Part shown: in pieces, positions 1 through 64,000 of the stretch | Layout of the letters: every line of letters starts with the position of its first letter | How positions within the stretch are numbered: position 1 is the stretch's first letter | Origin: Ruminococcus flavefaciens AE3010 | GTDB taxonomy: Bacteria; Bacillota; Clostridia; Oscillospirales; Ruminococcaceae | Length of the DNA stretch: 64,000 nt | Direction of reading: 5' to 3' | Assembly (NCBI RefSeq): GCF_000526795.1 | Contig: NZ_JAGT01000001.1 | Span: 767,001 to 831,000, forward strand | The notes under the pieces: model-generated | The model's database searches: none | What the model saw: the letters and a program-made list of their open reading frames with translations, nothing else | Told to the model about the DNA's origin: nothing | Position numbers and translations under genes: made by a program

Positions 1-110
1 TCATTTGAGTAAATGGCAAGCCTGTAATAATCACAGGCAAGCAGAGTGAATGTTACAAAAAAGACTGCCGTAAGTATGAGCACTCCATGTTCGCCGCGTT
101 TTCTGACCAT
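1..110 (-). CDS. Partial CDS, N-terminus of an unidentified membrane or exported protein
   Basis: The reading frame starts at ATG 110 and runs off the left edge; about 36 residues are visible. An AGGTGATG ribosome binding site lies just upstream. The visible part begins with a basic stretch (MVRKRGEHG) followed by one hydrophobic segment at about residues 10-25, so it is either a signal anchor or the first transmembrane helix. It lies downstream of dtd on the same strand, beyond a hairpin. I do not recognise the family from so little sequence. Confidence 0.5.
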   Translation of the reverse strand, partial: MVRKRGEHGVLILTAVFFVTFTLLACDYYRLAIYSN

Positions 111-157
111 ATCATCACCTCAATGTGAGTATTGTCAGTAAATGCAAAAATATGCAG

Positions 158-191
158 AAACAGCCATAGAGCGCCTGCCCTATGGCTGTTT
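158..191 (-). terminator. Hairpin terminator after dtd
   Basis: A perfect 12-bp inverted repeat (158-169 with 180-191) lies directly downstream of the dtd stop codon. On the minus strand a short T-rich stretch follows after a few bases. It probably ends the 13-kb operon, although the T-run is not immediately adjacent and some read-through into the edge gene is possible. Confidence 0.55.
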
Positions 192-193
192 GC

Positions 194-628
194 TTATTCA
201 AGTATTACCGTAAACGGACCGTCATTCAGGAGCTCCACTTTCATGTCAGCTCCGAAAATGCCTGTCTCAACATGATTGCCTTTGCTGCGGAGATATTCCA
301 CAAAGTATTCATACAGCGCATTTGCTTTCTCGGGCTTCGCTGCCTGTATGAAGTTTGGTCTGTTTCCCTTTCGGCAGTCCGCATACAGTGTGAACTGGGG
401 CACTACAAGAAGCTGTCCGCCCACACTGGAAAGGTCAAGATTTATCTTGTCGTTCTCGTCGGAGAAGATACGAAGTCCCGATATCTTGTCCGCAAGTCGG
501 CGGCAGTCCTCCTCGGTATCCTCATGACCTACTCCGAAAAGCAGAAGAAATCCCGTATCTATTTTTCCTGTGATATTACCGTCCACCCTTACGCTTGCCG
601 AGGTGACACGCTGTAAAACTATCCTCAT
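194..628 (-). CDS. dtd: D-aminoacyl-tRNA deacylase
   Basis: 144 aa, the usual length of the Dtd family. It hydrolyses D-amino acids (and glycine) wrongly attached to tRNA, a cytosolic proofreading step. The N-terminus (MRIVLQRVTSASVRVDG) and the region around PQFTLYADCRKGNRPNF are typical. Two signature motifs differ from the common form: SQxxTL reads PQFTL and NGPVT reads DGPFT, with the Gly-Pro retained. It is the last gene of the long minus-strand operon, 6 bases downstream of the GH42 gene, and is followed by a hairpin. The start is ATG 628. The family assignment is secure. Confidence 0.93.
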   Translation of the reverse strand: MRIVLQRVTSASVRVDGNITGKIDTGFLLLFGVGHEDTEEDCRRLADKISGLRIFSDENDKINLDLSSVGGQLLVVPQFTLYADCRKGNRPNFIQAAKPEKANALYEYFVEYLRSKGNHVETGIFGADMKVELLNDGPFTVILE

Positions 629-634
629 TCATGC

Positions 635-2605
635 CTACTTTCTGACAATATCCATATCGAAGGGCTTCAATGTGAGCTGGTCCTTTTCATTGCCGTCGAT
701 AATGCTGTACATTGCCTTCGGAAGAGTGATATCCGCTTCCTGCTCCGAATTGTTGAAGAAGAATATATAATCGTCAAGTCCGTTTGTCCTTGTGGTGACC
801 TCAACGCCCTTGGGCAGGTCTTTCAGACGTGGTATGCCTGTCTGTTTCATAATATTGCCTGCAAAGCTCTCATAGAAGTCCATATTGCAGACCGTACCCA
901 CATAATATGTAACGCCGCTGCAGTAACGGTTCATAGTGACCGCAGGACTGCCTGCATAGAAAGTGTCCTTGTACTCAGCATATGCACGGGCTGTGGTAAG
1001 CTCCAGTATATCGCACCACTGACGGCATGTGAACTTATTGCCCGCAAAATCTGCTATGGTCTGCTCGGTATTCCCGATAGGATCGTACTCCTTGACCTCA
1101 GCGCCTATCATTTCCCTGTACACTGTGGGGAGCGCTTCCATTATGCAGTTGTTGCAGGAATCCTTTACTCCGCTGCGGTTGGTCATTATCAGCGTACCGC
1201 CCTTTATTACATAGCGGTAAATGTTCTCGGCAGACGCCTTGTCATAAACATACATGGCAGGCGCAACTACAGCCTTGTACTTTGACAGGTCGGCTGTAGG
1301 AGAAATAATATCCACGTTTGTTCCGTAGCGCGTAAAGGCAGCATGGAAGTATCTGAGCTGCTCAAGATAATAGAAGCCCTCTGTCTGTGGCTGTATCTTG
1401 AATGCCCAGTCATTATCGGGAGAATAAAGTATAGCCACATCGGATACAAGCTCCGTAGTCTCGATCACGCTGAGCTTTGAAGCCGTAATGCACAGCTCTG
1501 CAAACTCCTTGAATCTGCGGGACGGCACATTACTGTGGTCAATAAGACCGTGCCAGAACATTTCCGCGCCCTTGTTGGCAGTTCTCCAGCGGAAATGCAT
1601 GACAGTATCAGCTCCGTGAGCCATCGCCTGCATAGCATAGCCCTTTATCTGTCCGGGACGGGGCGTCGGTCCCATGGGAGCCCAGCTTCCCGTAGCACCG
1701 CTGAGCTGCTCCATTACCCAGAAATTACGCTGTTTCAGTCCGCGCATAAAGTCCAGCTCAAAGGCATGTGACGTGACGCTGTCCGTGTCATCGGAAATAC
1801 GGACAGGCGGATAATTGTCGTATGACGTAAAATCAAGCATACTGAAAAGCTTGTAATAATCGGGAGTATTCTCGCAGAAAAAGGTGTTTGTCGTGACCTT
1901 GGCTCTGGGATTCTCACGCTTGATGATCTGAGACATATCGCTTACGAACTTAACAGCAGTATCAGATGCAAAGCGGCTGAAATCAAGACACAGAGCAGGA
2001 TTCTGCCATGCTCTCGGGTAAGATGTGGGCGGCTTTATCTGTGATATGCTGCTGTATTCTCCGCTCCATACGCTGTTGCCGAAAGCCACATTGATATTTT
2101 CAAGGGTATCGTACTTGTCTATGAGCCAGTCACGGAAGAGTCCGCGGCAGGTCTCGCAGGTGCAGGGGTAAGCCTCTATCTCGTTGTCAATCTGCCACGC
2201 TGCGATAGCAGGATTATTGGCATAACGCCTTGCAAGCTGCTCGGTGATACGCTTTGCATAGTACAGGAACATCGGTGCATTGAGACATCTGTGACCTCTG
2301 ATACCTGTCTGTATCCTTTTTCCGTCAGCGCCCACCTGTACGATATCTGGATAGGTCTCGTACATCCACAGCGGCGGACAGCTTGTAGGAGTACACAGTA
2401 CTATTCCTATTGCATGACGTGAAAAAGTGCCTATGGCTTCATCGAGCCACTGAAAGTTGAACTGTCCGTCCTGCGGTTCGAGCTTTGACCATGCAAACTC
2501 TCCGATACGAACCAGTTTTACGCCTGTTTTTGCCATAAGCTCAGCATCAGACTTCCATAATGCCCTGTCCCACTGCTCGGGATAATAGTCAACTCCTATT
2601 TTCAT
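635..2605 (-). CDS. Glycoside hydrolase family 42 beta-galactosidase
   Basis: 656 aa. GH42 enzymes release galactose from beta-galactosides, here probably from plant galactan or arabinogalactan fragments. No signal peptide is seen, so it is cytoplasmic. An N-terminal TIM barrel spans about residues 1-370, with acid/base Glu142 in the NE motif (WQIDNE) and the probable nucleophile Glu299 (WVMEQLSG). Four cysteines (107, 148, 150, 153) match the zinc-binding cluster known from family members. A trimerisation domain and a small beta domain follow. It sits between a histidine phosphatase gene and dtd with gaps of 13 and 6 bases, so a sugar gene is co-transcribed with housekeeping genes. I saw no promoter of its own. 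Confidence 0.93.
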   Translation of the reverse strand: MKIGVDYYPEQWDRALWKSDAELMAKTGVKLVRIGEFAWSKLEPQDGQFNFQWLDEAIGTFSRHAIGIVLCTPTSCPPLWMYETYPDIVQVGADGKRIQTGIRGHRCLNAPMFLYYAKRITEQLARRYANNPAIAAWQIDNEIEAYPCTCETCRGLFRDWLIDKYDTLENINVAFGNSVWSGEYSSISQIKPPTSYPRAWQNPALCLDFSRFASDTAVKFVSDMSQIIKRENPRAKVTTNTFFCENTPDYYKLFSMLDFTSYDNYPPVRISDDTDSVTSHAFELDFMRGLKQRNFWVMEQLSGATGSWAPMGPTPRPGQIKGYAMQAMAHGADTVMHFRWRTANKGAEMFWHGLIDHSNVPSRRFKEFAELCITASKLSVIETTELVSDVAILYSPDNDWAFKIQPQTEGFYYLEQLRYFHAAFTRYGTNVDIISPTADLSKYKAVVAPAMYVYDKASAENIYRYVIKGGTLIMTNRSGVKDSCNNCIMEALPTVYREMIGAEVKEYDPIGNTEQTIADFAGNKFTCRQWCDILELTTARAYAEYKDTFYAGSPAVTMNRYCSGVTYYVGTVCNMDFYESFAGNIMKQTGIPRLKDLPKGVEVTTRTNGLDDYIFFFNNSEQEADITLPKAMYSIIDGNEKDQLTLKPFDMDIVRK

Positions 2606-2618
2606 AATATCTCTCCTG

Positions 2619-3158
2619 TCAGTCTATGGAATACTCTATAAGTCCGCAGTTATCCATGAACCAGTTTGAAAACTGCTCGGTAGTCATGTCGTGAAAATAT
2701 GTCTCTATAACACGGCAGACACCGCCATGACTTACGATAAGTACATTCTTGCCGCTGTGTGCCTTTATGAGATCGTCAAGAGCAGAGTAAACTCTGTGGG
2801 AAAGCTGCAAAAGAGACTCTCCGCTTTTTCCCATACGCACACCGAACTCCGTTTTGTTTTCGGCAAAGCCGTCAGTAAATCTGCTCCTGCCCTCATAATA
2901 GCCGTAGTCCCATTCACGAAGCCGCTCCTCCGTGATTATTTCAAGTCCGCAGCGCTCAGCAACTGCACGGGCTGTACGCATTGCCCGCTTCATGGGAGAA
3001 GCTATGATGATATCTATGCAGTTCATCTCAGCTATTTTCTCAGCCAGTGCAAGTGCCTGCTTTTCGCCTGTTTCGTCAAGCTCTATGTCAGTAGTTCCAA
3101 GTATTGTTTCCTGCTTGTTGTACGAGGTCTGTCCGTGCCTCGTTGAGTATATCTTCAA
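2619..3158 (-). CDS. Histidine phosphatase family protein (phosphoglycerate mutase-like)
   Basis: 179 aa. The RHG motif at residues 7-9 (STRHGQTSYN) gives the phospho-accepting His8, and VSHGGV near residue 143 supplies the second active-site histidine. The fold is that of cofactor-dependent phosphoglycerate mutase, CobC and related small-molecule phosphatases. The substrate cannot be told from sequence; an alpha-ribazole phosphatase role would need cobalamin genes nearby and none are present. It is in the operon between recN and the GH42 gene, with gaps of about 14 bases on each side. Confidence 0.88.
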   Translation of the reverse strand: MKIYSTRHGQTSYNKQETILGTTDIELDETGEKQALALAEKIAEMNCIDIIIASPMKRAMRTARAVAERCGLEIITEERLREWDYGYYEGRSRFTDGFAENKTEFGVRMGKSGESLLQLSHRVYSALDDLIKAHSGKNVLIVSHGGVCRVIETYFHDMTTEQFSNWFMDNCGLIEYSID

Positions 3159-3172
3159 TAAATACGCCTCCG

Positions 3173-4834
3173 TTAAAGCTCCATAGCTTTGTTTATCTCT
3201 GCACGGGCATTATCAAGCATGAGCCCGCTCGGACTGTCTCCGCCCATGATACGGGCTATCTCGGCAACTCTGCCATCCATATCGAGCTGCATCACATGGG
3301 TCTCGGTGCGGTCGCCCACTATCTGCTTCTCAATAAGAAGATGTGAATCAGCCATTACAGCTATCTGGGAAAGATGAGTTACGCAGATGACCTGCCGTAC
3401 CTTTCCTATCTCGCGGAGCTTTATTCCTATTTTCTGTGCTGCCTTGCCGCTTACGCCTGTGTCTATCTCGTCGAATATCATTGTGGGGATAGAGTCCTTG
3501 TCGGCAATGACACTTTTCAGTGCAAGCATGATTCGCGAAAGCTCACCGCCCGAAGCAATCTTCGATATAGGCTTTGGTTCTTCACCCTTGTTTGCGGAGA
3601 TAAGAAACTCCACGCTGTCCATACCGTTTACAGTCAGCTTGCCTTTTTCGTGGCGGACTGCTATGATAACGCCCTCCATGTTGAGAAATTCAAGCTCGGA
3701 GGTCACGCGCTCAGTAAAGCGCTTCGCCACGCTCTCGCGGTAGTCGTAGAGCTTCTTAGCCTGCTCCGTTACACGGTGAAGAAGCTCGTCGCGCTTTTCG
3801 GCAAGAGCCTTTATCTCGGTGTCGGAGCTTTCAAGCTGCATAGACTCACGGCAGGCATCATCGTAAAGCTTTACAAGTCCCTCGCAGTCAGTGGCGTACT
3901 TACGCTTCAGCTTATTGATGCTGCCAAGACGTGTGCCGAGGTATTCAAGGCGCTGACCGTCAAGCTCCACCTTATCCGCAAGAGCTTCAAGCTCGGAAGC
4001 AATGTCCGCAAGCTCTATCTCCGCCGCGGAAAGCCTTTCGTATAACACGTTGAGCTTTTCGCTGTTGTCGGTATACTGGGCTATCTCGGTCTCAGCCGAT
4101 ACCAGCATATCATTTGCAGCCTCCTCGCCTGTTATGGCATTCACTGCATTCTTTATGGCGATTATGGTCTTTTCGGAGTTTTTCGCTGTCTCGTACTCCT
4201 TTTCAAGCTCGTCGTCTTCGTTTTCACGAAGCTCCAGCTCACCGATATCGCTTATTATATCATCAAGGTAACGGCTGCGCTCTGCACGGGACTGCTCAAG
4301 CTTTTTCAGCTCACCCAGCTTGCGGGCTGTCTGCTGCAATTCGCGAAAAGTCTCTCTGTATTCATTCAGCAGTGTATCATCGCCGCCGAAGCCGTCAAGT
4401 ATCTGTAAATGCTTCTCGCTGTCAAGAAGTATCTGATTGTCATGCTGTCCGTGGATATTGATAAGCATTGAGCCTATCTCTTTAAGCAGTGCCGCCGAAG
4501 CTGTCCTGTGGTTGATACGGGAAACGCTTCCGCCGTCTGCGCTTATCTCTCTGGTAACGGTTATCTCGCTGTCATCGTGAGCGATACCCAGCTCGTCAAG
4601 CTTTTCGCACACTTCATCCGAAAGCTCCGTAAACAGCGCCGTTATCACTGCTTTATCGCAGCCTGTACGGACTATATCCTTTGTGCAGCGCTGTCCAAGA
4701 ACAGCGTTTATGCCATTGATGAGTATGGACTTACCTGCACCTGTTTCACCTGTGAAAATATTCAGCCTGCTGCCAAGGGGTATGACCGCTTCCTTTATGA
4801 CAGCAAGATTCTGTATATATATCTCTTTTAACAT
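3173..4834 (-). CDS. recN: DNA repair protein RecN
   Basis: 553 aa, normal for RecN. This SMC-like ATPase acts early in double-strand-break repair. The Walker A motif GETGAGKS is at residues 29-36; long coiled-coil arms fill the middle (about 150-370); a GGELSRI signature and Walker B IFDEIDTGVSG are in the C-terminal head. The start at ATG 4834 has an AGGAGGT ribosome binding site about 11 bases upstream. It follows argR by 9 bases, the conserved ahrC-recN order of Bacillus. In Bacillus the next genes are spoIVB and spo0A; here a histidine phosphatase and a GH42 gene take that place. Confidence 0.97.
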   Translation of the reverse strand: MLKEIYIQNLAVIKEAVIPLGSRLNIFTGETGAGKSILINGINAVLGQRCTKDIVRTGCDKAVITALFTELSDEVCEKLDELGIAHDDSEITVTREISADGGSVSRINHRTASAALLKEIGSMLINIHGQHDNQILLDSEKHLQILDGFGGDDTLLNEYRETFRELQQTARKLGELKKLEQSRAERSRYLDDIISDIGELELRENEDDELEKEYETAKNSEKTIIAIKNAVNAITGEEAANDMLVSAETEIAQYTDNSEKLNVLYERLSAAEIELADIASELEALADKVELDGQRLEYLGTRLGSINKLKRKYATDCEGLVKLYDDACRESMQLESSDTEIKALAEKRDELLHRVTEQAKKLYDYRESVAKRFTERVTSELEFLNMEGVIIAVRHEKGKLTVNGMDSVEFLISANKGEEPKPISKIASGGELSRIMLALKSVIADKDSIPTMIFDEIDTGVSGKAAQKIGIKLREIGKVRQVICVTHLSQIAVMADSHLLIEKQIVGDRTETHVMQLDMDGRVAEIARIMGGDSPSGLMLDNARAEINKAMEL

Positions 4835-4843
4835 TCTGAGAGT

Positions 4844-5287
4844 TTACCTCCTGGGAAAAAGCTCGCTGCGAAACTTCTTCGAGAGCTTCTTCGCGTCTGC
4901 TTCGCTCCGCACAAGTATAAAGATAGTATCATCGCCTGCGATAGTTCCCACAACTCCCTGATGCTCCACGGAGTCTATGGCGGCACAGGTGCCCTGAGCC
5001 ATTCCTGCGCGGCATTTCAGAACGATCGTGTTCATTGCGTAATCCACCGATAATACAGCTTCCTCAAAAAGAGACTTCTCCGTAACTGCTGCAGGCGGCA
5101 TCGAATAGCGGTACACGCCTTTGTCATCACGCTGCTTGACCAGTGAGAGCTGCTGTATATCTCTGGAAAGTGTTGCCTGCGTAGTCTTTATGCCCCGCTG
5201 AGCAAGCAGCTCTATGAGCATTTCCTGAGTTGCAACGGGCTGTTCGGTTATTATTTCAAGAATTGCTTCGTGTCTGCGGTTTTTCAT
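4844..5287 (-). CDS. argR: Arginine repressor ArgR/AhrC
   Basis: 147 aa, the usual length. The N-terminal winged-helix DNA-binding domain (about 1-70, beginning MKNRRHEAILEIITEQPV) is followed by a C-terminal oligomerisation and arginine-binding domain with the conserved GTIAGDDTIFIL stretch near residues 118-129. It represses arginine biosynthesis genes and activates catabolic ones when arginine is bound. No arginine genes lie in the window; its place here reflects the ancestral tlyA-argR-recN gene order. The gap to nadK is 16 bases. Confidence 0.96.
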   Translation of the reverse strand: MKNRRHEAILEIITEQPVATQEMLIELLAQRGIKTTQATLSRDIQQLSLVKQRDDKGVYRYSMPPAAVTEKSLFEEAVLSVDYAMNTIVLKCRAGMAQGTCAAIDSVEHQGVVGTIAGDDTIFILVRSEADAKKLSKKFRSELFPRR

Positions 5288-5303
5288 AATACCACCGTGC
5301 TCC

Positions 5304-6158
5304 TTATTTTATGGGCTTGCACATTTTCTTGCAAAGGGATTCGTGGAAGGAATTGCCCAGAAGATCAATGAAATTGATATTGTTTCTTCCGCGGCATATC
5401 TCTATAGATTCATCTCTTGCCAGATCGATGAAATGCTCACCGTCTACGTTTATGACCATGCAGTCCTCACGGGAAGTCGTTACCTTCATGCGGAGCCTGC
5501 GGCTCGGTGAGAACATCGTTGCTCTCGAAAACAGCGAATGGGGACATATAAGCGTCATTTCTATACATTCAAGGTCGGGCTCGATAACAGGTCCGCCTGC
5601 GGAAAGGGCATAGGCTGTAGAGCCTGAGGGAGTGCTGAACAGTACGCCGTCTGCGCGGTGCTTTCCCACAAGATAGCCCTCGGAATAGACCTCAAAATCA
5701 CATATCCTGAAGCTGCCCGACCGTGCCGAGACCTCATTGAGAACAGTTGCCATAACATCGCCGTCCTTGCCGTGATACAGCACATCAAGAGTCATTCGCT
5801 GGGATATCTCGTACTCGCCTGTTGTGAGCAGGCTCAGCTTGTCCAGCTGGTCGGCTTCAAGACCTGCCATAAAACCAAGAGTTCCCGTATTTATTCCCAG
5901 AAGCTTTGTATCGCTTCCCATAAGCAGCTTTGCACATCGGAGAATAGTTCCGTCTCCTCCGATGGCAAGGACTACGTCCGCTGTCTTTGCAGATTCATTT
6001 ATATCCTCAAATATCACATGAGGCTTGTCTGAAAAATCATTTCTGAATATCTCGCTGACCGAAACATCTATGCCGCAGTCCGCAAGCACATCACAGGCTT
6101 CACGGGCGCAGCTGAGCGCATTGGTCTTCTGGAAATTAGGGTACAACGCTGCCTTCAT
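5304..6158 (-). CDS. nadK: NAD kinase
   Basis: 284 aa, typical for bacterial NAD kinases, which phosphorylate NAD to NADP in the cytosol. The GGDGT motif is at residues 67-71 and is followed by the conserved NTGTLGFMAG stretch; a second conserved segment (STPSGSTAYALSAGGP) lies near 180. It is inserted between tlyA and argR, an arrangement common in Clostridia but absent from Bacillus subtilis. The gaps of 11 bases (to tlyA) and 16 bases (to argR) indicate co-transcription. Confidence 0.96.
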   Translation of the reverse strand: MKAALYPNFQKTNALSCAREACDVLADCGIDVSVSEIFRNDFSDKPHVIFEDINESAKTADVVLAIGGDGTILRCAKLLMGSDTKLLGINTGTLGFMAGLEADQLDKLSLLTTGEYEISQRMTLDVLYHGKDGDVMATVLNEVSARSGSFRICDFEVYSEGYLVGKHRADGVLFSTPSGSTAYALSAGGPVIEPDLECIEMTLICPHSLFSRATMFSPSRRLRMKVTTSREDCMVINVDGEHFIDLARDESIEICRGRNNINFIDLLGNSFHESLCKKMCKPIK

Positions 6159-6169
6159 AAACGCTCTCC

Positions 6170-6955
6170 TTATAGTTTAGTGAATGAACTGTCTGTCAGC
6201 TCCTTGAAATCATGTATCTTTGGCTCGCCTGCGGCTTTCCGCAGCTTCACAAGGTACTCTATATTGCCGCTTCCTCCGCGGACAGGTGAATAGGTGTACT
6301 GCTCAGTGATAAAGCCCACTGCCTGCGCGAAGCTGTCTATCTCGGTCAGTACACGGATATGGACCTTCTTATCCTTTACTATGCCCCTCTTGCCGATGTC
6401 GCTCCTGCCTGCTTCAAACTGGGGCTTTATGAGCACCGCAGCAACCGCTCCGTCTTTAAGGAGCTCATATACCTTTGCAAGTATCTTAGTCAGGGATATA
6501 AATGAAACGTCTACGGATATAATATCCGCCTGTCCGCCTAAATCGTCGGCAGACACGTCACGGATATCCGTACCCTCCATATTCACGACGCGGTCATCGT
6601 CAATAAGACGCTGTGCAAGCTGTCCGTGTCCCGTATCCACGGCGAACACCTTAGCAGCTCCGTTTTGCAGCATAAAATCGGTAAATCCGCCTGTGGAAGC
6701 TCCTATGTCAAGACATACCTTGCCGTTAAAGTCAAGCCCGAATTCCTCGGCTGCCTTTTCAAGCTTCAATGCGCCGCGTCCAACGTAGCTCTCGCTCTCA
6801 GAGGACTCGATAACGTCCTCAGCCGATACCTCGTCGGAAGCCTTTTTAGCGGTCTTTCCGTTTACTGTGACATTTCCCGAAAGTATCATTTCCTTGGCAC
6901 GCTGACGGCTTCGGGCAAGTCCGCGGGCTACAAGCTCGCTGTCAAGCCTTGCCAT
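6170..6955 (-). CDS. tlyA: TlyA family rRNA (cytidine-2'-O)-methyltransferase
   Basis: 261 aa from ATG 6955. A longer frame extends to 7018, but the family begins at MARLDSELVARGLARSRQ, so I chose the internal start, which leaves a 14-base overlap with dxs. An N-terminal S4 RNA-binding domain (about 1-60) is followed by an FtsJ-like SAM methyltransferase domain with DIGASTGGFTD near residue 84. Family members 2'-O-methylate rRNA cytidines; haemolysin annotations of homologues are historical. The dxs-tlyA-argR neighbourhood is conserved in Firmicutes. Confidence 0.93.
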   Translation of the reverse strand: MARLDSELVARGLARSRQRAKEMILSGNVTVNGKTAKKASDEVSAEDVIESSESESYVGRGALKLEKAAEEFGLDFNGKVCLDIGASTGGFTDFMLQNGAAKVFAVDTGHGQLAQRLIDDDRVVNMEGTDIRDVSADDLGGQADIISVDVSFISLTKILAKVYELLKDGAVAAVLIKPQFEAGRSDIGKRGIVKDKKVHIRVLTEIDSFAQAVGFITEQYTYSPVRGGSGNIEYLVKLRKAAGEPKIHDFKELTDSSFTKL

Positions 6956-8840
6956 TATTATTGCTCCTGCTGCGGATATATTCTGCCATTCTGCATCTTG
7001 TAAGTCCCAGCTTGTCAAGACATGAGCGCACAGACGCCTGCTTTACAAAACCGTCTGCGGTAACTCTGCTGTAGTCTCCGCAGTAGCCAAGCTCAGAGAG
7101 AATATCTCCGATCTTTTCGGAAATACTGCCCTCGCCCATGGACTCCTCGAAGAATACTATCCTCGGATACTGCTTTATCTCCTCACCAAGCTTTCCGTCA
7201 AGTGGGAATATCTTTGTAAGCTTTAATATATCGCAGCTTATGCCGTTCTTTTCAAGCTCCTTCTGAGCTTTTATGGCTTCGTTATAAAGTCTGCCGTAGG
7301 TTATGATAAGAGTTTCGCTGCCGCTGAGCTGCTTGAAGAGCCACTCTGTTGTTATGTCGGACTGGTCGAACTCCACCTTCTCAGAGCCGCGTGGATAGCG
7401 GACTGCGGCAATGCCCTTATCTTCATATATAGCCTTTCTCATGCACATCTTCATTTCCATGTAGCATGAGGGCGAATAAATAGTGGTATTCGGTATAGAA
7501 GTAAGCATAGGCACGTCAAGAAGTCCCTGATGAGTTTCGCCGTCCTCGCCCACTATTCCCGCACGGTCTACGCCGAGAACTACATGAAGTCCGCCTATGG
7601 CTACATCGTGAACGAGCTGGTCGTAGGAACGCTGTAAAAATGTAGAATATACGGCAAATACGGGAGTCATGCCCATTGAAGCAAGTCCGCCTGCAAAAGT
7701 GACTGCGTGCTGCTCGGCAATACCCACATCAAAGAATCTGTCGGGGTACTTGAAGTGGAAGAACTGCAGTCCCGTACCGTACTTCATAGCCGCTGTTATT
7801 GCACAGAGCTTGTCGTCCTTGTCCGCAAGCTTTACAAGCTCCTTTCCGAATACGGTGGAATAGCTGTCAGCTGCAGCGACCTCGGGATTTCCCGTAGCTA
7901 TATCAAATTTGGAGATACCGTGGTATTCTCCCGGATTTGCCTCGGCAGGACTGTAGCCCTTGCCCTTTACGGTCTTTACGTGGATAAACACGGGCTGATG
8001 ATAGGATTTAGCCATGTGGAAGACCTCTTCAAGCTCCGCAAGATTGTGTCCGTTGACAGGTCCGAGGTATATGAAGCCCATGTCCTCGAACATTGTGCTC
8101 TGTTCAAGAATATTGGATTTCACTGAGTCCTTTACGTTCTTGATACCCTTGGTAACGCTTTTTCCAACAAGAGGTATCATTTCAAGACCGCGCTCCACGG
8201 CTCTCTTTGTATGTAAGTACTTTTCGGTATTTCTCAGTGAGGTAAGATATTTGGAAAGGGCGCCTACGCTCTTTGAAATGGACATATTGTTATCGTTGAG
8301 AACTACGATAAGATTACGCTGACGGTCTCTGCCGCAGTTGTTCATAGCCTCGTAGAACATTCCGCCCGACATAGCGCCGTCACCGATAACCGCTACTGCA
8401 TAATTGTCCTTGCCCTGAAGCTTCATTGCCTCGGCTATGCCGCAGGCTACGGATACAGAAGTGCTGCTGTGTCCGCTTATGAATGTGTCATGCTCGGACT
8501 CAGAGGGCTTAGGGAAGCCTGATATGCCGTTTTCCTGTCTGAGGGTGGAGAAGCTGTCAAGTCTGCCTGTAAGTATCTTATGGGTATATGCCTGATGACC
8601 TACGTCCCAGACTATCTTATCCTCGGGAGAATTGAAATTGCGGTGGAGAGCCATAGTAAGCTCAACAGCACCCAGATTAGAGGCAAGGTGTCCGCCTGTC
8701 TTTGAAACAGTAGATATAAGGAGATTTCTTATTTCCTTGCACAGTGAATTGCACTGTGTTAAGGTAAGCTTTTTCAGATCCTGGGGCAGCTGAAGCTCCT
8801 CAAGAGTCACCTTGTCGTTATTACTTATATTTTCCTTCAT
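6942..8840 (-). CDS. dxs: 1-deoxy-D-xylulose-5-phosphate synthase
   Basis: 632 aa. It condenses pyruvate and glyceraldehyde-3-phosphate, the first step of the MEP isoprenoid pathway; the preceding gene is a prenyl synthase. Thiamine diphosphate motifs are clear: GDGAMSGGMFYEAMNN near residue 155 and the catalytic region FDVGIAEQHAVTFAGG near 370. The reading frame cannot extend upstream because an in-frame TGA lies 6 bases before ATG 8840. The only good Shine-Dalgarno (AAAGGAG, 8870-8876) is 29 nt from the start, with a 15-nt hairpin between (see the separate entry). The C-terminus overlaps tlyA. Confidence 0.96.
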   Translation of the reverse strand: MKENISNNDKVTLEELQLPQDLKKLTLTQCNSLCKEIRNLLISTVSKTGGHLASNLGAVELTMALHRNFNSPEDKIVWDVGHQAYTHKILTGRLDSFSTLRQENGISGFPKPSESEHDTFISGHSSTSVSVACGIAEAMKLQGKDNYAVAVIGDGAMSGGMFYEAMNNCGRDRQRNLIVVLNDNNMSISKSVGALSKYLTSLRNTEKYLHTKRAVERGLEMIPLVGKSVTKGIKNVKDSVKSNILEQSTMFEDMGFIYLGPVNGHNLAELEEVFHMAKSYHQPVFIHVKTVKGKGYSPAEANPGEYHGISKFDIATGNPEVAAADSYSTVFGKELVKLADKDDKLCAITAAMKYGTGLQFFHFKYPDRFFDVGIAEQHAVTFAGGLASMGMTPVFAVYSTFLQRSYDQLVHDVAIGGLHVVLGVDRAGIVGEDGETHQGLLDVPMLTSIPNTTIYSPSCYMEMKMCMRKAIYEDKGIAAVRYPRGSEKVEFDQSDITTEWLFKQLSGSETLIITYGRLYNEAIKAQKELEKNGISCDILKLTKIFPLDGKLGEEIKQYPRIVFFEESMGEGSISEKIGDILSELGYCGDYSRVTADGFVKQASVRSCLDKLGLTRCRMAEYIRSRSNNNGKA

Positions 8841-8876
8841 TTTTCATGAAATGCGGATAAGCTCCGCAGCTCCTTT
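8838..8876 (-). promoter_or_regulatory. Ribosome binding site, hairpin and AUG arrangement before dxs
   Basis: The minus strand reads AAAGGAG (8870-8876), a 2-nt gap, a 15-nt stem-loop with a 5-bp GCGGA/TCCGC stem (8853-8867), 12 nt, then ATG 8840. The 29-nt distance is too long for normal initiation unless the hairpin forms and brings the two together. The spacing matches that found before rlmB at 56122-56160. Regulation through this structure is inference. Confidence 0.4.
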
Positions 8877-8879
8877 GCG

Positions 8880-9770
8880 TTAATTCTTTCTTTTCAGAAG
8901 CATTTCCGTAAGCTCTGTGAGAAATGCATCGTTTCCGAATTTTTCAAGGCAGCCGAGAGCCTCTTCGGTTATACTATTTGCGATCTCCTGAGCCTTTTCA
9001 ACACCGTACAATGTAACAAAGGTGGTCTTGTTCTCCTCCTCGTCACTGCCTACGGGCTTGCCAAGCTCCTCAGTGGTGCTTGTTACATCAAGGATATCAT
9101 CGATTATCTGGAAAGCCAGTCCAAGCTTGAAGCCGTAATCGGCAGCAGCCTGTATCTTCTCCTCGTCAGCTCCTGCACATATGCAGCCCATCATGCATGA
9201 TACAGCTATGAGCTGACCTGTCTTGTGGTGGTACATATTGCGGAGGTTAGCTTCGTCAACGTCAGTGCGCTCCTCATTTTCCATGTCGATGACCTGTCCG
9301 CCGCCCATGCCTTCTCTGCCTGAGCCCTTTGCAAGACATGATACCAGTCTTATCTTCTGCTCGGGTGAGAGCTGCTTATCGTCGGCAATGACCTCAAAGG
9401 GCAGCATACACAGCGCGTCACCTGCAAGTATAGCCATTGCCTCGCCGAAAGCCTTGTGACATGAGGGTTTTCCGCGTCGGAAATCGTCATTGTCCATTGC
9501 AGGGAGATCGTCGTGGATAAGTGAGAATGTGTGTATCATCTCAATAGCCGCAGCAGGTGCTGCTGCGATCTTATAATCAGCTCCGAGAGCATTGCAGAAA
9601 GAATATACCAGAACGGGACGGATACGTTTGCCGCCTGCTTCAAGAGAATAATTCATGGCATCTATAAGATTCTTCTGAGCCGCCATGCTCTCCGAAAAAG
9701 CATTGTACCTTTTGAGATTATCCTCGGTAAATCTGATGTATTCCTGCATTGTTTCCTTGAAATTACTCAT
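8880..9770 (-). CDS. ispA: Polyprenyl (farnesyl/geranyl) diphosphate synthase
   Basis: 296 aa. A trans-isoprenyl diphosphate synthase that chains IPP units, cytosolic. The first Asp-rich motif (HDDLPAMDND, near 92-101) and the second (IIDDILDV, near 224-231) are both present with the usual spacing. Size and position between xseB and dxs match IspA/YqiD farnesyl diphosphate synthases. It overlaps the end of xseB by 4 bases (ATGA type). Exact product chain length cannot be read with confidence. Confidence 0.95.
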   Translation of the reverse strand: MSNFKETMQEYIRFTEDNLKRYNAFSESMAAQKNLIDAMNYSLEAGGKRIRPVLVYSFCNALGADYKIAAAPAAAIEMIHTFSLIHDDLPAMDNDDFRRGKPSCHKAFGEAMAILAGDALCMLPFEVIADDKQLSPEQKIRLVSCLAKGSGREGMGGGQVIDMENEERTDVDEANLRNMYHHKTGQLIAVSCMMGCICAGADEEKIQAAADYGFKLGLAFQIIDDILDVTSTTEELGKPVGSDEEENKTTFVTLYGVEKAQEIANSITEEALGCLEKFGNDAFLTELTEMLLKRKN

Positions 9771-9964
9771 TTTTCTGTTCCTCCGCCGTCCTCGGTAATT
9801 TTTATCTGAGCTTCGTCAAGCTGCTTTCTGCAAGCCGCCGACAGCTTTACTCCCTCGCCGTAGAGCTCCACAGCCTTTTCGAGGGGGATATCGCCCTTTT
9901 CAAGCTCGGAAACTATCTTCCCGAGACGTGTCATATTATCTTCAAATGTAAGCTTTTTTTCCAT
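9767..9964 (-). CDS. xseB: Exodeoxyribonuclease VII small subunit
   Basis: 65 aa, typical of XseB, the small helical subunit that joins XseA to form exonuclease VII, a single-strand DNA nuclease. The sequence TFEDNMTRLGKIVSELEKGDIPLEKAVELYGEGVKL carries the family's two-helix pattern. It lies 4 bases after xseA and overlaps ispA by 4 bases, the standard Firmicute order. Confidence 0.95.
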   Translation of the reverse strand: MEKKLTFEDNMTRLGKIVSELEKGDIPLEKAVELYGEGVKLSAACRKQLDEAQIKITEDGGGTEK

Positions 9965-9968
9965 TATA

Positions 9969-11162
9969 TCACCATTTATCGATTATCTCGGCTTCCGCGC
10001 CGCCGATTCCGAAGCCGATCTTTATCCTGTCGCCCTTTTCAAGAGGTTCCGAGCTGCTCAGCAGCTTCTCACCCTTGTACACCAGCGAATAGCCGCGGGA
10101 AAGGACCTTCAGCGGACTGAGACTGTCAAGTCTTGCCGCCTTTTCTTCAAGCTGTCTCTCCAGCCTGTCCATATAACGCAGAAAGGCTGTATCACGGCGC
10201 TTGTCAAGTGAGCTGAGCCTCTCGGCAGTCAGCTTCAGACGGTTCTCGGGAGACTGTGCAGCCAGACGCGCGTTCAGCACTATAAATCTGTCCGTATATT
10301 TATCCAGAACTGCCAGTGCAGAGCGCTCAGCTCTTCGCTGTAACAGGGATATCCTTTCGTAAAGCAGCGCTATATCGGGAGCTGCAAGCTCCGCTGCTGC
10401 CGATGGAGTAGGTGCACGCAGATCTGCGGCAAGATCGGCTATGGTAAAGTCGGTCTCGTGTCCAACAGCCGATATCACAGGCACCTTGCAGTTATATATG
10501 GCATATGCCACCTTTTCGGTGTTGAATGCGCTGAGGTCCTCGCTTGAACCGCCGCCGCGCCCGACTATGATAACGTCGCAGCCTGCCGCCTCCGCTTTGA
10601 GTATACCTGCGCATATGGACTCGGGAGCTCCCTCGCCCTGTACCTGCGCATTGACCGCATATATCTCGCACAGCGGATAACGCCTTGAAAGTACATTTAT
10701 TATATCCCGTACAGCCGCGCCGCTGAGGGACGTTACCGCACCTATTTTCTTGGGCATTGAGGGGATGGGACGCTTGTGCTCCTCGGCGAATATGCCCTCC
10801 TTTTGCAGCTTCTTTTTCAGCTGCTCCAGTGCTACATTTGCCTTGCCTGCGCCCTCGGGTATGATATCGTTGACGTAGAGCTGATATGCGCCGTCACGCT
10901 CGAATACGCCTATACTTCCCGATACTATCACGGACATACCGTCCTCGGGCTCAAATTTAAGGCGGTCGGCAGCACTTGCAAACATTACAGCCTTGACCGC
11001 GCTTTCGCTGTCTTTCAGCGTGAAGTAGACGTGTCCGCTGCGGAAATGCTTCACGTAATTCGATATCTCGCCCCGAACCATTATGCCCTGCAGGTTCCTG
11101 TCGTTTTTCAGTATGGAGCCTATATATTTATTTATCTGTGAAACTGTAATTACAGGCATCAT
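9969..11162 (-). CDS. xseA: Exodeoxyribonuclease VII large subunit
   Basis: 397 aa. An N-terminal OB-fold domain (about 1-100, with VRGEISNYVKHFRSGHVYFTL) is followed by the catalytic domain with VGRGGGSSEDL near residue 200 and VGHETDFTIADLAADLRAPTPSAAAE near 230, then a C-terminal coiled-coil region. Two ATG codons are possible (11162 and 11159); the second has the better distance from GGAGAT. The gene overlaps the end of the TsaD-like gene by a few bases. Confidence 0.96.
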   Translation of the reverse strand: MMPVITVSQINKYIGSILKNDRNLQGIMVRGEISNYVKHFRSGHVYFTLKDSESAVKAVMFASAADRLKFEPEDGMSVIVSGSIGVFERDGAYQLYVNDIIPEGAGKANVALEQLKKKLQKEGIFAEEHKRPIPSMPKKIGAVTSLSGAAVRDIINVLSRRYPLCEIYAVNAQVQGEGAPESICAGILKAEAAGCDVIIVGRGGGSSEDLSAFNTEKVAYAIYNCKVPVISAVGHETDFTIADLAADLRAPTPSAAAELAAPDIALLYERISLLQRRAERSALAVLDKYTDRFIVLNARLAAQSPENRLKLTAERLSSLDKRRDTAFLRYMDRLERQLEEKAARLDSLSPLKVLSRGYSLVYKGEKLLSSSEPLEKGDRIKIGFGIGGAEAEIIDKW

Positions 11163-12106
11163 TTATCTCCTGTGCTTTTCAAATAGCCGTATATAGCCAC
11201 TCCCGCCGCATTGTCGCAGGAGAACCGGGGCTGTGCGAAGCTTGCCGACGGGTATCGGGAAATTATCCTGTCGCGGATAATAACGTCCGACATGACTCCG
11301 CCTGCAAATACCAGCGGAAGCTCGCCGTATCTGCCGATAGCATGGTCGGTCATGGCGAGTATGGTCTCGGCAATAAAATCAAGGCAATACTTGGCGATAT
11401 TCTCGGGACTTTCGCCGCTGTCAAGCATATTGCCGCACTTGTTCTCCAAGCCCGAAAGGCAGCAGTTGCCGTCTTTCAGCACAGGCTTTGCCTTGAAGTG
11501 TTTATTGGCGTTCACTGCAAGCTTTTCAAGCTCTGCGCCGCATGGGAAATGAAGTCCCAGCATAACGCCAGTTCGGTCAACAGCCTGTCCCGCTTTAAGG
11601 TCAAGTGAAGTACCTATCTCGGTTATTTTGAGAACACACTCATTATCGGGCTCGCACAGCAGGCAGTCGGTAGTTCCGCCGCTGACGTGAAAGGCAATGA
11701 AGCGCTCATTCACTAAGTCCAGCCTGTCCGCGGAATAAAGCGCCGCAAGGATATGACCGATCTGATGAGAGGTGGTATAAAGCTTTGCTCCCGAAACCGC
11801 CGCATATGAACGGGCAAAGCCCTCTCCGCAGAGAAAGCATGGCATATATGAGCCCTCTATGTTGCGCGGTCTTGCGGAAGCTGTAACCGTTTTCGGCATA
11901 CCGAGACTGTTCTCGCTGAAAAGCTGCTCTATCATATCGGGAAGCTGCTTTGTGTGGTGGAAAACCGCGTCGCTCTGGCGCAGTCCAAGCTCACCCTCCT
12001 TTACGGGAAGAAGCTTCTTAGTCTGGTATATCTTATTCTCCTCGCTGACGTATACCGCAGCCGAGGTGGTATAGTTGCTTGTATCAACTCCCAGATACTC
12101 AGGCAT
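11159..12106 (-). CDS. Kae1/TsaD-like ASKHA-fold protein (peptidase M22 family paralogue)
   Basis: 315 aa. The N-terminus YLGVDTSNYTTSAAVY and the metal-binding HxxxH (SHQIGHILAALYS, near 117-121) place it in the TsaD/Kae1 family, whose main member makes the t6A modification of tRNA. It is shorter and more divergent than canonical TsaD, and clostridial genomes often carry such a second copy beside xseA and nusB; the true TsaD is presumably elsewhere. The function of this branch is not established. It overlaps nusB by 8 bases and xseA by 4, so it is translationally linked to both. Confidence 0.8.
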   Translation of the reverse strand: MPEYLGVDTSNYTTSAAVYVSEENKIYQTKKLLPVKEGELGLRQSDAVFHHTKQLPDMIEQLFSENSLGMPKTVTASARPRNIEGSYMPCFLCGEGFARSYAAVSGAKLYTTSHQIGHILAALYSADRLDLVNERFIAFHVSGGTTDCLLCEPDNECVLKITEIGTSLDLKAGQAVDRTGVMLGLHFPCGAELEKLAVNANKHFKAKPVLKDGNCCLSGLENKCGNMLDSGESPENIAKYCLDFIAETILAMTDHAIGRYGELPLVFAGGVMSDVIIRDRIISRYPSASFAQPRFSCDNAAGVAIYGYLKSTGDK

Positions 12107-12515
12107 TTTCGCTCTCCGACTTCTGTGTATCGCGGGAGAATGCTCCGAGAACGCCGTTGATAAAGGCTGTATCCTCCTGATATGTATACATCATGGAAAG
12201 CTTTATAGCCTCGCTGATAGCCGCATTCATGGGAGTATTGTCATCGTAGAGGGACTCAAACATAGCAATGCGGAGTATGGCAAGATTCAGCTTTGATATC
12301 CTTGCAATGCTTCTTGACTTGCTGTACTTTGAGATTATGTTGTCAAGCTCCTCAGCGTGCTCGAGAGTACCCTCGACTATTTTCTTGACCTCGTCGTTTA
12401 CGGTGATCTCGTCGATCTCCTCAGCTATCTCGTATAGCTCATTTATATCGTCATCACGCAGAAGCTGCTCGAAAACCAGCTTGAATGCGCTGTCTCTTAT
12501 TTCACGTCTTGTCAT
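12099..12515 (-). CDS. nusB: Transcription antitermination factor NusB
   Basis: 138 aa, all-helical NusB family. It binds boxA RNA with NusE (S10) to support rRNA antitermination. The N-terminal MTRREIRDSAFKLVFEQLL and the C-terminal TAFINGVLGAFSRD segments are characteristic. AAGGAG stands 7 bases before ATG 12515. It overlaps the GNAT gene by 14 bases and the TsaD-like gene by 8. Confidence 0.96.
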   Translation of the reverse strand: MTRREIRDSAFKLVFEQLLRDDDINELYEIAEEIDEITVNDEVKKIVEGTLEHAEELDNIISKYSKSRSIARISKLNLAILRIAMFESLYDDNTPMNAAISEAIKLSMMYTYQEDTAFINGVLGAFSRDTQKSESENA

Positions 12516-12969
12516 TTGTACACTCCTTATTTTTTCCTATGGTACGATACATGAAAACCATTGCATCTTTACTTTCAAATCCGTTTTTTATGTAAAATCT
12601 CTCACTTGGGTAGCCCCGTGTTGTCAGGAGCACCATAGCAGCAACGCCCTCAGCTGTAAGCTCTTTGCGGGCATAGTCCAGAACAGCCGTACCGATACCG
12701 CTCCGCTGCATATTCGGAGACACGCAGAACTCATCTATCATATACTCGACGCCGTAGAGATATGTAAGCCTTCTGCCGCAGAGGACAGCCTGTATAACAC
12801 CGTTAGCCTCAGCCACATAGCCTATGGACTGCGGTGAGGACATAAGCTCGTTTATCCTCGTTTCGGCAAGCTCATATGACCATTCCTCGTTCCACGGCTC
12901 GGCGGCAAAGGCTCCACGGAACACCTCCGCAGATTTTTTCAGATCAGACGGTCTGTATCGCCTTATCAT
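12502..12969 (-). CDS. GNAT family N-acetyltransferase
   Basis: 155 aa. A single GNAT domain with the acetyl-CoA binding loop around MQRSGIGTAVLDYARKEL (about 95-112) and the C-terminal SERFYIKNGFE strand-helix. The substrate is unknown; small soluble members acetylate amino groups of metabolites, drugs or protein N-termini. It is inserted between the asp23-like gene and nusB, overlapping both by a few bases, which is not the Bacillus order. Confidence 0.88.
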   Translation of the reverse strand: MIRRYRPSDLKKSAEVFRGAFAAEPWNEEWSYELAETRINELMSSPQSIGYVAEANGVIQAVLCGRRLTYLYGVEYMIDEFCVSPNMQRSGIGTAVLDYARKELTAEGVAAMVLLTTRGYPSERFYIKNGFESKDAMVFMYRTIGKNKECTNDKT

Positions 12970-13307
12970 TCAAATACAACTCCGCTGACGGTAACGTTTA
13001 CTCTTGCAACAGGTACGCCAGTCATGTTCTGGACGTTCTCCTTTACCACGGTCTGAACTTCCTGAGCAACGTTCACGGCTTTTTCTCCGCTCTTTATGAC
13101 TATCTTCATATCTATGGCAGCCACATCGCCCATCATACTTACCTTGATAGGTCCGTTTCTTCTGAGCTTGCTCATTTTTCCAACCTCGCCGCCAAGACTT
13201 GCGACTCCCTTGACATCAAGAGCTGCAAGCCTTGCAATGGCGATAATTACGTCATCTGATATTTTAAGTCTGCTTGAAACTTCCGGCTTCATATCTTCAA
13301 CTTCCAT
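12966..13307 (-). CDS. Asp23/Gls24 family envelope stress protein (YqhY-like)
   Basis: 113 aa. The Asp23 (DUF322) domain covers nearly all of it, with the conserved LKISDDVIIAIARLAALDVKGV segment near residues 14-35. The Bacillus orthologue YqhY is encoded between accC and nusB and has been linked to control of acetyl-CoA carboxylase; here accBC are absent. GGAGG stands 6 bases before ATG 13307, and the operon promoter lies at 13378-13406. It is the first gene of the 13-kb operon. Confidence 0.9.
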   Translation of the reverse strand: MEVEDMKPEVSSRLKISDDVIIAIARLAALDVKGVASLGGEVGKMSKLRRNGPIKVSMMGDVAAIDMKIVIKSGEKAVNVAQEVQTVVKENVQNMTGVPVARVNVTVSGVVFE

Positions 13308-13377
13308 AGTGGACCTCCGTAGGCTCTTATTTAGGTGTATTTTTTAATCAATATCTTGCTTACACCCTATCCATTGT

Positions 13378-13406
13378 ATTATAACATAATATTTCAGAAA
13401 TAGCAA
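13378..13406 (-). promoter_or_regulatory. Promoter of the asp23-to-dtd operon
   Basis: On the minus strand, TTGCTA (13401-13406), a 17-bp spacer, then TATAAT (13378-13383): a strong housekeeping sigma promoter about 65 bases before the asp23-like start. It lies within a direct repeat whose second copy, 96 bases upstream, carries a weaker promoter. Confidence 0.8.
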
Positions 13407-13518
13407 CATTCGCAGAGAAAAAAAACTGTCGTTTTCTTATTTATGTCGCGAAATAGGCGGCGCAGGCTCTGCGCTTATAACATAATATTTCAGAAACAGC
13501 AATATTCGCGGTGAAAAA
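13379..13518. repeat. Duplicated promoter segment (two copies of about 44 bp)
   Basis: Copy A (13379-13422) and copy B (13475-13518) match at about 40 of 44 positions. Each contains the -35/-10 region; copy B reads TTGCTG-N17-TATAAG on the minus strand, so it is the weaker one. Between them is a GC-rich 6-bp hairpin with a 3-nt loop (13460-13474). The layout suggests a local tandem duplication of the operon promoter. Confidence 0.75.
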
Positions 13519-13550
13519 TATTCATAAATATTCACACAGGATAAATCAGC

Positions 13551-14102
13551 CTACTTTACCTCGAAGATCCTGATATTCTCTGCGGGGACTTCCGTTTCCC
13601 CGAGGATTATCTCCTTTATGGAAGCTGCCTGAGCCTTGTCGAGCCCCTCTGTCTTGACTACAACCTTTGCGTTCTCGCCGTCAAGGTACGCCACACAGTC
13701 CTGAAAGCCCTGAGCTTTTACCAGAGACTCGATAGTCCCCTCGCTCTCGATAAGCTTTGACACCTGTACTGCGTCAAGGGCATTCACTACCATTTCGTCC
13801 TCGGTAACATCTCCGCCGCCTATCATGGTCTGGAGCGTCTGTACAGCTTCGTCCCTGTCCTTCATCTTATCGAGACGAGCCTGTGCAAAATAGTCCTCGG
13901 CAGCAGGTTCGGCTGAAGCATTTACAAACTCGGTCTCGCCGTATTTTACAGTGTCATTGTCTTTCCTGAACGACATGGAGCTGCTGTCGGGAGCAAGCTT
14001 CGGTGATGTAGCATAGTTTATGTACACCGCAACTGCAAGCATAAGGGTCAGGCAGGTCATGATTATCTGTTTCTTTCCGATTATTATTGATGGCTTTTTC
14101 AT
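13551..14102 (-). CDS. spoIIIAH: Stage III sporulation protein AH
   Basis: 183 aa. A single N-terminal transmembrane segment (about 11-29) is followed by an extracytoplasmic domain with the YscJ/FliF-like ring-building fold near the C-terminus. In sporulating Firmicutes it binds forespore SpoIIQ across the intermembrane space as part of the feeding-tube channel needed for late sigma-G activity. It is the last gene of the spoIIIA operon, 12 bases after spoIIIAG. Confidence 0.92.
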   Translation of the reverse strand: MKKPSIIIGKKQIIMTCLTLMLAVAVYINYATSPKLAPDSSSMSFRKDNDTVKYGETEFVNASAEPAAEDYFAQARLDKMKDRDEAVQTLQTMIGGGDVTEDEMVVNALDAVQVSKLIESEGTIESLVKAQGFQDCVAYLDGENAKVVVKTEGLDKAQAASIKEIILGETEVPAENIRIFEVK

Positions 14103-14114
14103 AATTATACTCCT

Positions 14115-14636
14115 TTATCTGATCTTAGCAACATATATCTTTGCTGTAGGTATCCCAAGAGCAGCCGAAGCCGCTTTGTATATCTGTTCTCGTACAGCAG
14201 CATCGCCTCCTCCGCCGCAGACTATTACCGCTCCCGTTATCTCGGGAGCTTCAATTGTTTCCACAAGTGCGTTTTTTTCGCTTCCGCCGCCCACTATCAC
14301 ATATTTCTCTTCCTCCTCCGTTTTATTGTCCGAACGGCTGTGCCGTCCCTCTGTAGCATATACGTAGCGCTGCTCGCTGCCTACAGTTAGATAGACCTTC
14401 ACCTCTCCTGCCCCCTCTATTTCGCGGAGCAGATCGGCAAGCCTTTTCTCTGTGTCCTTACAGTAGTCGCTGCTGTCATATACGCTCTGCTGCTCAGTAC
14501 ATACAGCAGCAGGCTTTTTGTCGGGCAAAAGCGAAGATATCATTATCAGCAGCAGACCTGCTATTCCGCATACGGTCATAAGTACAGCCCATTTCCTGTT
14601 CTTTAGCAGCTCCTTTGCTTCTTTAATAACTTCCAT
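14115..14636 (-). CDS. spoIIIAG: Stage III sporulation protein AG
   Basis: 173 aa. One transmembrane helix (about 16-35) is followed by an extracytoplasmic domain ending in a ring-building motif (AVVRG-type region around EITGAVIVCGGGGDA). In Bacillus SpoIIIAG forms a large oligomeric ring in the mother-cell membrane. It overlaps spoIIIAF by 14 bases. The family assignment rests on these features and on its operon position. Confidence 0.92.
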   Translation of the reverse strand: MEVIKEAKELLKNRKWAVLMTVCGIAGLLLIMISSLLPDKKPAAVCTEQQSVYDSSDYCKDTEKRLADLLREIEGAGEVKVYLTVGSEQRYVYATEGRHSRSDNKTEEEEKYVIVGGGSEKNALVETIEAPEITGAVIVCGGGGDAAVREQIYKAASAALGIPTAKIYVAKIR

Positions 14637-15084
14637 TTATGACCTCCGTTTCTTGTCCGATACTGCCGCGGATTATCTTAGCTGATGCCTCGAAGGCCGA
14701 CGTGCTGATAATGACTCTATTAATACTTATGCTTCCGTCCTGTGAAATATTAACCTCGGTATCTATTTTTTCTGCATTTATCCCTGCCGCTTTGAGCTGA
14801 TCACGAAGAACCGCAGAAATATTTTCAGATACCTGTGTACAGAGCTCGTTTTCATATATCTCTGTGGAATAGCTGTAGTCTGTACTGTCAAAAGCACTGA
14901 GATCCGGCAGCTCAATATCAAAAGCTCCGCTGACTATGGGAGCTGTTACCGCCACAGCAAATATCAGCTTCAGAACAATATCGGCAGCTCCGCGAAGCCG
15001 TGTTCCGTCAGTAATGCTCTGAATTATACATACCCCCACGGATACAAAGCAGACCACCCTGACCGCCGCAACAAAGTTTTCCAT
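14623..15084 (-). CDS. spoIIIAF: Stage III sporulation protein AF
   Basis: 153 aa. Two hydrophobic segments near the N-terminus (about 5-22 and 33-50) precede a small extracytoplasmic domain of the ring-building type (NISQDGSISINRVII). It directly follows spoIIIAE with no gap and overlaps spoIIIAG, as in other spoIIIA operons. Confidence 0.9.
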   Translation of the reverse strand: MENFVAAVRVVCFVSVGVCIIQSITDGTRLRGAADIVLKLIFAVAVTAPIVSGAFDIELPDLSAFDSTDYSYSTEIYENELCTQVSENISAVLRDQLKAAGINAEKIDTEVNISQDGSISINRVIISTSAFEASAKIIRGSIGQETEVINGSY

Positions 15085-16179
15085 TTACCCACCTGCCGTC
15101 TGAATAAGTATTCCCGTACACAGCACGAACATGACGCCATAACAAACAAGGACGCTCTGTGCTATGGCAAGGGAGCTGTCAAATGAGCTGAGAAGCTTTT
15201 TAATATGCTCTGCGTCGAAGAGCTCCGCCGCCGCCGAGCCTATCCACATTACAAAGCGAAAAAGCATAAGCTGTATCACAGGCGGAAGAATTATCAGAAG
15301 CACAGCGATACAGCCTGCAGTTCCTACTGTTCCGCGGATAAGGTCAAAGCTGCTGCGGACTGCGGCATAGGCGTCGGATACAGCTCCGCCGACTACGGGA
15401 ACGCTCCCCGATATCACAAAACGCGCCGCTTTTGTAGCTGCACCGTCAGTTTTGCCTGCAAGGCTGCATTTCAGCGTAACAAAGCCAGTAAACACCGTCA
15501 TTGTTATAGTCATCGCCCATGTTATGAGCTTTTTCAGGAGCTGAACTACTCCGCTCATATCATTCCGTGAGAAAACGCTTCCCGTTACGGAAAGCATAAC
15601 GGCTGCGCTGAGAACAGGCATGAGAAAGCCCGAAACAAGCTGAACTATAAGCTCCGAAGCAGCAAGGACAGCAACGTCATAAGCCGCCGCTGATGTTATA
15701 TGTCCCGATGCGGCAGTTGCTCCCGAAAACACAGGAATAAACACGGATATGAAGCCGCCGCTGACGGTCACAGCCTCAACGGACTGAGAAAAAGCAGCAA
15801 AAAGCTGTGGTGAGACCACTGTCACCGCTGTAAGGACACACACCATACCATAGATGTCTGCGGAGCATTTAAACGCTGCGCTGCCTGCGTTTTTCAGCAG
15901 AGCCGAAAGCAGTGTCACAAGCAGAATAGTCCCCAGAAGTCTGAAAGGAGAGCCCTCGCTTTCCTTTACTTTTGCTGTGATAGCCTTTGAAAAGCTTCCG
16001 AATGAAAGGGCAGTTATCTCGTCAGAACTTGTCCCGATGTCATAGTCCGAAAGTATGTCGTCCAGCTGCTCACTGAACACGCTCGATGACTCCTGTTCAT
16101 CAACAGCATATGCCCTCAAAGGAACACTGAGCATCATCAGCAATATAATTATAATTATTGATAGTCCTGTCCTTTTCAT
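15085..16179 (-). CDS. spoIIIAE: Stage III sporulation protein AE
   Basis: 364 aa, the polytopic membrane subunit of the SpoIIIA channel. A signal-like segment (about 5-25) precedes an extracytoplasmic loop, then at least seven hydrophobic helices. The conserved FVISGSVPVVGGAVSDAYA region is near residue 230. Cells lacking it in Bacillus stall after engulfment. Confidence 0.94.
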   Translation of the reverse strand: MKRTGLSIIIIILLMMLSVPLRAYAVDEQESSSVFSEQLDDILSDYDIGTSSDEITALSFGSFSKAITAKVKESEGSPFRLLGTILLVTLLSALLKNAGSAAFKCSADIYGMVCVLTAVTVVSPQLFAAFSQSVEAVTVSGGFISVFIPVFSGATAASGHITSAAAYDVAVLAASELIVQLVSGFLMPVLSAAVMLSVTGSVFSRNDMSGVVQLLKKLITWAMTITMTVFTGFVTLKCSLAGKTDGAATKAARFVISGSVPVVGGAVSDAYAAVRSSFDLIRGTVGTAGCIAVLLIILPPVIQLMLFRFVMWIGSAAAELFDAEHIKKLLSSFDSSLAIAQSVLVCYGVMFVLCTGILIQTAGG

Positions 16180-16186
16180 AATGCTC

Positions 16187-16576
16187 CTAAATCAGCTTTT
16201 CTATTAGCTGTAAAAATGCTCTGAATACAGGAAGTCCAAGAACAGCAACAGCCCCTCTGCCCCACAGCTCAGCTGCCGAAGCTATAGCTCCCTCACCGCT
16301 GTCGCGGCACAATTCAGCTGTAATATGCGTGATAACACATATTGCCAATGTCTTGAACACTATGGAGATATAGCTTTCAGCAATACCTGCCATTTCAAAA
16401 ATATCCCTTATCTCGGCAATGGCTGATCCCGACACAAGTACAAAAAGAGCCATAACGCCTGCACATACCGCTGCGGTAACTGCTGTGGAATATTCAGCGC
16501 AATATTGTTTTAAAATTATAGATATAAGAGTTCCTGCAAGGCAGAAAGCTCCAACAGAAAAACAGCTGTCTACCAT
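16187..16576 (-). CDS. spoIIIAD: Stage III sporulation protein AD
   Basis: 129 aa, four predicted membrane helices, related to SpoIIIAC. It overlaps spoIIIAC by 7 bases. The segment around CVITHITAELCRDSGEGAIA (about 86-105) is conserved in the family. A structural subunit of the mother-cell channel. Confidence 0.92.
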   Translation of the reverse strand: MVDSCFSVGAFCLAGTLISIILKQYCAEYSTAVTAAVCAGVMALFVLVSGSAIAEIRDIFEMAGIAESYISIVFKTLAICVITHITAELCRDSGEGAIASAAELWGRGAVAVLGLPVFRAFLQLIEKLI

Positions 16577-16767
16577 AGTCCGAACACGCTTTTGACCTTG
16601 TCAAAAAGGTCTCCTATCTCGTCGATTATCACCACAAGAACAACTATAAGACCTGCAAGTGTGGTCATCATAGCCTGTTCCTCTCGCTCCGCACGTTTCA
16701 GGACCAGATTCAGAACGGCGACTATTATCCCTGTACCTGCGATTTTAAATATAAGATCAATTTCCAT
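16570..16767 (-). CDS. spoIIIAC: Stage III sporulation protein AC
   Basis: 65 aa, two membrane helices (about 7-24 and 35-52), the small SpoIIIAC subunit. The start MEIDLIFKIAGTGI and the length are typical. It sits 8 bases after spoIIIAB. Confidence 0.93.
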   Translation of the reverse strand: MEIDLIFKIAGTGIIVAVLNLVLKRAEREEQAMMTTLAGLIVVLVVIIDEIGDLFDKVKSVFGLW

Positions 16768-16775
16768 TTTCTTCC

Positions 16776-17279
16776 TCAGATCACCATTATTCCTGCCATT
16801 ACACCTGCAAGGACTCCAACGCTCCTGTAAAACCGAGCCTTGCCGTGATACTCCATGGCACTGCGCTCATAGCACTCCTGCATAAGCGATCTCTGCGAGG
16901 CTATGCTGCTCAGCTGACCTGCAATGTCACTGGTACCCAGCACCTCACCGAAATCCAGAAGTATCCCCCTTTCTTCCTGTGGGATATAGGTCTCGGCAAG
17001 CAGAAGCTCACGCCACTCACTGTGGAAATCGCTGTCAGCGCTGTATTTCTCCGAAAGCCTGTATATAAAGCGTAAAGCTGTATAATTTTCCCGTTTTAGT
17101 ACCGTAATTATTCTGTAAATGTCCGTACCGCTGCTTCTTATCATGGTCTCACAAAGTCTGAAAACCTTGTCAGCTTCGGTGCAAAGCAGCATTCTTTTTT
17201 TCAGCTTTTCGGAACGGTTCATTCCGTAAAATGCTCCGCAAAGTGTGGCAAGCAAAGCCGCAATTATCCTAATTCCCAT
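16776..17279 (-). CDS. spoIIIAB: Stage III sporulation protein AB
   Basis: 167 aa from ATG 17279, which has AGAGG 7 bases upstream; a GTG at 17300 would add seven residues but has no good ribosome binding site. An N-terminal membrane anchor (about 3-20), a helical cytoplasmic domain and a C-terminal hydrophobic segment are seen, like type II secretion GspF half-domains. It overlaps spoIIIAA by 11 bases. Confidence 0.92.
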   Translation of the reverse strand: MGIRIIAALLATLCGAFYGMNRSEKLKKRMLLCTEADKVFRLCETMIRSSGTDIYRIITVLKRENYTALRFIYRLSEKYSADSDFHSEWRELLLAETYIPQEERGILLDFGEVLGTSDIAGQLSSIASQRSLMQECYERSAMEYHGKARFYRSVGVLAGVMAGIMVI

Positions 17280-18186
17280 TTCTGAGCCTCTTGACTTCAC
17301 TGACTTTTCCGGGAGCTGCAGAGCCTTTCAGGAATATGATATTGTCAAAAAGTCCGCTTTCTGTAAGGTATAATATCTCCTTACGCTTGCTGAGCTCCTC
17401 AAAGCTGCTGCCGTGAGCCGTAACGATAAATTTCACGCCGCAGCCGATCCCGTTTATTATAGCTTCTGAGTCAGACATTGAAGCTATCTCGTCACAGACA
17501 ATGACCTCGGGAGACAAAGTTCGCACCGCTGAAATTATCCCGTCAGCACGGCTGCAATTACTGATAACATCTGTCAGCGCTCCAACGTCATTCTGCGGTA
17601 TCCCGTCGTGCAGACAGGATATCTCGTTTCGCTCGTCAATAAGGACAGTTTTTCTGAAATTCCCTGTAAGACGGCACATATCTCGGAGCATAGTGGTCTT
17701 TCCCGAATTGACTCCGCCGCATATCATAATGTTTTTATCATAATTTGAAGCAAATATCTCATCTGCGCAGCCCTCTACACACCTTGATACACGGAAGTTA
17801 AGAGATGTAAACTCTGTAAGCTGAGGAGGCTGGATCGATGAATAAGCTCCAGAAACACCTACACGAACTCCGTTTTCGATAACGAAAAAGCCCTGAGAAA
17901 GCTGTTTTCCACAGCTGTGCACGGAATAATGACACAGCCTTTCGACTGTCTCTCTGATCTCAGACGCCTTTATTTCATATGCTTCCTTATTATATAGGGA
18001 AGCCAGTCCGCCGTCCCTGCGAAGAAAATATATCTTGTCCGAATACACAAGATAAACAGGTCCGCCTGCACGAAGCCTTACTTCCATTGCACCATCAAGC
18101 TTATCCCTCGGGATATCAAGCAGCTGCCTGCGGATATTCTCGGGAAGATAATCCATGATCGTTTCAAAGCTTGTACTGCCTTTCAT
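17269..18186 (-). CDS. spoIIIAA: Stage III sporulation protein AA, secretion-type ATPase
   Basis: 305 aa from ATG 18186, which stands 8 bases after AAGGAG; GTG 18195 and ATG 18192 lie too close to that site. It is a GspE/VirB11-like ATPase with Walker A GGVNSGKTTM near residue 150 and Walker B VIVCDEIAS near 220. It is thought to energise the SpoIIIA channel on the mother-cell side. It is the first gene of the operon. In Bacillus the operon is driven by sigma E; I could not identify a convincing sigma-E promoter in the 50 bases upstream. Confidence 0.94.
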   Translation of the reverse strand: MKGSTSFETIMDYLPENIRRQLLDIPRDKLDGAMEVRLRAGGPVYLVYSDKIYFLRRDGGLASLYNKEAYEIKASEIRETVERLCHYSVHSCGKQLSQGFFVIENGVRVGVSGAYSSIQPPQLTEFTSLNFRVSRCVEGCADEIFASNYDKNIMICGGVNSGKTTMLRDMCRLTGNFRKTVLIDERNEISCLHDGIPQNDVGALTDVISNCSRADGIISAVRTLSPEVIVCDEIASMSDSEAIINGIGCGVKFIVTAHGSSFEELSKRKEILYLTESGLFDNIIFLKGSAAPGKVSEVKRLRNGN

Positions 18187-18236
18187 TTTCATCACTCCTT
18201 ACACTTAATACTATTCAGCTGTACAAATGTTTAGAA

Positions 18237-18290
18237 CAAAAAAGGACGCCGAAGCGTCCATAAAAAAGGCACTGACATAAGTCAGTGCCT
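18237..18290 (-). terminator. Two tandem terminators after the FAD reductase gene
   Basis: Read on the minus strand, a 9-bp hairpin with a 4-nt loop (18268-18289) is followed by six T, then a 6-bp hairpin with a CGAA-type loop (18244-18259) is followed by another six T. They isolate spoIIIA from the upstream gene. Confidence 0.85.
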
Positions 18291-18296
18291 ATATTA

Positions 18297-19331
18297 TTAT
18301 AATGATAACTTCATTTCGCTGAACGTGTCAGCCAAACCTGCAACGAAATTCCACTGTCTCTCCATATATGTTTTAAGCATCTTTGTACGCTGCTGATAAT
18401 CGTCCAACACACATACAGGCTCGTCAAAATGTTCTGTTATTGCATGAGCAGCTGCATTACCGCTTTCCATGCCCGCAGAAATACCCTCGCCCATTGGATT
18501 AAGAAAGCCCGCCGCTTCCCCTGCGAATAAGAGTCGTCCCTTACCGTAGTCGATTTTACACCCAGACCTAATATGAGGCATTAGCCATTTTTCTGCCTTT
18601 ACAGTTTTGTCAATAACAAGCCCGTGTTTATCTTTCATGTAATGAATGAAGCTGTCATAATAGTCTGATATCTTATTAGTATCCTTAACGGCAACGCCCA
18701 GAACAAGCATATCATCCTTAACGTTGAACCAAGCGTCATATTCGGAAAGCTCAGGCTGAAGATATGCGTAGAAATAGTGTGGGTCAAGCTCTATTTTTCC
18801 TTGATTGAACGTCTGAAATGTTGTTATAAACTCAGGAGCGATATTCAGCTCTTTCCTCTTTATAACCGATGTAACACCACCGCAGTCAATTACATACCTT
18901 GCCTTCTCGCTGTAAAGCCTGTCGGAAAAGAGCTTCACCTCAATATTGTCATCTTTATTATCACACGCAATAACTGACGTCATGTCGCGCAGCTCCGCCC
19001 CTGCATTTACTGCATTTTCAGTAAGCCAGTTATCAAATGAGCTTCGCCAGACGTTGAGCCCCTCCTGATTGAAAGCATATTCTTTCCCTTTGTCGTTAGT
19101 AAATATCATACCATGATTATCTGTGGGAGTACACATTGCAGAATGCGGAACATCTTTCCCGAAATATTCCATGACCAGATCCATCGACTTCTTTATAAGA
19201 ACACCCGAGCAGGATTTATACCGCGGCAGCTTCATACGTTCAACAAGAAGAACTTTCATATCATTATCTGATAATATCTTTGCCGCAGTCGCACCTGTCG
19301 GACCTGCGCCGACAACTATTACATCATACAT
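18297..19331 (-). CDS. FAD-dependent oxidoreductase, geranylgeranyl-reductase family
   Basis: 344 aa. The N-terminal FAD-binding motif VVGAGPTGATAAKIL (residues 6-20) and the second FAD contact LLFAGEAAGFLNPMGEGI (near 270) match the geranylgeranyl-reductase-like group of p-hydroxybenzoate hydroxylase-fold enzymes. Such proteins reduce isoprenoid chains or oxidise cofactors; the substrate here is unknown. The conserved RYKSCSG loop near residue 37 is typical of the family. It is monocistronic, with a perfect consensus promoter and double terminator, so it is probably expressed constitutively. Confidence 0.85.
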   Translation of the reverse strand: MYDVIVVGAGPTGATAAKILSDNDMKVLLVERMKLPRYKSCSGVLIKKSMDLVMEYFGKDVPHSAMCTPTDNHGMIFTNDKGKEYAFNQEGLNVWRSSFDNWLTENAVNAGAELRDMTSVIACDNKDDNIEVKLFSDRLYSEKARYVIDCGGVTSVIKRKELNIAPEFITTFQTFNQGKIELDPHYFYAYLQPELSEYDAWFNVKDDMLVLGVAVKDTNKISDYYDSFIHYMKDKHGLVIDKTVKAEKWLMPHIRSGCKIDYGKGRLLFAGEAAGFLNPMGEGISAGMESGNAAAHAITEHFDEPVCVLDDYQQRTKMLKTYMERQWNFVAGLADTFSEMKLSL

Positions 19332-19360
19332 AGCCTTACCTCATTAAATAATATATGCTT

Positions 19361-19389
19361 ATTATAAGGCATTGGCGGTGAAATGTCAA
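19361..19389 (-). promoter_or_regulatory. Consensus promoter of the FAD reductase gene
   Basis: TTGACA (19384-19389) and TATAAT (19361-19366) on the minus strand with a 17-bp spacer: a full match to the housekeeping consensus, 30 bases before the start codon. Confidence 0.9.
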
Positions 19390-19396
19390 CTTTCCA

Positions 19397-19426
19397 TAAA
19401 AAAACAGCACACCGAAGTGTGCTGTG
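19397..19426 (-). terminator. Terminator of the first sugar ABC operon
   Basis: A 9-bp perfect stem with a 4-nt loop (19404-19425), followed on the minus strand by seven T, just downstream of the last permease gene. Confidence 0.88.
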
Positions 19427-19436
19427 ATTTTTGTGA

Positions 19437-20336
19437 TTATTCCTTTACACCACCAAGAGCAACACCAGCGATGATGAATCTTGAAAGGAGTACATATGCG
19501 ATTATGATAGGAATAATTGAAAGTGCAATTGCAAGATAGATAGCACCGTAATCATTGAACTTATCAGATGACTGAAGAGCAGATACCATCATAGGAAGGG
19601 TCTTCTTCTTCAGATCAACACTGATGAGGATCATGTTAGGTGTATAGAAGTTGTTCCAGCTTGCGATGAAAGCGAAGATAGCCTGTACAGCTATAGCTGG
19701 CTTCATCATAGGAATTGCAATTGACAGGAATGTTCTGAACTCTCCGCATCCGTCGATACGAGCAGCTTCAACGATATCCAGCGGGAATGATGACTTCATG
19801 TATGATCTCATGAAGTAAACGACCGCAGGAGCTGCAATTGATGGAAGGATAAGAGGCCAGTAAGTATTTGTCAGCTTAAGATCTGACATAAATGCAATGA
19901 ATCCGGCAGATGTTACCTGCATAGGTACCATCATAACAAGGAGGATAACTGAATATGAGATCTCCTTAAGCTTGAAATCATATACATGGATTCCGTAAGC
20001 AGTAAGAGCTGAAAAGAAAACTGTAAGGAAAGTTGAACATACTGTGATGATCAAGCTGTTCTTATAACCGTGGAAAGCGCTGTAGCAGAGCTTGAATCCG
20101 GGGTCTGTAAATACCTTGTTCCAGTTTGATTTCAGATAATGGCTCGGAACGAAGCTGAGTCCGTTTGCTATATCCGAATGTGAACGTGTAGCGTTAATAA
20201 CAAGGATATAGATAGGAAGCAGACATATAATTGTAAGGAGAAGGAACCATACAAACAGGATACCTGACTTTAACTTGATCTTAGCTGTATAGTTATCCTT
20301 TGCCTTTCCGTAAACGTCTTTCATATTACCACTCAT
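19437..20336 (-). CDS. Carbohydrate ABC transporter permease (MalG/AraQ type)
   Basis: 299 aa with six membrane helices. The EAA loop EAARIDGCGEFRTFLSIAIPMMKPA (about 195-219) contacts the ATPase. It forms the channel with the preceding permease, with which it overlaps by 4 bases. No ATP-binding subunit is encoded nearby, so the importer probably shares an MsmX/MsiK-like ATPase. Substrate unknown, most likely an oligosaccharide. Confidence 0.93.
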   Translation of the reverse strand: MSGNMKDVYGKAKDNYTAKIKLKSGILFVWFLLLTIICLLPIYILVINATRSHSDIANGLSFVPSHYLKSNWNKVFTDPGFKLCYSAFHGYKNSLIITVCSTFLTVFFSALTAYGIHVYDFKLKEISYSVILLVMMVPMQVTSAGFIAFMSDLKLTNTYWPLILPSIAAPAVVYFMRSYMKSSFPLDIVEAARIDGCGEFRTFLSIAIPMMKPAIAVQAIFAFIASWNNFYTPNMILISVDLKKKTLPMMVSALQSSDKFNDYGAIYLAIALSIIPIIIAYVLLSRFIIAGVALGGVKE

Positions 20337-21385
20337 AAACTGATCCCTCCAAACTGCTTGCTTTCTTTCTTAGCCTGCTGAGCGATCTTTTTACGCTGCT
20401 TCTTCTTAGCGATCTCATCCTTGTCACGTGTGATATAGAACGCGATAAGTCCAAGAGTAAGAGTGATGAAGAAGAGGAGTACAGATGTAGCACCTGCGTA
20501 ACCCATCTTATTCTCATCAGCCTGAGCGTGGAAGTACTGGAAGATCATTACCGCCAGTGTCTTGATGTGATCCTTAACGTTACCTGTCTTAGTGTAAAGG
20601 AAAGGAATATCGAACATCTGGAGACCACCGATCATGGAAGTGATAAGAGTATATGCCATGATTGGAGTCAGAAGAGGAAGAGTGATCTTTCTGAAGACCT
20701 GTCCTGAGCTTGCGCCGTCGATGCTTGCAGCCTCGAACAGTGAAGGGTTGATACCCTGGATACCTGACATGAGCATGATCATGGTATTACCGAACCACAT
20801 CCATGTCTGGATAAACATGATTACAATACGTGAAGGCCATACACCCTCTACAAGAGGTATAGTCTTATAAATTCCTGATGCTTCATCTCTTGCAACAATG
20901 CCAAGCTTGTGCAGAATAAGGTTTACCGCACCGGGGTTAGTTTCTGACTGACCGCAGAGCTGAAGGAAAAGAACAGCTACTGAAGCAGCAGTGATGATAT
21001 TGGGCAGGTACATAACAACCTTAAAGAAGCCCTTTCCAGGGATCTTTAACTGTGCTTCTGTAAACCATACCGCAAGTGAAAGTGAAAGTGCCAGCTGAGG
21101 AATGAAGTTACCGACCCAAAGGATAACTGTATTTCTCAAGCACTCGAAAAAGCTCTCGTGGATAACTCGAACTTTTCTGGTACCGCCAAAAAGAATGTCC
21201 TTATAATTCTGTAGTCCCACCCATGCTTCAACGGACTTACCGTTGCCATGGAAACTTACGATAAAGGTGTTGATCAGCGGCCATAATTGGAAAAAGAAAT
21301 AAACAAGAAAAAACGGCAAAATAAAGATATAGCCATACTTAGCATAGCTAATTGACTTTATGCGTCTCTGCGCACCTGATGCCAT
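20333..21385 (-). CDS. Carbohydrate ABC transporter permease (MalF/UgpA type)
   Basis: 350 aa from ATG 21385 (MASGAQRR), chosen because GAGAGG stands 9 bases upstream; the open frame extends to 21442 without a good site. Six membrane helices; the EAA loop FEAASIDGASSGQVFRKI is near residue 220. A basic, Lys-rich C-terminal tail follows the last helix. It lies between the binding protein and the second permease, with a strong hairpin upstream at 21429-21456. Confidence 0.92.
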   Translation of the reverse strand: MASGAQRRIKSISYAKYGYIFILPFFLVYFFFQLWPLINTFIVSFHGNGKSVEAWVGLQNYKDILFGGTRKVRVIHESFFECLRNTVILWVGNFIPQLALSLSLAVWFTEAQLKIPGKGFFKVVMYLPNIITAASVAVLFLQLCGQSETNPGAVNLILHKLGIVARDEASGIYKTIPLVEGVWPSRIVIMFIQTWMWFGNTMIMLMSGIQGINPSLFEAASIDGASSGQVFRKITLPLLTPIMAYTLITSMIGGLQMFDIPFLYTKTGNVKDHIKTLAVMIFQYFHAQADENKMGYAGATSVLLFFITLTLGLIAFYITRDKDEIAKKKQRKKIAQQAKKESKQFGGISL

Positions 21386-21428
21386 AACACACACCCTCTC
21401 GGTAGAATATAATATAAATAAATATACA

Positions 21429-21456
21429 CCTACGGAATACATAAGTATTCCGTAGG
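21429..21456 (-). promoter_or_regulatory. Intercistronic stem-loop between binding protein and permease genes
   Basis: A perfect 12-bp inverted repeat with a 4-nt loop and no T-run directly after it. In sugar ABC operons such hairpins often stabilise the upstream binding-protein mRNA and lower permease expression; that role is inferred here. Confidence 0.6.
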
Positions 21457-21496
21457 CATATTTATTACATTGTACAGTTAGACTATTTTACTAAAA

Positions 21497-22981
21497 TTAG
21501 TCTTCCCACTCGAGATCAGGTACTGACTCAGCAACCTTGTCCTTGAATGCATTTACTGTATCATCCCAAGACTTGCCGCCCTCAAGGTAGTTCTCCTTAA
21601 CAGCGTCAGCGAAGTTGCCCTTGATTGTTGAATCGAAAGGTGTGATAAGACCCTTGAAGTCGATGTTCTTAGCGTTGTTAGCGAGCTCTGCGAAGTAGTT
21701 CTGCTTGTCAACGAAGTTACCGGAAATGATTGGGTTGAATTCTGTGTTAGCAGAAATGAGGTCGTCCATAACCTTAGAGTTGTTTACATACTCAGGCTTG
21801 CTCTTAGCGTATGCAGACATCTTAGCCTCATCTGATGTAGCAGCAATGATGAACTCACGAGCCTCGTTACCGTTATCAGTCTTTGGATTTACAACCATCC
21901 AAGTACCGCCCCAGTAGAATGCCTGAGGTCCTTCACATACAGCCCACTTGCCGTACTGCTCGCCGCCCTTGTTTGCTTCCTTGTCATATCCGCCAGCAGC
22001 ATCGAGGAAGAATCCGCCGAAGCCCCAAGTTGATACAAAGTAACCCATAACGTTGCCTGAAACGCCTGCAGCTGTCCACTCATCTGTCCACTGGCTGTTC
22101 TTTGTAACACCGCCGCAATCCCAGAGAGCCTTTGCTGTATCAGCAAACTTCTTGCAAGAATCATCGATCTGGAGCTTGTTGTCTACAACCCAAGGAGTTG
22201 TACGTCCGCAAGCAAATGCCTGCCACATACCGCCGAGTGAGTCAGCGAGTGCAACGCTCTTGCTTGACTTCTCAGATACTGTCTGAGCAGCCTTTACGAA
22301 ATCATCCCAGTTGCCGATCTGCTTCTGCATGTCAGCAGGTGACTCAACGCCGAGGTACTCCTTAGCGAGGTCAGCTCTGTAAGCGAATCCACCAGCAGCT
22401 GCCTGCCATGAGATACCCTTACGAACGCCGTTGGAATCCTTACCGATTTCGTCTGTGTAGCTGTAGATATTTGGGAAATCCTTGTCACCAAGACCGAGCT
22501 TGCTGAGAGGAAGTGTTCTTGCGTCATCATTGATGTACTTGAGTGCCCAGTCAGCCTCTACGAAGTAAACGTCGAGATCTGAACCGTCGTTAAAGAGCTG
22601 GTCATAGTTCTCAGATGCCTGGCCGCCGCCTACACCGAAGTCAATGAACTTGATGCCTTCAACCTTGTTGTCAGCGAGCTGATCAACGATTGTATCTGCG
22701 TCGAGGCCCTTCCAAGAAGCGATAAGAGCAGGAACGTCATCGTGGTTCCAAGCTGCAACTGTGAATGTGTCGCCGCCCTGTCCAACTGAAGCGTCAACTG
22801 TGTCACCGTCAACTACCTCTGCAGTTGTATCAGCAGCTGTTGTTGCCTCATCGTTAGCAGCAGTTGTTGCCTCTGTGCCGTTATCAGATGAAGATGAATC
22901 CTTGCTGCCGCAGCTTGCGAAAGCTGTTGCAGACATTGCGAGTGTAGCTACTAAAGCTAAAGTTCTCTTAAGTGTGTTCAT
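21497..22981 (-). CDS. Extracellular sugar-binding lipoprotein of an ABC importer
   Basis: 494 aa. A signal peptide with a lipobox-like end (AFASC, Cys24) is followed by an acidic Ser/Thr-rich linker (about 25-65) and a bacterial solute-binding domain of the MalE/UgpB class. It would be tethered outside the membrane and feed sugar to the two downstream permeases. GGAGG stands before ATG 22981. Its codons are strongly biased (highly uniform choice such as AAG for lysine), suggesting high expression. Its leader is about 390 nt long. Confidence 0.92.
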   Translation of the reverse strand: MNTLKRTLALVATLAMSATAFASCGSKDSSSSDNGTEATTAANDEATTAADTTAEVVDGDTVDASVGQGGDTFTVAAWNHDDVPALIASWKGLDADTIVDQLADNKVEGIKFIDFGVGGGQASENYDQLFNDGSDLDVYFVEADWALKYINDDARTLPLSKLGLGDKDFPNIYSYTDEIGKDSNGVRKGISWQAAAGGFAYRADLAKEYLGVESPADMQKQIGNWDDFVKAAQTVSEKSSKSVALADSLGGMWQAFACGRTTPWVVDNKLQIDDSCKKFADTAKALWDCGGVTKNSQWTDEWTAAGVSGNVMGYFVSTWGFGGFFLDAAGGYDKEANKGGEQYGKWAVCEGPQAFYWGGTWMVVNPKTDNGNEAREFIIAATSDEAKMSAYAKSKPEYVNNSKVMDDLISANTEFNPIISGNFVDKQNYFAELANNAKNIDFKGLITPFDSTIKGNFADAVKENYLEGGKSWDDTVNAFKDKVAESVPDLEWED

Positions 22982-23674
22982 GAGATTTTTCCTCCTTAAA
23001 TATCTATATTATACTTGCGTATAATATTTACGTGGTTAATTATGATTTGCGGGTAACATCGCGGTATTATTACTGTCCGATGATTGTGCTCACCGCTGAC
23101 GTCCTGCAACCGTTCTGTCAGCCTTTGCTTCTGTTCCCGTGAAGTCATTTCTGCTCCACATATTTTTCTTTTGCTCAGCCATCGAATTTTATACTTCCCG
23201 AATGATCCTGCTCGAGCGGCGGTCAGCTGTGAACGTACTTCACATCTGTCGTCATAAGAGCCTTTGCATTTCTCATACATTCCGTATCATACTGCTGTGC
23301 ATGCTCGGTTCCGAAAGTCACATCTTTCCCTTGCATATCACATACATTATGCAACAATTGCTTTTGCATTTACAAATATACCGTATTTTGCGATGGAAGT
23401 CAATACTTTGAATCATTTTGTAATGTTCTTTAACCCCTTTTTGGTTATAGAATACAAATCACACTTCCCCTGATTGTGCAAAAGCACAACAACAGCTCTT
23501 TTGTTATGAGAACGTTTGTTCTAAAGATTACAATTCGGTAAAAACACATTGCCGCTTATTACACAATGGGAAGCTTATTCTTTTATATCTATTGACCAAC
23601 ATATAAAATTTTTCCTTCTTTGCTTGTGCAGTTTTTGAGCGTTTTTGCCGAACATATATTCATCTTTGTTGAAA
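22982..23674 (-). other. Non-coding stretch: long leader and control region of the sugar ABC operon
   Basis: This 693-base gap holds a good minus-strand promoter (23375-23403) and an apparent 5' leader of about 390 nt. Two copies of the palindromic core TGC-AAAA-GCA lie at 23359-23368 (at the predicted transcription start) and 23477-23486 (within the longer palindrome 23474-23489). A hairpin with GCTGAC/GTCAGC arms is at about 23095-23122. A 94-codon minus-strand frame (22996-23280) ends at the next gene's ribosome binding site but resembles nothing I know and lacks a good start signal. Confidence 0.6.
23375..23403 (-). promoter_or_regulatory. Promoter of the first sugar ABC operon
   Basis: TTGACT (23398-23403), 17-bp spacer, TATATT (23375-23380) on the minus strand. 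Transcription would start near 23368, inside one of the TGC-AAAA-GCA palindromes, which would therefore be well placed as an operator. Confidence 0.7.
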
Positions 23675-26215
23675 TCAACCAATAGAATTGAATGCATATA
23701 TCTCAAGTATCATGGAAGCATCCACTGCATTCAGCGTACCGTCGCCGTTCATATCACCTGTTTTCACCTGTTCTTCGGTAAGTTCTCCCTTTTCGCCGAC
23801 AGAAACAGAAGCATAATGGCTAAGGACTATTGACGCGTCCACCGCATTTACAGCTCCGTCGCCGTTAACATCGCCTGCGGCAGCTCCCTTACGCTTATAT
23901 ACATACAGCGTTTCCGACGCAAAGGATTGATCGGTAGCAGAATACCTTACATAACACGGCACATCATATTTTATCTTGTTTCCAGGCTTATACTCACTGC
24001 CGATTATCTTATTGAGCTTCTCACTTTCAAGACCTGTACGCTTTTCCATGAGCTTGCCGAACGCCTCATATGTATAGCCGTATCCGCCTGCAAGCTCCTC
24101 CATCATTATTTCTGAGAAATAGCCCTCATAGGCTATCTCATATATATCGTCCTCGAATACGCAGCTGTCGGCGTCGTACTGCTTCAGCGAAGCAATATCG
24201 GGCAGCTGTTTCGGAGCGTCGGGAATATCATATCTTACAGTAGTGCTGGGGAACAAGCCGTTTCCGCCTGCTGCTCTCAGCCTGAAAGTCTCCCCGGGAA
24301 TGATACTTATATAGTACAAGCCGTAATCCTCGGGAGCTATATCTGCACCGCTTATTATCCTGCCCTTTGCGGAAGTAAATCTGCTGTAATCTGAGCTTCC
24401 CACCGCTATCTCAAGCCTTTCGCTGATCTCTCTGCTGAAAGGACCGAGAGCTTCCGAGCGATAGTTTATCTTCATTTCCGAGATATCAGCTCTTTCGGGA
24501 ACGCTTACAGGTATCTCTTTTCCGTCCTTGACAGCCGTCAGAGTCTGACCTGCGTATTCCATAACACTTGAGCCCGCAAAAAGCTCTTTTCCGTCGGCAG
24601 CATAGATCCTGTCGGCACGCGATGCAAGGATAGCACCATTCGGAGCATCAAAGCTTACCAGCGAACGGTTGATATGAAGCGTCACCGTGTTGTCGGTACA
24701 GTTCTCACCTGTCAGCTTCAGCTCGATATCTGTCACTCCGTAATCAGCCTTTACGGATTCTATCTTACCGTAAGCACCGTAGCTCATCCCGTTGTACTCA
24801 ACATTATTGACAGTTCCGAGATACAGCGAGACGGAATCAAACTCCGCAGGGATATTGATAGTATATTCATTGTCGGATATCCTCTTAGCGTATTTAAGGT
24901 CGCGGCTGTAGCTCTCGGAAGACGTCTTATATCCTATCCAGTTGAAAGCGGCATATTTGGGAGTAAAGCTTCTCTTCGAGATAACATTGCCCTTAACGCC
25001 GCTGTCCATGACATATGCGGTTATCTTGACATCGTCGTTTACAGCAATAGGAGCTTCGTACCTGATCGACTCGTTCTCATCGCCTGTGGAATAATATATT
25101 TCTCCATGCTCCCTGTCCGAGAAAAGCTCTACCCTTTCATCGGGAGCTACAGCTCCCTCGGGCTGAGTGAACTTCACCTTGCCCACAGGCTCCGCATAGG
25201 CTTTCAGCGTCATATTGCCGAAATTCGACTTTATGTCGCCGATCTCAAACAGCTGTTTATAGTTTTTTTCGCCCTGCTGAGCATTTCGCCAGAGGTCTGT
25301 GTCATTTTCGTCTATGCCGTCATAGAGCTGCTCGATAAACGATTCAAGAAGAAACTGCTTCTCCTCTTCGGTGTATGTCACGCTCTCGTCGCAGACGTCC
25401 TTCCATGTGACACCGTCAGAGCTGAAAAAGCTCTCCCCTCTGCCTGTAAGACTTTTTATCGTACTGTCATCGGCAAAGGTGCTGATGTCAATTATTTCGT
25501 TGTCATCGCCCTCAACGTAAAGGCTGCTTTCCAGAGGCAGAACAAATGGCGTATCCTCGCAGTAAAGCTTTACCACAACGCTGAACTGTTCATTGCCCGT
25601 CAGTATCACAGGGTCTTCAAGGTCGATAGTGAAAAAGCCCGTGGCATCTATCCTGCCCTTGGTGACTGCCGAGGGAGTTCCAGAGGACGGGTCGTTCCTG
25701 TCCTTTAGTCCCGAATATACCGTCACCTCATATTCAGTCCCCGCATTATATATGTAGGTACCGACAGTACTCAGCTGAATATCTCCCACCGATGTAAAAA
25801 TGTCCGCCATGTAGGAAGGTCCGTTTTCGTCGGCATCATCATAAGCTGACATGGTCTGTATTGGTATGAAGCTGTCATACTGATATATGATATCGTGCTC
25901 ATCGGCGTTTTCAAGCTGATATACAGCAAAATCGCTGAGTGTGCCGTCATAATATGACAGCCAGAGATAGCCGTCGTCGCCGTCATGTGTTCCCCAGCTG
26001 TTCTGACAAAGCCATGCACCGTCGCCCTTTGGCTTCTTTTTGAAATGCTCCGCAGGGAAGCTGTCGTCCCAGCCGACTATAGTAACGGCATGGTTGGCAA
26101 ATCTTGGCTTGCGCTCACAGTATGAGCTGTTATAAGTCCCTGACCAGTTCTTTCCCTTGTCTGACATATACGAAACGTCCACTGCCTGCCCTCTGTAAAG
26201 GAAATCCTTTACCAT
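23675..26215 (-). CDS. C1A peptidase, C-terminal part with lectin-like region and dockerin (out of frame with its N-terminus)
   Basis: The 846-aa frame from its first Met continues a papain-like peptidase. It holds the catalytic histidine (NHAVTIVGWD, His42) and asparagine (CQNSWG, Asn72), then a lectin-like domain (about 90-250), beta-rich repeats, and a C-terminal type I dockerin with two calcium loops (GDVNGDGAVNAVDAS and GDMNGDGTLNAVDAS). The catalytic cysteine is in the upstream frame (26262-26915). The frame is open upstream of the Met to about 26276, where one base separates the two parts. The intact protein would have about 1,080 residues and be exported, probably attached to a cohesin-bearing scaffold. 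No clear terminator is seen after it. Confidence 0.85.
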   Translation of the reverse strand: MVKDFLYRGQAVDVSYMSDKGKNWSGTYNSSYCERKPRFANHAVTIVGWDDSFPAEHFKKKPKGDGAWLCQNSWGTHDGDDGYLWLSYYDGTLSDFAVYQLENADEHDIIYQYDSFIPIQTMSAYDDADENGPSYMADIFTSVGDIQLSTVGTYIYNAGTEYEVTVYSGLKDRNDPSSGTPSAVTKGRIDATGFFTIDLEDPVILTGNEQFSVVVKLYCEDTPFVLPLESSLYVEGDDNEIIDISTFADDSTIKSLTGRGESFFSSDGVTWKDVCDESVTYTEEEKQFLLESFIEQLYDGIDENDTDLWRNAQQGEKNYKQLFEIGDIKSNFGNMTLKAYAEPVGKVKFTQPEGAVAPDERVELFSDREHGEIYYSTGDENESIRYEAPIAVNDDVKITAYVMDSGVKGNVISKRSFTPKYAAFNWIGYKTSSESYSRDLKYAKRISDNEYTINIPAEFDSVSLYLGTVNNVEYNGMSYGAYGKIESVKADYGVTDIELKLTGENCTDNTVTLHINRSLVSFDAPNGAILASRADRIYAADGKELFAGSSVMEYAGQTLTAVKDGKEIPVSVPERADISEMKINYRSEALGPFSREISERLEIAVGSSDYSRFTSAKGRIISGADIAPEDYGLYYISIIPGETFRLRAAGGNGLFPSTTVRYDIPDAPKQLPDIASLKQYDADSCVFEDDIYEIAYEGYFSEIMMEELAGGYGYTYEAFGKLMEKRTGLESEKLNKIIGSEYKPGNKIKYDVPCYVRYSATDQSFASETLYVYKRKGAAAGDVNGDGAVNAVDASIVLSHYASVSVGEKGELTEEQVKTGDMNGDGTLNAVDASMILEIYAFNSIG

Positions 26216-26261
26216 GGCATTTATTTCGTCAAAGTTGCTTCTTTCGCTGTCATAATCGAAA

Positions 26262-26915
26262 TTATAGGCGTTTTTTCAGATGATAATCCGACTGAAAGTT
26301 CATCAGGTCTTTATCAGTATTATTGTCAAAAAAGCTTGTGTTCTCATAGGGAAGCTTATCCTCATTGACGGGACCTATCCACTGAGACCACAGATTGGTT
26401 ATCATACGCGCATTGCCGCCCTCACCCAATATATCCACAGTATCGCTCGACTGAGGAACGAGCTGATTATAGCCGTAATAGTTATAATAAGCGGAATGGA
26501 GCTCTGAAAGGTCGATATAGGGTACAGACTGAAGCATACTTGACTCAGCACTGGCAACAGCAGCGTGTACCCAGCAGGTACCGTAAGAGCCCTGATTCTT
26601 CACAGATGTGGAGCCATAGACCTTGCGCATATCAAACTCTGACGGCAATTCAGCCGTATCACCTGCCGAGACAACAGCTTTGCCTATGGGCTTGCAGGGC
26701 GCTGCGGTCTCAAATCTCACGCCGTCCTGTGACGCGACGGAACGCAGCACGGGCATGGATAATGTGCCGCTGTGAGCTGACACGACAGCTTCTTTGTTAT
26801 GCTGCTCCCATATGAACCTTGTTTCTGCCCGGACAGCCTCGGGTACGGAAAAACACGTTACAGCCGCAGCTGCAAGAACAGCCCCTAAACTTCTGCATAT
26901 TCTCTTGATCTTCAT
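26262..26915 (-). CDS. C1A peptidase, N-terminal part (signal peptide and catalytic Cys), frameshifted
   Basis: 217 aa. A Sec signal peptide (about 1-30, ending AVRA) is followed by a short propeptide-like region and the start of a papain-like domain: PSEFDMRKVYG, then KNQGSYGTCWVHA with Gln108 and catalytic Cys114. The frame then reaches a run of six A on the minus strand (26271-26276) and stops at TAA 26262. Removing one A joins it to the downstream frame through DYHLKNAYNFDYD. It is therefore a frameshift mutation, a sequencing error or a slippage site. A good promoter precedes it. Confidence 0.85.
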   Translation of the reverse strand: MKIKRICRSLGAVLAAAAVTCFSVPEAVRAETRFIWEQHNKEAVVSAHSGTLSMPVLRSVASQDGVRFETAAPCKPIGKAVVSAGDTAELPSEFDMRKVYGSTSVKNQGSYGTCWVHAAVASAESSMLQSVPYIDLSELHSAYYNYYGYNQLVPQSSDTVDILGEGGNARMITNLWSQWIGPVNEDKLPYENTSFFDNNTDKDLMNFQSDYHLKKRL

Positions 26916-26942
26916 TATATCACCCCCTATTTATATTAAATT

Positions 26943-26971
26943 ATTATAACACATGATGGGCAAAATAGCAA
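26943..26971 (-). promoter_or_regulatory. Promoter of the C1A peptidase gene
   Basis: TTGCTA (26966-26971), 17-bp spacer, TATAAT (26943-26948) on the minus strand, 28 bases before the start. The -35 box directly abuts the preceding terminator. Confidence 0.8.
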
Positions 26972-26972
26972 G

Positions 26973-27002
26973 AAAAAGTCCACACTCCTGCGAGTGTGGA
27001 CT
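26973..27002 (-). terminator. Terminator after the TIM-barrel/acyl-CoA-synthetase gene
   Basis: A 10-bp perfect stem (26978-26987 with 26992-27001) with a 4-nt loop, then a T-run on the minus strand, right after the stop codon at 27010. Confidence 0.9.
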
Positions 27003-27009
27003 CTGAAAA

Positions 27010-29547
27010 CTATGCTGTAACTATACTGTCAGCCTTGTGGAGCTTCAGCTTTTCAACTGCCTGCTCTCTCATCTTGTATTTGAGTATCTTTCCTGCGGCA
27101 TTCATGGGGAAGCCGTCTACAAAATCAACGTATCTCGGGCACTTGTGCTTTGCCATTCTTGCAAGGCAGAAGTCCTTTATCTCCTGCTCGGTAGCTGTCT
27201 CGCCGTCATGAAGAACGATACAAGCCATTATCTCCTCACCGTAGTCCTCATCGGGAACACCTATTACCTGTACGTCCTTTACCTTTGGATAGGTGTAGAG
27301 GAAGTCCTCTATCTCCTTGGGGTAGATATTCTCGCCGCCGCGGATTATCATATCCTTGATTCTGCCTGTTATCTTGAAATATCCGTCAGAAGAACGGCGT
27401 CTTGCAAGGTCGCCTGTGTGGAGCCAGCCCTCGCTGTCGATAGCGGCTGCAGTTGCTTCGGGCATCTTATAGTAGCCCTTCATGATGTTATATCCTCTTG
27501 CTACGAACTCGCCGTCAACGTCATCAGGAACCTCCTGATTTGTCTCGGGATCAACTATACGGCACTCAACGCCGAAGATAGGTCCGCCGACTGTATTTAC
27601 GCGCTGTTCCAGTGAGTCGGTAGTCTTGCTCATAGTTGTTGCGGGAGAAGCCTCGGTCTGTCCGTAAGTGATGCATATCTCGCTCATGTGCATCTTCTCG
27701 ACAACTTCCTCCATTGTCTTGATAGGACAGGGTGAACCTGCCATGATACCTGTTCTCATGTGTGAGAAATCAGTCTTTTCAAAGTCCTCATGTCCGAGCA
27801 TAGCAATGAACATAGTTGGTACGCCGTGGAAGCAGGTTATCTTCTCCTTGTTTATGCAGGCCAGTCCCTTTCTCGGTGAGAAACGGGTAATAGGAGACAT
27901 AGTTGTACCATGAGTCATGGAAGCGGTCATAGCCAGAACCATGCCGAAGCAGTGGAACATAGGCACCTGTATCATCATGCGGTCAGCTGTTGAGAGGTCC
28001 ATGCAGTCTCCGATAGCCTTACCGTTGTTGACTACGTTATAGTGAGTGAGCATAACGCCCTTCGGGAAACCTGTTGTTCCCGAAGTGTACTGCATATTGC
28101 AGACATCGTGGATATCTATGGTCTTTCTTACGCGCTCAACTTCGCTGTACGGAACGTTCTTGGAGAGCTCCAGAGCCTGCTCCCATGTAAAGCAGCCCTT
28201 GTTCTCTGAATCGACTGTGATGACGTTCTTGAGGTAAGGAAGCTTTGCGGAATTCAGCTTGCCCGGCTCGCAGGTATCAAGCTCGGGGCAGAGCTCCTTG
28301 ATGATATCTACATAGTTGATATTTTTGATACCGTCTATCATAACGAGAGTATTTGTATCGGACTGTCTCAGCAGATACTCAGCCTCGTGGATACGGTATT
28401 CTGTATTCATTGTAACAAGTACCGCACCTATCTTTGTGGTAGCCCAGAATGTGATATACCACTGGGGAACATTAGTCGCCCAGATAGCAACGTGGTCGCC
28501 CTTCTTTACGCCCATTGCAAGGAGCGAACGTGCGAAGGTGTCAACATCGTCACGGAACTCGGGATATGTTCTTGTATAGTCAAGCTCAGTATAACGGAAT
28601 GCATACTGATTCGGGAACTGCTCGCAGATACGGTCGAGTATATCGGGGAATGTGTAGTTGAGGATACGTTCCTTCGGCCACGGATACTGACCGTCACCTC
28701 TCATGCTTGTCTGGAGAGGATGCTTGTGAGCCTTCTTGTAGGGAGCCATGTACTCTGCGAACTGAGGTATAACGATACCTGCATCGCTGAGGTCACGCGC
28801 CCAGCGCTTTACCCATTCAAGTGAGATATAGCCGTTATAGTTGATAGTGTCAAGGGCTTCTATCATAGCCTTTACAGGAATATCTCCTGTGCCCATGATC
28901 CTGTACTCAACTGTACCGTCCTCGCGCATAACGCTGTCCTTGACCTGTATGTATTTGATGTACTCACCGAGATTTGCAACTGTAGTCTCGGGAGCTTCGT
29001 TGTTATAGCGGTATGGGTGGTGCATATCCCAGAGTGCAGCCACCTTGCGGCTCTTTACGCTGTCGAGCACCTTTGCAAGTCTTGCAGTATCGGAATATAC
29101 GCCGTTCGTCTCAACGAGGAGAGTTACATTGTACTCCTCTGCGATAGGTACAAGCTTTTTCAGAGCTTCTGCGATATAGTCATCATCAACATCACCAACA
29201 GGTGCAGGATCAAGATCGCCAAGTATTCTTATATAAGAAGCGCCGAGCTTGCTTGCAAGCTGAGCATATGCCTTTATCTCGTCCTCGGCTTCCTGATATT
29301 TATCCTTGAATTTAAGACATGCACCTGATGATAGGCAGGGTATTTCGAGACCTAGTGACTGTAGCTTAGCAATTGTATTAGGAAGCTGTGCTTCTGTAAA
29401 AGGCTGTGCCTTGACGGAGAATATCTCGTTTCCGAGACCTCTGATCTCAATTCCGTCGAATTTGAAATCCTTTGCCATTGAATAGATGTCTGTCCATGAC
29501 CAATCAGGACAAGCAAGTGTTGAAAAACTAATTTTCACTTTGATCAT
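27010..29547 (-). CDS. Fusion of a sugar-phosphate-isomerase-like TIM barrel with an AMP-forming acyl-CoA synthetase
   Basis: 845 aa in one uninterrupted frame. Residues about 1-270 are a xylose-isomerase/AP-endonuclease-2-like TIM barrel with likely metal ligands Glu146 (LLVETNG), Asp174/His176 (WDMHHPY) and Glu244 (ISLEW); the usual His of the HxKD motif is Gln201. Residues about 295-840 are an ANL-superfamily acyl-CoA synthetase with YTSGTTGFPKG (487-497), YGQTEASPATT, GYFKITGRIKDMIIRGGENI and the C-terminal catalytic lysine in NAAGKILK. Both halves look active. It closes an operon with a 72-aa protein, a YdcF-like protein and a PHP protein. Substrates are unknown; a pathway joining a carbohydrate-derived acid to CoA activation is inference. 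Confidence 0.88.
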   Translation of the reverse strand: MIKVKISFSTLACPDWSWTDIYSMAKDFKFDGIEIRGLGNEIFSVKAQPFTEAQLPNTIAKLQSLGLEIPCLSSGACLKFKDKYQEAEDEIKAYAQLASKLGASYIRILGDLDPAPVGDVDDDYIAEALKKLVPIAEEYNVTLLVETNGVYSDTARLAKVLDSVKSRKVAALWDMHHPYRYNNEAPETTVANLGEYIKYIQVKDSVMREDGTVEYRIMGTGDIPVKAMIEALDTINYNGYISLEWVKRWARDLSDAGIVIPQFAEYMAPYKKAHKHPLQTSMRGDGQYPWPKERILNYTFPDILDRICEQFPNQYAFRYTELDYTRTYPEFRDDVDTFARSLLAMGVKKGDHVAIWATNVPQWYITFWATTKIGAVLVTMNTEYRIHEAEYLLRQSDTNTLVMIDGIKNINYVDIIKELCPELDTCEPGKLNSAKLPYLKNVITVDSENKGCFTWEQALELSKNVPYSEVERVRKTIDIHDVCNMQYTSGTTGFPKGVMLTHYNVVNNGKAIGDCMDLSTADRMMIQVPMFHCFGMVLAMTASMTHGTTMSPITRFSPRKGLACINKEKITCFHGVPTMFIAMLGHEDFEKTDFSHMRTGIMAGSPCPIKTMEEVVEKMHMSEICITYGQTEASPATTMSKTTDSLEQRVNTVGGPIFGVECRIVDPETNQEVPDDVDGEFVARGYNIMKGYYKMPEATAAAIDSEGWLHTGDLARRRSSDGYFKITGRIKDMIIRGGENIYPKEIEDFLYTYPKVKDVQVIGVPDEDYGEEIMACIVLHDGETATEQEIKDFCLARMAKHKCPRYVDFVDGFPMNAAGKILKYKMREQAVEKLKLHKADSIVTA

Positions 29548-29762
29548 TCCTTTTCATAATAATTGCTAATTTTTGCTACAGATTCTGTCTCACCCACGAG
29601 CTCCTCAACAGCATGGCTGCTTTTTGAAAAGCCCGATGATGTCATATATGCATAAGCCTGCTTCTTTGTTTTGAAGCGGCGTGCAAACTTAATTTCATAC
29701 ACGAAAAAGCGATGAGAGACCGCATACATGCCGTCAGAAAGACGCTTTATCACCCACTGCAA
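29544..29762 (-). CDS. Small conserved-looking hypothetical protein
   Basis: 72 aa from a TTG start (29762) with GGAG 9 bases upstream. It is basic in the first half (FARRFKTKKQAYAYM) and acidic at the end, with no membrane segment. The pattern WVIKRLSDGMYAV...KTKKQAYAYM resembles small DUF-type proteins with one beta-beta-alpha unit, but I do not recognise it. It overlaps the next gene by 4 bases, which implies translational coupling and supports it being real. Confidence 0.6.
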   Translation of the reverse strand: MQWVIKRLSDGMYAVSHRFFVYEIKFARRFKTKKQAYAYMTSSGFSKSSHAVEELVGETESVAKISNYYEKE

Positions 29763-29774
29763 GTTCTATCGCTC

Positions 29775-30536
29775 CTATCCGCAAAGCTTATAGTGTAATA
29801 CGCCGAACCATTCTCTCACCCAGTATGTGGGGAGAAGATACCATGGGGTCTTTCCCGAGACATTATAGGTACTCATGCCCTGCTTTTCGGCTATCATATC
29901 TGCGCGGAGCTGATGAAAGCCGTCGGTAATGAGAGTAACTCTTTCCGGCAGACCATTCTCTGCTATGATCTTTTTGGAAAAGCGCAGATTCTCCTCGGTA
30001 TTCACGGACTTGTCCTCCATGAATATCCTCTCGGGAGCGATACCCTGCCCCACAAGCCAGTCCCTCATGCACTGAGCCTCACTTATGGATTCGTCTTTTC
30101 CCTGTCCTCCCGAAACTACAGCGCAAACGCTCTCATGCTCCGAAAGATAGGTATAAGCGGCTTCAAGTCTGCGTCCCAGCATAAGGCTCGGTCTGCCGTC
30201 CTTGACCTTGCAGCCGAGGACTACTACAGTAGTATTCTCGTCCTTGGGCGGATCGCTGACCGCACGGAGCATAAACACGCTTATAACAACTGCAAGCACC
30301 AATGATACCGCAGTAACGACTCCCAATGCAGAAAGGAATATCCTGCCAAGAGGTCTTGCCCACGACTTTCCGAGAAAAGCCGTAAATCTGCCCCACAGTA
30401 GAAATATCGCTGTAAGCAGAGCCGTAACTGCCATTCCTGCTCCGTTGCCGAGATTGATTATGCCCTTCGTCACAGGAACAGCAAACAGCAGAAAAAGTAC
30501 TAAGCACAGCCCTGCGGGAATAAGCTTTGCGTCCAT
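29775..30536 (-). CDS. YdcF/SanA family membrane protein (DUF218)
   Basis: 253 aa. Three hydrophobic segments in the first 95 residues are followed by a DUF218 domain: TTVVVLGCKVKDGRPSLMLGRRL (about 103-125), VVSGGQGKDESISEAQCM, and ITDGFHQLRADMIAE. Relatives such as SanA and ElyC act at the envelope and are linked to peptidoglycan or envelope stress; no enzyme activity is firmly known. It begins directly after the PHP gene stop codon. Confidence 0.85.
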   Translation of the reverse strand: MDAKLIPAGLCLVLFLLFAVPVTKGIINLGNGAGMAVTALLTAIFLLWGRFTAFLGKSWARPLGRIFLSALGVVTAVSLVLAVVISVFMLRAVSDPPKDENTTVVVLGCKVKDGRPSLMLGRRLEAAYTYLSEHESVCAVVSGGQGKDESISEAQCMRDWLVGQGIAPERIFMEDKSVNTEENLRFSKKIIAENGLPERVTLITDGFHQLRADMIAEKQGMSTYNVSGKTPWYLLPTYWVREWFGVLHYKLCG

Positions 30537-31382
30537 TTAAGCCTCTTTGCTTCTTGCAGCAGCAAGCTTCAGTATCCTGTCAAGATTCTCCTTGGAAGTT
30601 GTCTCACTTCCCAGGTGAGTAGGTACCTTGTTGTACAGTCCGTGGAAGTCGGAGCCCCCTGTCTGTATAAGCTCATACTTATCGGCTATTGCTCTAAGCT
30701 CGCTGCGGCAGTTCTCATCGGCGGAGAAATGTCCTACCTCAACGCCGTCTATCTTGCCGTTCTTTGCAAGCTCCTCAAGAAGCTCCATATTGTTGTACTG
30801 TGCAGGGTGAGCCATAACTGCTACACCTCTTGCTGTATGTATCAGGTCAATAACAAAATTTACGTCGGGGTACTCACGCTCCATGTAGCATGAACCGTCC
30901 TTTGGATTGAACAGCTCCCTGTCCAGATCACCGTAGAATTCAAGCGCATAGCCATAATCTATGAGAGCTCGCATTATGTGCTGCTTGAATATGCTCTTTG
31001 AAGCTGTGGTACGTTTGAGTATGCTTTCCTGAGTGATCGGGAACTTAGCCATGACCTTTTCGATCATTTCCTTGGAGCATTCCTTTCTGATCTCGCAGGA
31101 TTTCAAGCATAGTCCCTCAAGTCTGTTTGGCTTTGAGGGCGCATAGCAAAGTATGTGTACCTTGCTGTTTCTTTCCTTATCCCATGCCGATAGCTCTACG
31201 CCGTGGAGCATTTTTACTCCTGCGCGTTCACCAAGAACATCAGCTCTTGAAAAAGAAGCCATTGTATCGTGGTCCGTAATGGAGAGCCAATCGATATTCA
31301 TGCGCTTCGCCTGTGCAATTACATCTTCAATGCCAAGCGAACCGTCGGAAAGTGTAGTGTGACAGTGCAGATCGCAAATCAT
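30537..31382 (-). CDS. PHP domain phosphoesterase (TrpH/RNase AM-like)
   Basis: 281 aa. Metal-binding motifs of the PHP fold are present: HCHTTLSDG at residues 6-14, ITDHDT near 38, HPAQYN near 197, and GGSDFHG near 246. Family members hydrolyse nucleotide phosphates or process RNA 5' ends. It is the first gene of its operon, about 115 nt downstream of the predicted transcription start. Confidence 0.9.
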   Translation of the reverse strand: MICDLHCHTTLSDGSLGIEDVIAQAKRMNIDWLSITDHDTMASFSRADVLGERAGVKMLHGVELSAWDKERNSKVHILCYAPSKPNRLEGLCLKSCEIRKECSKEMIEKVMAKFPITQESILKRTTASKSIFKQHIMRALIDYGYALEFYGDLDRELFNPKDGSCYMEREYPDVNFVIDLIHTARGVAVMAHPAQYNNMELLEELAKNGKIDGVEVGHFSADENCRSELRAIADKYELIQTGGSDFHGLYNKVPTHLGSETTSKENLDRILKLAAARSKEA

Positions 31383-31503
31383 ACATAACCTTCTTTCACC
31401 GCTGAAAAAAAACGCGGCTGAATTAAATAATATTGTATTTATATGGCGCTTTTTTTAGAACATAATCGCAAATTTTACCGTAACAATATAAATAACGCCT
31501 ATA

Positions 31504-31532
31504 ATTATATCACAAATCCACGGAAAGTTCAA
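31504..31532 (-). promoter_or_regulatory. Promoter of the PHP operon
   Basis: TTGAAC (31527-31532), 17-bp spacer, TATAAT (31504-31509) on the minus strand. The leader is about 115 nt and contains a run of eight T at 31406-31413 (as A on the plus strand) next to a short GC-rich arm, which could attenuate transcription. Confidence 0.75.
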
Positions 31533-31558
31533 GTATTTTATTTCATTTTTCACCTTTC

Positions 31559-31576
31559 TATCACTTTTAAGTGATA
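31559..31576. promoter_or_regulatory. Perfect 18-bp palindrome upstream of the PHP operon promoter
   Basis: TATCACTT-TT-AAGTGATA lies 27 bases upstream of the -35 box and about 20 bases after the rsmI stop codon. No T-run follows, so an operator is more likely than a terminator. The regulator is unknown. Confidence 0.45.
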
Positions 31577-31594
31577 TCAGGGTAAAGCATCAGC

Positions 31595-32419
31595 TTATTG
31601 TAGCATGGAATAAAGCTCGCTTTTTCGGAAGCCCGTCTCCTTTGCAACAGCCTTGCAGGCGTCCGTAGGCTTCTCGCCCATTCCGATCAGTTTGTTCACC
31701 TGCTCCATAGCCTGCTCAATGGTTATCTCGCCGCCTAAGCTCTCCTGAGCTCCTTCAAGTACAAGGACGTACTCTCCGCGGGGCTCGTTTATCTTGTAGT
31801 ACTCCACAGCCTCAGACAAAGTGAGTCTCAGGACTTCCTCATGTATCTTTGTGAGCTCGCGGCACAGGGATATCCTGCGCTCTCCCCCAAAGGCTTCCGC
31901 AAGATCGGCAAGAGTGGTTTTCAGCTTGTGTGGAGCTTCATAGAACACCATGACAGCAGTCTCTCCGCGGAGCTTTTCAAGTCTTTCTGTACGTTCTTTC
32001 TTTGGTACGGGCAGGAAGCCCTCAAATGTGAAGCGGCGTGTGCTGAGTCCCGAAATGGCAACTGCCGAGACAACAGCGCTGGGTCCGGGAACTACCTTGA
32101 TGTCGATGCCACTCTCGGCACACATCTTGACGAGCACCTCTCCGGGATCGGAAATGCAGGGCATACCTGCGTCAGTGACGATACCGCAGCTCTCCCCTGC
32201 AAGGAGCCTGTCGATTATGCGCTGCGCGTCAGTCTTGGAGCTGTGCTCGTGGAAGCTCACAAGGGGCTTCTTTATCTCAAAACGATTGAGAAGCTTCAAT
32301 GTAACACGGGTATCCTCAGCACAAATGAAGTCCACCGAGCCGAGGGTATCCAGCTGTCTCAGCGTAATGTCATCAAGATTGCCTATAGGAGTTCCTATAA
32401 CGTAAAATGTACCGCTCAT
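31595..32419 (-). CDS. rsmI: 16S rRNA (cytidine(1402)-2'-O)-methyltransferase
   Basis: 274 aa. The tetrapyrrole-methylase fold is shown by FYVIGTPIGNLDDITLRQ (about 4-21), FICAEDTRVTLKLL and TDAGMPCISDPGE (near 82-94). RsmI methylates C1402 of 16S rRNA at the ribosomal P site. It overlaps the end of the trmN6-like gene by 4 bases and is the last gene of the tmcAL operon. Confidence 0.95.
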   Translation of the reverse strand: MSGTFYVIGTPIGNLDDITLRQLDTLGSVDFICAEDTRVTLKLLNRFEIKKPLVSFHEHSSKTDAQRIIDRLLAGESCGIVTDAGMPCISDPGEVLVKMCAESGIDIKVVPGPSAVVSAVAISGLSTRRFTFEGFLPVPKKERTERLEKLRGETAVMVFYEAPHKLKTTLADLAEAFGGERRISLCRELTKIHEEVLRLTLSEAVEYYKINEPRGEYVLVLEGAQESLGGEITIEQAMEQVNKLIGMGEKPTDACKAVAKETGFRKSELYSMLQ

Positions 32420-33138
32420 GGCTGCTCCTTTCCTGTGTCGTATATTCTCTGCAATTCATCAGTGAAGCCGTTCTCACTGCGTATATAGAGCTGGGGTTCA
32501 ACTTTCATAAAGGGCTTGGAGCCCTTTTTGCCCTCAATAAGAAACAGCCACGGCGCTTCATCGGCGTTTTTCGATACGAAGCGAAGCCTTTTTGGCTCGA
32601 TATCATGGCATTTCATGGCATAAATGACGTCGCTTAGGCGCTCGGGACGGTTGCAGACGCATAGCCTGCCGCCGAATTTCAAGAGCTTCTGAGCTGCAGC
32701 ACACACGTCATCAATGGTGCAGAGTATCTCATGGCGGGCTATTTTCTGAGCTGTAATGACACTCTGAAAGCCTGCATTGTTCACCTTGTATGGCGGATTG
32801 CAGGTCACAAGGTCCAGCTGTCCCAGAGGAGCGTCCTCCCACAGCTCTTTCAGGTCGGCGCATATGGGGACGACGCCAGTAGTTTCGCTCTTTTCAAGTC
32901 CAAGACGGAGCTGCTCTATGGCGCCCTCCTGTATATCCACCGCGTAGGTTACCTTAGGGGGCATTTTCTTCTGCATTATAAGCGGTATTATACCGCAGCC
33001 CGTACCCAGGTCGCATGCCTTGTCCTTTGCGCGGTACTGAGAGAAGTCCGCAAGCAGAAAGGCGTCCGTACCGAAGCGGTGGTCGCTGCTGGCGCAGACG
33101 TAAATTTTATCGGTGAGTTTTTCGTATTTGTATTCCAT
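32416..33138 (-). CDS. tRNA1(Val) (adenine(37)-N6)-methyltransferase-like protein
   Basis: 240 aa. A class I SAM methyltransferase with CDLGTGCGIIPLIM (about 38-51) and the amino-methylating NPPY motif (VTCNPPYKV, near 108-116). It corresponds to the YfiC/TrmN6 family, usually beside rsmI in Firmicutes. The exact tRNA target cannot be confirmed here. It lies 11 bases after the isochorismatase-GNAT gene. Confidence 0.88.
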   Translation of the reverse strand: MEYKYEKLTDKIYVCASSDHRFGTDAFLLADFSQYRAKDKACDLGTGCGIIPLIMQKKMPPKVTYAVDIQEGAIEQLRLGLEKSETTGVVPICADLKELWEDAPLGQLDLVTCNPPYKVNNAGFQSVITAQKIARHEILCTIDDVCAAAQKLLKFGGRLCVCNRPERLSDVIYAMKCHDIEPKRLRFVSKNADEAPWLFLIEGKKGSKPFMKVEPQLYIRSENGFTDELQRIYDTGKEQP

Positions 33139-33149
33139 ATTTTTCCTTT

Positions 33150-34160
33150 TTATCTTTTCATCATTACAATGTATTCTGTAGTTCCCTCTTCCAATTTCCT
33201 TGTATCTGTAAGATGAAAACCATGCGCTTCATAGAAGCGGACAGCATCAATGTTCTTTTCTATTGTCCAGAGATAATTGACTGAAAAGTTTTCTTTGGCA
33301 TATTCGATCAATTCCGAGCCGACTCCCTGCCCCTGAAAGAAATGATCAACATATAATTCAATGATCTCTTCTTTCTCTATGCGGATAAGCCCTTTTATGA
33401 TCCCGTCATCATACAGGAACATATTGTTCAGAAAGCCGTTTTCAATGTACTTTTTTGCAACAGGAAGCACCTGTAATTCTCCGAATGAGTATGCGTCGTC
33501 ATTAAATATAGAACGATACTTCATCCGTTTTGCAAACACAAGTATCTCCGCAATTCTCGAAGCGTCTTCTTCCGAAGCTCTTCTGATATGGTTCTCATTA
33601 GCTCTGCTAAATTCGGGCATTTCATTGTTGCTATGTATCAGTTCAAGAGCTTCTGCCATTTTTACGCATTTTGCATACCTTTTTTTCCACATGAACTCGT
33701 TGTAGTAGCGGTAGGTCTGCGCCCCTGTCATAAAGTCGTTGTCAAAGGTGGAGTTGCAGTACTCGGGAACTATCATCTCGAAGCCATGCTCAAAGCCGCA
33801 CTTCACCGTTGCGTCCATGCAGTAATCCGTCTGCAAGCCTGTGACTATGAGCCTTTTCACGGTTTTTTTCTGCAAGTATCCAAGCAGTCCGCTGTCACGA
33901 AAGGGACTGTTCACATACTTGTCGAATATGTGCTCCCCTGATTCGGGAGCAAAGCCGCTGTAAATGTCAAAGCCATCATTCCCCTTTGAAAGCGGCTTAC
34001 CCTCACCGTCGTCATGACGGACATATATTACTTCAACGCCGTTTTTACGGGCTTCGGCTATTAAAGTGCGGACATTTTCCGTAAATAAGTCAAAGGCATA
34101 GAGCCTGTCGTTTGTAATGAGCTCCTGCGCGTCTATAACAAGAAGTGCCGTTTTCATCAT
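33150..34160 (-). CDS. Fusion of an isochorismatase-like cysteine hydrolase with a GNAT acetyltransferase
   Basis: 336 aa. Residues about 1-180 are an isochorismatase-family hydrolase with the full catalytic triad: Asp10 (LLVIDAQ), Lys81 (FDKYVNS) and Cys114 (TGLQTDYCMDA). Residues about 190-336 are a GNAT domain with acetyl-CoA loop QGQGVGSELIEYAKE and C-terminal AVRFYEAHGFHL. Family hydrolases act on nicotinamide, ureidomalonate, carbamoyl compounds and similar amides. A hydrolase freeing an amine that is then acetylated would be a simple explanation, but that is inference. It overlaps mnmA by 4 bases. Confidence 0.88.
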   Translation of the reverse strand: MMKTALLVIDAQELITNDRLYAFDLFTENVRTLIAEARKNGVEVIYVRHDDGEGKPLSKGNDGFDIYSGFAPESGEHIFDKYVNSPFRDSGLLGYLQKKTVKRLIVTGLQTDYCMDATVKCGFEHGFEMIVPEYCNSTFDNDFMTGAQTYRYYNEFMWKKRYAKCVKMAEALELIHSNNEMPEFSRANENHIRRASEEDASRIAEILVFAKRMKYRSIFNDDAYSFGELQVLPVAKKYIENGFLNNMFLYDDGIIKGLIRIEKEEIIELYVDHFFQGQGVGSELIEYAKENFSVNYLWTIEKNIDAVRFYEAHGFHLTDTRKLEEGTTEYIVMMKR

Positions 34161-35233
34161 TTTATGGTACCTCCGCCCACTACTATATCCCCATCGTAGA
34201 GAACTACCGCCTGACCGCTTGTCACAGCCCTCTGGGGCTGGTCGAACTCCACCATATACTCGCCGTTTCCGAGATATGTGACCGTGGCAGGCTGCTCTTT
34301 CTGGCTGTAGCGCGTTTTCGCAGTCACGCGCATGGGAGCTTCCAGCTTTTCAATGGATATAAGGTTAAAATCATCGGCGATAAGGCTCTTTGTGTAAAGG
34401 TCGGACTCCAGTCCGAGGGTGACAGTATTTGCGGCAATGTCCTTTTTTACTACGTAGGCAGGGTGACCGAGGGCGATACCCAGTCCTTTGCGCTGTCCGA
34501 TAGTGTAGTTGATTATGCCCTTGTGCTCTCCGAGGACTTTGCCGTCCATGTCGATGAAGCTTCCGCAGGGCATATCACAGCCCGTAAATCTGCGTATAAA
34601 GGCTGCATAGTCCCCGTCAGGCACAAAGCATATGTCCTGACTGTCGGGCTTGTTGGAGTTCACCAGTCCTGCCCTCTCCGCAAGCTCGCGTACCTGTGTT
34701 TTTTCAAGCTCACCCAGAGGGAAAAGGGTATGGGAGAGCTGCTCCTGAGTGAGTGCGTACAGCACATAGGTCTGATCCTTGCTGCGGTCTGCGGGACGTT
34801 TCAGCAGATAGCGTCCCCGCTCCTCGTCGTACTCATTGACAGCGTAATGTCCCGTAGCTATGTAGTCGTAGCCCAGCTCATGAGCTCTCCGCAGCATCTT
34901 GTCGAACTTAACATGGCGGTTGCACTCGATACAGGGATTGGGCGTCCGTCCGCAGAGATAGCTGTCCGCAAACTGCTTCATGACGTACTCTCGGAAGTTG
35001 TCCTTGAAGTTGAAAACAAGATGCTCAAAGCCAAGTCGGTAAGCCACGCTCCTTGCGTCCTCGACGTCAGACAGGGCACAGCAGGTCTTGCCCTCTTTTT
35101 TCGCCTCGGATATATCCTCATCGGAAAAGAGCTTCAGCGTTACTCCCATTACCTCGTAGCCCTTATCGCGCAGCAGCATTGCCGCAACTGAGCTGTCAAC
35201 GCCGCCGCTCATTCCGACCATAACCTTTTTCAT
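34157..35233 (-). CDS. mnmA: tRNA-specific 2-thiouridylase MnmA
   Basis: 358 aa from ATG 35233 (MKKVMVGMSGG), with AAAGGAG 8 bases upstream; the frame is open to 35269 but the added residues are not family-like. It carries the PP-loop GMSGGVDSSVAA, catalytic cysteines in NPCIECNRHVKF (Cys near 98) and in DICFVPDGDYAAF (near 195), and a C-terminal beta-barrel. It thiolates U34 of Lys, Glu and Gln tRNAs. A perfect 8-bp hairpin (35260-35278) separates it from the HAD gene. Confidence 0.96.
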   Translation of the reverse strand: MKKVMVGMSGGVDSSVAAMLLRDKGYEVMGVTLKLFSDEDISEAKKEGKTCCALSDVEDARSVAYRLGFEHLVFNFKDNFREYVMKQFADSYLCGRTPNPCIECNRHVKFDKMLRRAHELGYDYIATGHYAVNEYDEERGRYLLKRPADRSKDQTYVLYALTQEQLSHTLFPLGELEKTQVRELAERAGLVNSNKPDSQDICFVPDGDYAAFIRRFTGCDMPCGSFIDMDGKVLGEHKGIINYTIGQRKGLGIALGHPAYVVKKDIAANTVTLGLESDLYTKSLIADDFNLISIEKLEAPMRVTAKTRYSQKEQPATVTYLGNGEYMVEFDQPQRAVTSGQAVVLYDGDIVVGGGTIK

Positions 35234-35259
35234 TTTATCGCTCCTTTTGAAAACAGCAC

Positions 35260-35278
35260 GGGCGAACATAGTTCGCCC
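35260..35278. repeat. Short hairpin between the HAD gene and mnmA
   Basis: GGGCGAAC-ATA-GTTCGCCC, a perfect 8-bp inverted repeat overlapping the stop codon of the HAD gene. The sequence resembles short palindromes dispersed in gut Clostridia; it may also limit read-through. The repeat status is from memory and unverified. Confidence 0.45.
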
Positions 35279-35925
35279 TAAAGTATATTTATTATCTCGT
35301 CAAGCGACCTGACGTAATAGTCCGAAATCTCAATGATTCGCGGCATATCGGCTTCTGCCACGCTGTCGTATACTCCGCATACGGGAAAGCCCGCGGCTTT
35401 TGCGGTCTCGATACAGTGGAGGGAATCCTCTATGACAAGCGTTTCCTGCGGCAAAATGCCGAGACGCTCCGCTCCGCCGAGAAAAATATCGGGAAAATTC
35501 TTGCCTGTGGGATATTCCCTGTCAGTAAGCAGAAATCTCATTCTGTCATAAACACCGCAGCGTTTCAGGGCAGCTTCCGCAAGTCCTTTGTAGGTAGCTG
35601 TTGCTACACCGTATGGTATATCACGGCTGTCAAGGAAGTCAAGAAGCTCCGAAACATGGGGCTTCAATGGTATCTGCTCCTCATAGCGCTGACGCACCAT
35701 GTCCTCGATGCGCTTTATGACGTATTCCTTGGTGCAGCTCAGACCGAAGCGGTCAATGAAGTACTGCGACGACTCATCAACGGTCATCTTCTTTACTACG
35801 TCCGAGACCTCCGCAGGCGGATCGGCTATGCCGTTTTCTATTAAGAATTCGCGGTCTATGCTGCTCCAAACTGTCATAGAGTCCAGCAAAGTTCCGTCAA
35901 GATCGAAAATTATTCCCTTTATCAT
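35278..35925 (-). CDS. HAD-superfamily hydrolase (beta-phosphoglucomutase-like)
   Basis: 215 aa. Motif I FDLDGTLLDS at residues 7-16, an alpha-helical cap (about 18-90), motif II VATATYKG near 115, and motif IV VIEDSLHCIETAKAAG near 166. A small-molecule phosphatase or phosphomutase. Its place between tmcAL and mnmA suggests only co-expression. The start ATG 35925 lies 15 bases after the tmcAL stop. Confidence 0.9.
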   Translation of the reverse strand: MIKGIIFDLDGTLLDSMTVWSSIDREFLIENGIADPPAEVSDVVKKMTVDESSQYFIDRFGLSCTKEYVIKRIEDMVRQRYEEQIPLKPHVSELLDFLDSRDIPYGVATATYKGLAEAALKRCGVYDRMRFLLTDREYPTGKNFPDIFLGGAERLGILPQETLVIEDSLHCIETAKAAGFPVCGVYDSVAEADMPRIIEISDYYVRSLDEIINIL

Positions 35926-35940
35926 CTGTTCTCCCGAGTT

Positions 35941-37134
35941 TTATTCCATATCTATCATTATTTTGGCTCTGTAGTCCTTTTGTGCCGAAGTAACGGTATC
36001 CAGAGCAAGTCCGTATATGTCGGAGGCTCTTATCTCAAGCTCCGCAAAGCGCTCTGCGGTGTCGCTGAGCTGTGAAAGCTTGGCTATAGAGGAAGCAAAT
36101 GGTATCTTCGCAGATTCCTTTGCACGGGCAAGTATCTCTCTGCCCCGCTCGTTGAATGCCAGTATCCTGCCATACGGCGGGAGCTGCTTCATATCCTCTT
36201 TCGTGATGCCTATAAGTAGGGACAGCATTATGCGCCTTATCCTCGCCATAGTGTATCTCTTGGTCTTGACCGTGAACAGCAGCTCGTCAAGAGAGCCTGC
36301 CATTCTTGCTCCGTATATCCTGTGCTCAAGCCCCTGCCCTACATCGTATATCCGGGATATTTCCTCCGCAGAGCTTGTTCTGAGCTTATAAAGCATTACC
36401 CGCTCCAGACGGCTGATCGATGCCGTTTCGCCTTTTTCAGCCGCATCAGCTATTGCGTCAGCCCACTGTGGAGTAGTAAACTCTCCGATATCGGATTTGT
36501 TGTCTATCATTTCACGTATGAGAGAAGCACTGGCAAAGCCGTCACTGCTCTCTTTGCCGTCATGTGCGGCATTTTTCCGCTTGACCGTGAAAGCATTCAT
36601 TGCGCTGCCGCTCTTTTTCAGCGCCCTCAGATACTCTATTGCGAGAAGATTATTGGGCTCCGAGATTATGGAAGCCGCCTCAGGGTCGAATCCGTTGACC
36701 ACTGAATTCAGCGCCCTCGGATAAGTGTAGCCCTTTTCCATGATGCTTTTTATCTCGTCGGCGTGAGTCACCGCCGCAAGATCAACGGTCTCCATAGCCT
36801 TCAGAAGCTTCTCCGCATCCCCGCACTCGCTGCCGAAGGATATCTCGTCCACAGCTCCGAGAGCGTCAAGGAGATATACCGCTCCTGCCGCAAAATTCTC
36901 CGCTGAGGAAAGACAGTACTGCACAGGGAGCTCGATAACAAGGTCTGCTCCCGAGCGTACCGCAAGGCGGGCACGTTCAAGCTTGTCCATTACGGCTGTA
37001 TCCCCCCGCTGTACGAAGTTGCCGCTCATCACAGCAGCTATATGCGTCGCACCGTTTTCACGGGTCTTTCTTATGTGATAAAGATGTCCGTTATGGAAGG
37101 GATTATACTCGCAGATTATACCGCTGACTTTCAT
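35941..37134 (-). CDS. tmcAL: tRNA(Met) cytidine acetate ligase
   Basis: 397 aa from ATG 37134, with GAGAGG about 8 bases upstream; the frame is open to 37161 but the family begins MKVSGIICEYNPFHNGH. That N-terminal stretch is the nucleotidyltransferase signature (HxGH at 17-20 region). Family members use ATP and acetate to make ac4C34 in elongator tRNA(Met). Acetate supply fits with the divergent ackA gene next to it. It heads the operon running to rsmI. I could not pick its promoter with confidence in the 250-base divergent gap. Confidence 0.92.
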   Translation of the reverse strand: MKVSGIICEYNPFHNGHLYHIRKTRENGATHIAAVMSGNFVQRGDTAVMDKLERARLAVRSGADLVIELPVQYCLSSAENFAAGAVYLLDALGAVDEISFGSECGDAEKLLKAMETVDLAAVTHADEIKSIMEKGYTYPRALNSVVNGFDPEAASIISEPNNLLAIEYLRALKKSGSAMNAFTVKRKNAAHDGKESSDGFASASLIREMIDNKSDIGEFTTPQWADAIADAAEKGETASISRLERVMLYKLRTSSAEEISRIYDVGQGLEHRIYGARMAGSLDELLFTVKTKRYTMARIRRIMLSLLIGITKEDMKQLPPYGRILAFNERGREILARAKESAKIPFASSIAKLSQLSDTAERFAELEIRASDIYGLALDTVTSAQKDYRAKIMIDME

Positions 37135-37317
37135 TTTACTACCTCTCTTCTTAAATTTCAATGATTTTTCGTAAATTTTTATCTACTCTACAGATTATTA
37201 AAGTATTACTGCTGCGTTTTGGGCGATTTGCAAAAGGATTTGCGTGTTTTTTACCGCCATAAAGGTCAAAAAACTCACATTACTGACCTCTTAACAGCTT
37301 TTATTTGAAAAAAGGAC

Positions 37318-37345
37318 TTGCATTTTTCAAAAAATAGTATATAAT
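37318..37345 (+). promoter_or_regulatory. Promoter of ackA
   Basis: TTGCAT (37318-37323), 16-bp spacer, TATAAT (37340-37345), 39 bases before the start codon. The divergent gap (37135-37383) is AT-rich and also contains a loosely symmetric GGTCA...TGACC pair at about 37265-37289. Confidence 0.65.
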
Positions 37346-37383
37346 AATATATGCAAAATATATTTTTGAAAGGAATTACATAT

Positions 37384-38583
37384 ATGATCATCTTAGTTGT
37401 TAATGCGGGAAGCTCTTCCCTCAAGTATCAGCTCATCGACATGAGCGATGAGAGCATGATCGCAAAGGGAAACTGCGACCGTATCGGTATCGACGGACAT
37501 ATCAACCACAAAACTGCTGACGGCAGAGTTCTCGATCAGGACTGTGCATTCCCTACTCACACAGAAGCTTTCATGAAGCTGGTAGAGGCTCTCACAACAG
37601 GTCCTGCAAAGGTAATCGACAGCATGGAGGAGATCTCCGCTGTAGGTCACAGAATAGTACAGGGTGCTGACGTTTTCGACAAGTCTGTTCTCGTAACTGA
37701 CGAGGTAATCGACAAGATCGATGAGCTCCGCGAGCTTGCTCCTGTTCACAACCACGCACATGCACTGGCTCTCAGAGCATGCAAGAGCGTTATCCCTGCA
37801 AACGTTCCTCAGGTAGTTGTATTCGATACAGCTTTCCACCAGACAATGCCTCCAAAGGCTTATATGTTCGGTCTTCCCTATGATGATTATGAGAAGCTCC
37901 ATGTAAGAAAGTACGGCTTCCACGGCACATCACACCGCTTCGTATCAAAGGCTCTCGCTGAGGCTATGGGCAAAGACGTAAAGGATCTCAAGATCGTTTC
38001 ATGCCACCTTGGCAACGGTTCCTCCATCACAGCTGTTGACGGCGGAAAGTCAGTTGATACATCAATGGGCTTCACACCTCTTGACGGTGTAGTTATGGGT
38101 ACAAGAACAGGTTCCGTTGATCCTTCTGCCGTAACATTCGTTGCTGACAAGCACGGCTTTACTCCTTCACAGATGAGCGAATACATGAACAAGAAGTCAG
38201 GCTTCCTTGGAGTATCAGGCGTTGGTTCCGATAACCGCGACATTCAGGAGGCTGCTAACAACGGCAACCAGAAGGCTCAGCTGGTTTCTGATATGCTCAC
38301 ATACGAGATCCAGAAGTACATCGGCGCTTACGCTGCTGCTATGAACGGCATCGACGCTGTTCTCTTCACAGGCGGTATCGGCGAGAACTCATGGGAAGTA
38401 AGAGAAGCTGTATGTCAGAATATGGATTACTTCGGAATCAAGATCGACGAGGCTCTCAACCGCACTATCAGAGGCAAGCTCACAAAGATCTCTACTCCCG
38501 ATTCAAAGATCGAGGTATGGATCGTTCCTACAAATGAGGAGCTTCTTATCGCAAGAGATACACTTGCTCTCATTTCTAAGTAA
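37384..38583 (+). CDS. ackA: Acetate kinase
   Basis: 399 aa from ATG 37384 (MIILVVNAGSSSLKYQL), preceded by AAAGGA at 9 bases; an in-frame ATG at 37351 lies in the promoter region. The ASKHA-fold signatures VNAGSSSLKYQ and the conserved HLGNGSS (near 209-215) and GTRTGSVDP (near 240) are present. It makes ATP from acetyl phosphate, giving acetate as a fermentation end product. No pta gene is adjacent. Codon choice is very strongly biased, suggesting high expression. Confidence 0.97.
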   Translation: MIILVVNAGSSSLKYQLIDMSDESMIAKGNCDRIGIDGHINHKTADGRVLDQDCAFPTHTEAFMKLVEALTTGPAKVIDSMEEISAVGHRIVQGADVFDKSVLVTDEVIDKIDELRELAPVHNHAHALALRACKSVIPANVPQVVVFDTAFHQTMPPKAYMFGLPYDDYEKLHVRKYGFHGTSHRFVSKALAEAMGKDVKDLKIVSCHLGNGSSITAVDGGKSVDTSMGFTPLDGVVMGTRTGSVDPSAVTFVADKHGFTPSQMSEYMNKKSGFLGVSGVGSDNRDIQEAANNGNQKAQLVSDMLTYEIQKYIGAYAAAMNGIDAVLFTGGIGENSWEVREAVCQNMDYFGIKIDEALNRTIRGKLTKISTPDSKIEVWIVPTNEELLIARDTLALISK

Positions 38584-38612
38584 TTATAACATAAATATTT
38601 TTATAAAGCAAC

Positions 38613-38648
38613 AAAAACTCGATGCATTGATCTGCATCGAGTTTTTGT
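38613..38648 (+). terminator. Terminator of ackA (possibly bidirectional)
   Basis: A 10-bp perfect stem (38617-38626 with 38633-38642) with flanking A5 and T5 runs, so it can act in both directions between ackA and the convergent DUF3737 gene. Confidence 0.88.
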
Positions 38649-38662
38649 TTTTTAACGCTTAT

Positions 38663-38722
38663 GCGGAACGCCGAGGACGACGTTCCCTACTAACGGCTAA
38701 TGGCTATAGGCTAAAGGCTGAC
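38663..38722. repeat. Hairpin plus 7-bp tandem repeat downstream of ackA
   Basis: GGAACG/CGTTCC arms (38665-38670, 38681-38686) are followed by four imperfect copies of a 7-bp unit GGCTAAW (38695-38722). It ends against the DUF3737 stop codon. The composition differs from the AT-rich flank and resembles dispersed intergenic repeats. Confidence 0.55.
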
Positions 38723-38723
38723 A

Positions 38724-39563
38724 TCAGCCGCAGATTATCTTTGTGCGCGAAGCATCGATATTTTCCTTTTCCATGATTATCTCGCCAATGGATTCGGCTC
38801 TTATAAGGCCGCCCGCCGGGTTCTTGACACTGTCTATGCCGCCCCTGATGTCGGCGCTGATATTCTCGGAATACTCAAACGCAAGTGTGGTATTCGGGAG
38901 CTTGCAGTTCCTGAGCACAAGATTAGCAACAAAGCACATCCCCTGCAGGCTCTCCACAGTACAGTCCACAAGTGTGATATTCCGTGAATTCCAGCCGAAG
39001 CACTTTCCCGTAATGACAGAATCATAGATCATTACGTTCTGACAGTTCCAGAAACAGTCGTTTCCGTTGATGACAGACTTGCGCACCGTGATGTTCTTTA
39101 CGCCGTCAAAAGCATATCCGCCGTTGAGTTCAAGTCCGGTGATCTCCATACCGTCGCAGTCCATTGCGAAGTATTCGCCGTTGACCTTTACGCCGTCCAT
39201 GCGCACATTGGCACATTTCCACATGGTCTCTACTCCGTTTGCAAGGCTGACGTTCTTTAAGCTTATGCCATTGCAGTGACGGAAGCACTTCTCGGATTCG
39301 ATGACCGAATCCGAAACAGTCACCTCTGATGAATACCAGAAGCCCTCTTTTGCACTCTCTCGGATGATACAGTTGTTCAGCTTGACCTTTTCGCTGTACC
39401 ACACAGGATACTTGGCGTCAAAAGTGCAGTCGGACAGTTCGATGTAGGCATTGTGCTTGAGGGGAGATTCTCCCTCGCCGAAAACAGTGCCGCTGATCTT
39501 TAGTCCGTTGCGCTGAAACAGAGCTCTTTCCCCCGAAAAATGCTCGTTAAGTATTTCTTTCAT
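38724..39563 (-). CDS. DUF3737 family protein (parallel beta-helix)
   Basis: 279 aa from ATG 39563, with AGGAG 8 bases upstream; a GTG at 39572 overlaps that site. The sequence is a chain of short strands with repeating Cys/Asn/Asp turns (for example CFRHCNGISLKNVSL, CFWNCQNVMIYDSVI), typical of a right-handed parallel beta-helix. DUF3737 proteins are widespread in gut Firmicutes and Bacteroidetes, function unknown. No signal peptide, so cytoplasmic. It stands alone with its own promoter. Confidence 0.85.
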   Translation of the reverse strand: MKEILNEHFSGERALFQRNGLKISGTVFGEGESPLKHNAYIELSDCTFDAKYPVWYSEKVKLNNCIIRESAKEGFWYSSEVTVSDSVIESEKCFRHCNGISLKNVSLANGVETMWKCANVRMDGVKVNGEYFAMDCDGMEITGLELNGGYAFDGVKNITVRKSVINGNDCFWNCQNVMIYDSVITGKCFGWNSRNITLVDCTVESLQGMCFVANLVLRNCKLPNTTLAFEYSENISADIRGGIDSVKNPAGGLIRAESIGEIIMEKENIDASRTKIICG

Positions 39564-39612
39564 TGATCTCACTCCTCTAAAAAATACAGGTAAAATTAGC
39601 GGTATTTTTTAT

Positions 39613-39641
39613 AGTATAACATACTTTTTTGTAAATTGCAA
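39613..39641 (-). promoter_or_regulatory. Promoter of the DUF3737 gene
   Basis: TTGCAA (39636-39641), 17-bp spacer, TATACT (39613-39618) on the minus strand, 50 bases before the start. Confidence 0.75.
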
Positions 39642-39708
39642 CCTGTTTTCACTAAAGAACTGCTATTTGCACTATTCGCCGAAAAAATTTTTTTAATTTA
39701 TGCAACAC

Positions 39709-39737
39709 TTTACATATACGCTCCGTATGTGTATAAT
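39709..39737 (+). promoter_or_regulatory. Promoter of the ECF sigma operon with palindromic motifs
   Basis: TTTACA (39709-39714), 17-bp spacer, TATAAT (39732-39737). The spacer contains a near-perfect inverted repeat CATATACG-CTC-CGTATGTG (39713-39731), and the perfect palindrome CGTATACG follows at 39748-39755. These could be binding sites for a repressor of the operon. Confidence 0.7.
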
Positions 39738-39787
39738 GAAAGCAGAACGTATACGAAAATGCTTCGCAGCAGAGGGGGTGTGGGACC

Positions 39788-40342
39788 ATGACCGACAAGG
39801 ATATCAAGGAGCTTATGAAAAGCTCTCCTGACAAGGGCTTCAGGGCGCTTTTTGACGAGTACTGGAGCTATGTCTATACCATAGTTTACAATACTCTCCG
39901 TGACTGCGGCAGCAAAAGCGACATTGAGGACTGTACAGCCGATGTGCTCAGCGACGTGATGATGAATTACGATACCGAACATGAGGGCTCTCTGAAAGCT
40001 TACCTGGGTACCTCGGCAAAACGCCGTGCCATAGATATGCGGCGGGCACTAAGCTCTCGCAAAAGCGTCTCTATAGATGAGGACGAAAACCTGCTGCTGA
40101 CCTCTGACGAAAACATAGAATCTGCCACCGAAAGCTCCCACATATCGGCAATACTTCTCAACAGGATCGAGGAGCTGGGCGAGCCCGACTCAACTATAAT
40201 CATACAGAGGTACTTCTACGACAGAAGCTCCGCCGAGACCGCGCGTATACTCGGCATGAACCCCATAACGGTGCGAAGCCGCCTGCGGAGGGCGCTGAAA
40301 AAGCTCAGAGACGTTCTCACCGATATGGACATAACTCTGTAA
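39788..40342 (+). CDS. ECF-type RNA polymerase sigma factor
   Basis: 184 aa. Region 2 lies at about 10-85 (GFRALFDEYWSYVYTIVYNTLRD, then DIEDCTADVLSDVMMNYD) and region 4 at about 120-180, with the helix-turn-helix SSAETARILGMNPITVRSRLRRALKKL. ATG 39788 has GGGGG-type ribosome binding. It is followed at 12 bases by a membrane protein with one helix, the usual sigma/anti-sigma layout. It uses a housekeeping-type promoter rather than an obvious ECF one. Confidence 0.92.
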   Translation: MTDKDIKELMKSSPDKGFRALFDEYWSYVYTIVYNTLRDCGSKSDIEDCTADVLSDVMMNYDTEHEGSLKAYLGTSAKRRAIDMRRALSSRKSVSIDEDENLLLTSDENIESATESSHISAILLNRIEELGEPDSTIIIQRYFYDRSSAETARILGMNPITVRSRLRRALKKLRDVLTDMDITL

Positions 40343-40354
40343 AGGAGGATAAAT

Positions 40355-42019
40355 ATGAAAAGGAATATCAAGGATATACTCCACAGCGCGGACAGCAGTA
40401 CCGTTGAACGCATCGCAGACCGCGGCAAGGCTGCCGATAGCGAGACTGCAAGCCGCATATACGACAAGTGCCTTGCCCGCATGGATAAGGACTCAGAGCA
40501 TACCGAGTTCTTCACTGTCGAGCCCGTCCGCAGAGCTCCGCGATTTGCTCCTGCTCTCATAGCAGCTGCAAGCGTGTTCATTGTACTGGGAGCTGTAGGT
40601 CTGGCGCTGAAATTCAAAGCTCCAACGCCCGAGCCAGTTGACGTTTCGCCTGTAATCGCTGCTACGGGAACTACAGGGAGCTCCACAGGTGACGAGTACA
40701 GAGTCACGGATACTACCGAAACAAGGGCAATAAGTATCTCGGAGGACGGCACAAAAGGCGCTGATACTTTGAAAGAGCCTGTAACTACATTCAAGCCTGC
40801 AAGCGACAAAACAAAGACCACTGTAACTGCTTCGGGAGGCTTTGCTACAACCAATACCACCGCAAAGAACAGCAAAACTACGGCAAAAACTACTAAAAAC
40901 AGCTCCAAAACTACCACTGCAAAGGCGACAACAAAAACTGTCACCACAGTTAAAACAGGCGAAAAGCGCATGACCTTAGCCGAGATAGAGGAATGGGAGC
41001 GCAAGAACGCTCCGTCTACACTTGTACGTGAAAGAGCTATACTGAACGGCGAGATAAGCGCTGATTCGCCCCGTGTAACTCTTGAACAGATAAAGCAGTT
41101 TATAGCTGAGAGCTCCAATATTGACGAAATATACAGGAAGATACAGAAGATCCAGCCTTATCCCGATGTTGAGGGCGGGAGCGGCTTTACCCTCATAGAA
41201 TACTGGGTATATGGAAACAGCGACAATTATGTTCTGCTCAGCCCCGACGGAAAGGGCATCGAGCTTATGGACAGAGCCGGCAGAAAGATAACCGAGGTCC
41301 TGTATACTGAGCCGCGCGTAACCACTCCGCCTGTTACAAACAAGTACGAATATGCAGGCGAGATAACTCTCGATGAGGTATTGAAGCTTGCGAAAAGCAG
41401 CCAGAATATGCAATACAGCGATTTCAGGAAATACTGCTATTCTGCCGATCATTATGATGATTCAGACATGACGTTCATAATTTCCGACCGCGAGAAATGG
41501 TATCTTGTTGTAAGAGCAAATAAAGGCGGAAGCGGCGTCATATGCGGCATTTGGGACAATATCTGCAATTACCGTATGGATATCCGTTCAACACCATATG
41601 ATGATATAGTCGATAACATAAACGGCTGGACGTACAAGGACGCAGTTACAATATCTCCCGTAGCAGGTAAAATAAGCATTGACGACATTATACGCATTCA
41701 TAACGAAAAAGGCGAAGACCTTGACCCGTCGGACTTTGCGGGATTTACCTATGAGGATTTCAGACTGAATGGCAGCCATATTGTCAAGTATCGTGTTGTA
41801 GACGGCGATAAATACAAGGTATCAAAGGTGAATGAGGTCTATCTGACATTGCTGTTGGGCAACGGCAGACCGCTGATAAGTGCTTCTCTTCACGATCAGA
41901 ATTTCATATACAATTCGCTGCTCATTAATACATCTGAATACTACGGTACTTTCAACAACTCTATCGACGGCGAACTGGAAAACACCAAAACAGGAACATG
42001 GTTCTTGGATAATCAATGA
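40355..42019 (+). CDS. Putative anti-sigma factor with Thr-rich stalk and three extracellular repeats
   Basis: 554 aa. A cytoplasmic N-terminus (1-63), one membrane helix (about 64-86), a Thr/Lys-rich stalk (about 95-205) and then three similar units of about 80 residues starting near RVTLEQIKQFI (247), EITLDEVLKLA (337) and KISIDDIIRIH (447). Each has a helix followed by strands. No zinc-finger anti-sigma motif is visible, so the anti-sigma role is inferred from gene order and topology. The repeats could sense something at the cell surface. AAAGGAGG stands before ATG 40355. Confidence 0.7.
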   Translation: MKRNIKDILHSADSSTVERIADRGKAADSETASRIYDKCLARMDKDSEHTEFFTVEPVRRAPRFAPALIAAASVFIVLGAVGLALKFKAPTPEPVDVSPVIAATGTTGSSTGDEYRVTDTTETRAISISEDGTKGADTLKEPVTTFKPASDKTKTTVTASGGFATTNTTAKNSKTTAKTTKNSSKTTTAKATTKTVTTVKTGEKRMTLAEIEEWERKNAPSTLVRERAILNGEISADSPRVTLEQIKQFIAESSNIDEIYRKIQKIQPYPDVEGGSGFTLIEYWVYGNSDNYVLLSPDGKGIELMDRAGRKITEVLYTEPRVTTPPVTNKYEYAGEITLDEVLKLAKSSQNMQYSDFRKYCYSADHYDDSDMTFIISDREKWYLVVRANKGGSGVICGIWDNICNYRMDIRSTPYDDIVDNINGWTYKDAVTISPVAGKISIDDIIRIHNEKGEDLDPSDFAGFTYEDFRLNGSHIVKYRVVDGDKYKVSKVNEVYLTLLLGNGRPLISASLHDQNFIYNSLLINTSEYYGTFNNSIDGELENTKTGTWFLDNQ

Positions 42020-42028
42020 TATAAGCAT

Positions 42029-42060
42029 AAAAGCTGCTGTGAAAACGGCAGCTTTTTCTT
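42029..42060 (+). terminator. Terminator of the ECF sigma operon
   Basis: Stem AAAGCTGC/GCAGCTTT with a short A-rich loop, followed by a T-run, 10 bases after the stop codon. Confidence 0.85.
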
Positions 42061-42069
42061 TTCCGCATA

Positions 42070-42098
42070 TTGACAAAGCCGACTGTTTGGGGTATAAT
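42070..42098 (+). promoter_or_regulatory. Consensus promoter of the pyridoxamine kinase gene
   Basis: TTGACA (42070-42075), 17-bp spacer, TATAAT (42093-42098): an exact match to the housekeeping consensus, about 30 bases before the start. Confidence 0.88.
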
Positions 42099-42126
42099 CA
42101 AGAATTGATGAATACATATTGAAAGA

Positions 42127-42978
42127 ATGATGAATATGAAAAAGATCGTTTCTATACAGGACATCTCCTGCTTCGGAAAGTGCTCCCTGACAGTGGCTCT
42201 GCCCATTATTTCGGCAATGGGTATCGAAACAGCTGTAATTCCCACGGCTGTGCTGTCAACTCATACGGGTGAGGGCTTCAAGGACTATACCTTCCGTGAC
42301 CTAACCAGTGATATCCCTGCCATTGCAAAGCACTGGAAGAGCATGGACTTAAAGTTTGACGCGCTGTACACGGGCTATCTGGGCTCTATGGAGCAGGTGC
42401 AGATAGTGTCGGACTTCTTTGATGACTTCGGCAGCAGGGATAACTATATCATAGTCGACCCCGTTCTCGGTGACGCAGGAAAGCTCTATGCAGGCTTTAC
42501 TCAGGAGTTCGTTACTGAGATGAAAAAGCTCTGCGCAAAGGCTGATTATATCATGCCGAATATGACAGAGGTGTCATTCCTGCTCGGTATCCCCTACACT
42601 GAGGATTACGACGAAGCATACATAAAGGACGCTCTCCGCAGACTTGCTGCTCTCGGCTGCAAGGTTCCTGTTATAACGGGAGTTCACTTTGATGACGAGA
42701 AGCAGGGCGCTGCCGCATATGACTCAGTAAATGACAAGTTCTATTTCTCCTTTGACAAGAATGTGAATATGCGCTTCCACGGTACGGGAGATATTTTCAG
42801 CAGCGTTTTCTCGGGAGCCTGCGCTCTCGGCATGAATATTCAGCAGTGCCTTGATATTGCGGTGAAGTTCACTCTCGACTGCATTGAAGCGACTGTGCCA
42901 AACATGGAAGAAACATGGTACGGAAGCTGCTTTGAGCTGTGCCTCGGGAAGCTGATAGACTACGTGAATAAAAAATGA
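42127..42978 (+). CDS. Pyridoxamine/pyridoxal kinase (PfkB/ribokinase superfamily)
   Basis: 283 aa. It phosphorylates vitamin B6 vitamers for salvage to PLP. VSIQDISCFGKCSLTVALPI near the start is the substrate-binding region of PdxK/PdxY-like enzymes, PNMTEVSFLLGIPY lies near 142, and the anion-hole catalytic motif GTGDIFSS (near 217) contains the base Asp. Three start codons are possible (42127, 42130, 42136); the last has the best distance from GAAAG. Monocistronic. Confidence 0.9.
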   Translation: MMNMKKIVSIQDISCFGKCSLTVALPIISAMGIETAVIPTAVLSTHTGEGFKDYTFRDLTSDIPAIAKHWKSMDLKFDALYTGYLGSMEQVQIVSDFFDDFGSRDNYIIVDPVLGDAGKLYAGFTQEFVTEMKKLCAKADYIMPNMTEVSFLLGIPYTEDYDEAYIKDALRRLAALGCKVPVITGVHFDDEKQGAAAYDSVNDKFYFSFDKNVNMRFHGTGDIFSSVFSGACALGMNIQQCLDIAVKFTLDCIEATVPNMEETWYGSCFELCLGKLIDYVNKK

Positions 42979-42985
42979 TTTTTCG

Positions 42986-43010
42986 GAGCAGCTGCGGCTG
43001 CTCTTTTTTA
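42986..43010 (+). terminator. Terminator after the pyridoxamine kinase gene
   Basis: GAGCAGC-TGCG-GCTGCTC followed by six T, immediately after the stop codon. Confidence 0.9.
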
Positions 43011-43087
43011 TTCCAGTTATTACCTATGATTACCGAAAGCATAATCGGCAATAATATCCTCGTAATCACTTACGGAGGATATCTCTC

Positions 43088-43861
43088 ATGGCATATAACA
43101 AAGTCGTTATCGCAGGAATAAACACCTCTGAGCTTACAGTGCTCAGGGAAGAGGAAAAGATAGCTCTGCTCAAGGAAATAAGAGCTACAGGCAGCAAGAC
43201 TGCTCGGGACAAGCTCATAAACGGCAATTTGCGACTGGTTCTCAGCGTGATACAACGCTTTACGGGTCGCGGCGAGGACATAGACGACCTCTTCCAGATA
43301 GGCGTCATAGGTCTTATCAAGGCAATAAACAACTTCGACCTGTCAAAGGAAGTCCGCTTCTCCACCTACTGCGTGCCAATGATAAGCGGAGAGCTGCGGC
43401 GGTATCTCCGTGACAACAGTCATGTCAAGGTGAGCCGCTCTCTGCGGGACCTTGCCTACAAGGCGATACAGGCAAAGGAACAGCTCACGGTAAAGCTCCA
43501 GCGTGAGCCCAATATGGACGAGATAGCCGCGGAAATAGGCGTAAAGCGTTCTGAAGTGGTAATAGCACTTGAAAGTATAAGCGACCCTGTTTCACTTTAC
43601 GAGCCTGTCTACTCCGACTCCGAGGACAACCTCTATATCATGGATCAGATAAGCGACATGAACGACGTTGAAAGCCGCATGGACGAGCTGACCATACGTG
43701 ACGCTATCAGCGGTCTTGGAGAGCGTGAGCGGAATATCCTGTATCTTCGCTTCTTCCGCGGCAAAACGCAGGTCGAAGTCGCAGGCGAGATAGGAATATC
43801 TCAGGCTCAGGTGTCCCGACTTGAAAAAAGTGCAATTGAACGCATCAAAAACAGTGTATGA
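43088..43861 (+). CDS. sigG: Sporulation sigma factor SigG
   Basis: 257 aa. A forespore-specific sigma-70 factor for late sporulation genes. The N-terminal YNKVVIAGINTSELTVL is the SigG hallmark; region 2 (RDKLINGNLRLVLSVIQRF, then DLFQIGVIGLIKAINNFD) and region 4 (GKTQVEVAGEIGISQAQVSRLEKSA) follow. GGAGG stands 11 bases before ATG 43088. In most Firmicutes sigG sits downstream of spoIIGA-sigE; here it stands alone between a terminator and its own terminator. A CATAATC box at 43040-43046 might be a forespore -10, but the -35 is unconvincing. Confidence 0.93.
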   Translation: MAYNKVVIAGINTSELTVLREEEKIALLKEIRATGSKTARDKLINGNLRLVLSVIQRFTGRGEDIDDLFQIGVIGLIKAINNFDLSKEVRFSTYCVPMISGELRRYLRDNSHVKVSRSLRDLAYKAIQAKEQLTVKLQREPNMDEIAAEIGVKRSEVVIALESISDPVSLYEPVYSDSEDNLYIMDQISDMNDVESRMDELTIRDAISGLGERERNILYLRFFRGKTQVEVAGEIGISQAQVSRLEKSAIERIKNSV

Positions 43862-43866
43862 ACCTT

Positions 43867-43890
43867 GCTCTCCTTCGGGAGAGCTTTTTG
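43867..43890 (+). terminator. Terminator of sigG
   Basis: GCTCTCC-TTCG-GGAGAGC followed by five T, right after the stop codon; a stable UUCG-type tetraloop. Confidence 0.92.
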
Positions 43891-43911
43891 TTAAAATTTG
43901 ACATTTTTCTA

Positions 43912-43940
43912 TTGATTTTTAGCTGATAATGATGTATAAT
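43912..43940 (+). promoter_or_regulatory. Promoter of the GH105/sugar ABC operon
   Basis: TTGATT (43912-43917), 17-bp spacer, TATAAT (43935-43940), about 60 bases before the binding-protein start. A TTGACA at 43899-43904 is not at a usable distance from a -10. Confidence 0.7.
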
Positions 43941-44001
43941 TAATTATATGTAAGTTTATAGAGAAGGATCAAAAAAGTCATTATATCAGAGGTCTGAGAG
44001 T

Positions 44002-45309
44002 ATGAAAAAAATATTCAAAGCCGCGGCATTATGCTGTGCAATCACACTCTCCGCCTGTTCAAGCAAAAAGAATAATACTGTCACAGCTCCCGACGGCAAG
44101 CTGGATAAGTGCAGTCTGCGCTTTTCATGGTGGGGCGGCGACGACAGACACAAAGCAACTCTGGACGCTATCGACCTTTGGAACCAAAAGCACCCTGATA
44201 TCTCCATAACCCCCGAATACGGCGGGTGGGACGGGTGGACGGAAAAGGTCTCCGCACAGATAAAAAGCGGCACAGAGCCCGACATCATGCAAATAAACTA
44301 CGACTGGCTCATTTCTGTGTCCGAGGACGGCAGCAGATTCTACGATCTGGACAGCCTTGATAATTTCCTTGACACATCGGGATATGACGATGAGATACTG
44401 TCTTTCGGACGTGTGAACGGCAGGCTCAGCGCTCTTACGGTCTCGGTCAGCGGCAGGAGTCTGTTCTACAATTCCGATGTATTCGGCTCTCTCGGTGCGA
44501 AATACCCGAAAACGTGGGCGGAGCTCACTGCTCTGGGGAAGAGTTTCGGCGATGAGGGGCTCTACCCTATCGACCTTGATATACAGTCGGGAGGAACTGC
44601 GTGGTATCTTGCGGTGGTATACGTTCAGCAGAAAACAGGCAAAGAGTTCATAACCCACGACGGCAGGCTGGGCTTTACCGTCGATGACATCAGTGACGCA
44701 CTTGATTTTTACAAAAGCCTTGAGGAGAACCATGTCATCAGAACTGTCAGGACAAGGACGGACGAGGACGGAAATGCCGCTCTGTATCAGTCTTCCGAGT
44801 TCATCGACGGCAGAGTGGCAGGGGTTCTTGAATGGGGCAGCGCTGTGGGCAAATACGAATCTGTTCTGCCTGAGGGCGTTCTTGAAGCAGGCCCGCTTCT
44901 CGGAGACGACAGCGGCAACACAAGGGGCTGGATGATAAAGCCTACCCTGCTCTACGCTGTTTCGGCAAATACAAAATACCCCGACGAAGCCGCGGCGTTT
45001 ATAAATTTTCTCGTCAATGATGAGAAATGTGCTCAGCTTCTCGGCACTACAAGGGGCATACCTGCTTCCGAAAAAGCTGCGTCTGCCCTTGAAAAGAGCG
45101 GTAAGCTGTCGGGACTTGCAAAGGAGTGCAGCGATCTGCTGGCAGCTGCTGATACAGTTACCATAAGCCCTTATATGGAGCTTCCGCGCATGAAGGAGTT
45201 CTATAACACAGCCATAGAATCTGTATCCTACGGAACTGCTGATACGGATACTGCTGCCCGTCAGATGTACGACTCAATCACCGATCATCTGGAGAAAATA
45301 AGAAAATGA
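44002..45309 (+). CDS. Extracellular sugar-binding lipoprotein of the second ABC importer
   Basis: 435 aa. A lipoprotein signal peptide with lipobox LSAC (Cys19) is followed by a family-1 solute-binding domain (LRFSWWGGDDRHKATLDAIDLWNQKHP, then GTEPDIMQINYDWL). The Trp/Gly-rich start fits oligosaccharide binders. It is the first gene of a four-gene operon ending in a GH105 hydrolase, so the ligand is probably a pectin-derived oligosaccharide. The gene overlaps the first permease by 4 bases. Confidence 0.93.
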   Translation: MKKIFKAAALCCAITLSACSSKKNNTVTAPDGKLDKCSLRFSWWGGDDRHKATLDAIDLWNQKHPDISITPEYGGWDGWTEKVSAQIKSGTEPDIMQINYDWLISVSEDGSRFYDLDSLDNFLDTSGYDDEILSFGRVNGRLSALTVSVSGRSLFYNSDVFGSLGAKYPKTWAELTALGKSFGDEGLYPIDLDIQSGGTAWYLAVVYVQQKTGKEFITHDGRLGFTVDDISDALDFYKSLEENHVIRTVRTRTDEDGNAALYQSSEFIDGRVAGVLEWGSAVGKYESVLPEGVLEAGPLLGDDSGNTRGWMIKPTLLYAVSANTKYPDEAAAFINFLVNDEKCAQLLGTTRGIPASEKAASALEKSGKLSGLAKECSDLLAAADTVTISPYMELPRMKEFYNTAIESVSYGTADTDTAARQMYDSITDHLEKIRK

Positions 45310-46184
45310 ATACCCGAAAATACCTTAATCCCGTAGGCGTCAGCAAATACACAGGTCTCGCGCTGATATCGCCTTTCATTATAGGCGCTGTACTGTTCAT
45401 CATCTATCCTTTCGTTTGCTCATTTGCCGTGGGACTTACCAACAGAGGAAGCTTCGTGGGACTTGACAATTTCCGCGATATGCTCAGCGGCAGAGACTTC
45501 CCACAGGCAGCAGGCGTTACTTTCAAATATGCCCTGATACTTGTTCCGCTGAAGCTCATAGTGTCCCTGCTGGTGGCTCTGCTTCTCAATATGGAGCTGA
45601 AGCACATCGGCATATTCCGCACTGCGTTCTACATACCGTCTATACTGGGCGCCAATCTTGCCGTCATTATCATGTGGCAGTATCTTTTCACCTCGGACGG
45701 GCTGGTGAATCAGCTCCTTTCCGCGATGGGCCTTTCTCCCGTAAGCTGGTACGGAAATACCAATGCAGCTCTTTTTATCATCGTGCTGCTGAGGCTTTGG
45801 GAGTTTGGCTCCACTATGGTCATATTCCTTGCGGCTCTGCGGGACATTCCCCGTGAGCTGTATGAAGCTGCAAGAGTGGACGGCTGCGGCAGTATCAGAG
45901 CCTTTTTCACCGTCACTCTGCCACAGATTAAAAATGTCATTTTCGTCAACCTCATATTGCAGACAATTGCGGCTATGCAGGAGTTCAGCGCCCCCTATAT
46001 GCTCACAGGCGGCGGACCTCTCGGCAGCACGAGGACTGTAGGCATGCTCATTTACGAGGAGATGTTCACCTACGGCAGCGAGGGCACGGCAAACGCCGTA
46101 TCGTGGGTGCTTTTCGTGCTTATTGCAGCTGTTGTGACGCTTTTGTATAAGCTCACAGGCAGGGTAAGGAGGGACGAAGATTGA
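45306..46184 (+). CDS. Carbohydrate ABC transporter permease (LacF/UgpA type)
   Basis: 292 aa with six membrane helices. The EAA loop YEAARVDGCGSIRAFFTVTLP lies near 187-207. It overlaps its neighbours on both sides by 4 bases (ATGA, TTGA). It belongs with the binding protein and the second permease; no ATPase gene is present. Confidence 0.93.
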   Translation: MNTRKYLNPVGVSKYTGLALISPFIIGAVLFIIYPFVCSFAVGLTNRGSFVGLDNFRDMLSGRDFPQAAGVTFKYALILVPLKLIVSLLVALLLNMELKHIGIFRTAFYIPSILGANLAVIIMWQYLFTSDGLVNQLLSAMGLSPVSWYGNTNAALFIIVLLRLWEFGSTMVIFLAALRDIPRELYEAARVDGCGSIRAFFTVTLPQIKNVIFVNLILQTIAAMQEFSAPYMLTGGGPLGSTRTVGMLIYEEMFTYGSEGTANAVSWVLFVLIAAVVTLLYKLTGRVRRDED

Positions 46185-47008
46185 AAAAGCTTTTTCTCTA
46201 TCTCATTCTGGCTGCTGTGGGAGCTGTTATGCTTTATCCACTGCTATGGCTGGTCGGAGCTTCCTTCAAGTCCAACGAGGAGATATTTTCCTCAATATGG
46301 TTCATGCCCCAAAACTTCGACACTGACTCATACAAAAATGCTTGGCAGACCGTTACTCCCTACACTATGGGGCACTATTTCCTCAATACCTTTGCCATAA
46401 TCATTCCAAAGACCGTTTTTGCCGTCACTTCTTCTGTTCTTGTGGCATACGGCTTTGCAAGATTTGACTTTCCGTTGAAGAAGTTCTTCTTCGCTCTGCT
46501 CATATGCGGCATGCTCATGCCCTCTATCGTGACCATAATGCCGCGGTATCTCATGTGGAGCAAGCTGGGACTTCTCGATACATATATACCGCTTACCCTG
46601 CCGTCCCTGTTTGCCGAGGAGGGAATGTTCGTATTCATACTGGTCAGGTTCTTCAAGGGAGTCCCCCGTGAATTCGACGAGGCGGCAAGGATAGACGGCT
46701 GCGGCACGCTGAAAACGCTGTTTTACGTTCTTATGCCGTGTATAAGACCTGCCGTCATTTCCATAGCGGTATTTACATTCTTATGGACCATGAATGATTT
46801 CCTTGGACCGCTGATAATGATACAGTCAGTGGAAAAATACCCTCTCTCACTGGCTCTGCGGCTTTCCGTGGACAGTACGGGTCAGGGCTATGAGCAGCGC
46901 AAGGTCATAGCAATGTCAGTCATAGGTCTCATACCCTCTGTAGCAGTGTTCGCACTTGCTCAGAAAAAATTTGTCAGCGGTATCACCGCAGGAGGACTTA
47001 CAGGATGA
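46181..47008 (+). CDS. Carbohydrate ABC transporter permease (LacG/AraQ type)
   Basis: 275 aa from a TTG start at 46181 (AAGGAGGG upstream) that overlaps the stop of the previous gene. Six membrane helices; the EAA loop FDEAARIDGCGTLKTLFYVLMP lies near 163-184. It overlaps the GH105 gene by 4 bases. Confidence 0.93.
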   Translation: MKKLFLYLILAAVGAVMLYPLLWLVGASFKSNEEIFSSIWFMPQNFDTDSYKNAWQTVTPYTMGHYFLNTFAIIIPKTVFAVTSSVLVAYGFARFDFPLKKFFFALLICGMLMPSIVTIMPRYLMWSKLGLLDTYIPLTLPSLFAEEGMFVFILVRFFKGVPREFDEAARIDGCGTLKTLFYVLMPCIRPAVISIAVFTFLWTMNDFLGPLIMIQSVEKYPLSLALRLSVDSTGQGYEQRKVIAMSVIGLIPSVAVFALAQKKFVSGITAGGLTG

Positions 47009-48126
47009 CAAAAACCGAAAGCATCGTTTCAAAATATGTGGATAAACTTATACTCCCCTCCGATCCTCTTGCCCCTATGTGGAACAAGGAGAACGAAGTG
47101 TTTGAAAAAAATCCCAAATGGAACTACATCGACAACTGCATGATAACCGCCATTTTAATGCTGTATGAACTTACAGGCGACCAGAAGCTCCTGGACTATT
47201 CAAAAAAGTTCATAAACACCTATGTTGCCGAGGACGGCAGCATTCCGTCGCTTAACTACGCCGACTACAATCTGGATAATATCAACGGTGCGAAAAACCT
47301 TTTCAAGCTTTGGCTCATTACCGATGAGGAGCGCTACAGGCTCGGCTTTGAGCGCTTCTGGACAGAGCAGCTGGTCCGTCACCCCCGTCTTGACTGCGGA
47401 AGCTTCTGGCATAAGGGCATATATCCCGATCAGATATGGCTGGACGGCTCTTACATGGCTCTGCCGTTCCTCATACAATACGGAACTCTCCATAAATCCC
47501 GCGGCATAGTCGATGATGCCATTCGCCAGCTCTGGGATATGCGCAGGATACTCCGCGATCCTCATACGGGACTGTTCCATCACGGCTACGACGATACCAA
47601 TACAATGTGCTGGGCTGACAGGATAACGGGACTTTCTCCCGAATTCTGGCTGCGCTCAAACGGCTGGATGTGCGCCGCCCTTGCTGACTGCTGTGAATTG
47701 CTGCCCGAGAGCGAGCTGCTGAAAACAGAGCTTTCCGACCTTATCGATGATATGTCGAAATACTGCATGAAGGACGGTATGCTGCTCCAGCTCCCCACAC
47801 GTCCAAAGCTCAAAAACAACTATCCCGAAACAAGCGGCTCTCTGCTCTTTGCATACGCTGCTCTCAAAGCTGTACGACTTGGGATATGCGGCGATGATAT
47901 GCGAAAAGCGGGACAGCTCACCTTTGAGACTGTTACCGAAAAGTACATCGATGACAGCGGTGATATCCCCGTTCTTAAAAACATCTGCCTTATGGGCGGT
48001 CTCGGCGGCGAAAATAACCGTGACGGCTCCGCGGAATACTATCTCAGCGAAAAGATAGTCGAAAACGACGCAAAGGGCATAGCTCCCTATATCATGGCAT
48101 ATACAGAACTGAAAAGGCTCTCATGA
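47005..48126 (+). CDS. Glycoside hydrolase family 105 (unsaturated rhamnogalacturonyl hydrolase, YteR-like)
   Basis: 373 aa, no signal peptide, so it acts in the cytoplasm on imported sugars. The (alpha/alpha)6-barrel pattern and motifs IYPDQIWLDGSYMALPF (about 138-154) and HHGYDDTNTMCWADRITGLSPEFWLRSNGW (about 192-221; the Asp of QIWLDG is the likely catalytic residue) match GH105, which removes the 4,5-unsaturated uronate left by pectin lyases. The transporter genes immediately before it supply its substrate. GGAGG stands 9 bases before ATG 47005. No clear terminator follows. Confidence 0.9.
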   Translation: MTKTESIVSKYVDKLILPSDPLAPMWNKENEVFEKNPKWNYIDNCMITAILMLYELTGDQKLLDYSKKFINTYVAEDGSIPSLNYADYNLDNINGAKNLFKLWLITDEERYRLGFERFWTEQLVRHPRLDCGSFWHKGIYPDQIWLDGSYMALPFLIQYGTLHKSRGIVDDAIRQLWDMRRILRDPHTGLFHHGYDDTNTMCWADRITGLSPEFWLRSNGWMCAALADCCELLPESELLKTELSDLIDDMSKYCMKDGMLLQLPTRPKLKNNYPETSGSLLFAYAALKAVRLGICGDDMRKAGQLTFETVTEKYIDDSGDIPVLKNICLMGGLGGENNRDGSAEYYLSEKIVENDAKGIAPYIMAYTELKRLS

Positions 48127-48173
48127 TTATACTCTGCGGACAAAAATATTTGTCGAAATACAGCAGTTTATAC

Positions 48174-48202
48174 TTGAAAAGTTCACACTTTAATGTTATA
48201 AT
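48174..48202 (+). promoter_or_regulatory. Promoter of the NfeD/SPFH operon
   Basis: TTGAAA (48174-48179), 17-bp spacer, TATAAT (48197-48202), 48 bases before the TTG start. Confidence 0.78.
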
Positions 48203-48250
48203 ATTTGCTGTAGGGATTACTACAAATATTTTTGAAAGGGGGAGCTCGTT

Positions 48251-48685
48251 TTGAATGTACTGTTCTGGGCAATAGCCGTTATCGCTTTCGTTGTAGCCGA
48301 GATCGCCACCGTGCAGCTGGTATCTATCTGGTTCGCGGCAGGAGCTTTTATAACGATGATAACCTGCTATTTCAAGGACCTGTCTACCATGGAGCAGCTG
48401 GGACTGTTCATAATCTCGTCAGTCCTGTTCCTGATAGTAAGTCTTCCGTTCATCAAAAGACGAAAACAGCAGGTCAAGGTCGCAACGAATGCCGAGCTTG
48501 ACGTTGGCAAGCATGCCACTGTCATCGAAGCCATCGATGCAGACAAAGGTACGGGGCGAGTCACTTTGAATGGGGTTAACTGGAGTGCCGTTCCCGAGAA
48601 CGAAAACGAAATAATACCCGAGGGTACTGTCGTTATCGTTAAGAAAGTATTGGGCGCTAAGCTTATAGTCGCACCCGAAAGCTAA
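48251..48685 (+). CDS. NfeD family membrane protein (short form)
   Basis: 144 aa from a TTG start preceded by GGGGGAGC. Two to three membrane helices (about 3-20, 24-45, 54-72) and a C-terminal OB-fold domain (about 82-144, with GKHATVIEAIDADKGTGRVTLNG). Short NfeD proteins pair with SPFH proteins and help organise membrane domains; the protease domain of long forms is absent. The SPFH gene follows after 42 bases. Confidence 0.9.
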   Translation: MNVLFWAIAVIAFVVAEIATVQLVSIWFAAGAFITMITCYFKDLSTMEQLGLFIISSVLFLIVSLPFIKRRKQQVKVATNAELDVGKHATVIEAIDADKGTGRVTLNGVNWSAVPENENEIIPEGTVVIVKKVLGAKLIVAPES

Positions 48686-48727
48686 AATTACAACATCATA
48701 TCATACCAATATCGGAGGTAAATCAAA

Positions 48728-49705
48728 ATGGACACACTTGGAATCATTGTTTTAATTGTTATTATCATTCTTCTTTTCCTTTTCATCAGATGCTTCAGGA
48801 TAGTTCCTCAGGCACATGTATTCGTTATCGAGCGCCTTGGTTCATTCCACGCTGAATGGGAAACAGGACTTCATATCCTCGTTCCTTTCATCGACAGGAT
48901 CGCAGGCAAGGTTTCATTAAAGGAAAAGGTAGTAGACTTCAAGCCGCAGCCCGTTATCACTAAGGATAACGTTACAATGCAGATAGATACTGTTGTATTC
49001 TATCAGGTAACTGACGCAAAGCAGTACATCTACGGCGTTGAAAGACCTCTGGCAGCTATCGAGAACCTGTCAGCAACAACACTTCGTAACATCATAGGCG
49101 AGATGGAGCTTGATGCTACGCTCACTTCAAGAGACGTTATCAATACAAAGATCACTTCTATCCTCGATCAGGCTACAGACCGCTGGGGTATCAAGGTTAA
49201 CCGCGTTGAGCTGAAGAACATTCTCCCGCCTCGTGAGATCCAGGACGCTATGGAGAAGCAGATGAAGGCTGAGCGTGAGCGCCGTGAGAAGATACTTCAG
49301 GCAGAGGGTGACAAGAAGTCTCAGATCCTCGTTGCAGAAGGTGAAAAGGAGTCACAGATACTCCGTGCACAGGCTAAGAAGGAAGCTCAGATCCTCGAGG
49401 CTGAGGCTCAGAAGCAGGCTATGGTCCTCAGAGCTGACGCCGTAAGAGAGCAGAAGATACTGGAAGCTACCGGTGAAGCAAGAGCTATCGAAATGGTACA
49501 GGAAGCACTGGCTGAGAGCATCGTAAAGCTCAATAACGCTAATCCAAACGAGAGAGTTATCCAGCTCAAGTCACTGGAGTCCTTTGCAAAGGCTGCTGAC
49601 GGCAAGGCTACAAAGATCATTATCCCAAGTGAGATACAGGGTCTGGCAGGTCTTGCAACAGGTCTCAAGGCACTTGTTGAAAAGGACGATACACCTGCTC
49701 AGTAA
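48728..49705 (+). CDS. SPFH/Band 7 membrane protein (stomatin/QmcA-like)
   Basis: 325 aa. An N-terminal membrane anchor (about 4-22), the SPFH domain (about 25-185, with CFRIVPQAHVFVIERLGSFH and VVDFKPQPVITKDNV) and a long Glu/Ala-rich coiled coil (about 180-260). Such proteins oligomerise into membrane scaffolds. It is paired with NfeD, as in many Firmicutes, and is closed by a strong terminator. Confidence 0.93.
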   Translation: MDTLGIIVLIVIIILLFLFIRCFRIVPQAHVFVIERLGSFHAEWETGLHILVPFIDRIAGKVSLKEKVVDFKPQPVITKDNVTMQIDTVVFYQVTDAKQYIYGVERPLAAIENLSATTLRNIIGEMELDATLTSRDVINTKITSILDQATDRWGIKVNRVELKNILPPREIQDAMEKQMKAERERREKILQAEGDKKSQILVAEGEKESQILRAQAKKEAQILEAEAQKQAMVLRADAVREQKILEATGEARAIEMVQEALAESIVKLNNANPNERVIQLKSLESFAKAADGKATKIIIPSEIQGLAGLATGLKALVEKDDTPAQ

Positions 49706-49715
49706 ACAAGCATTA

Positions 49716-49746
49716 TCCCCTTTCCTTTATGGAAAGGGGATTTTTT
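49716..49746 (+). terminator. Terminator of the NfeD/SPFH operon
   Basis: A 10-bp perfect stem (49716-49725 with 49731-49740), 5-nt loop, six T. Confidence 0.93.
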
Positions 49747-49785
49747 CATGTATCAATTCATTTTCATGAACATATTAAAGGGATT

Positions 49786-50016
49786 CCAAAGGGACTGTGT
49801 TCCTTTGGCGGAGTCCAGAGGCAGGCTTAACCAGCCCGTCCCCTCTGTCAGCTTCGCTGACATCTCCCCATTTTATGGGGAGTCACCTCTGGTCGCTGTT
49901 CACAGTTTTCAGAGAACAGCGAAACTATACAAAGGCGCCTTGCAATGGGTGAATTGAAAAACAGTCCGGTGGACTGTTTTTCAAGAGGGAACGCCTTGCA
50001 AGTGAAGGCGTTCCCT
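49786..50016. repeat. Multi-hairpin intergenic element (repeat-like)
   Basis: Five consecutive perfect inverted repeats: 49846-49862 (TGTCAGC arms), 49864-49882 (CTCCCCA arms), 49894-49921 (8-bp arms), 49954-49984 (14-bp arms, 3-nt loop) and 49986-50016 (12-bp arms, 7-nt loop). The first two resemble a sequence I remember as dispersed in gut Clostridia. No transposase is present. It could be a MITE-like element or a structured RNA; the copy number in this genome is unknown. Confidence 0.65.
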
Positions 50017-50044
50017 GATAACAATAACAAAAAATATATTTTCC

Positions 50045-50073
50045 AAAAAAGCCGCAAAAATATGCGGTTTTTT
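50045..50073. terminator. A/T-flanked hairpin, possible bidirectional terminator
   Basis: CCGCA/TGCGG stem (within 50052-50068) flanked by A6 and T7. It could end any transcription from the repeat element. Confidence 0.55.
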
Positions 50074-50134
50074 TGTGTTTTGATACGATTTTTGCAATTT
50101 GCTTCCGAAAAAGCAAAAACAAACTCGTTTCCAC

Positions 50135-50163
50135 TTGCAATCAGTACTGTTTTGTAGTATAAT
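50135..50163 (+). promoter_or_regulatory. Promoter of the MBOAT operon
   Basis: TTGCAA (50135-50140), 17-bp spacer, TATAAT (50158-50163). The transcript would start near 50170, giving a leader of about 105 nt. Confidence 0.78.
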
Positions 50164-50275
50164 GTTTTATATAGATTTTCATGTCATTTACTTTTTTATT
50201 TATTTTCTCCGCCTGCTTTTATTGCGGTAAAATACAGATAAAGATACAGAACAAATACAACAAGGCGGTAGAACA

Positions 50276-51676
50276 ATGGTTTTCTCGAGACTATTCTTTA
50301 TATATATCTTTCTCCCAGTCTGCCTTTTGTGCTATGCACTGGCAAGAGGGACGAAAGCAAAAAATCTGGTGTTGATAGTTTTCTCGCTTATTTTTTACGC
50401 TTGGGGCGAGCCCGTATATATCTTCCTGATGCTGACAACTGCTGTGGTGAACTACACCGCGGGACTTATCATCGGGAAATATCAGGGACAAAAGGGGGAT
50501 ACGGCTGCTACTGCTGCAGCGGTGGTCTATGACCTTCTCATGCTTGGCGTTTTCAAATACAGCGGCTTTATTGTGGAAAATATCAACGCCCTTTTTTCAT
50601 CTTCAATACCTGTTCCCGATATAAGGCTGCCTATCGGTATAAGCTTTTATACCTTCCAGACAGTTTCCTATATCATCGACTGTCACTGGGAAAAGGTGGA
50701 GCCCCAGAAGAAATTCGGCAAATTCCTGCTTTACCTGACGCTGTTCCCACAGCTCGTGGCAGGACCAATCGTCCGCTACAGCACTATAGAAAAAGAGATA
50801 AACGACCGAAAGATCGTGCTCAGCGATGTTTCTTACGGACTCAACCGCGTGGCTCTAGGTCTCGGCAAAAAGGTGCTCCTTGCAAACCAGCTAAGCATCA
50901 TCGCTGACAGCTTCCTCGGAAATATAGGCAGCTCCACAATGTTCGGAGCATGGTACGGCGCTATAGCCTACGGCTTGCAGATATACTTTGACTTCTCGGG
51001 ATATTCCGATATAGCCATAGGTCTGGGACGCATATTCGGCTTCCACTTCGATGAGAACTTCGACCACCCTTTCATATGCAAGGACATCACCGAATTCTGG
51101 CAGCGCTGGCATATCTCCCTCAGCACGTTTTTCCGTGATTACGTGCTCTATATCCCCATATTCGGAAAGCGAAGAAAGTACGGCGGGCTTTTCCTCGTAT
51201 GGCTCTGCACGGGAATATGGCACGGCGCAAGCTGGAACTTCATCATCTGGGGACTTTACTACGGCATTTTCGTATTCATTGAAATGCTTATCGGCAAGAA
51301 GCGCATGAAAAAAGTTCCTGTAGTGATAAGACATTTTTACAGCAAGCTTGTCATAATCATCGGATTCGGCATATTCTATTTCGAGAAGCTTGACAAGCTG
51401 GGCACATTCTTCAAGACTGCATTCGGCTTCGGCGAAAACGGCTTCCTTGCCGTTCAGGACAAGATATCCGTTATCAATAATATGTACCTGCTGACTGTGG
51501 CTGTAATATGCTGCTTCCCTATCATCAAGCTCGTCAAACAGACTGCGGACAAGCACTTCGTTACAAAGGCAGCCGTTTCCTCCGCAGCAGCTGTTGCGGC
51601 TGCTCTACTGCTCATAGTTACGAGCATAATGCTGGTAGCTTCTACAGCAAATCCTTTCCTTTATTTCAGATTCTAA
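50276..51676 (+). CDS. MBOAT family membrane O-acyltransferase (AlgI/DltB-like)
   Basis: 466 aa, about ten membrane helices. Catalytic-type histidines are in FWQRWHISL (His279) and CTGIWHGASWNF (His316), the MBOAT signature; FPQLVAGPIVRY is near 157. MBOATs such as AlgI and DltB pass acyl groups from a cytoplasmic carrier to extracellular polymers. Downstream are a DHHW/SGNH protein, an FkbH-like enzyme and an acyl carrier protein, so the donor is probably an acyl-ACP. The polymer and acyl group are unknown. Confidence 0.93.
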   Translation: MVFSRLFFIYIFLPVCLLCYALARGTKAKNLVLIVFSLIFYAWGEPVYIFLMLTTAVVNYTAGLIIGKYQGQKGDTAATAAAVVYDLLMLGVFKYSGFIVENINALFSSSIPVPDIRLPIGISFYTFQTVSYIIDCHWEKVEPQKKFGKFLLYLTLFPQLVAGPIVRYSTIEKEINDRKIVLSDVSYGLNRVALGLGKKVLLANQLSIIADSFLGNIGSSTMFGAWYGAIAYGLQIYFDFSGYSDIAIGLGRIFGFHFDENFDHPFICKDITEFWQRWHISLSTFFRDYVLYIPIFGKRRKYGGLFLVWLCTGIWHGASWNFIIWGLYYGIFVFIEMLIGKKRMKKVPVVIRHFYSKLVIIIGFGIFYFEKLDKLGTFFKTAFGFGENGFLAVQDKISVINNMYLLTVAVICCFPIIKLVKQTADKHFVTKAAVSSAAAVAAALLLIVTSIMLVASTANPFLYFRF

Positions 51677-51688
51677 CGAGGCAAATCC

Positions 51689-53125
51689 ATGACCGATTAC
51701 AAAAACAAAGACAAGCTGCCCGAGCCTGTCATCTCAATCGAGGCGTCAGACCGCGCAGGAACTTCAATAGATGTACCTATCAAGGCTAAAAAGCTGAAAA
51801 AACAGCAGCGCAAAAAGGCTCTCAACATTATTTCCCTTGCAAATGTGATAGCCATAAGCGCTGTATTTGTGGGCGGATTCATTTATGTGGCGCTTCTGCC
51901 CCATGAGACAAAAGCCGACGACGAGAACCGCTATCTCACCGAATTCCCCGAATTCTCCGCAAAGAGCTATGCAAGCGGTGAATTTACAGAGGGCGTTGCC
52001 GATTACTTTGACGATACCGTTCACGACAGAGCTCATATCAAGGAGTTCATCTCCGACTATATAATCCAGCTGAAAGGCAGAAAATACGGCAATGACGGCG
52101 AGGAAGCCGAGCTCTTCGGCAGCGGATTTGAGAAGAAAGCTAACCTGACTACCACCACACCTGTGAGCACAGCAACTTCTGTATCGACTACAGTCACAAC
52201 TGCTGTTCAGGAGGAAACTACAGCTCCCGCTGAGGAAGCTCCTGCCGACGGCGAGCTCACAAACAATATCCTCATCGTCAATAAACGAGGAGTCACACTT
52301 TACGGCGGTGCATGGGGCACTGAGCAGGAGTACGCTTCCTATGTAAATCTCTACAAGGAGAAGCTGCCCAACGTAAATGTTTACTCAATGGTACTGCCCA
52401 CGTCCAGCTCATTCTATCTGCCCGAAAAGTATCAGAACCTTGCATACAGCGAAAAAGAGGACTTCGACAAGATAGACGCTGCACTCAACAATGTTATCTC
52501 AGTTGATGCCTACGGTATACTCAATGCCCATAAGGACGAGGCTATATACTCCCGTACCGACCACCACTGGCAGCCTCTCGGCGCTTATTACGCCGTCCAG
52601 CAGTTCGCTCTTACAGCGGGTGTTCCCTATCCCGAGCTCTCGGAGTATGAGACAGTCACCCTGCCCGGCTATGTCGGCACCCTTTATATGTACACACAGA
52701 GCGCGACGCTCATGAATAATCCAGAGGACTTTGTTTATTACAAGCCTCAGACACCCGTAACAGTAACACAGTACAACACACGTTTTGAAAATCCCGTTGC
52801 TGCAAATCTTCTCTTTGACCCGTCATTTATGGCTAATTCAGGCTATTATATGGTTTTCGGATCAGACGAGAGGATAGTCCATGTAAACACAGAATGCAAA
52901 AACGGAAGAAATCTTGTCATCTTCAAGGACAGCTACGGAAACGCCCTGCTGCCTATGCTGACAAGCTCCTTTGAGAACATATATCTCTGCGATATACGTT
53001 ATTTCGACCTGAACGCCATTGACTTCATCAACAGAGTCGGCGGAACGGATCTCCTTTTTGCCATGTGTTCATTCTCCGCAGTGGGCGGCAACAGGACCTG
53101 TATATACAACAATCTGACAAAATAA
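51689..53125 (+). CDS. DHHW-family membrane-anchored SGNH-like protein (AlgX/AlgJ/DltD-like role)
   Basis: 478 aa. A basic cytoplasmic N-terminus, one membrane helix (about 45-68), a Thr/Ser-rich insert (about 153-185), and an extracytoplasmic SGNH-like domain with TDHHWQPLGAYYA (Asp291, His292, His293, Trp294) and the later FKDSYGNALLP carrying the likely catalytic Ser. Such proteins complete or assist O-acylation outside the cell. It begins 12 bases after the MBOAT stop and ends 9 bases before the FkbH-like gene. Confidence 0.88.
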   Translation: MTDYKNKDKLPEPVISIEASDRAGTSIDVPIKAKKLKKQQRKKALNIISLANVIAISAVFVGGFIYVALLPHETKADDENRYLTEFPEFSAKSYASGEFTEGVADYFDDTVHDRAHIKEFISDYIIQLKGRKYGNDGEEAELFGSGFEKKANLTTTTPVSTATSVSTTVTTAVQEETTAPAEEAPADGELTNNILIVNKRGVTLYGGAWGTEQEYASYVNLYKEKLPNVNVYSMVLPTSSSFYLPEKYQNLAYSEKEDFDKIDAALNNVISVDAYGILNAHKDEAIYSRTDHHWQPLGAYYAVQQFALTAGVPYPELSEYETVTLPGYVGTLYMYTQSATLMNNPEDFVYYKPQTPVTVTQYNTRFENPVAANLLFDPSFMANSGYYMVFGSDERIVHVNTECKNGRNLVIFKDSYGNALLPMLTSSFENIYLCDIRYFDLNAIDFINRVGGTDLLFAMCSFSAVGGNRTCIYNNLTK

Positions 53126-53134
53126 GGTGATATT

Positions 53135-54931
53135 ATGAGAGAACTCAACTTTCCATTCGACGGCAAGGATATAATCCGCAGACGACTTGCGCTCCGCAAG
53201 CAGCTGCTTGCTGACGGCTGCGTCCGCGTAAAGAAGAGGATCGCTGTGCTGGGGGGCTCAACGGTCAATCATATTGTATCCGCACTTGAGCTTTTTCTGC
53301 TGAATTTCGGCATTGAGCCCGAATTCTATCTATCGGAGTACAACAAGTTCTACGAGGACGCCGTTTTCGGCAATCCCGAGCTTGACAGCTTCGATCCCGA
53401 TATAATCTATGTCCATACCACCTCACGAAATCTTACCATGCTCCCTGAGAGCCCTGCTGAGACTCCCGAGAGAGTGGAGCAGCGCCTTAACGATCAGTTC
53501 GCCTACTTCAAGCAGGTGTGGGACAGCCTCAAGCAGCACTTCTCATGCCCTGTTATACAGAACAATTTCGAGCTTCCCCTGTTCAGACGCACAGGAAGCT
53601 ACGACGGCTGGAGCACCGCAGGTCAGGCTGCCTTCATTCAGCGCATGAACGTTATGCTGTCGGACTACGCCCGCAATACCAGAGGTATCTACATCCACGA
53701 TATAAACTATCTCTCCGCAGTCTGCGGTCTGGCAAACTGGCACGACGCCGAGGCTTGGTATCTCTACAAGTATGCCATGAGCACTAATGTTATCCCCGAT
53801 CTTGCATACAGCCTTGCCTGCATAATCAAATCTATCTACGGCAAGAACCACAAGGTCATTGACCTTGATCTTGATAATACGCTGTGGGGCGGAGTTATCG
53901 GCGACGACGGTCAGGAAGGCATAGAGATCGGTCAGGAGACCGCTGTGGGACAGGCTTTCAGCGAGTTCCAAAGCTTTATCAAGGGCTACAAGGACTACGG
54001 CGTGCTTCTTGCGGTATGCTCCAAGAACGACGAAGAAAATGCGCTTCTTGGTCTCGATCACCCCTGCGGTGTGCTCAAAGCCTCGGATTTCGTCTCCATA
54101 AAGGCAAACTGGGAGTCCAAGGACCGTAATATCGCAGAAACTGCCGCTGATCTCAGTCTCGGACTGGACAGTTTTGTATTCATCGACGACAATCCTGCGG
54201 AGTGCGCTATGATAGAGGGACAGCTCCCTATGGTACAGACCATAAACCTGAGCACTGTCCATGAGGCTATGTACAGGCTCACACGCAGCGGCTTCTTCGA
54301 GGTGACAGCTGTCTCCGACGACGATATGCACCGCTCGGAAATGTATGCCGCAAATGCTCAGAGAGCCGCTCAGCTCAGAAGCTTCGAGAGCTATGAGGAC
54401 TATCTGCTGAGCCTTGATATGCACGCTGTTATCTGCGGCTTTGATCCCGTTTATATACAGCGTATAACTCAGCTCGCCAACAAGAGCAACCAGTTCAATC
54501 TCACCACACGCCGCTATAACGAGGACGAGATACAGAACGTCAGCACAAGTCCCGACCATATCTGCATCTGCGGCAGACTTCTTGATAAATTCGGCGATAA
54601 CGGCATAGTATCCGTTGTCATAGGCAGGTGCAGGGACAAGGAGCTGGATATCGAGCTGTGGCTCATGAGCTGCCGAGTGCTGAAAAGAGACATGGAGCTT
54701 GCAATGCTGGACGAGCTTGTGCGCCGTGCAAGAGAAAAAGGCATCACACGCATAAACGGCTACTACTATAAGACACACAAAAATAACATGGTAGCCGAGC
54801 TTTACGGCTCATTCGGCTTCACTCTCGCCGAAAAGCTTGATAACGGGGATTCCGTATGGTATCTCGACATCGAAGGCTATAAAAACAAGAACAAGGTAAT
54901 AAAAATTCGTGATAAGGAGAATTCAGAATGA
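53135..54931 (+). CDS. FkbH-like HAD-IIIC protein
   Basis: 598 aa in three parts: an N-terminal SGNH-like region (about 30-215; LGGSTVNHI at 39-47), a HAD-IIIC domain with VIDLDLDNTLWGGVIGDDG (Asp245 and Asp247) and FIDDNPAECAMIE, and a C-terminal GNAT-like domain (about 440-590). FkbH enzymes take 1,3-bisphosphoglycerate, remove phosphate and load glycerate onto an ACP. The next gene is an ACP, overlapping by 4 bases, so this protein probably loads it. Whether the loaded unit is glycerate here is inference. Confidence 0.9.
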   Translation: MRELNFPFDGKDIIRRRLALRKQLLADGCVRVKKRIAVLGGSTVNHIVSALELFLLNFGIEPEFYLSEYNKFYEDAVFGNPELDSFDPDIIYVHTTSRNLTMLPESPAETPERVEQRLNDQFAYFKQVWDSLKQHFSCPVIQNNFELPLFRRTGSYDGWSTAGQAAFIQRMNVMLSDYARNTRGIYIHDINYLSAVCGLANWHDAEAWYLYKYAMSTNVIPDLAYSLACIIKSIYGKNHKVIDLDLDNTLWGGVIGDDGQEGIEIGQETAVGQAFSEFQSFIKGYKDYGVLLAVCSKNDEENALLGLDHPCGVLKASDFVSIKANWESKDRNIAETAADLSLGLDSFVFIDDNPAECAMIEGQLPMVQTINLSTVHEAMYRLTRSGFFEVTAVSDDDMHRSEMYAANAQRAAQLRSFESYEDYLLSLDMHAVICGFDPVYIQRITQLANKSNQFNLTTRRYNEDEIQNVSTSPDHICICGRLLDKFGDNGIVSVVIGRCRDKELDIELWLMSCRVLKRDMELAMLDELVRRAREKGITRINGYYYKTHKNNMVAELYGSFGFTLAEKLDNGDSVWYLDIEGYKNKNKVIKIRDKENSE

Positions 54932-55170
54932 ATAATAATGAAATACTGCCCCGTCTCAATGAGGTATTCAGAGATGTTTTCGGTGACTCTTCGCTTAATG
55001 TGAATGAGAACACCACATCTGCCGATATTGAGGACTGGGACAGTCTTGAGCACATCAATCTCATTGCCGCAGTTGAAAACGAGTTCGGACTTCGCTTTAA
55101 GATGCGCGAGGTATCGGGCATGAAGAATGTGGGAGAGATGCTCGCTATTATTGCCGAAAGAGGTAAATAA
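54928..55170 (+). CDS. Acyl carrier protein
   Basis: 80 aa. A four-helix carrier with the phosphopantetheine site DWDSLEHINL (Ser39). It is not the fatty-acid AcpP type (DSLDxVEL) but a dedicated carrier, consistent with its position directly after the FkbH-like loader. It overlaps that gene by 4 bases and the metallophosphoesterase by 1. Confidence 0.94.
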   Translation: MNNNEILPRLNEVFRDVFGDSSLNVNENTTSADIEDWDSLEHINLIAAVENEFGLRFKMREVSGMKNVGEMLAIIAERGK

Positions 55171-56015
55171 TGTCAAAGAAAGCAAAAAAACGTATAACCC
55201 TTGCTGCAATATGTGCAGTACTATGCGCACTGAGCGCATGGGGCTTCGCTATGAAGAACGTGTACTACAATGTGAAAGCAGAGGGCTTCGACCAGAATGT
55301 AAGGATAGTCTTTATATCAGACCTGCACAACTGCTTTTACGGAAATACCGACAATTCCAAGCTCATTAAGGCAGTCAAAGAGGCTGAGCCCGATATGGTC
55401 GTATTCGGCGGTGACGTCATAGACATGTGGGGCGGAACAGAACACGCTCTTGACCTCATGTCCGCACTCAGCAAGGAGTACCCCTGCTTCTATTCCCCGG
55501 GAAATCACGAGGAGATGAGAAGCGATATTGACGAATTCTACGATGAAGCCCGCAAGATATGTCCCCTGCTCATGGGCAAGGACTACGCCGACATCACTGT
55601 AAAGGAACAGGATATCCGCCTTTTCGGTGCTATAAACGGCACTGTCTGCTACAGCTATTCCACTCAGATTGAGGAATGCTTCGATAATATGGACGATAAG
55701 CACTACAATATTCTGGTCGCTCATCAGCCCGAGGATATAGACTATTACCTCGGAAAGTACTGCGACAACGCCAAGGACTTCGATCTTATCCTTTCGGGTC
55801 ACGCTCACGGCGGTCAGTGGAGAATTCCAAAGATACTCGATCAGGGACTTTATGCTCCCGAGCAGGGCATCTTCCCAAAGTACACCACGGGTATGTATCA
55901 ATACTGCGATACTACTCATATAATCAGCCGCGGACTGGCAAGACCTATGCGTATGATATTCATACCGCGTATTTTCAACCGTCCAGAGCTCTCCGTAATT
56001 GATATAAACAACTGA
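55170..56015 (+). CDS. Membrane-anchored metallophosphoesterase (YkuE/YaeI-like)
   Basis: 281 aa. An N-terminal membrane anchor (about 9-27), then a calcineurin-like phosphoesterase with FISDLHNC (near 48), FGGDVIDMW (near 75), SPGNHEE (near 110) and GHAHGGQWRIP (near 210), all five metal-binding motifs. The active site would face outside. Relatives act on phospholipid or phosphodiester headgroups. Being last in the MBOAT operon suggests a role in turnover or removal of carrier or lipid-linked intermediates; the substrate is unknown. Confidence 0.9.
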   Translation: MSKKAKKRITLAAICAVLCALSAWGFAMKNVYYNVKAEGFDQNVRIVFISDLHNCFYGNTDNSKLIKAVKEAEPDMVVFGGDVIDMWGGTEHALDLMSALSKEYPCFYSPGNHEEMRSDIDEFYDEARKICPLLMGKDYADITVKEQDIRLFGAINGTVCYSYSTQIEECFDNMDDKHYNILVAHQPEDIDYYLGKYCDNAKDFDLILSGHAHGGQWRIPKILDQGLYAPEQGIFPKYTTGMYQYCDTTHIISRGLARPMRMIFIPRIFNRPELSVIDINN

Positions 56016-56052
56016 CAATGCGGATATATAGCAATTTTATGCGAAAAGGTAC

Positions 56053-56081
56053 TTGTAATTTCAATTCAATGATGATATAAT
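56053..56081 (+). promoter_or_regulatory. Promoter of rlmB and downstream genes
   Basis: TTGTAA (56053-56058), 17-bp spacer, TATAAT (56076-56081), about 75 bases before the rlmB start. Confidence 0.75.
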
Positions 56082-56121
56082 TGATATGGTGTTTTCATTT
56101 GTGAAAGCACTAAACAGAACA

Positions 56122-56160
56122 AAAGGAGCATGAGCGTTTCGCGCTCGCTGTTAAAATATG
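56122..56160 (+). promoter_or_regulatory. Ribosome binding site, hairpin and AUG arrangement before rlmB
   Basis: AAAGGAG (56122-56128), a 3-nt gap, a 15-nt stem-loop with a 5-bp GAGCG/CGCTC stem (56132-56146), 11 nt, then ATG 56158. An in-frame TAA at 56152 excludes an earlier start. The distance from the Shine-Dalgarno to AUG is 29 nt, the same as for dxs. Confidence 0.4.
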
Positions 56161-56919
56161 GAAAAAGAGAAAAATATCAAAGACATGCCCCAGAATATAA
56201 TCTGCGGACGAAATCCCGTCATAGAGGCTCTAAAATCGGGCGCTAATCTCGATACGGTCTATATCGACGGAAACAGCGGAAGCCTCGGCGTTATCCGCCG
56301 CCTTGCAAGGGAAAAAGGCGTCGTTGTCAAGGACGCTGACGATAAAAAGCTCTCACGCCTTTCGGGCGGTGCTTCACATCAGGGAGTAGTTGCCGAGGGC
56401 GCCTGCGGAGAGTACGTTACGGTGGAGGATATCCTTGCCGTTTCACAGAAAAAAGGCACTAAGCCATTCATCATCATCTGCGATGAGATAGAAGACCCAC
56501 ATAATCTGGGAGCTATAATCCGTACTGCCGAGACATCGGGTGCTGACGGAGTTATTATCCCCAAGCGCAGAAGCGCTTCCCTTAATGCTACGGTCTTTAA
56601 GACCTCGGCAGGTGCGGCAAGCTATGTCCCCGTTGCAAGAGTCTCAAACCTTGCAGCCTGCATCGATACCCTCAAGGACAACGGTGTGTGGATATACGGT
56701 ACTGACGCTTCGGGCACGGACTACTCCGAGACCGACTTTACAGGCGGAGTTGCCCTCGTTATCGGCTCAGAAGGCTTCGGAATGAGTCAGCTCATACAGA
56801 AAAAATGCGACTTTATGATAAAGCTTCCCATGTGCGGAAAGATAAACTCACTCAACGCTTCGGTTGCGGCAGGTATCTTTATGTACGAGGTACTGCGTCA
56901 GCGCAGAGGCTCTGAATAA
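56158..56919 (+). CDS. rlmB: 23S rRNA (guanosine(2251)-2'-O)-methyltransferase RlmB
   Basis: 253 aa, SPOUT/TrmH family. An N-terminal L30e-like domain (about 14-85) and a knotted methyltransferase domain with DEIEDPHNLGAIIRTAETSG (about 110-129), VIGSEGFGMSQLI (near 202) and IKLPMCGKINSLNASVAAGI (near 222), the three SPOUT motifs. The start is unusual: its Shine-Dalgarno is 29 nt away across a hairpin. Confidence 0.93.
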   Translation: MEKEKNIKDMPQNIICGRNPVIEALKSGANLDTVYIDGNSGSLGVIRRLAREKGVVVKDADDKKLSRLSGGASHQGVVAEGACGEYVTVEDILAVSQKKGTKPFIIICDEIEDPHNLGAIIRTAETSGADGVIIPKRRSASLNATVFKTSAGAASYVPVARVSNLAACIDTLKDNGVWIYGTDASGTDYSETDFTGGVALVIGSEGFGMSQLIQKKCDFMIKLPMCGKINSLNASVAAGIFMYEVLRQRRGSE

Positions 56920-56929
56920 GGAGATAAAT

Positions 56930-59461
56930 ATGTCAGAACAGAAACCATCGCTGGAGGCTATTCTTGACGAGTACTCTCCCGATACTCTTGAACCTAAGAC
57001 TAAGGTTGGCAGAGTTGATGCCAATAAGATCATAAATTCTACAATAGATGCTCCCGAATTCGTAGGCAGCCCCAAGCCGAGACCGCCTATCTCACATGAA
57101 AAGTCTGCTCTTTTCGATAATGCTCACCGTAATGATTCACCTGCGGACGAGGTAAAGCCTGCCGACCTTTCAAGACATAAGGTGGCTGTGGTAAGCTCCG
57201 ACGCCATGAGCGAGATACGCACCAATCCTCAGCGAAAGGTGATACCCTCGGGCACTATCACTCCCGTGCAGATGACTCCCGACGAAGCGCCGAAGATAAG
57301 GCGTATGAGCGAGTCCACCCGTGCCAAGGAGATCGAAAGCAAAAAGAATACGAAAAAGCGCCGCGGCAAAAAGGACAACGATTATACATACGCCCGTGAA
57401 ACTCCCGAGGGCGAGTACATGTATACTCCCCCTGAGTTCAAGAAGAAAAAGCGCAGCCGTATACAGATAATCAATGAGGCTGAAAGTCCAGAGGGCAGAA
57501 AGCAGATAACGGATATAGTTCCCTCACCTGCCGCAGTTGAAGCTGCAAAGCCCGTTGAACCAGCTCCACGTGCTGAGCTCACAAGTATCAATCTCAGCGA
57601 AAAAGTGGATATCGATGCACATCAGCTTGACGTTCATATCACTCAGGGTGCCGACGAATATATGTCGGTACATTCCAAGAACAAGAGAACCAAACGTATA
57701 GTCGATTTCAACTATTACGGCGATGTTGAGGACGTGGGACGTGATATCTACGAGCTGAAAAGCACTATCTCGGTCCGTGTGGTAATACTGGCAATGACCG
57801 CTTTCCTGAGCCTTTTCATGACACTTGCCAATCAGTTCGACCTGCCCACACTTGATATTTTCAGCATGTCAAATATCAAGGCGTATCTGACAGTCCACCT
57901 TATTCTCGGAGCTGTCTCCATTCTTTCTTCAATGGCAGTAATTACCAAGGGACTGCGCAAGCTGCTCAGCTTCAAGGCGGACGGCGACTCCATGACGGCT
58001 ATAACTGCTCTGTCGTGCCTTATCGCCATTATCCCCGCTTTTATGAGCCCGGACCTTGTAAGCTCGGAAAATATACACATCTATATGCCTGTAGGCATAC
58101 TTGCACTTCTTATAAATGCACTGGGCAAGCACCTTATCATAAGGCGAGCTGCCCGTAACTTCAAGTTCGTATCCAAGAACTTCGACCGTCACGGCGTTAC
58201 CTACGTCACTGACGAGGACCGCGCAGAGCGCATTACCCGCGGCACACTGGGAGACTTCCCTATCCTTGCTTCAATGCGCAAAACTGACTTCCTTACGGAT
58301 TTCCTGCGCTATACCTACTCCTCGGATATGACCGACGACTTCTGCAAAAAGGCTTCTCCTTTATGCCTGCTTGCTTCAATAGTCGTTGCTCTGTTCCTGA
58401 CTATCTTCTACAAAGGAACCATTGCAAGCCTTGACTCAATTGCTTTCAGCTTCTCTATCTACAGCATGCTCATATGCGCTACGTCCTGTATCGCAATGCC
58501 TTTTGTAGTCAATATCCCCCTTGAAAATGTTTCCAAGAGCGCTATCCGCAACAAGGGCATAATGCTTGGCTATCAGAGCGTTGACGATTTCTACGACACA
58601 AACTCCATACTCATAGATGCAGGAACTCTTTTCCCCGAAGGTACAGTCAGACTTGACGGTATCAAGGTTTTCTCCAATACAAAGCTGGACGAGGCTTTTC
58701 TTGAGGCTGCAAGCCTTACGGCTACCTCGGGAAGCATAATGTCCCAGCTCTTTACCGATGTTATAGCAGGCAGAAACGGTGCTCTCTATCCCATTGAGAA
58801 CTACTCCTATGAGGAGGGAATGGGAATGTGCGGCTGGATAAACAACAAGCGCGTACTCTTCGGAAACCGCGAGCTCATGACCAGCCATAATATCGAAGGT
58901 GTTCCCACAAAAACTCAGGAGGCTGAGTTCGTTGACGAGGGCAAGGACGCTCTTTACCTGTCAATTTCGGGAAATCTTGCTGCAATGTTCGTTGTGGACA
59001 TAGTCGCTGACAGATATGTGAAAAAATGGGCAAAGAAGATCTGCAAAAACAAGATCTGCATGTTCATAAAGAGCATTGACCCATGCATCACACTGAAAAA
59101 GCTCAACAAGCTCTTCGGTATCCCCGAAGAAATGATAAGGATACTGCCAAAGAAGCTCCACGAGGACTTCTACGAGGAGACAAAAAAGGCAGTACGTCTC
59201 AGCTCATCAATGGCTACCACAGGAAAGTTTTCTTCCCTTGCCGAGCTGCTTATCGGCACAAAGGTAGTACATGCATCGGCAATTATCGGACTTATTTTGC
59301 AGACAGCTTCCATACTTCTCGGCTTCGGTCTTTGTATGATGCTCATATTGTCAAAGGCATTCCGACTGAATTACGTGTATATGTCAGCCACTGCGCTCGT
59401 AGTCTACAACGCAGCATGGACCGCACTTACATATATTGCCGTAAGTCTCAAAAAAACATGA
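56930..59461 (+). CDS. Degenerate P-type-ATPase-like membrane protein
   Basis: 843 aa from ATG 56930 (AAGGAG just upstream); the longer open frame overlaps rlmB and is unlikely. A charged, disordered N-terminus (about 1-245) is followed by eight membrane helices arranged as in P1B ATPases. The segment SCIAMPFVV (Cys520, Pro524) replaces the CPC helix, and RNKGIMLGYQSVDDFYDTNS leads to ILIDAGTLFPEG where FDKTGTLTEG is expected, so the phosphorylated Asp is displaced or lost (Asp563 is one position off). The N-domain GMGMCG loop remains; the GDGxND hinge is missing. It is a probable pseudo-ATPase of unknown role, between rlmB and an LCP gene. Confidence 0.8.
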   Translation: MSEQKPSLEAILDEYSPDTLEPKTKVGRVDANKIINSTIDAPEFVGSPKPRPPISHEKSALFDNAHRNDSPADEVKPADLSRHKVAVVSSDAMSEIRTNPQRKVIPSGTITPVQMTPDEAPKIRRMSESTRAKEIESKKNTKKRRGKKDNDYTYARETPEGEYMYTPPEFKKKKRSRIQIINEAESPEGRKQITDIVPSPAAVEAAKPVEPAPRAELTSINLSEKVDIDAHQLDVHITQGADEYMSVHSKNKRTKRIVDFNYYGDVEDVGRDIYELKSTISVRVVILAMTAFLSLFMTLANQFDLPTLDIFSMSNIKAYLTVHLILGAVSILSSMAVITKGLRKLLSFKADGDSMTAITALSCLIAIIPAFMSPDLVSSENIHIYMPVGILALLINALGKHLIIRRAARNFKFVSKNFDRHGVTYVTDEDRAERITRGTLGDFPILASMRKTDFLTDFLRYTYSSDMTDDFCKKASPLCLLASIVVALFLTIFYKGTIASLDSIAFSFSIYSMLICATSCIAMPFVVNIPLENVSKSAIRNKGIMLGYQSVDDFYDTNSILIDAGTLFPEGTVRLDGIKVFSNTKLDEAFLEAASLTATSGSIMSQLFTDVIAGRNGALYPIENYSYEEGMGMCGWINNKRVLFGNRELMTSHNIEGVPTKTQEAEFVDEGKDALYLSISGNLAAMFVVDIVADRYVKKWAKKICKNKICMFIKSIDPCITLKKLNKLFGIPEEMIRILPKKLHEDFYEETKKAVRLSSSMATTGKFSSLAELLIGTKVVHASAIIGLILQTASILLGFGLCMMLILSKAFRLNYVYMSATALVVYNAAWTALTYIAVSLKKT

Positions 59462-59467
59462 CGTAAA

Positions 59468-59497
59468 AGAACCTGTGTCAGCTCTGATACAGGTTCT
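59468..59497. other. Hairpin between the pseudo-ATPase and LCP genes
   Basis: AGAACCTGT/ACAGGTTCT arms with an inner TCAG/CTGA stem and no clear T-run: partial attenuator or mRNA processing element. The LCP ribosome binding site (AAAGGAG) follows. Confidence 0.5.
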
Positions 59498-59520
59498 TAC
59501 AGCATAGAAAGGAGCTCATT

Positions 59521-60951
59521 ATGCCAAACAGATATAACGGCAGAGATGAAGACAACATTCCAAACACTGACAACGAAGACACCATGCTGCTCCCGGGCGG
59601 CGTTAACCCCTACAATGCTCCGCCTAAGCAGGAGCTTCCCCCACTGAGAAGAGTGAATCGCAGAAGCACTTCCTCACAGCAGGGCAGCAGCGGAGCTTCT
59701 CAGCAGCCGCCACACTTTCCACAGTCGGGACAGCCTCCGCAGTTTCCTCATTCACAGCAGCCGCCTCAGTTCCCACACTCTGCTCCACCACAACAGCCAA
59801 ACTATAATGATCCGCAGTATTACGACTATAATCAGCAGTCCCCGCAGGAATACAGCGGCGGCGGTTATTATGCGCCTCCCATGGACGAGCCTGCTCCTCC
59901 CCCACCGCCAAAGCAGCCTCAGAAACGCAAAAAGACTTCCGCTCCTCAGCCCGAGGCAGAGGAACGTCCGAAGAAGAAAAAGCGACATCACAAGTCGCTG
60001 CTGCGCAGGATAGTGGGCAGAGTATTCAAGACAGTACTTGCACTGTTCATGATACTTTTCTGTATGTATTCATGTACCTCTGTAGCCCTTATAAAGAAAA
60101 TGGACTATCTGCCCTCCGAGAGCCGTACCCATTACGCGGATACCCTCGGCAGAGGTCACGTCCGCAGTATTCTTGTTATCGGTACTGACGGTAGAACTGC
60201 CGACGACAAGGGACGCTCCGACTCAATGATACTGGTGTCCCTCAACAGCAAGACCAATGAGATAATCATGACCTCATTCATGCGCGACTGCTATGTGGAG
60301 CTGCCGAATACAGGCAGCTGGGACAAGCTCAATGCAGCTTATGCCTACGGCGGCGCAGACCTGCTCATGGACACTATCGAGTACAACTTCGATGTTCGTA
60401 TCGATGACTATGTAGCAGTTGACTTCGCTTCATTCGTATCGGTCGTTGATGCGGTAGGCGGAATAGATATCGACGTGAGCAACGAAGAAGCCGAGGAGAT
60501 AAACGTTATCCTCATATCCGAGGTAAATGAACTCATGGGCGACGACAGAATGTCAGACCTGCTCAGCGGCGGAGGAAAGCTCCACCTCAACGGCAAGCAG
60601 GCTCTGTCCTATTCACGTATACGAAAGGTAGGCAACAGCGACTTCGAGCGTACAGAGCGTCAGCGCAGAGTCATGTCGCTTATCATCGCCAAGCTCAAAA
60701 AGTTCAAGCCATCTATCTTCAAGAATCTTGCTTCCGATGTCATTCCCGATGTATCCACGAATATGTCCACACCGAAAGCATATCTCTACTCACTGAGACT
60801 GCCTTTTGCTCTGAAATATAAGACAAAGCAGATACAGATACCAGTAGAAGGTTCATATACTGCTGCCGATGTTGACGTAGGAAACGTTTTACAGGTGGAC
60901 TTCGGTGAAAACAGAAAGGTCATAGACGAAGAGGTATTCGCAAAGGATTAA
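59521..60951 (+). CDS. LytR-CpsA-Psr (LCP) family protein
   Basis: 476 aa. A long Pro/Gln-rich cytoplasmic N-terminus (about 1-155), one membrane helix (about 168-188), then an LCP domain outside: LVIGTDGRTADDKGRSDSMILVSLN (about 218-242), MTSFMRDCYVELP, and KLNAAYAYGGA, ending with the conserved SYSRIRK...DFERTERQR stretch (about 364-382). LCP enzymes attach wall teichoic acids, capsule or other undecaprenyl-linked polymers to peptidoglycan; Arg residues above bind the pyrophosphate. AAAGGAG stands upstream; a strong terminator follows. Confidence 0.93.
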   Translation: MPNRYNGRDEDNIPNTDNEDTMLLPGGVNPYNAPPKQELPPLRRVNRRSTSSQQGSSGASQQPPHFPQSGQPPQFPHSQQPPQFPHSAPPQQPNYNDPQYYDYNQQSPQEYSGGGYYAPPMDEPAPPPPPKQPQKRKKTSAPQPEAEERPKKKKRHHKSLLRRIVGRVFKTVLALFMILFCMYSCTSVALIKKMDYLPSESRTHYADTLGRGHVRSILVIGTDGRTADDKGRSDSMILVSLNSKTNEIIMTSFMRDCYVELPNTGSWDKLNAAYAYGGADLLMDTIEYNFDVRIDDYVAVDFASFVSVVDAVGGIDIDVSNEEAEEINVILISEVNELMGDDRMSDLLSGGGKLHLNGKQALSYSRIRKVGNSDFERTERQRRVMSLIIAKLKKFKPSIFKNLASDVIPDVSTNMSTPKAYLYSLRLPFALKYKTKQIQIPVEGSYTAADVDVGNVLQVDFGENRKVIDEEVFAKD

Positions 60952-60954
60952 GCA

Positions 60955-60985
60955 AAAGCCCGAAAGCATGAAGCTTTCGGGCTTT
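60955..60985. terminator. Convergent bidirectional terminator between LCP and GH5 genes
   Basis: A 13-bp perfect stem (60955-60967 with 60973-60985), 5-nt loop, with A and T runs on both sides, so it serves both converging genes. Confidence 0.92.
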
Positions 60986-61007
60986 TTGATATATAACGGC
61001 AACACTT

Positions 61008-62645
61008 TTAAAGTGAAGTTCTTATGCCAAGGAGGAACAGCTGTATCTCAAGAGCGTCTCCGCTTGTGAGACCATCATTGCCGCCTGCTACATCTCCGTT
61101 GATAACGCCTTCATGAGTGATGTGATGTTCATCTGTACCGTTCTCACCGAATTTGTTTGGATTTGCAAGTGACTGCATGATAAGTACGACGTCCGACATG
61201 TCAACGGTGCCGTCGCCGTTTGCGTCACCCTTTTTGCCTGCTGAGGGAGCTGTAGTAGTTGTTGAAGTCACATGCTCTGTTGTTGTTACAGAAGTTGTTG
61301 TCTCAGAAACATTGGTTGCAGTAGTTGTAGGTGCAGGTGCAGCTGTAGTTGTTGTAGTTTCAGTAGTTGTTACAGTTGTGGTCGCTGTTGAAGTTGTAGT
61401 TGAGGTAGTAGTCGTTGTCTCCGCAGGAGTCTTTGGATTGAAGCCCGATATCTCGTTGAAGAGCTTTTTCAGCTCCTGATCAACCATTTTGCAGGTGGAA
61501 CGGTCATAGTGTCCCTTGATAATAGTTCCGTCGTCCTGCTTTGAATCGGGAGTAGACCACAGTACAGGACAGAGCTGACGCTCATAAGCAGCCTTGCATA
61601 CCGAGCTGAGGAAAAGTCTTACAGAATCAGCGTCCTTGCCTTTTGTAGGACAGCCGTACTCGCCTACGATAACAGGTATCCCCTTGTCGATGAAGCCCTT
61701 CTTCATCATGTCCATATTGGCATTGAGCTCCTTGTAATCCTCGTCAGTCCCCCATGTGGAACGAGCCTTAGCCCATGATTCGTCCTTGTCTTCAAGTATG
61801 GCAAAGCCTGCGGGAGTATAGTAATGTACTGATACTGCCATGCGGTTCGCAGGGTCGTTTGGCATCTTGAAGAGAGGATCGCAGGTACGGTCAAATCCCG
61901 TGTTATATCCCGATATCAGCAGATGACGCTTCGGATTGTTTCCGCCTGATTTACGCACAACGTCAACGAACTTCTGGTTTATCTCATTTACAAGGGCATA
62001 GGACTCAGCCTTGCCGTCTGTGCTGCCCCATGGGTTCCACACACTCTCCCAGCCAAGCTCCTCATTCTGTGACTCGAACATGAGGTGGTCGCCGTAGTCC
62101 TTGAAGCTGTCGGAGATCTGCTCCCACATAGTCTGATAACGCTTCATGCACTCGTCCTTATTATCAGGGAAAGTATTTACCCAGCCGTTATCCCAGTGAA
62201 TATTGATGATACAGTACATATCAGCTTCGATGACCCAGTCAACTATCTCGTGGACACGAGCGTCGAGGTCGGGGCTGATCTGATAATTATCGCCCATAAG
62301 GTTTGACCATGCCACAGGAACGCGGACTACTCCGAAGCCCTCGTCAGCCATACCCTGTATCATCTTCTGCGTGATAACAGGACTGCCCCAAGCTGTTTCG
62401 TACTCCTCAACAGTGAGAACTCCGTCGCCCCACTGGTCGTCAACTTCCTTGATCCAGTCGCCGCAGGCTTCCATAGTGTTGCCAAGGTTGATACCGATGC
62501 CCATATCACGCACAAGCTCCATAGTGGTGATATCGCGCATGGTCGTATCTGCGGCATATGCCTTTTTTTCGCTCTGACCGAATGGCTGTGCAGTTGCAGT
62601 AAGCACCATAAGCGCAAGAGCCGTGCTGATGATCTGTTTTTTCAT
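61008..62645 (-). CDS. Secreted GH5 endoglucanase with Thr-rich linker and dockerin
   Basis: 545 aa. A signal peptide (about 1-31, ending AYA) is followed by a GH5 TIM barrel (about 35-400) with acid/base Glu195 (ESQNEE) and nucleophile Glu329 (VIVGEYG). A Thr-rich linker (about 408-470) leads to a C-terminal type I dockerin (about 472-545; loops GDANGDGTVDMSDV and GDVAGGNDGLTSGDA). It hydrolyses beta-1,4-glucans and would attach to a cohesin-bearing scaffoldin. AGGAGG precedes ATG 62645. Single gene between a convergent terminator and its own promoter. Confidence 0.95.
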   Translation of the reverse strand: MKKQIISTALALMVLTATAQPFGQSEKKAYAADTTMRDITTMELVRDMGIGINLGNTMEACGDWIKEVDDQWGDGVLTVEEYETAWGSPVITQKMIQGMADEGFGVVRVPVAWSNLMGDNYQISPDLDARVHEIVDWVIEADMYCIINIHWDNGWVNTFPDNKDECMKRYQTMWEQISDSFKDYGDHLMFESQNEELGWESVWNPWGSTDGKAESYALVNEINQKFVDVVRKSGGNNPKRHLLISGYNTGFDRTCDPLFKMPNDPANRMAVSVHYYTPAGFAILEDKDESWAKARSTWGTDEDYKELNANMDMMKKGFIDKGIPVIVGEYGCPTKGKDADSVRLFLSSVCKAAYERQLCPVLWSTPDSKQDDGTIIKGHYDRSTCKMVDQELKKLFNEISGFNPKTPAETTTTTSTTTSTATTTVTTTETTTTTAAPAPTTTATNVSETTTSVTTTEHVTSTTTTAPSAGKKGDANGDGTVDMSDVVLIMQSLANPNKFGENGTDEHHITHEGVINGDVAGGNDGLTSGDALEIQLFLLGIRTSL

Positions 62646-62699
62646 AATGATTCCTCCTGAATTTTAATAACCCATGAACAGATTCCATATTATGTATTA

Positions 62700-62728
62700 A
62701 TTATAGCACATTATGCAGCATCTTACAA
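62700..62728 (-). promoter_or_regulatory. Promoter of the GH5 cellulase gene
   Basis: TTGTAA (62723-62728), 17-bp spacer, TATAAT (62700-62705) on the minus strand, about 55 bases before the start. Confidence 0.78.
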
Positions 62729-62811
62729 CAGTATTTTGACATTTTTAAATATTTTTGGTATCAATATTACTATTTAGACATTTTTAAAGGCGTTTTATAC
62801 ACTTAAAGTGC

Positions 62812-62840
62812 AAAAAACGGTGCAGAAGAATCTGCACCGT
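62812..62840 (-). terminator. Terminator of the right-edge dockerin gene
   Basis: A 10-bp stem (about ACGGTGCAGA/TCTGCACCGT) with a 4-nt loop, followed by T6 on the minus strand, just after the stop codon at 62848. Confidence 0.9.
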
Positions 62841-62847
62841 AGGTTGA

Positions 62848-64000
62848 TTAATTGAATGCTTTTATAAGTCCGAGAAGGTATTTTTGCACCTCAAGAGCAT
62901 CGCCCACTGTTAGTCCGTCATTGTCCCCTGATACATCACCGTTATCAATGCCCTTTGTGGTGATGCGGCTCTTTTCAGTTCCGCTTTCACCGTATTTATC
63001 GGGATTTGAAAGAGACTGCATTATCAGCACCACATCAGACATATCCACCATACCGTCGCAGTTTGCGTCACCTTTGACGCCGTTCTTCTGATTTTCCTCA
63101 TCCGGGTCGAGCACATTCACCACCGATACCATTTTCGCTGCACCGTTGGGAGCTGTTATCTTTACGGAATAATTGCCCTTGGTATCCTCGTTTGTCCTGT
63201 ACATCATGGCAGTTGCACCGTCTATGGGCTCTCCGTTGTGATACCACTGATATGTGATATCAGGCACAGCACACTTGGAACGCAGTATGATAGAGGTGTT
63301 CTTTCTCAGGTAGATAGGCGTCTCTGCTGTATATATCGGGAAATCATCGGGTATCTTCACATTTGCTGCCGTGATGTCTCCCATGAGCTTCCAGTCATTT
63401 GCGCTGTCCTGCAGGAATACTCGCACCGAGCTTACCTCTTCCCCTGCTTTAAGTCCCATTATCTCAAATGGTATCCTGAACTCCACCACATTTCCGTTCC
63501 ACTTGCACTGACAGCCTGCATAGGAATCGTGGCTGAAGTATACAAAGCCATCCGAGGAATAATACAGCCAGTACCGCTCGTCGCCGTTTCTGACCTCGAT
63601 ATTGTACACGGGCTCTTTTGCATCATCGGGCATTTCCGCCATGAAATAAGCAGCTTCGCTGTCTGCCCTTACAGACAGTGAACAGTTGTCTTTCTTCGCA
63701 ATAAGGTCTTTTTCCTGCCACTCACGGGGAGACGACTTCTCACCATCAACAAAAGTAAAGTCATCAAGGGTCATCAGAAAAGTGTCAAATTTTGACAAGG
63801 TCGGAACGCTGGAGCAGTAAAGCATATTATTCGTGCCGTGTTCCTCGCTTGCTGTGACCTCGAAGCTTCCCAGATAGTTTGCTCCAAGCTTACTGTCCCA
63901 GACGCCCTCGTTGGCAAGTCTTATGCCGTAATTAGGAAGTCCTATATCTTTCTGATAATCGTAATTCTCACACCTGTCCGCAATAGCCGATATCCTCAGA
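62848..64000 (-). CDS. Dockerin-bearing secreted protein with CBM9-like and Ig-like domains, N-terminus outside the window
   Basis: About 384 residues are visible; the frame stays open to the right edge, so the internal Met at 63825 is not the true start. From the N-terminal side: an unassigned beta-rich part (RISAIADRCENYDYQKDIGL), a domain resembling CBM9/DUF1083-type sugar binding (SLSVRADSEAAYFMAEMP, then NVVEFRIPFEIMGL), an Ig-like module (DITYQWYHNGEPIDGATAMM), and a type I dockerin (GDANCDGMVDMSDV and GDVSGDNDGLTVGDA). Probably a cellulosome-type plant cell wall enzyme or binder; its catalytic part, if any, lies beyond the edge. Confidence 0.85.
   Translation of the reverse strand, partial: LRISAIADRCENYDYQKDIGLPNYGIRLANEGVWDSKLGANYLGSFEVTASEEHGTNNMLYCSSVPTLSKFDTFLMTLDDFTFVDGEKSSPREWQEKDLIAKKDNCSLSVRADSEAAYFMAEMPDDAKEPVYNIEVRNGDERYWLYYSSDGFVYFSHDSYAGCQCKWNGNVVEFRIPFEIMGLKAGEEVSSVRVFLQDSANDWKLMGDITAANVKIPDDFPIYTAETPIYLRKNTSIILRSKCAVPDITYQWYHNGEPIDGATAMMYRTNEDTKGNYSVKITAPNGAAKMVSVVNVLDPDEENQKNGVKGDANCDGMVDMSDVVLIMQSLSNPDKYGESGTEKSRITTKGIDNGDVSGDNDGLTVGDALEVQKYLLGLIKAFN

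Follow-up and report, generated by a model that had tools for sequence, protein, structure and literature searches.

The window, a 64 kb stretch of the Ruminococcus flavefaciens AE3010 genome, carries on its + strand an operon (positions 50276–56015) coding for an MBOAT, a DHHW-type SGNH protein, an FkbH (HAD-IIIC) enzyme, an acyl carrier protein (ACP) and a metallophosphoesterase, with the following features:

50135..50163, + strand: promoter-like site TTGCAA-17-TATAAT before the operon, from a consensus scan alone (10/12 matches)
50276..51676, + strand: MBOAT O-acyltransferase, 466 aa (PF03062, 96.5 bits, E 2.4e-27)
51152..51178, + strand: IPIFGKRRK, MBOAT residues 293–301, at the site occupied by PLGG[NS]R in other MBOATs
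51221..51223, + strand: catalytic His316 of the MBOAT (WHGA), invariant in 32/32 aligned MBOATs
51656..51673, + strand: C-terminal acyl-shuttle motif FLYFRF (FXYXXF) of the MBOAT, with Tyr463
51689..53125, + strand: SGNH protein of the DHHW family, 478 aa, presumed to transfer acyl groups outside the cell (PF14286, E 7.9e-41)
53135..54931, + strand: FkbH/HAD-IIIC enzyme, 598 aa, presumed ACP loader (FkbH_N, E 1.7e-08)
54928..55170, + strand: acyl carrier protein, 80 aa, attachment Ser39 (PF00550, PP-binding, 22 bits, E 2e-04)
55170..56015, + strand: YaeI/LpxG-like metallophosphoesterase, 281 aa, accessory (PF00149, E 2.7e-16)

The preliminary description spoke of five tightly linked genes under one promoter. 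The linkage is confirmed by the common strand, by the spacing (gaps of 12 and 9 bases followed by overlaps of 4 and 1, that is 12, 9, –4, –1) and by best Pfam matches that exceed the gathering score for all five products (20.8 for PF00550). The TTGCAA-17-TATAAT site does precede the operon, but promoter-like sites occur in the scanned stretch at twice the expectation (21 found versus 9.8 from shuffles), so its reading as the operon promoter is only suggestive. The catalytic motifs named earlier, Ser39 of the ACP and His316 of the MBOAT, are in place, and so are the DHHW motif (291–294) and KDSY with Ser415 of the DHHW protein. The nearest solved structures are 4nzk (E 4.8e-83) and then B. cereus PatB1 5v8d (E 2.9e-07) for the DHHW protein, and 2lml (E 2.3e-13) for the ACP. 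Like the catalytic histidine, F461, Y463 and F466 of the MBOAT tail are invariant throughout the 32 aligned MBOATs, which are a chosen set, and 66 of the 75 ORFs listed end in an FXYXXF motif. The invariant His and the tail fit the acyl-Tyr mechanism set out in passages of PMC12148441 and are therefore counted in favor of surface O-acylation.

The search for this neighborhood in relatives that the preliminary description had proposed was run and found it conserved, not absent. Among those of the 41 close loci with enough flank, an MBOAT gene lies upstream of FkbH in 31/31 and a DHHW gene in 38/38, and an ACP gene follows FkbH in 36/37; two loci (L060 and L088) do carry the ACP, which the neighborhood count missed through the choice of start codon. 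Gene order and orientation are preserved. Compared with the nearest relative, these four genes give dN/dS values of 0.029–0.075, the highest value of the five belonging to the phosphoesterase. MBOAT-DHHW-FkbH-ACP is thus a conserved unit, with the phosphoesterase as an accessory: its gene is found in 28 of 33 close loci (missing in 5) and in none of 36 distant ones. This poor conservation led us to reject the proposal that the phosphoesterase handles a by-product of the pathway. Moreover, the start of the protein looks, on inspection, like a signal anchor, which would place the enzyme outside the cell and away from any by-product in the cytoplasm.

FkbH, ACP and MBOAT also occur together in Bacilli, Clostridia and Erysipelotrichaceae bins, in one Treponema bin, on a Rhodobacteraceae plasmid, on Tistrella pTM1 and on S. 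meliloti pSymB, where they lie <8 kb from capsule export genes. The following observations stand against the reading proposed below: of 19 FkbH neighborhoods sampled outside the genus, 11 lack an MBOAT and 3 more are incomplete, and FkbH-ACP is accompanied at numerous distant loci by SDR and MaoC genes, a hint that the group carried there is modified after loading. Of 149 genomes, the present one included, 60 have FkbH, 5 have DltD and none has both, numbers too small to claim mutual exclusion.

What the MBOAT accepts as donor may be readable from its cytoplasmic face. By alignment, with the position counted back from His336, segment 293–301 corresponds to the DltC-docking site of DltB, whose contact residues are given in part of PMC11035591. 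An LGG[NS] motif is present on the donor face of 74/76 MBOATs with no AMP-ligase or FkbH gene in their stretch, of 0/7 beside an AMP-ligase, of 1/59 at FkbH loci and of 1/6 at further FkbH loci. The exceptions are L076 and L142, which have the motif near an FkbH, L210, which lacks it though it has neither AMP-ligase nor FkbH, and L227, which lacks both the motif and the usual anchor. It should be noted that the control stretches, even the DltB ones, gave no carrier gene with the ACP model, so the label ‘carrier-less’ rests on the absence of AMP-ligase and FkbH. In a kinship-aware test the signature was opposite in 3–5 of 6 pairs and never the same way, but the test is underpowered (p 0.06–0.25). 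The motif reads IPLGGSK in an N. gonorrhoeae MBOAT, which ends in FIYANF, the published PatA tail, and the letters PLGG or GGNR were not found in a small set of MBOAT papers (open-licence PMC). In human HHAT it is kept as IPVGGSQ (weak match, E 2.3e-4), and this enzyme uses palmitoyl-CoA. In its donor face the window MBOAT resembles the MBOATs next to an AMP-ligase and carrier more than the others, and the signature suggests a carrier as donor instead of acyl-CoA. With the neighborhood kept in relatives and the FXYXXF C-terminus, this supports the Dlt-like logic first proposed for the operon.

Taking the observed gene content, conservation, motifs and donor-face signature, we consider it reasonably probable that the operon encodes a carrier-protein-fed MBOAT/SGNH pathway for O-acylation of a cell-surface polymer, most likely with glyceryl; the chemical steps, the glyceryl group and the polymer we infer. 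FkbH would charge the phosphopantetheine arm at Ser39 of the ACP with an acyl group of three carbons. The most likely one is glyceryl, drawn from the acyl phosphate of 1,3-bisphosphoglycerate, and the loading would cost no ATP. The ACP would dock at segment 293–301 on the cytoplasmic face, and His316 would move the acyl group to Tyr463 in the MBOAT's own FLYFRF tail at the outer face. From there it would move to Ser415 of the DHHW protein, which would attach it through a hydroxyl group to a polymer of the wall or membrane. The phosphoesterase would be a variable accessory, probably acting outside. Teichoic acid was considered as the target and the result was not decisive: of two sulfatase-family genes in the genome, the one scanned reaches 21 bits with the LtaS model, whose cut-off is 970, and the single CDP-glycerol transferase family gene seems, by reading, to lie inside a glycan cluster.

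The FkbH enzyme matches TIGR01686 at 276.7 bits (cut-off 146.65) and HAD-IIIC at 63.3 bits (cut-off 35.75), both NCBIfam models, and has DLDNT at 245–249. In a comparison with four FkbHs of the glyceryl-ACP type, taken from clusters of the tetronate and methoxymalonate types, D245, D247, K329, D351, D352, C513 and others are identical in 4/4, K297 is R in one, and Thr458 is Gly in 4/4, so the substrate may differ. The glyceryl proposed earlier is thus plausible but unproven, most catalytic residues speaking for it and Thr458 deviating. Carrier-fed acylation with another small hydroxy acid (lactyl-like, or phosphoglyceryl trimmed by the outside phosphoesterase) is unlikely in our estimate, yet it is the strongest competitor. 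It would account for the subfamily-specific Thr458, the SDR and MaoC partners of distant loci and an extracellular-looking phosphoesterase in most close loci, but the HAD residues D245, D247, K329, D351 and D352 are intact, Pfam recognizes no enzyme in the five-gene operon that would modify the loaded group, and FkbH activity, according to sections of PMC7489565 and PMC3679948, begins with 1,3-bisphosphoglycerate.

We give a still smaller chance, and a slim one, to the MBOAT and DHHW protein being an ordinary acetyl-CoA O-acetyltransferase pair while the co-transcribed FkbH-ACP does something else. PatB1, the first characterized member of the DHHW family, is an O-acetyltransferase (passages of PMC9487903), and in this genome two more MBOAT genes adjoin a GDSL-type and a DHHW gene, with no PP-binding match found near them. 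Against such a pair, FkbH-ACP is linked with MBOAT in other phyla too and beside varying presumed partners, and LGG[NS], retained by paralogue L114, is absent from the window MBOAT. A quick MBOAT tree hinted that different MBOAT lineages recruited FkbH-ACP independently; we do not claim this, since an AU test (p 0.52) does not reject a single clade that unites the 38 MBOATs of FkbH loci against two carrier-less paralogues.

Polyketide/NRPS clusters are the best-known setting of FkbH. The earlier statement that polyketide genes are lacking is correct for the window, where reading of the ORF list recognized neither NRPS nor PKS genes. Elsewhere in the genome, however, a giant NRPS locus (C1:681–746 kb, 20 PP-binding matches) ends ∼71 kb upstream of the operon; that FkbH-ACP supplies a secondary metabolite such as the product of this locus is nevertheless highly improbable, as FkbH is adjoined by MBOAT-DHHW in 31/31 close loci and polyketide-type FkbHs fall outside the clade (quick tree, long branches).

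According to a generalization published in 2025 (PMC12148441), carrier proteins are absent from MBOAT/SGNH pathways apart from Dlt; the pathway proposed for the window does not fit it. In the open-licence PMC literature, no prior description of FkbH with MBOAT or DltB was among the matches listed, FkbH-MBOAT matches concerned aeruginosin-type peptides alone, and no such pathway was found for FkbH with glyceryl-ACP, polysaccharide or O-antigen or for HAD-IIIC with MBOAT. We tentatively suggest, at a little under even confidence, a class of carrier-fed MBOAT/SGNH export pathways with interchangeable loaders (a DltA-type ligase, an AMP-ligase with or without a PLP decarboxylase, or FkbH), whose FkbH branch would directly tap the glycolytic acyl phosphate 1,3-bisphosphoglycerate to make surface glyceryl esters without ATP and whose donor type, CoA or carrier, could be read from one cytoplasmic-face MBOAT motif. 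If true, this would give bacteria a second, glycolysis-driven route for modifying their surfaces, related systems occurring in Firmicutes of the rumen and gut and in S. meliloti, a symbiont of alfalfa. It would also provide a simple sequence test for the donor used by an MBOAT.

The operon would work like Dlt, the system for D-alanylation of teichoic acid, but is not Dlt, because it has no DltA and no DltD and its DltB match is below cut-off. In common with DltA-B-C-D and DltX it has a presumed loader, a carrier, an MBOAT, a presumed extracellular SGNH partner and an acyl-Tyr shuttle, and both lack LGG[NS] at the carrier docking segment. However, FkbH stands in place of the AMP-forming DltA and a DHHW protein in place of DltD, and the shuttle Tyr is fused to the MBOAT instead of lying on DltX. 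The DltB model TIGR04091 gives the window MBOAT 154.6 bits against a cut-off of 375, other MBOATs tested also scoring 113–170 bits. DltA, the D-alanine:carrier ligase (TIGR01734), has 30 matches in the genome, none over the cut-off and most within the NRPS locus. DltD (PF04914) is unmatched in the genome, and among 149 relatives its 5 matches are all from outside the genus.

The O-acetylation systems PatA/PatB (peptidoglycan) and PatA1/PatB1 (wall polymer) share the fused FXYXXF tail, the catalytic His and an SGNH partner, which in PatB1 is of the same DHHW family. PatA differs in its acetyl-CoA donor, in having no carrier and in the PLGG[NS] donor-face motif that is replaced in the window MBOAT. 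Tetronate (glycerate-utilisation) and methoxymalonyl-ACP operons resemble ours in FkbH, a stand-alone ACP and common catalytic residues, but their FkbHs have Gly for Thr458 and glyceryl passes to a polyketide via FabH-like or dehydrogenase enzymes, whereas here the ACP stands with an MBOAT. As for glycerate-derived groups on surface polymers, the literature matches listed included nothing on genes for the glyceryl ester of gellan. C. jejuni flagellin carries dimethylglyceric acid, and the responsible locus includes an FkbH-domain gene, cj1302; according to parts of PMC7099621, the acid is missing from a strain with a cj1302 pseudogene and from a second strain without cj1301, and cj1295 is required too. 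There the group decorates pseudaminic acid, unlike in the pathway proposed here, but, much as we propose for our operon, an FkbH-domain gene belongs to a locus that adds a glycerate-derived group to a surface glycan.

The five genes of the operon lie close together, as the preliminary description had proposed:

50276-56015, + strand: five-gene operon MBOAT-DHHW-FkbH-ACP-metallophosphoesterase

The first three genes are 12 and 9 bases apart, the next two junctions are overlaps of 4 and 1, and a promoter-like site (consensus match only) lies 5' of the first gene. All five products match Pfam above the curated cut-off, and FkbH is additionally matched in NCBIfam. The genome encodes one FkbH and three MBOATs, and no match to DltD was found in it. 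One MBOAT paralogue (L115:6468-7844) adjoins a DHHW gene and has lost its FXYXXF tail as well as the usual RWH anchor; its function may have changed. Elsewhere on contig C1, a giant NRPS locus outside the window (681719-745931; frames up to 8673 aa, 20 PP-binding matches) ends ∼71 kb upstream of the operon, and another acyl-ACP cluster (L159, 2781000-2797000) contains an AMP-ligase, two ACP-like genes and enoyl-CoA-hydratase-like genes (named by reading), with no MBOAT match.

The nearest relatives are R. flavefaciens strains (FkbH 94% identical in MA2007 and YL228). An FkbH search with one genome per species yielded 115 relatives, and 80 loci were retained. Recurrence of the whole neighbourhood in relatives had been anticipated, and for four of the genes it is borne out: in the 41 closest loci (L034-L073 and L080; counts omit loci with too little flank) ACP follows FkbH in 36/37, while DHHW and MBOAT precede it in 38/38 and 31/31. 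The phosphoesterase is not a constant member, being downstream in 28/33 of these loci and in 0/36 of the others. Its dN/dS against MA2007 is 0.203, versus 0.038 for MBOAT, 0.075 for DHHW, 0.042 for FkbH and 0.029 for ACP. Among the other 39 loci, ACP follows FkbH in 35/38; of the 19 with 8 kb of sequence on either side, 13 have an MBOAT no more than 8 kb away. Distant loci come from bins of Bacilli, Clostridia, Erysipelotrichaceae and one Treponema; they additionally carry SDR, MaoC, VOC and AcpS genes (Pfam, one example of each) and a second SGNH-like family, whose example has no Pfam match and was named by reading. NeuA/B/C-like neighbours, also named by reading, occur in 6/39 non-close loci; in these (L079, L082, L084, L089, L098, L109) FkbH, a MaoC-like gene and mostly ACP adjoin them, and an acyl group on nonulosonic acid is possible there.

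The catalytic histidine noted earlier in the MBOAT, His316, is present and, like the tail residues F461-Y463-F466, invariant in 32/32 MBOATs of a chosen alignment from which L078 (tail FIYARI) was left out. An FXYXXF ending is found in 66/75 listed MBOAT ORFs; the nine without it are L078, the L115 paralogue and seven cut or split ORFs. At L095, L099 and L111 the MBOAT occupies two ORFs (∼370 + 115 aa) with the tail on the second, which may be a frameshift or a real split. PatA acetylates the Tyr of such a tail from acetyl-CoA, and the available excerpts of the same source describe non-Dlt MBOAT/SGNH pathways as having no carrier protein (PMC12148441).

The donor face of the MBOAT points to a carrier donor. 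DltC is described as touching Met302, Val305, Ile306, Met309, Lys312 and Arg317 of DltB (excerpts of PMC11035591). By alignment, counting back from His336, the matching segment in the operon's MBOAT is IPIFGKRRK; the paralogue L114 of the same genome has IPLGGNRKG and no PP-binding match nearby. We compared 83 MBOAT ORFs in 80 control stretches from an even phylum sample, some of which end at contig ends. The strict motif, set before counting, is present in 71/76 MBOATs without an AMP-ligase in the stretch versus 0/7 with one (Fisher exact test ignoring relatedness, P-value = 1.9e-7); the relaxed LGG[NS], set after misses were seen, gives 74/76 versus 0/7 (P-value = 9e-9, likewise ignoring relatedness). 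The seven comprise four DltB-like MBOATs (by reading) and three others, those of L239, L240 and L241. No FkbH was found in the control stretches. A carrier was likewise missed by the ACP model in all 80 and, since this includes the DltB stretches, the model is no test of carrier absence. At FkbH loci LGG[NS] occurs in 1/59 MBOATs, namely L076, where no ACP was seen; this count drops eleven ORFs <400 aa and sets aside three second MBOATs of a locus, all of which have the motif. A further six FkbH-locus MBOATs include one with it (L142). A FastTree phylogeny of 125 rows, built after removing the motif columns and leaving out L115, L123 and L227, gives six independent pairs with contrasting linkage; in 3-5 of them the motif is opposite, and in none does it go the same way, giving P-values of 0.06-0.25, with six pairs being too few. 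Human HHAT, a palmitoyl-CoA user, aligns IPVGGSQ at this segment (E 2.3e-4). In N. gonorrhoeae, an MBOAT whose C-terminal FIYANF is the PatA tail known from the literature carries IPLGGSK here, and the motif is found in three MBOATs of Lawsonia, Sphingomonas and Loktanella with no listed carrier gene; an annotated E. casseliflavus DltB is without it.

Motif-less MBOATs also picked out three Bacillota loci, L239, L240 and L241, in which the MBOAT is accompanied by an AMP-binding enzyme and by a small carrier-like protein scoring 17.1, 22.4 and 21.1 bits for PP-binding (cut-off 20.8). L239 and L240 also encode an Orn/DAP-type PLP decarboxylase, and an SGNH partner is weakly indicated (L240, 17.6 bits versus 32.9). 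These loci form a third type of MBOAT system fed by a carrier, distinct from Dlt, and suggest that loaders are interchangeable. A gammaproteobacterial plasmid, from Klebsiella electrica (L246), groups genes annotated as DltD, an MBOAT, an AMP-binding protein and an acyl carrier protein.

As for the cargo, D245, D247, N248, T249, S296, N298, K329, D351, D352, S512, C513 and R514 of the FkbH are identical in 4/4 references: one from a tetronate-type operon (Methylosinus), two from FabH-linked clusters and one from a methoxymalonate-type cassette. These are taken as glyceryl-ACP makers because of their gene context and published FkbH work supporting glyceryl-ACP formation (excerpts of PMC7489565, PMC3679948). 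Position 458 is Thr in 87/87 members of the operon FkbH's group, some of which have no MBOAT, versus Gly in 4/4 references; a fifth plasmid FkbH, L134, was placed in neither group. Glycerate on a surface has a precedent in the flagellin glycan of C. jejuni, whose locus includes the FkbH-domain gene cj1302. Dimethylglyceric acid there needs cj1295 and is missing both in strain 12664, where cj1302 is a pseudogene, and in 12661, which is without cj1301 (excerpts of PMC7099621, PMC3068675, PMC3958885).

TIGR01686 matches occur in 60/149 relatives and 13/299 genomes of an even phylum sample, own genome counted in both. Among all 19 above-cut-off matches outside the genus from these lists, an MBOAT is found near FkbH in L142, L148, L149, L151 and L152 and not in 11; L138, L146 and L150 are short contigs. 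In L148, L149 and L152 two or more tandem DHHW ORFs lie between MBOAT and FkbH. FkbH, ACP and MBOAT are also grouped on S. meliloti pSymB, <8 kb from capsule export genes, on a Rhodobacteraceae plasmid and on Tistrella pTM1; the remaining plasmid FkbHs examined have no such grouping. A quick tree built from 73 FkbHs places every one of the 44 linked to an MBOAT within one starred set of 60 rows, together with 12 unlinked and four cut loci; tetronate-type references fall outside it, a placement that is unsure because of long branches.

Carrier-fed surface acylation by the operon is well supported at the level of sequence, with a glyceryl group as the most likely cargo. Searches of open-licence papers gave no prior description of an FkbH-ACP-MBOAT surface-acylation system. 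The Dlt-like logic first suggested for the operon holds in that the two are alike in their way of working; the operon, however, has another loader and a shuttle tail fused to its MBOAT, and does not belong to Dlt.
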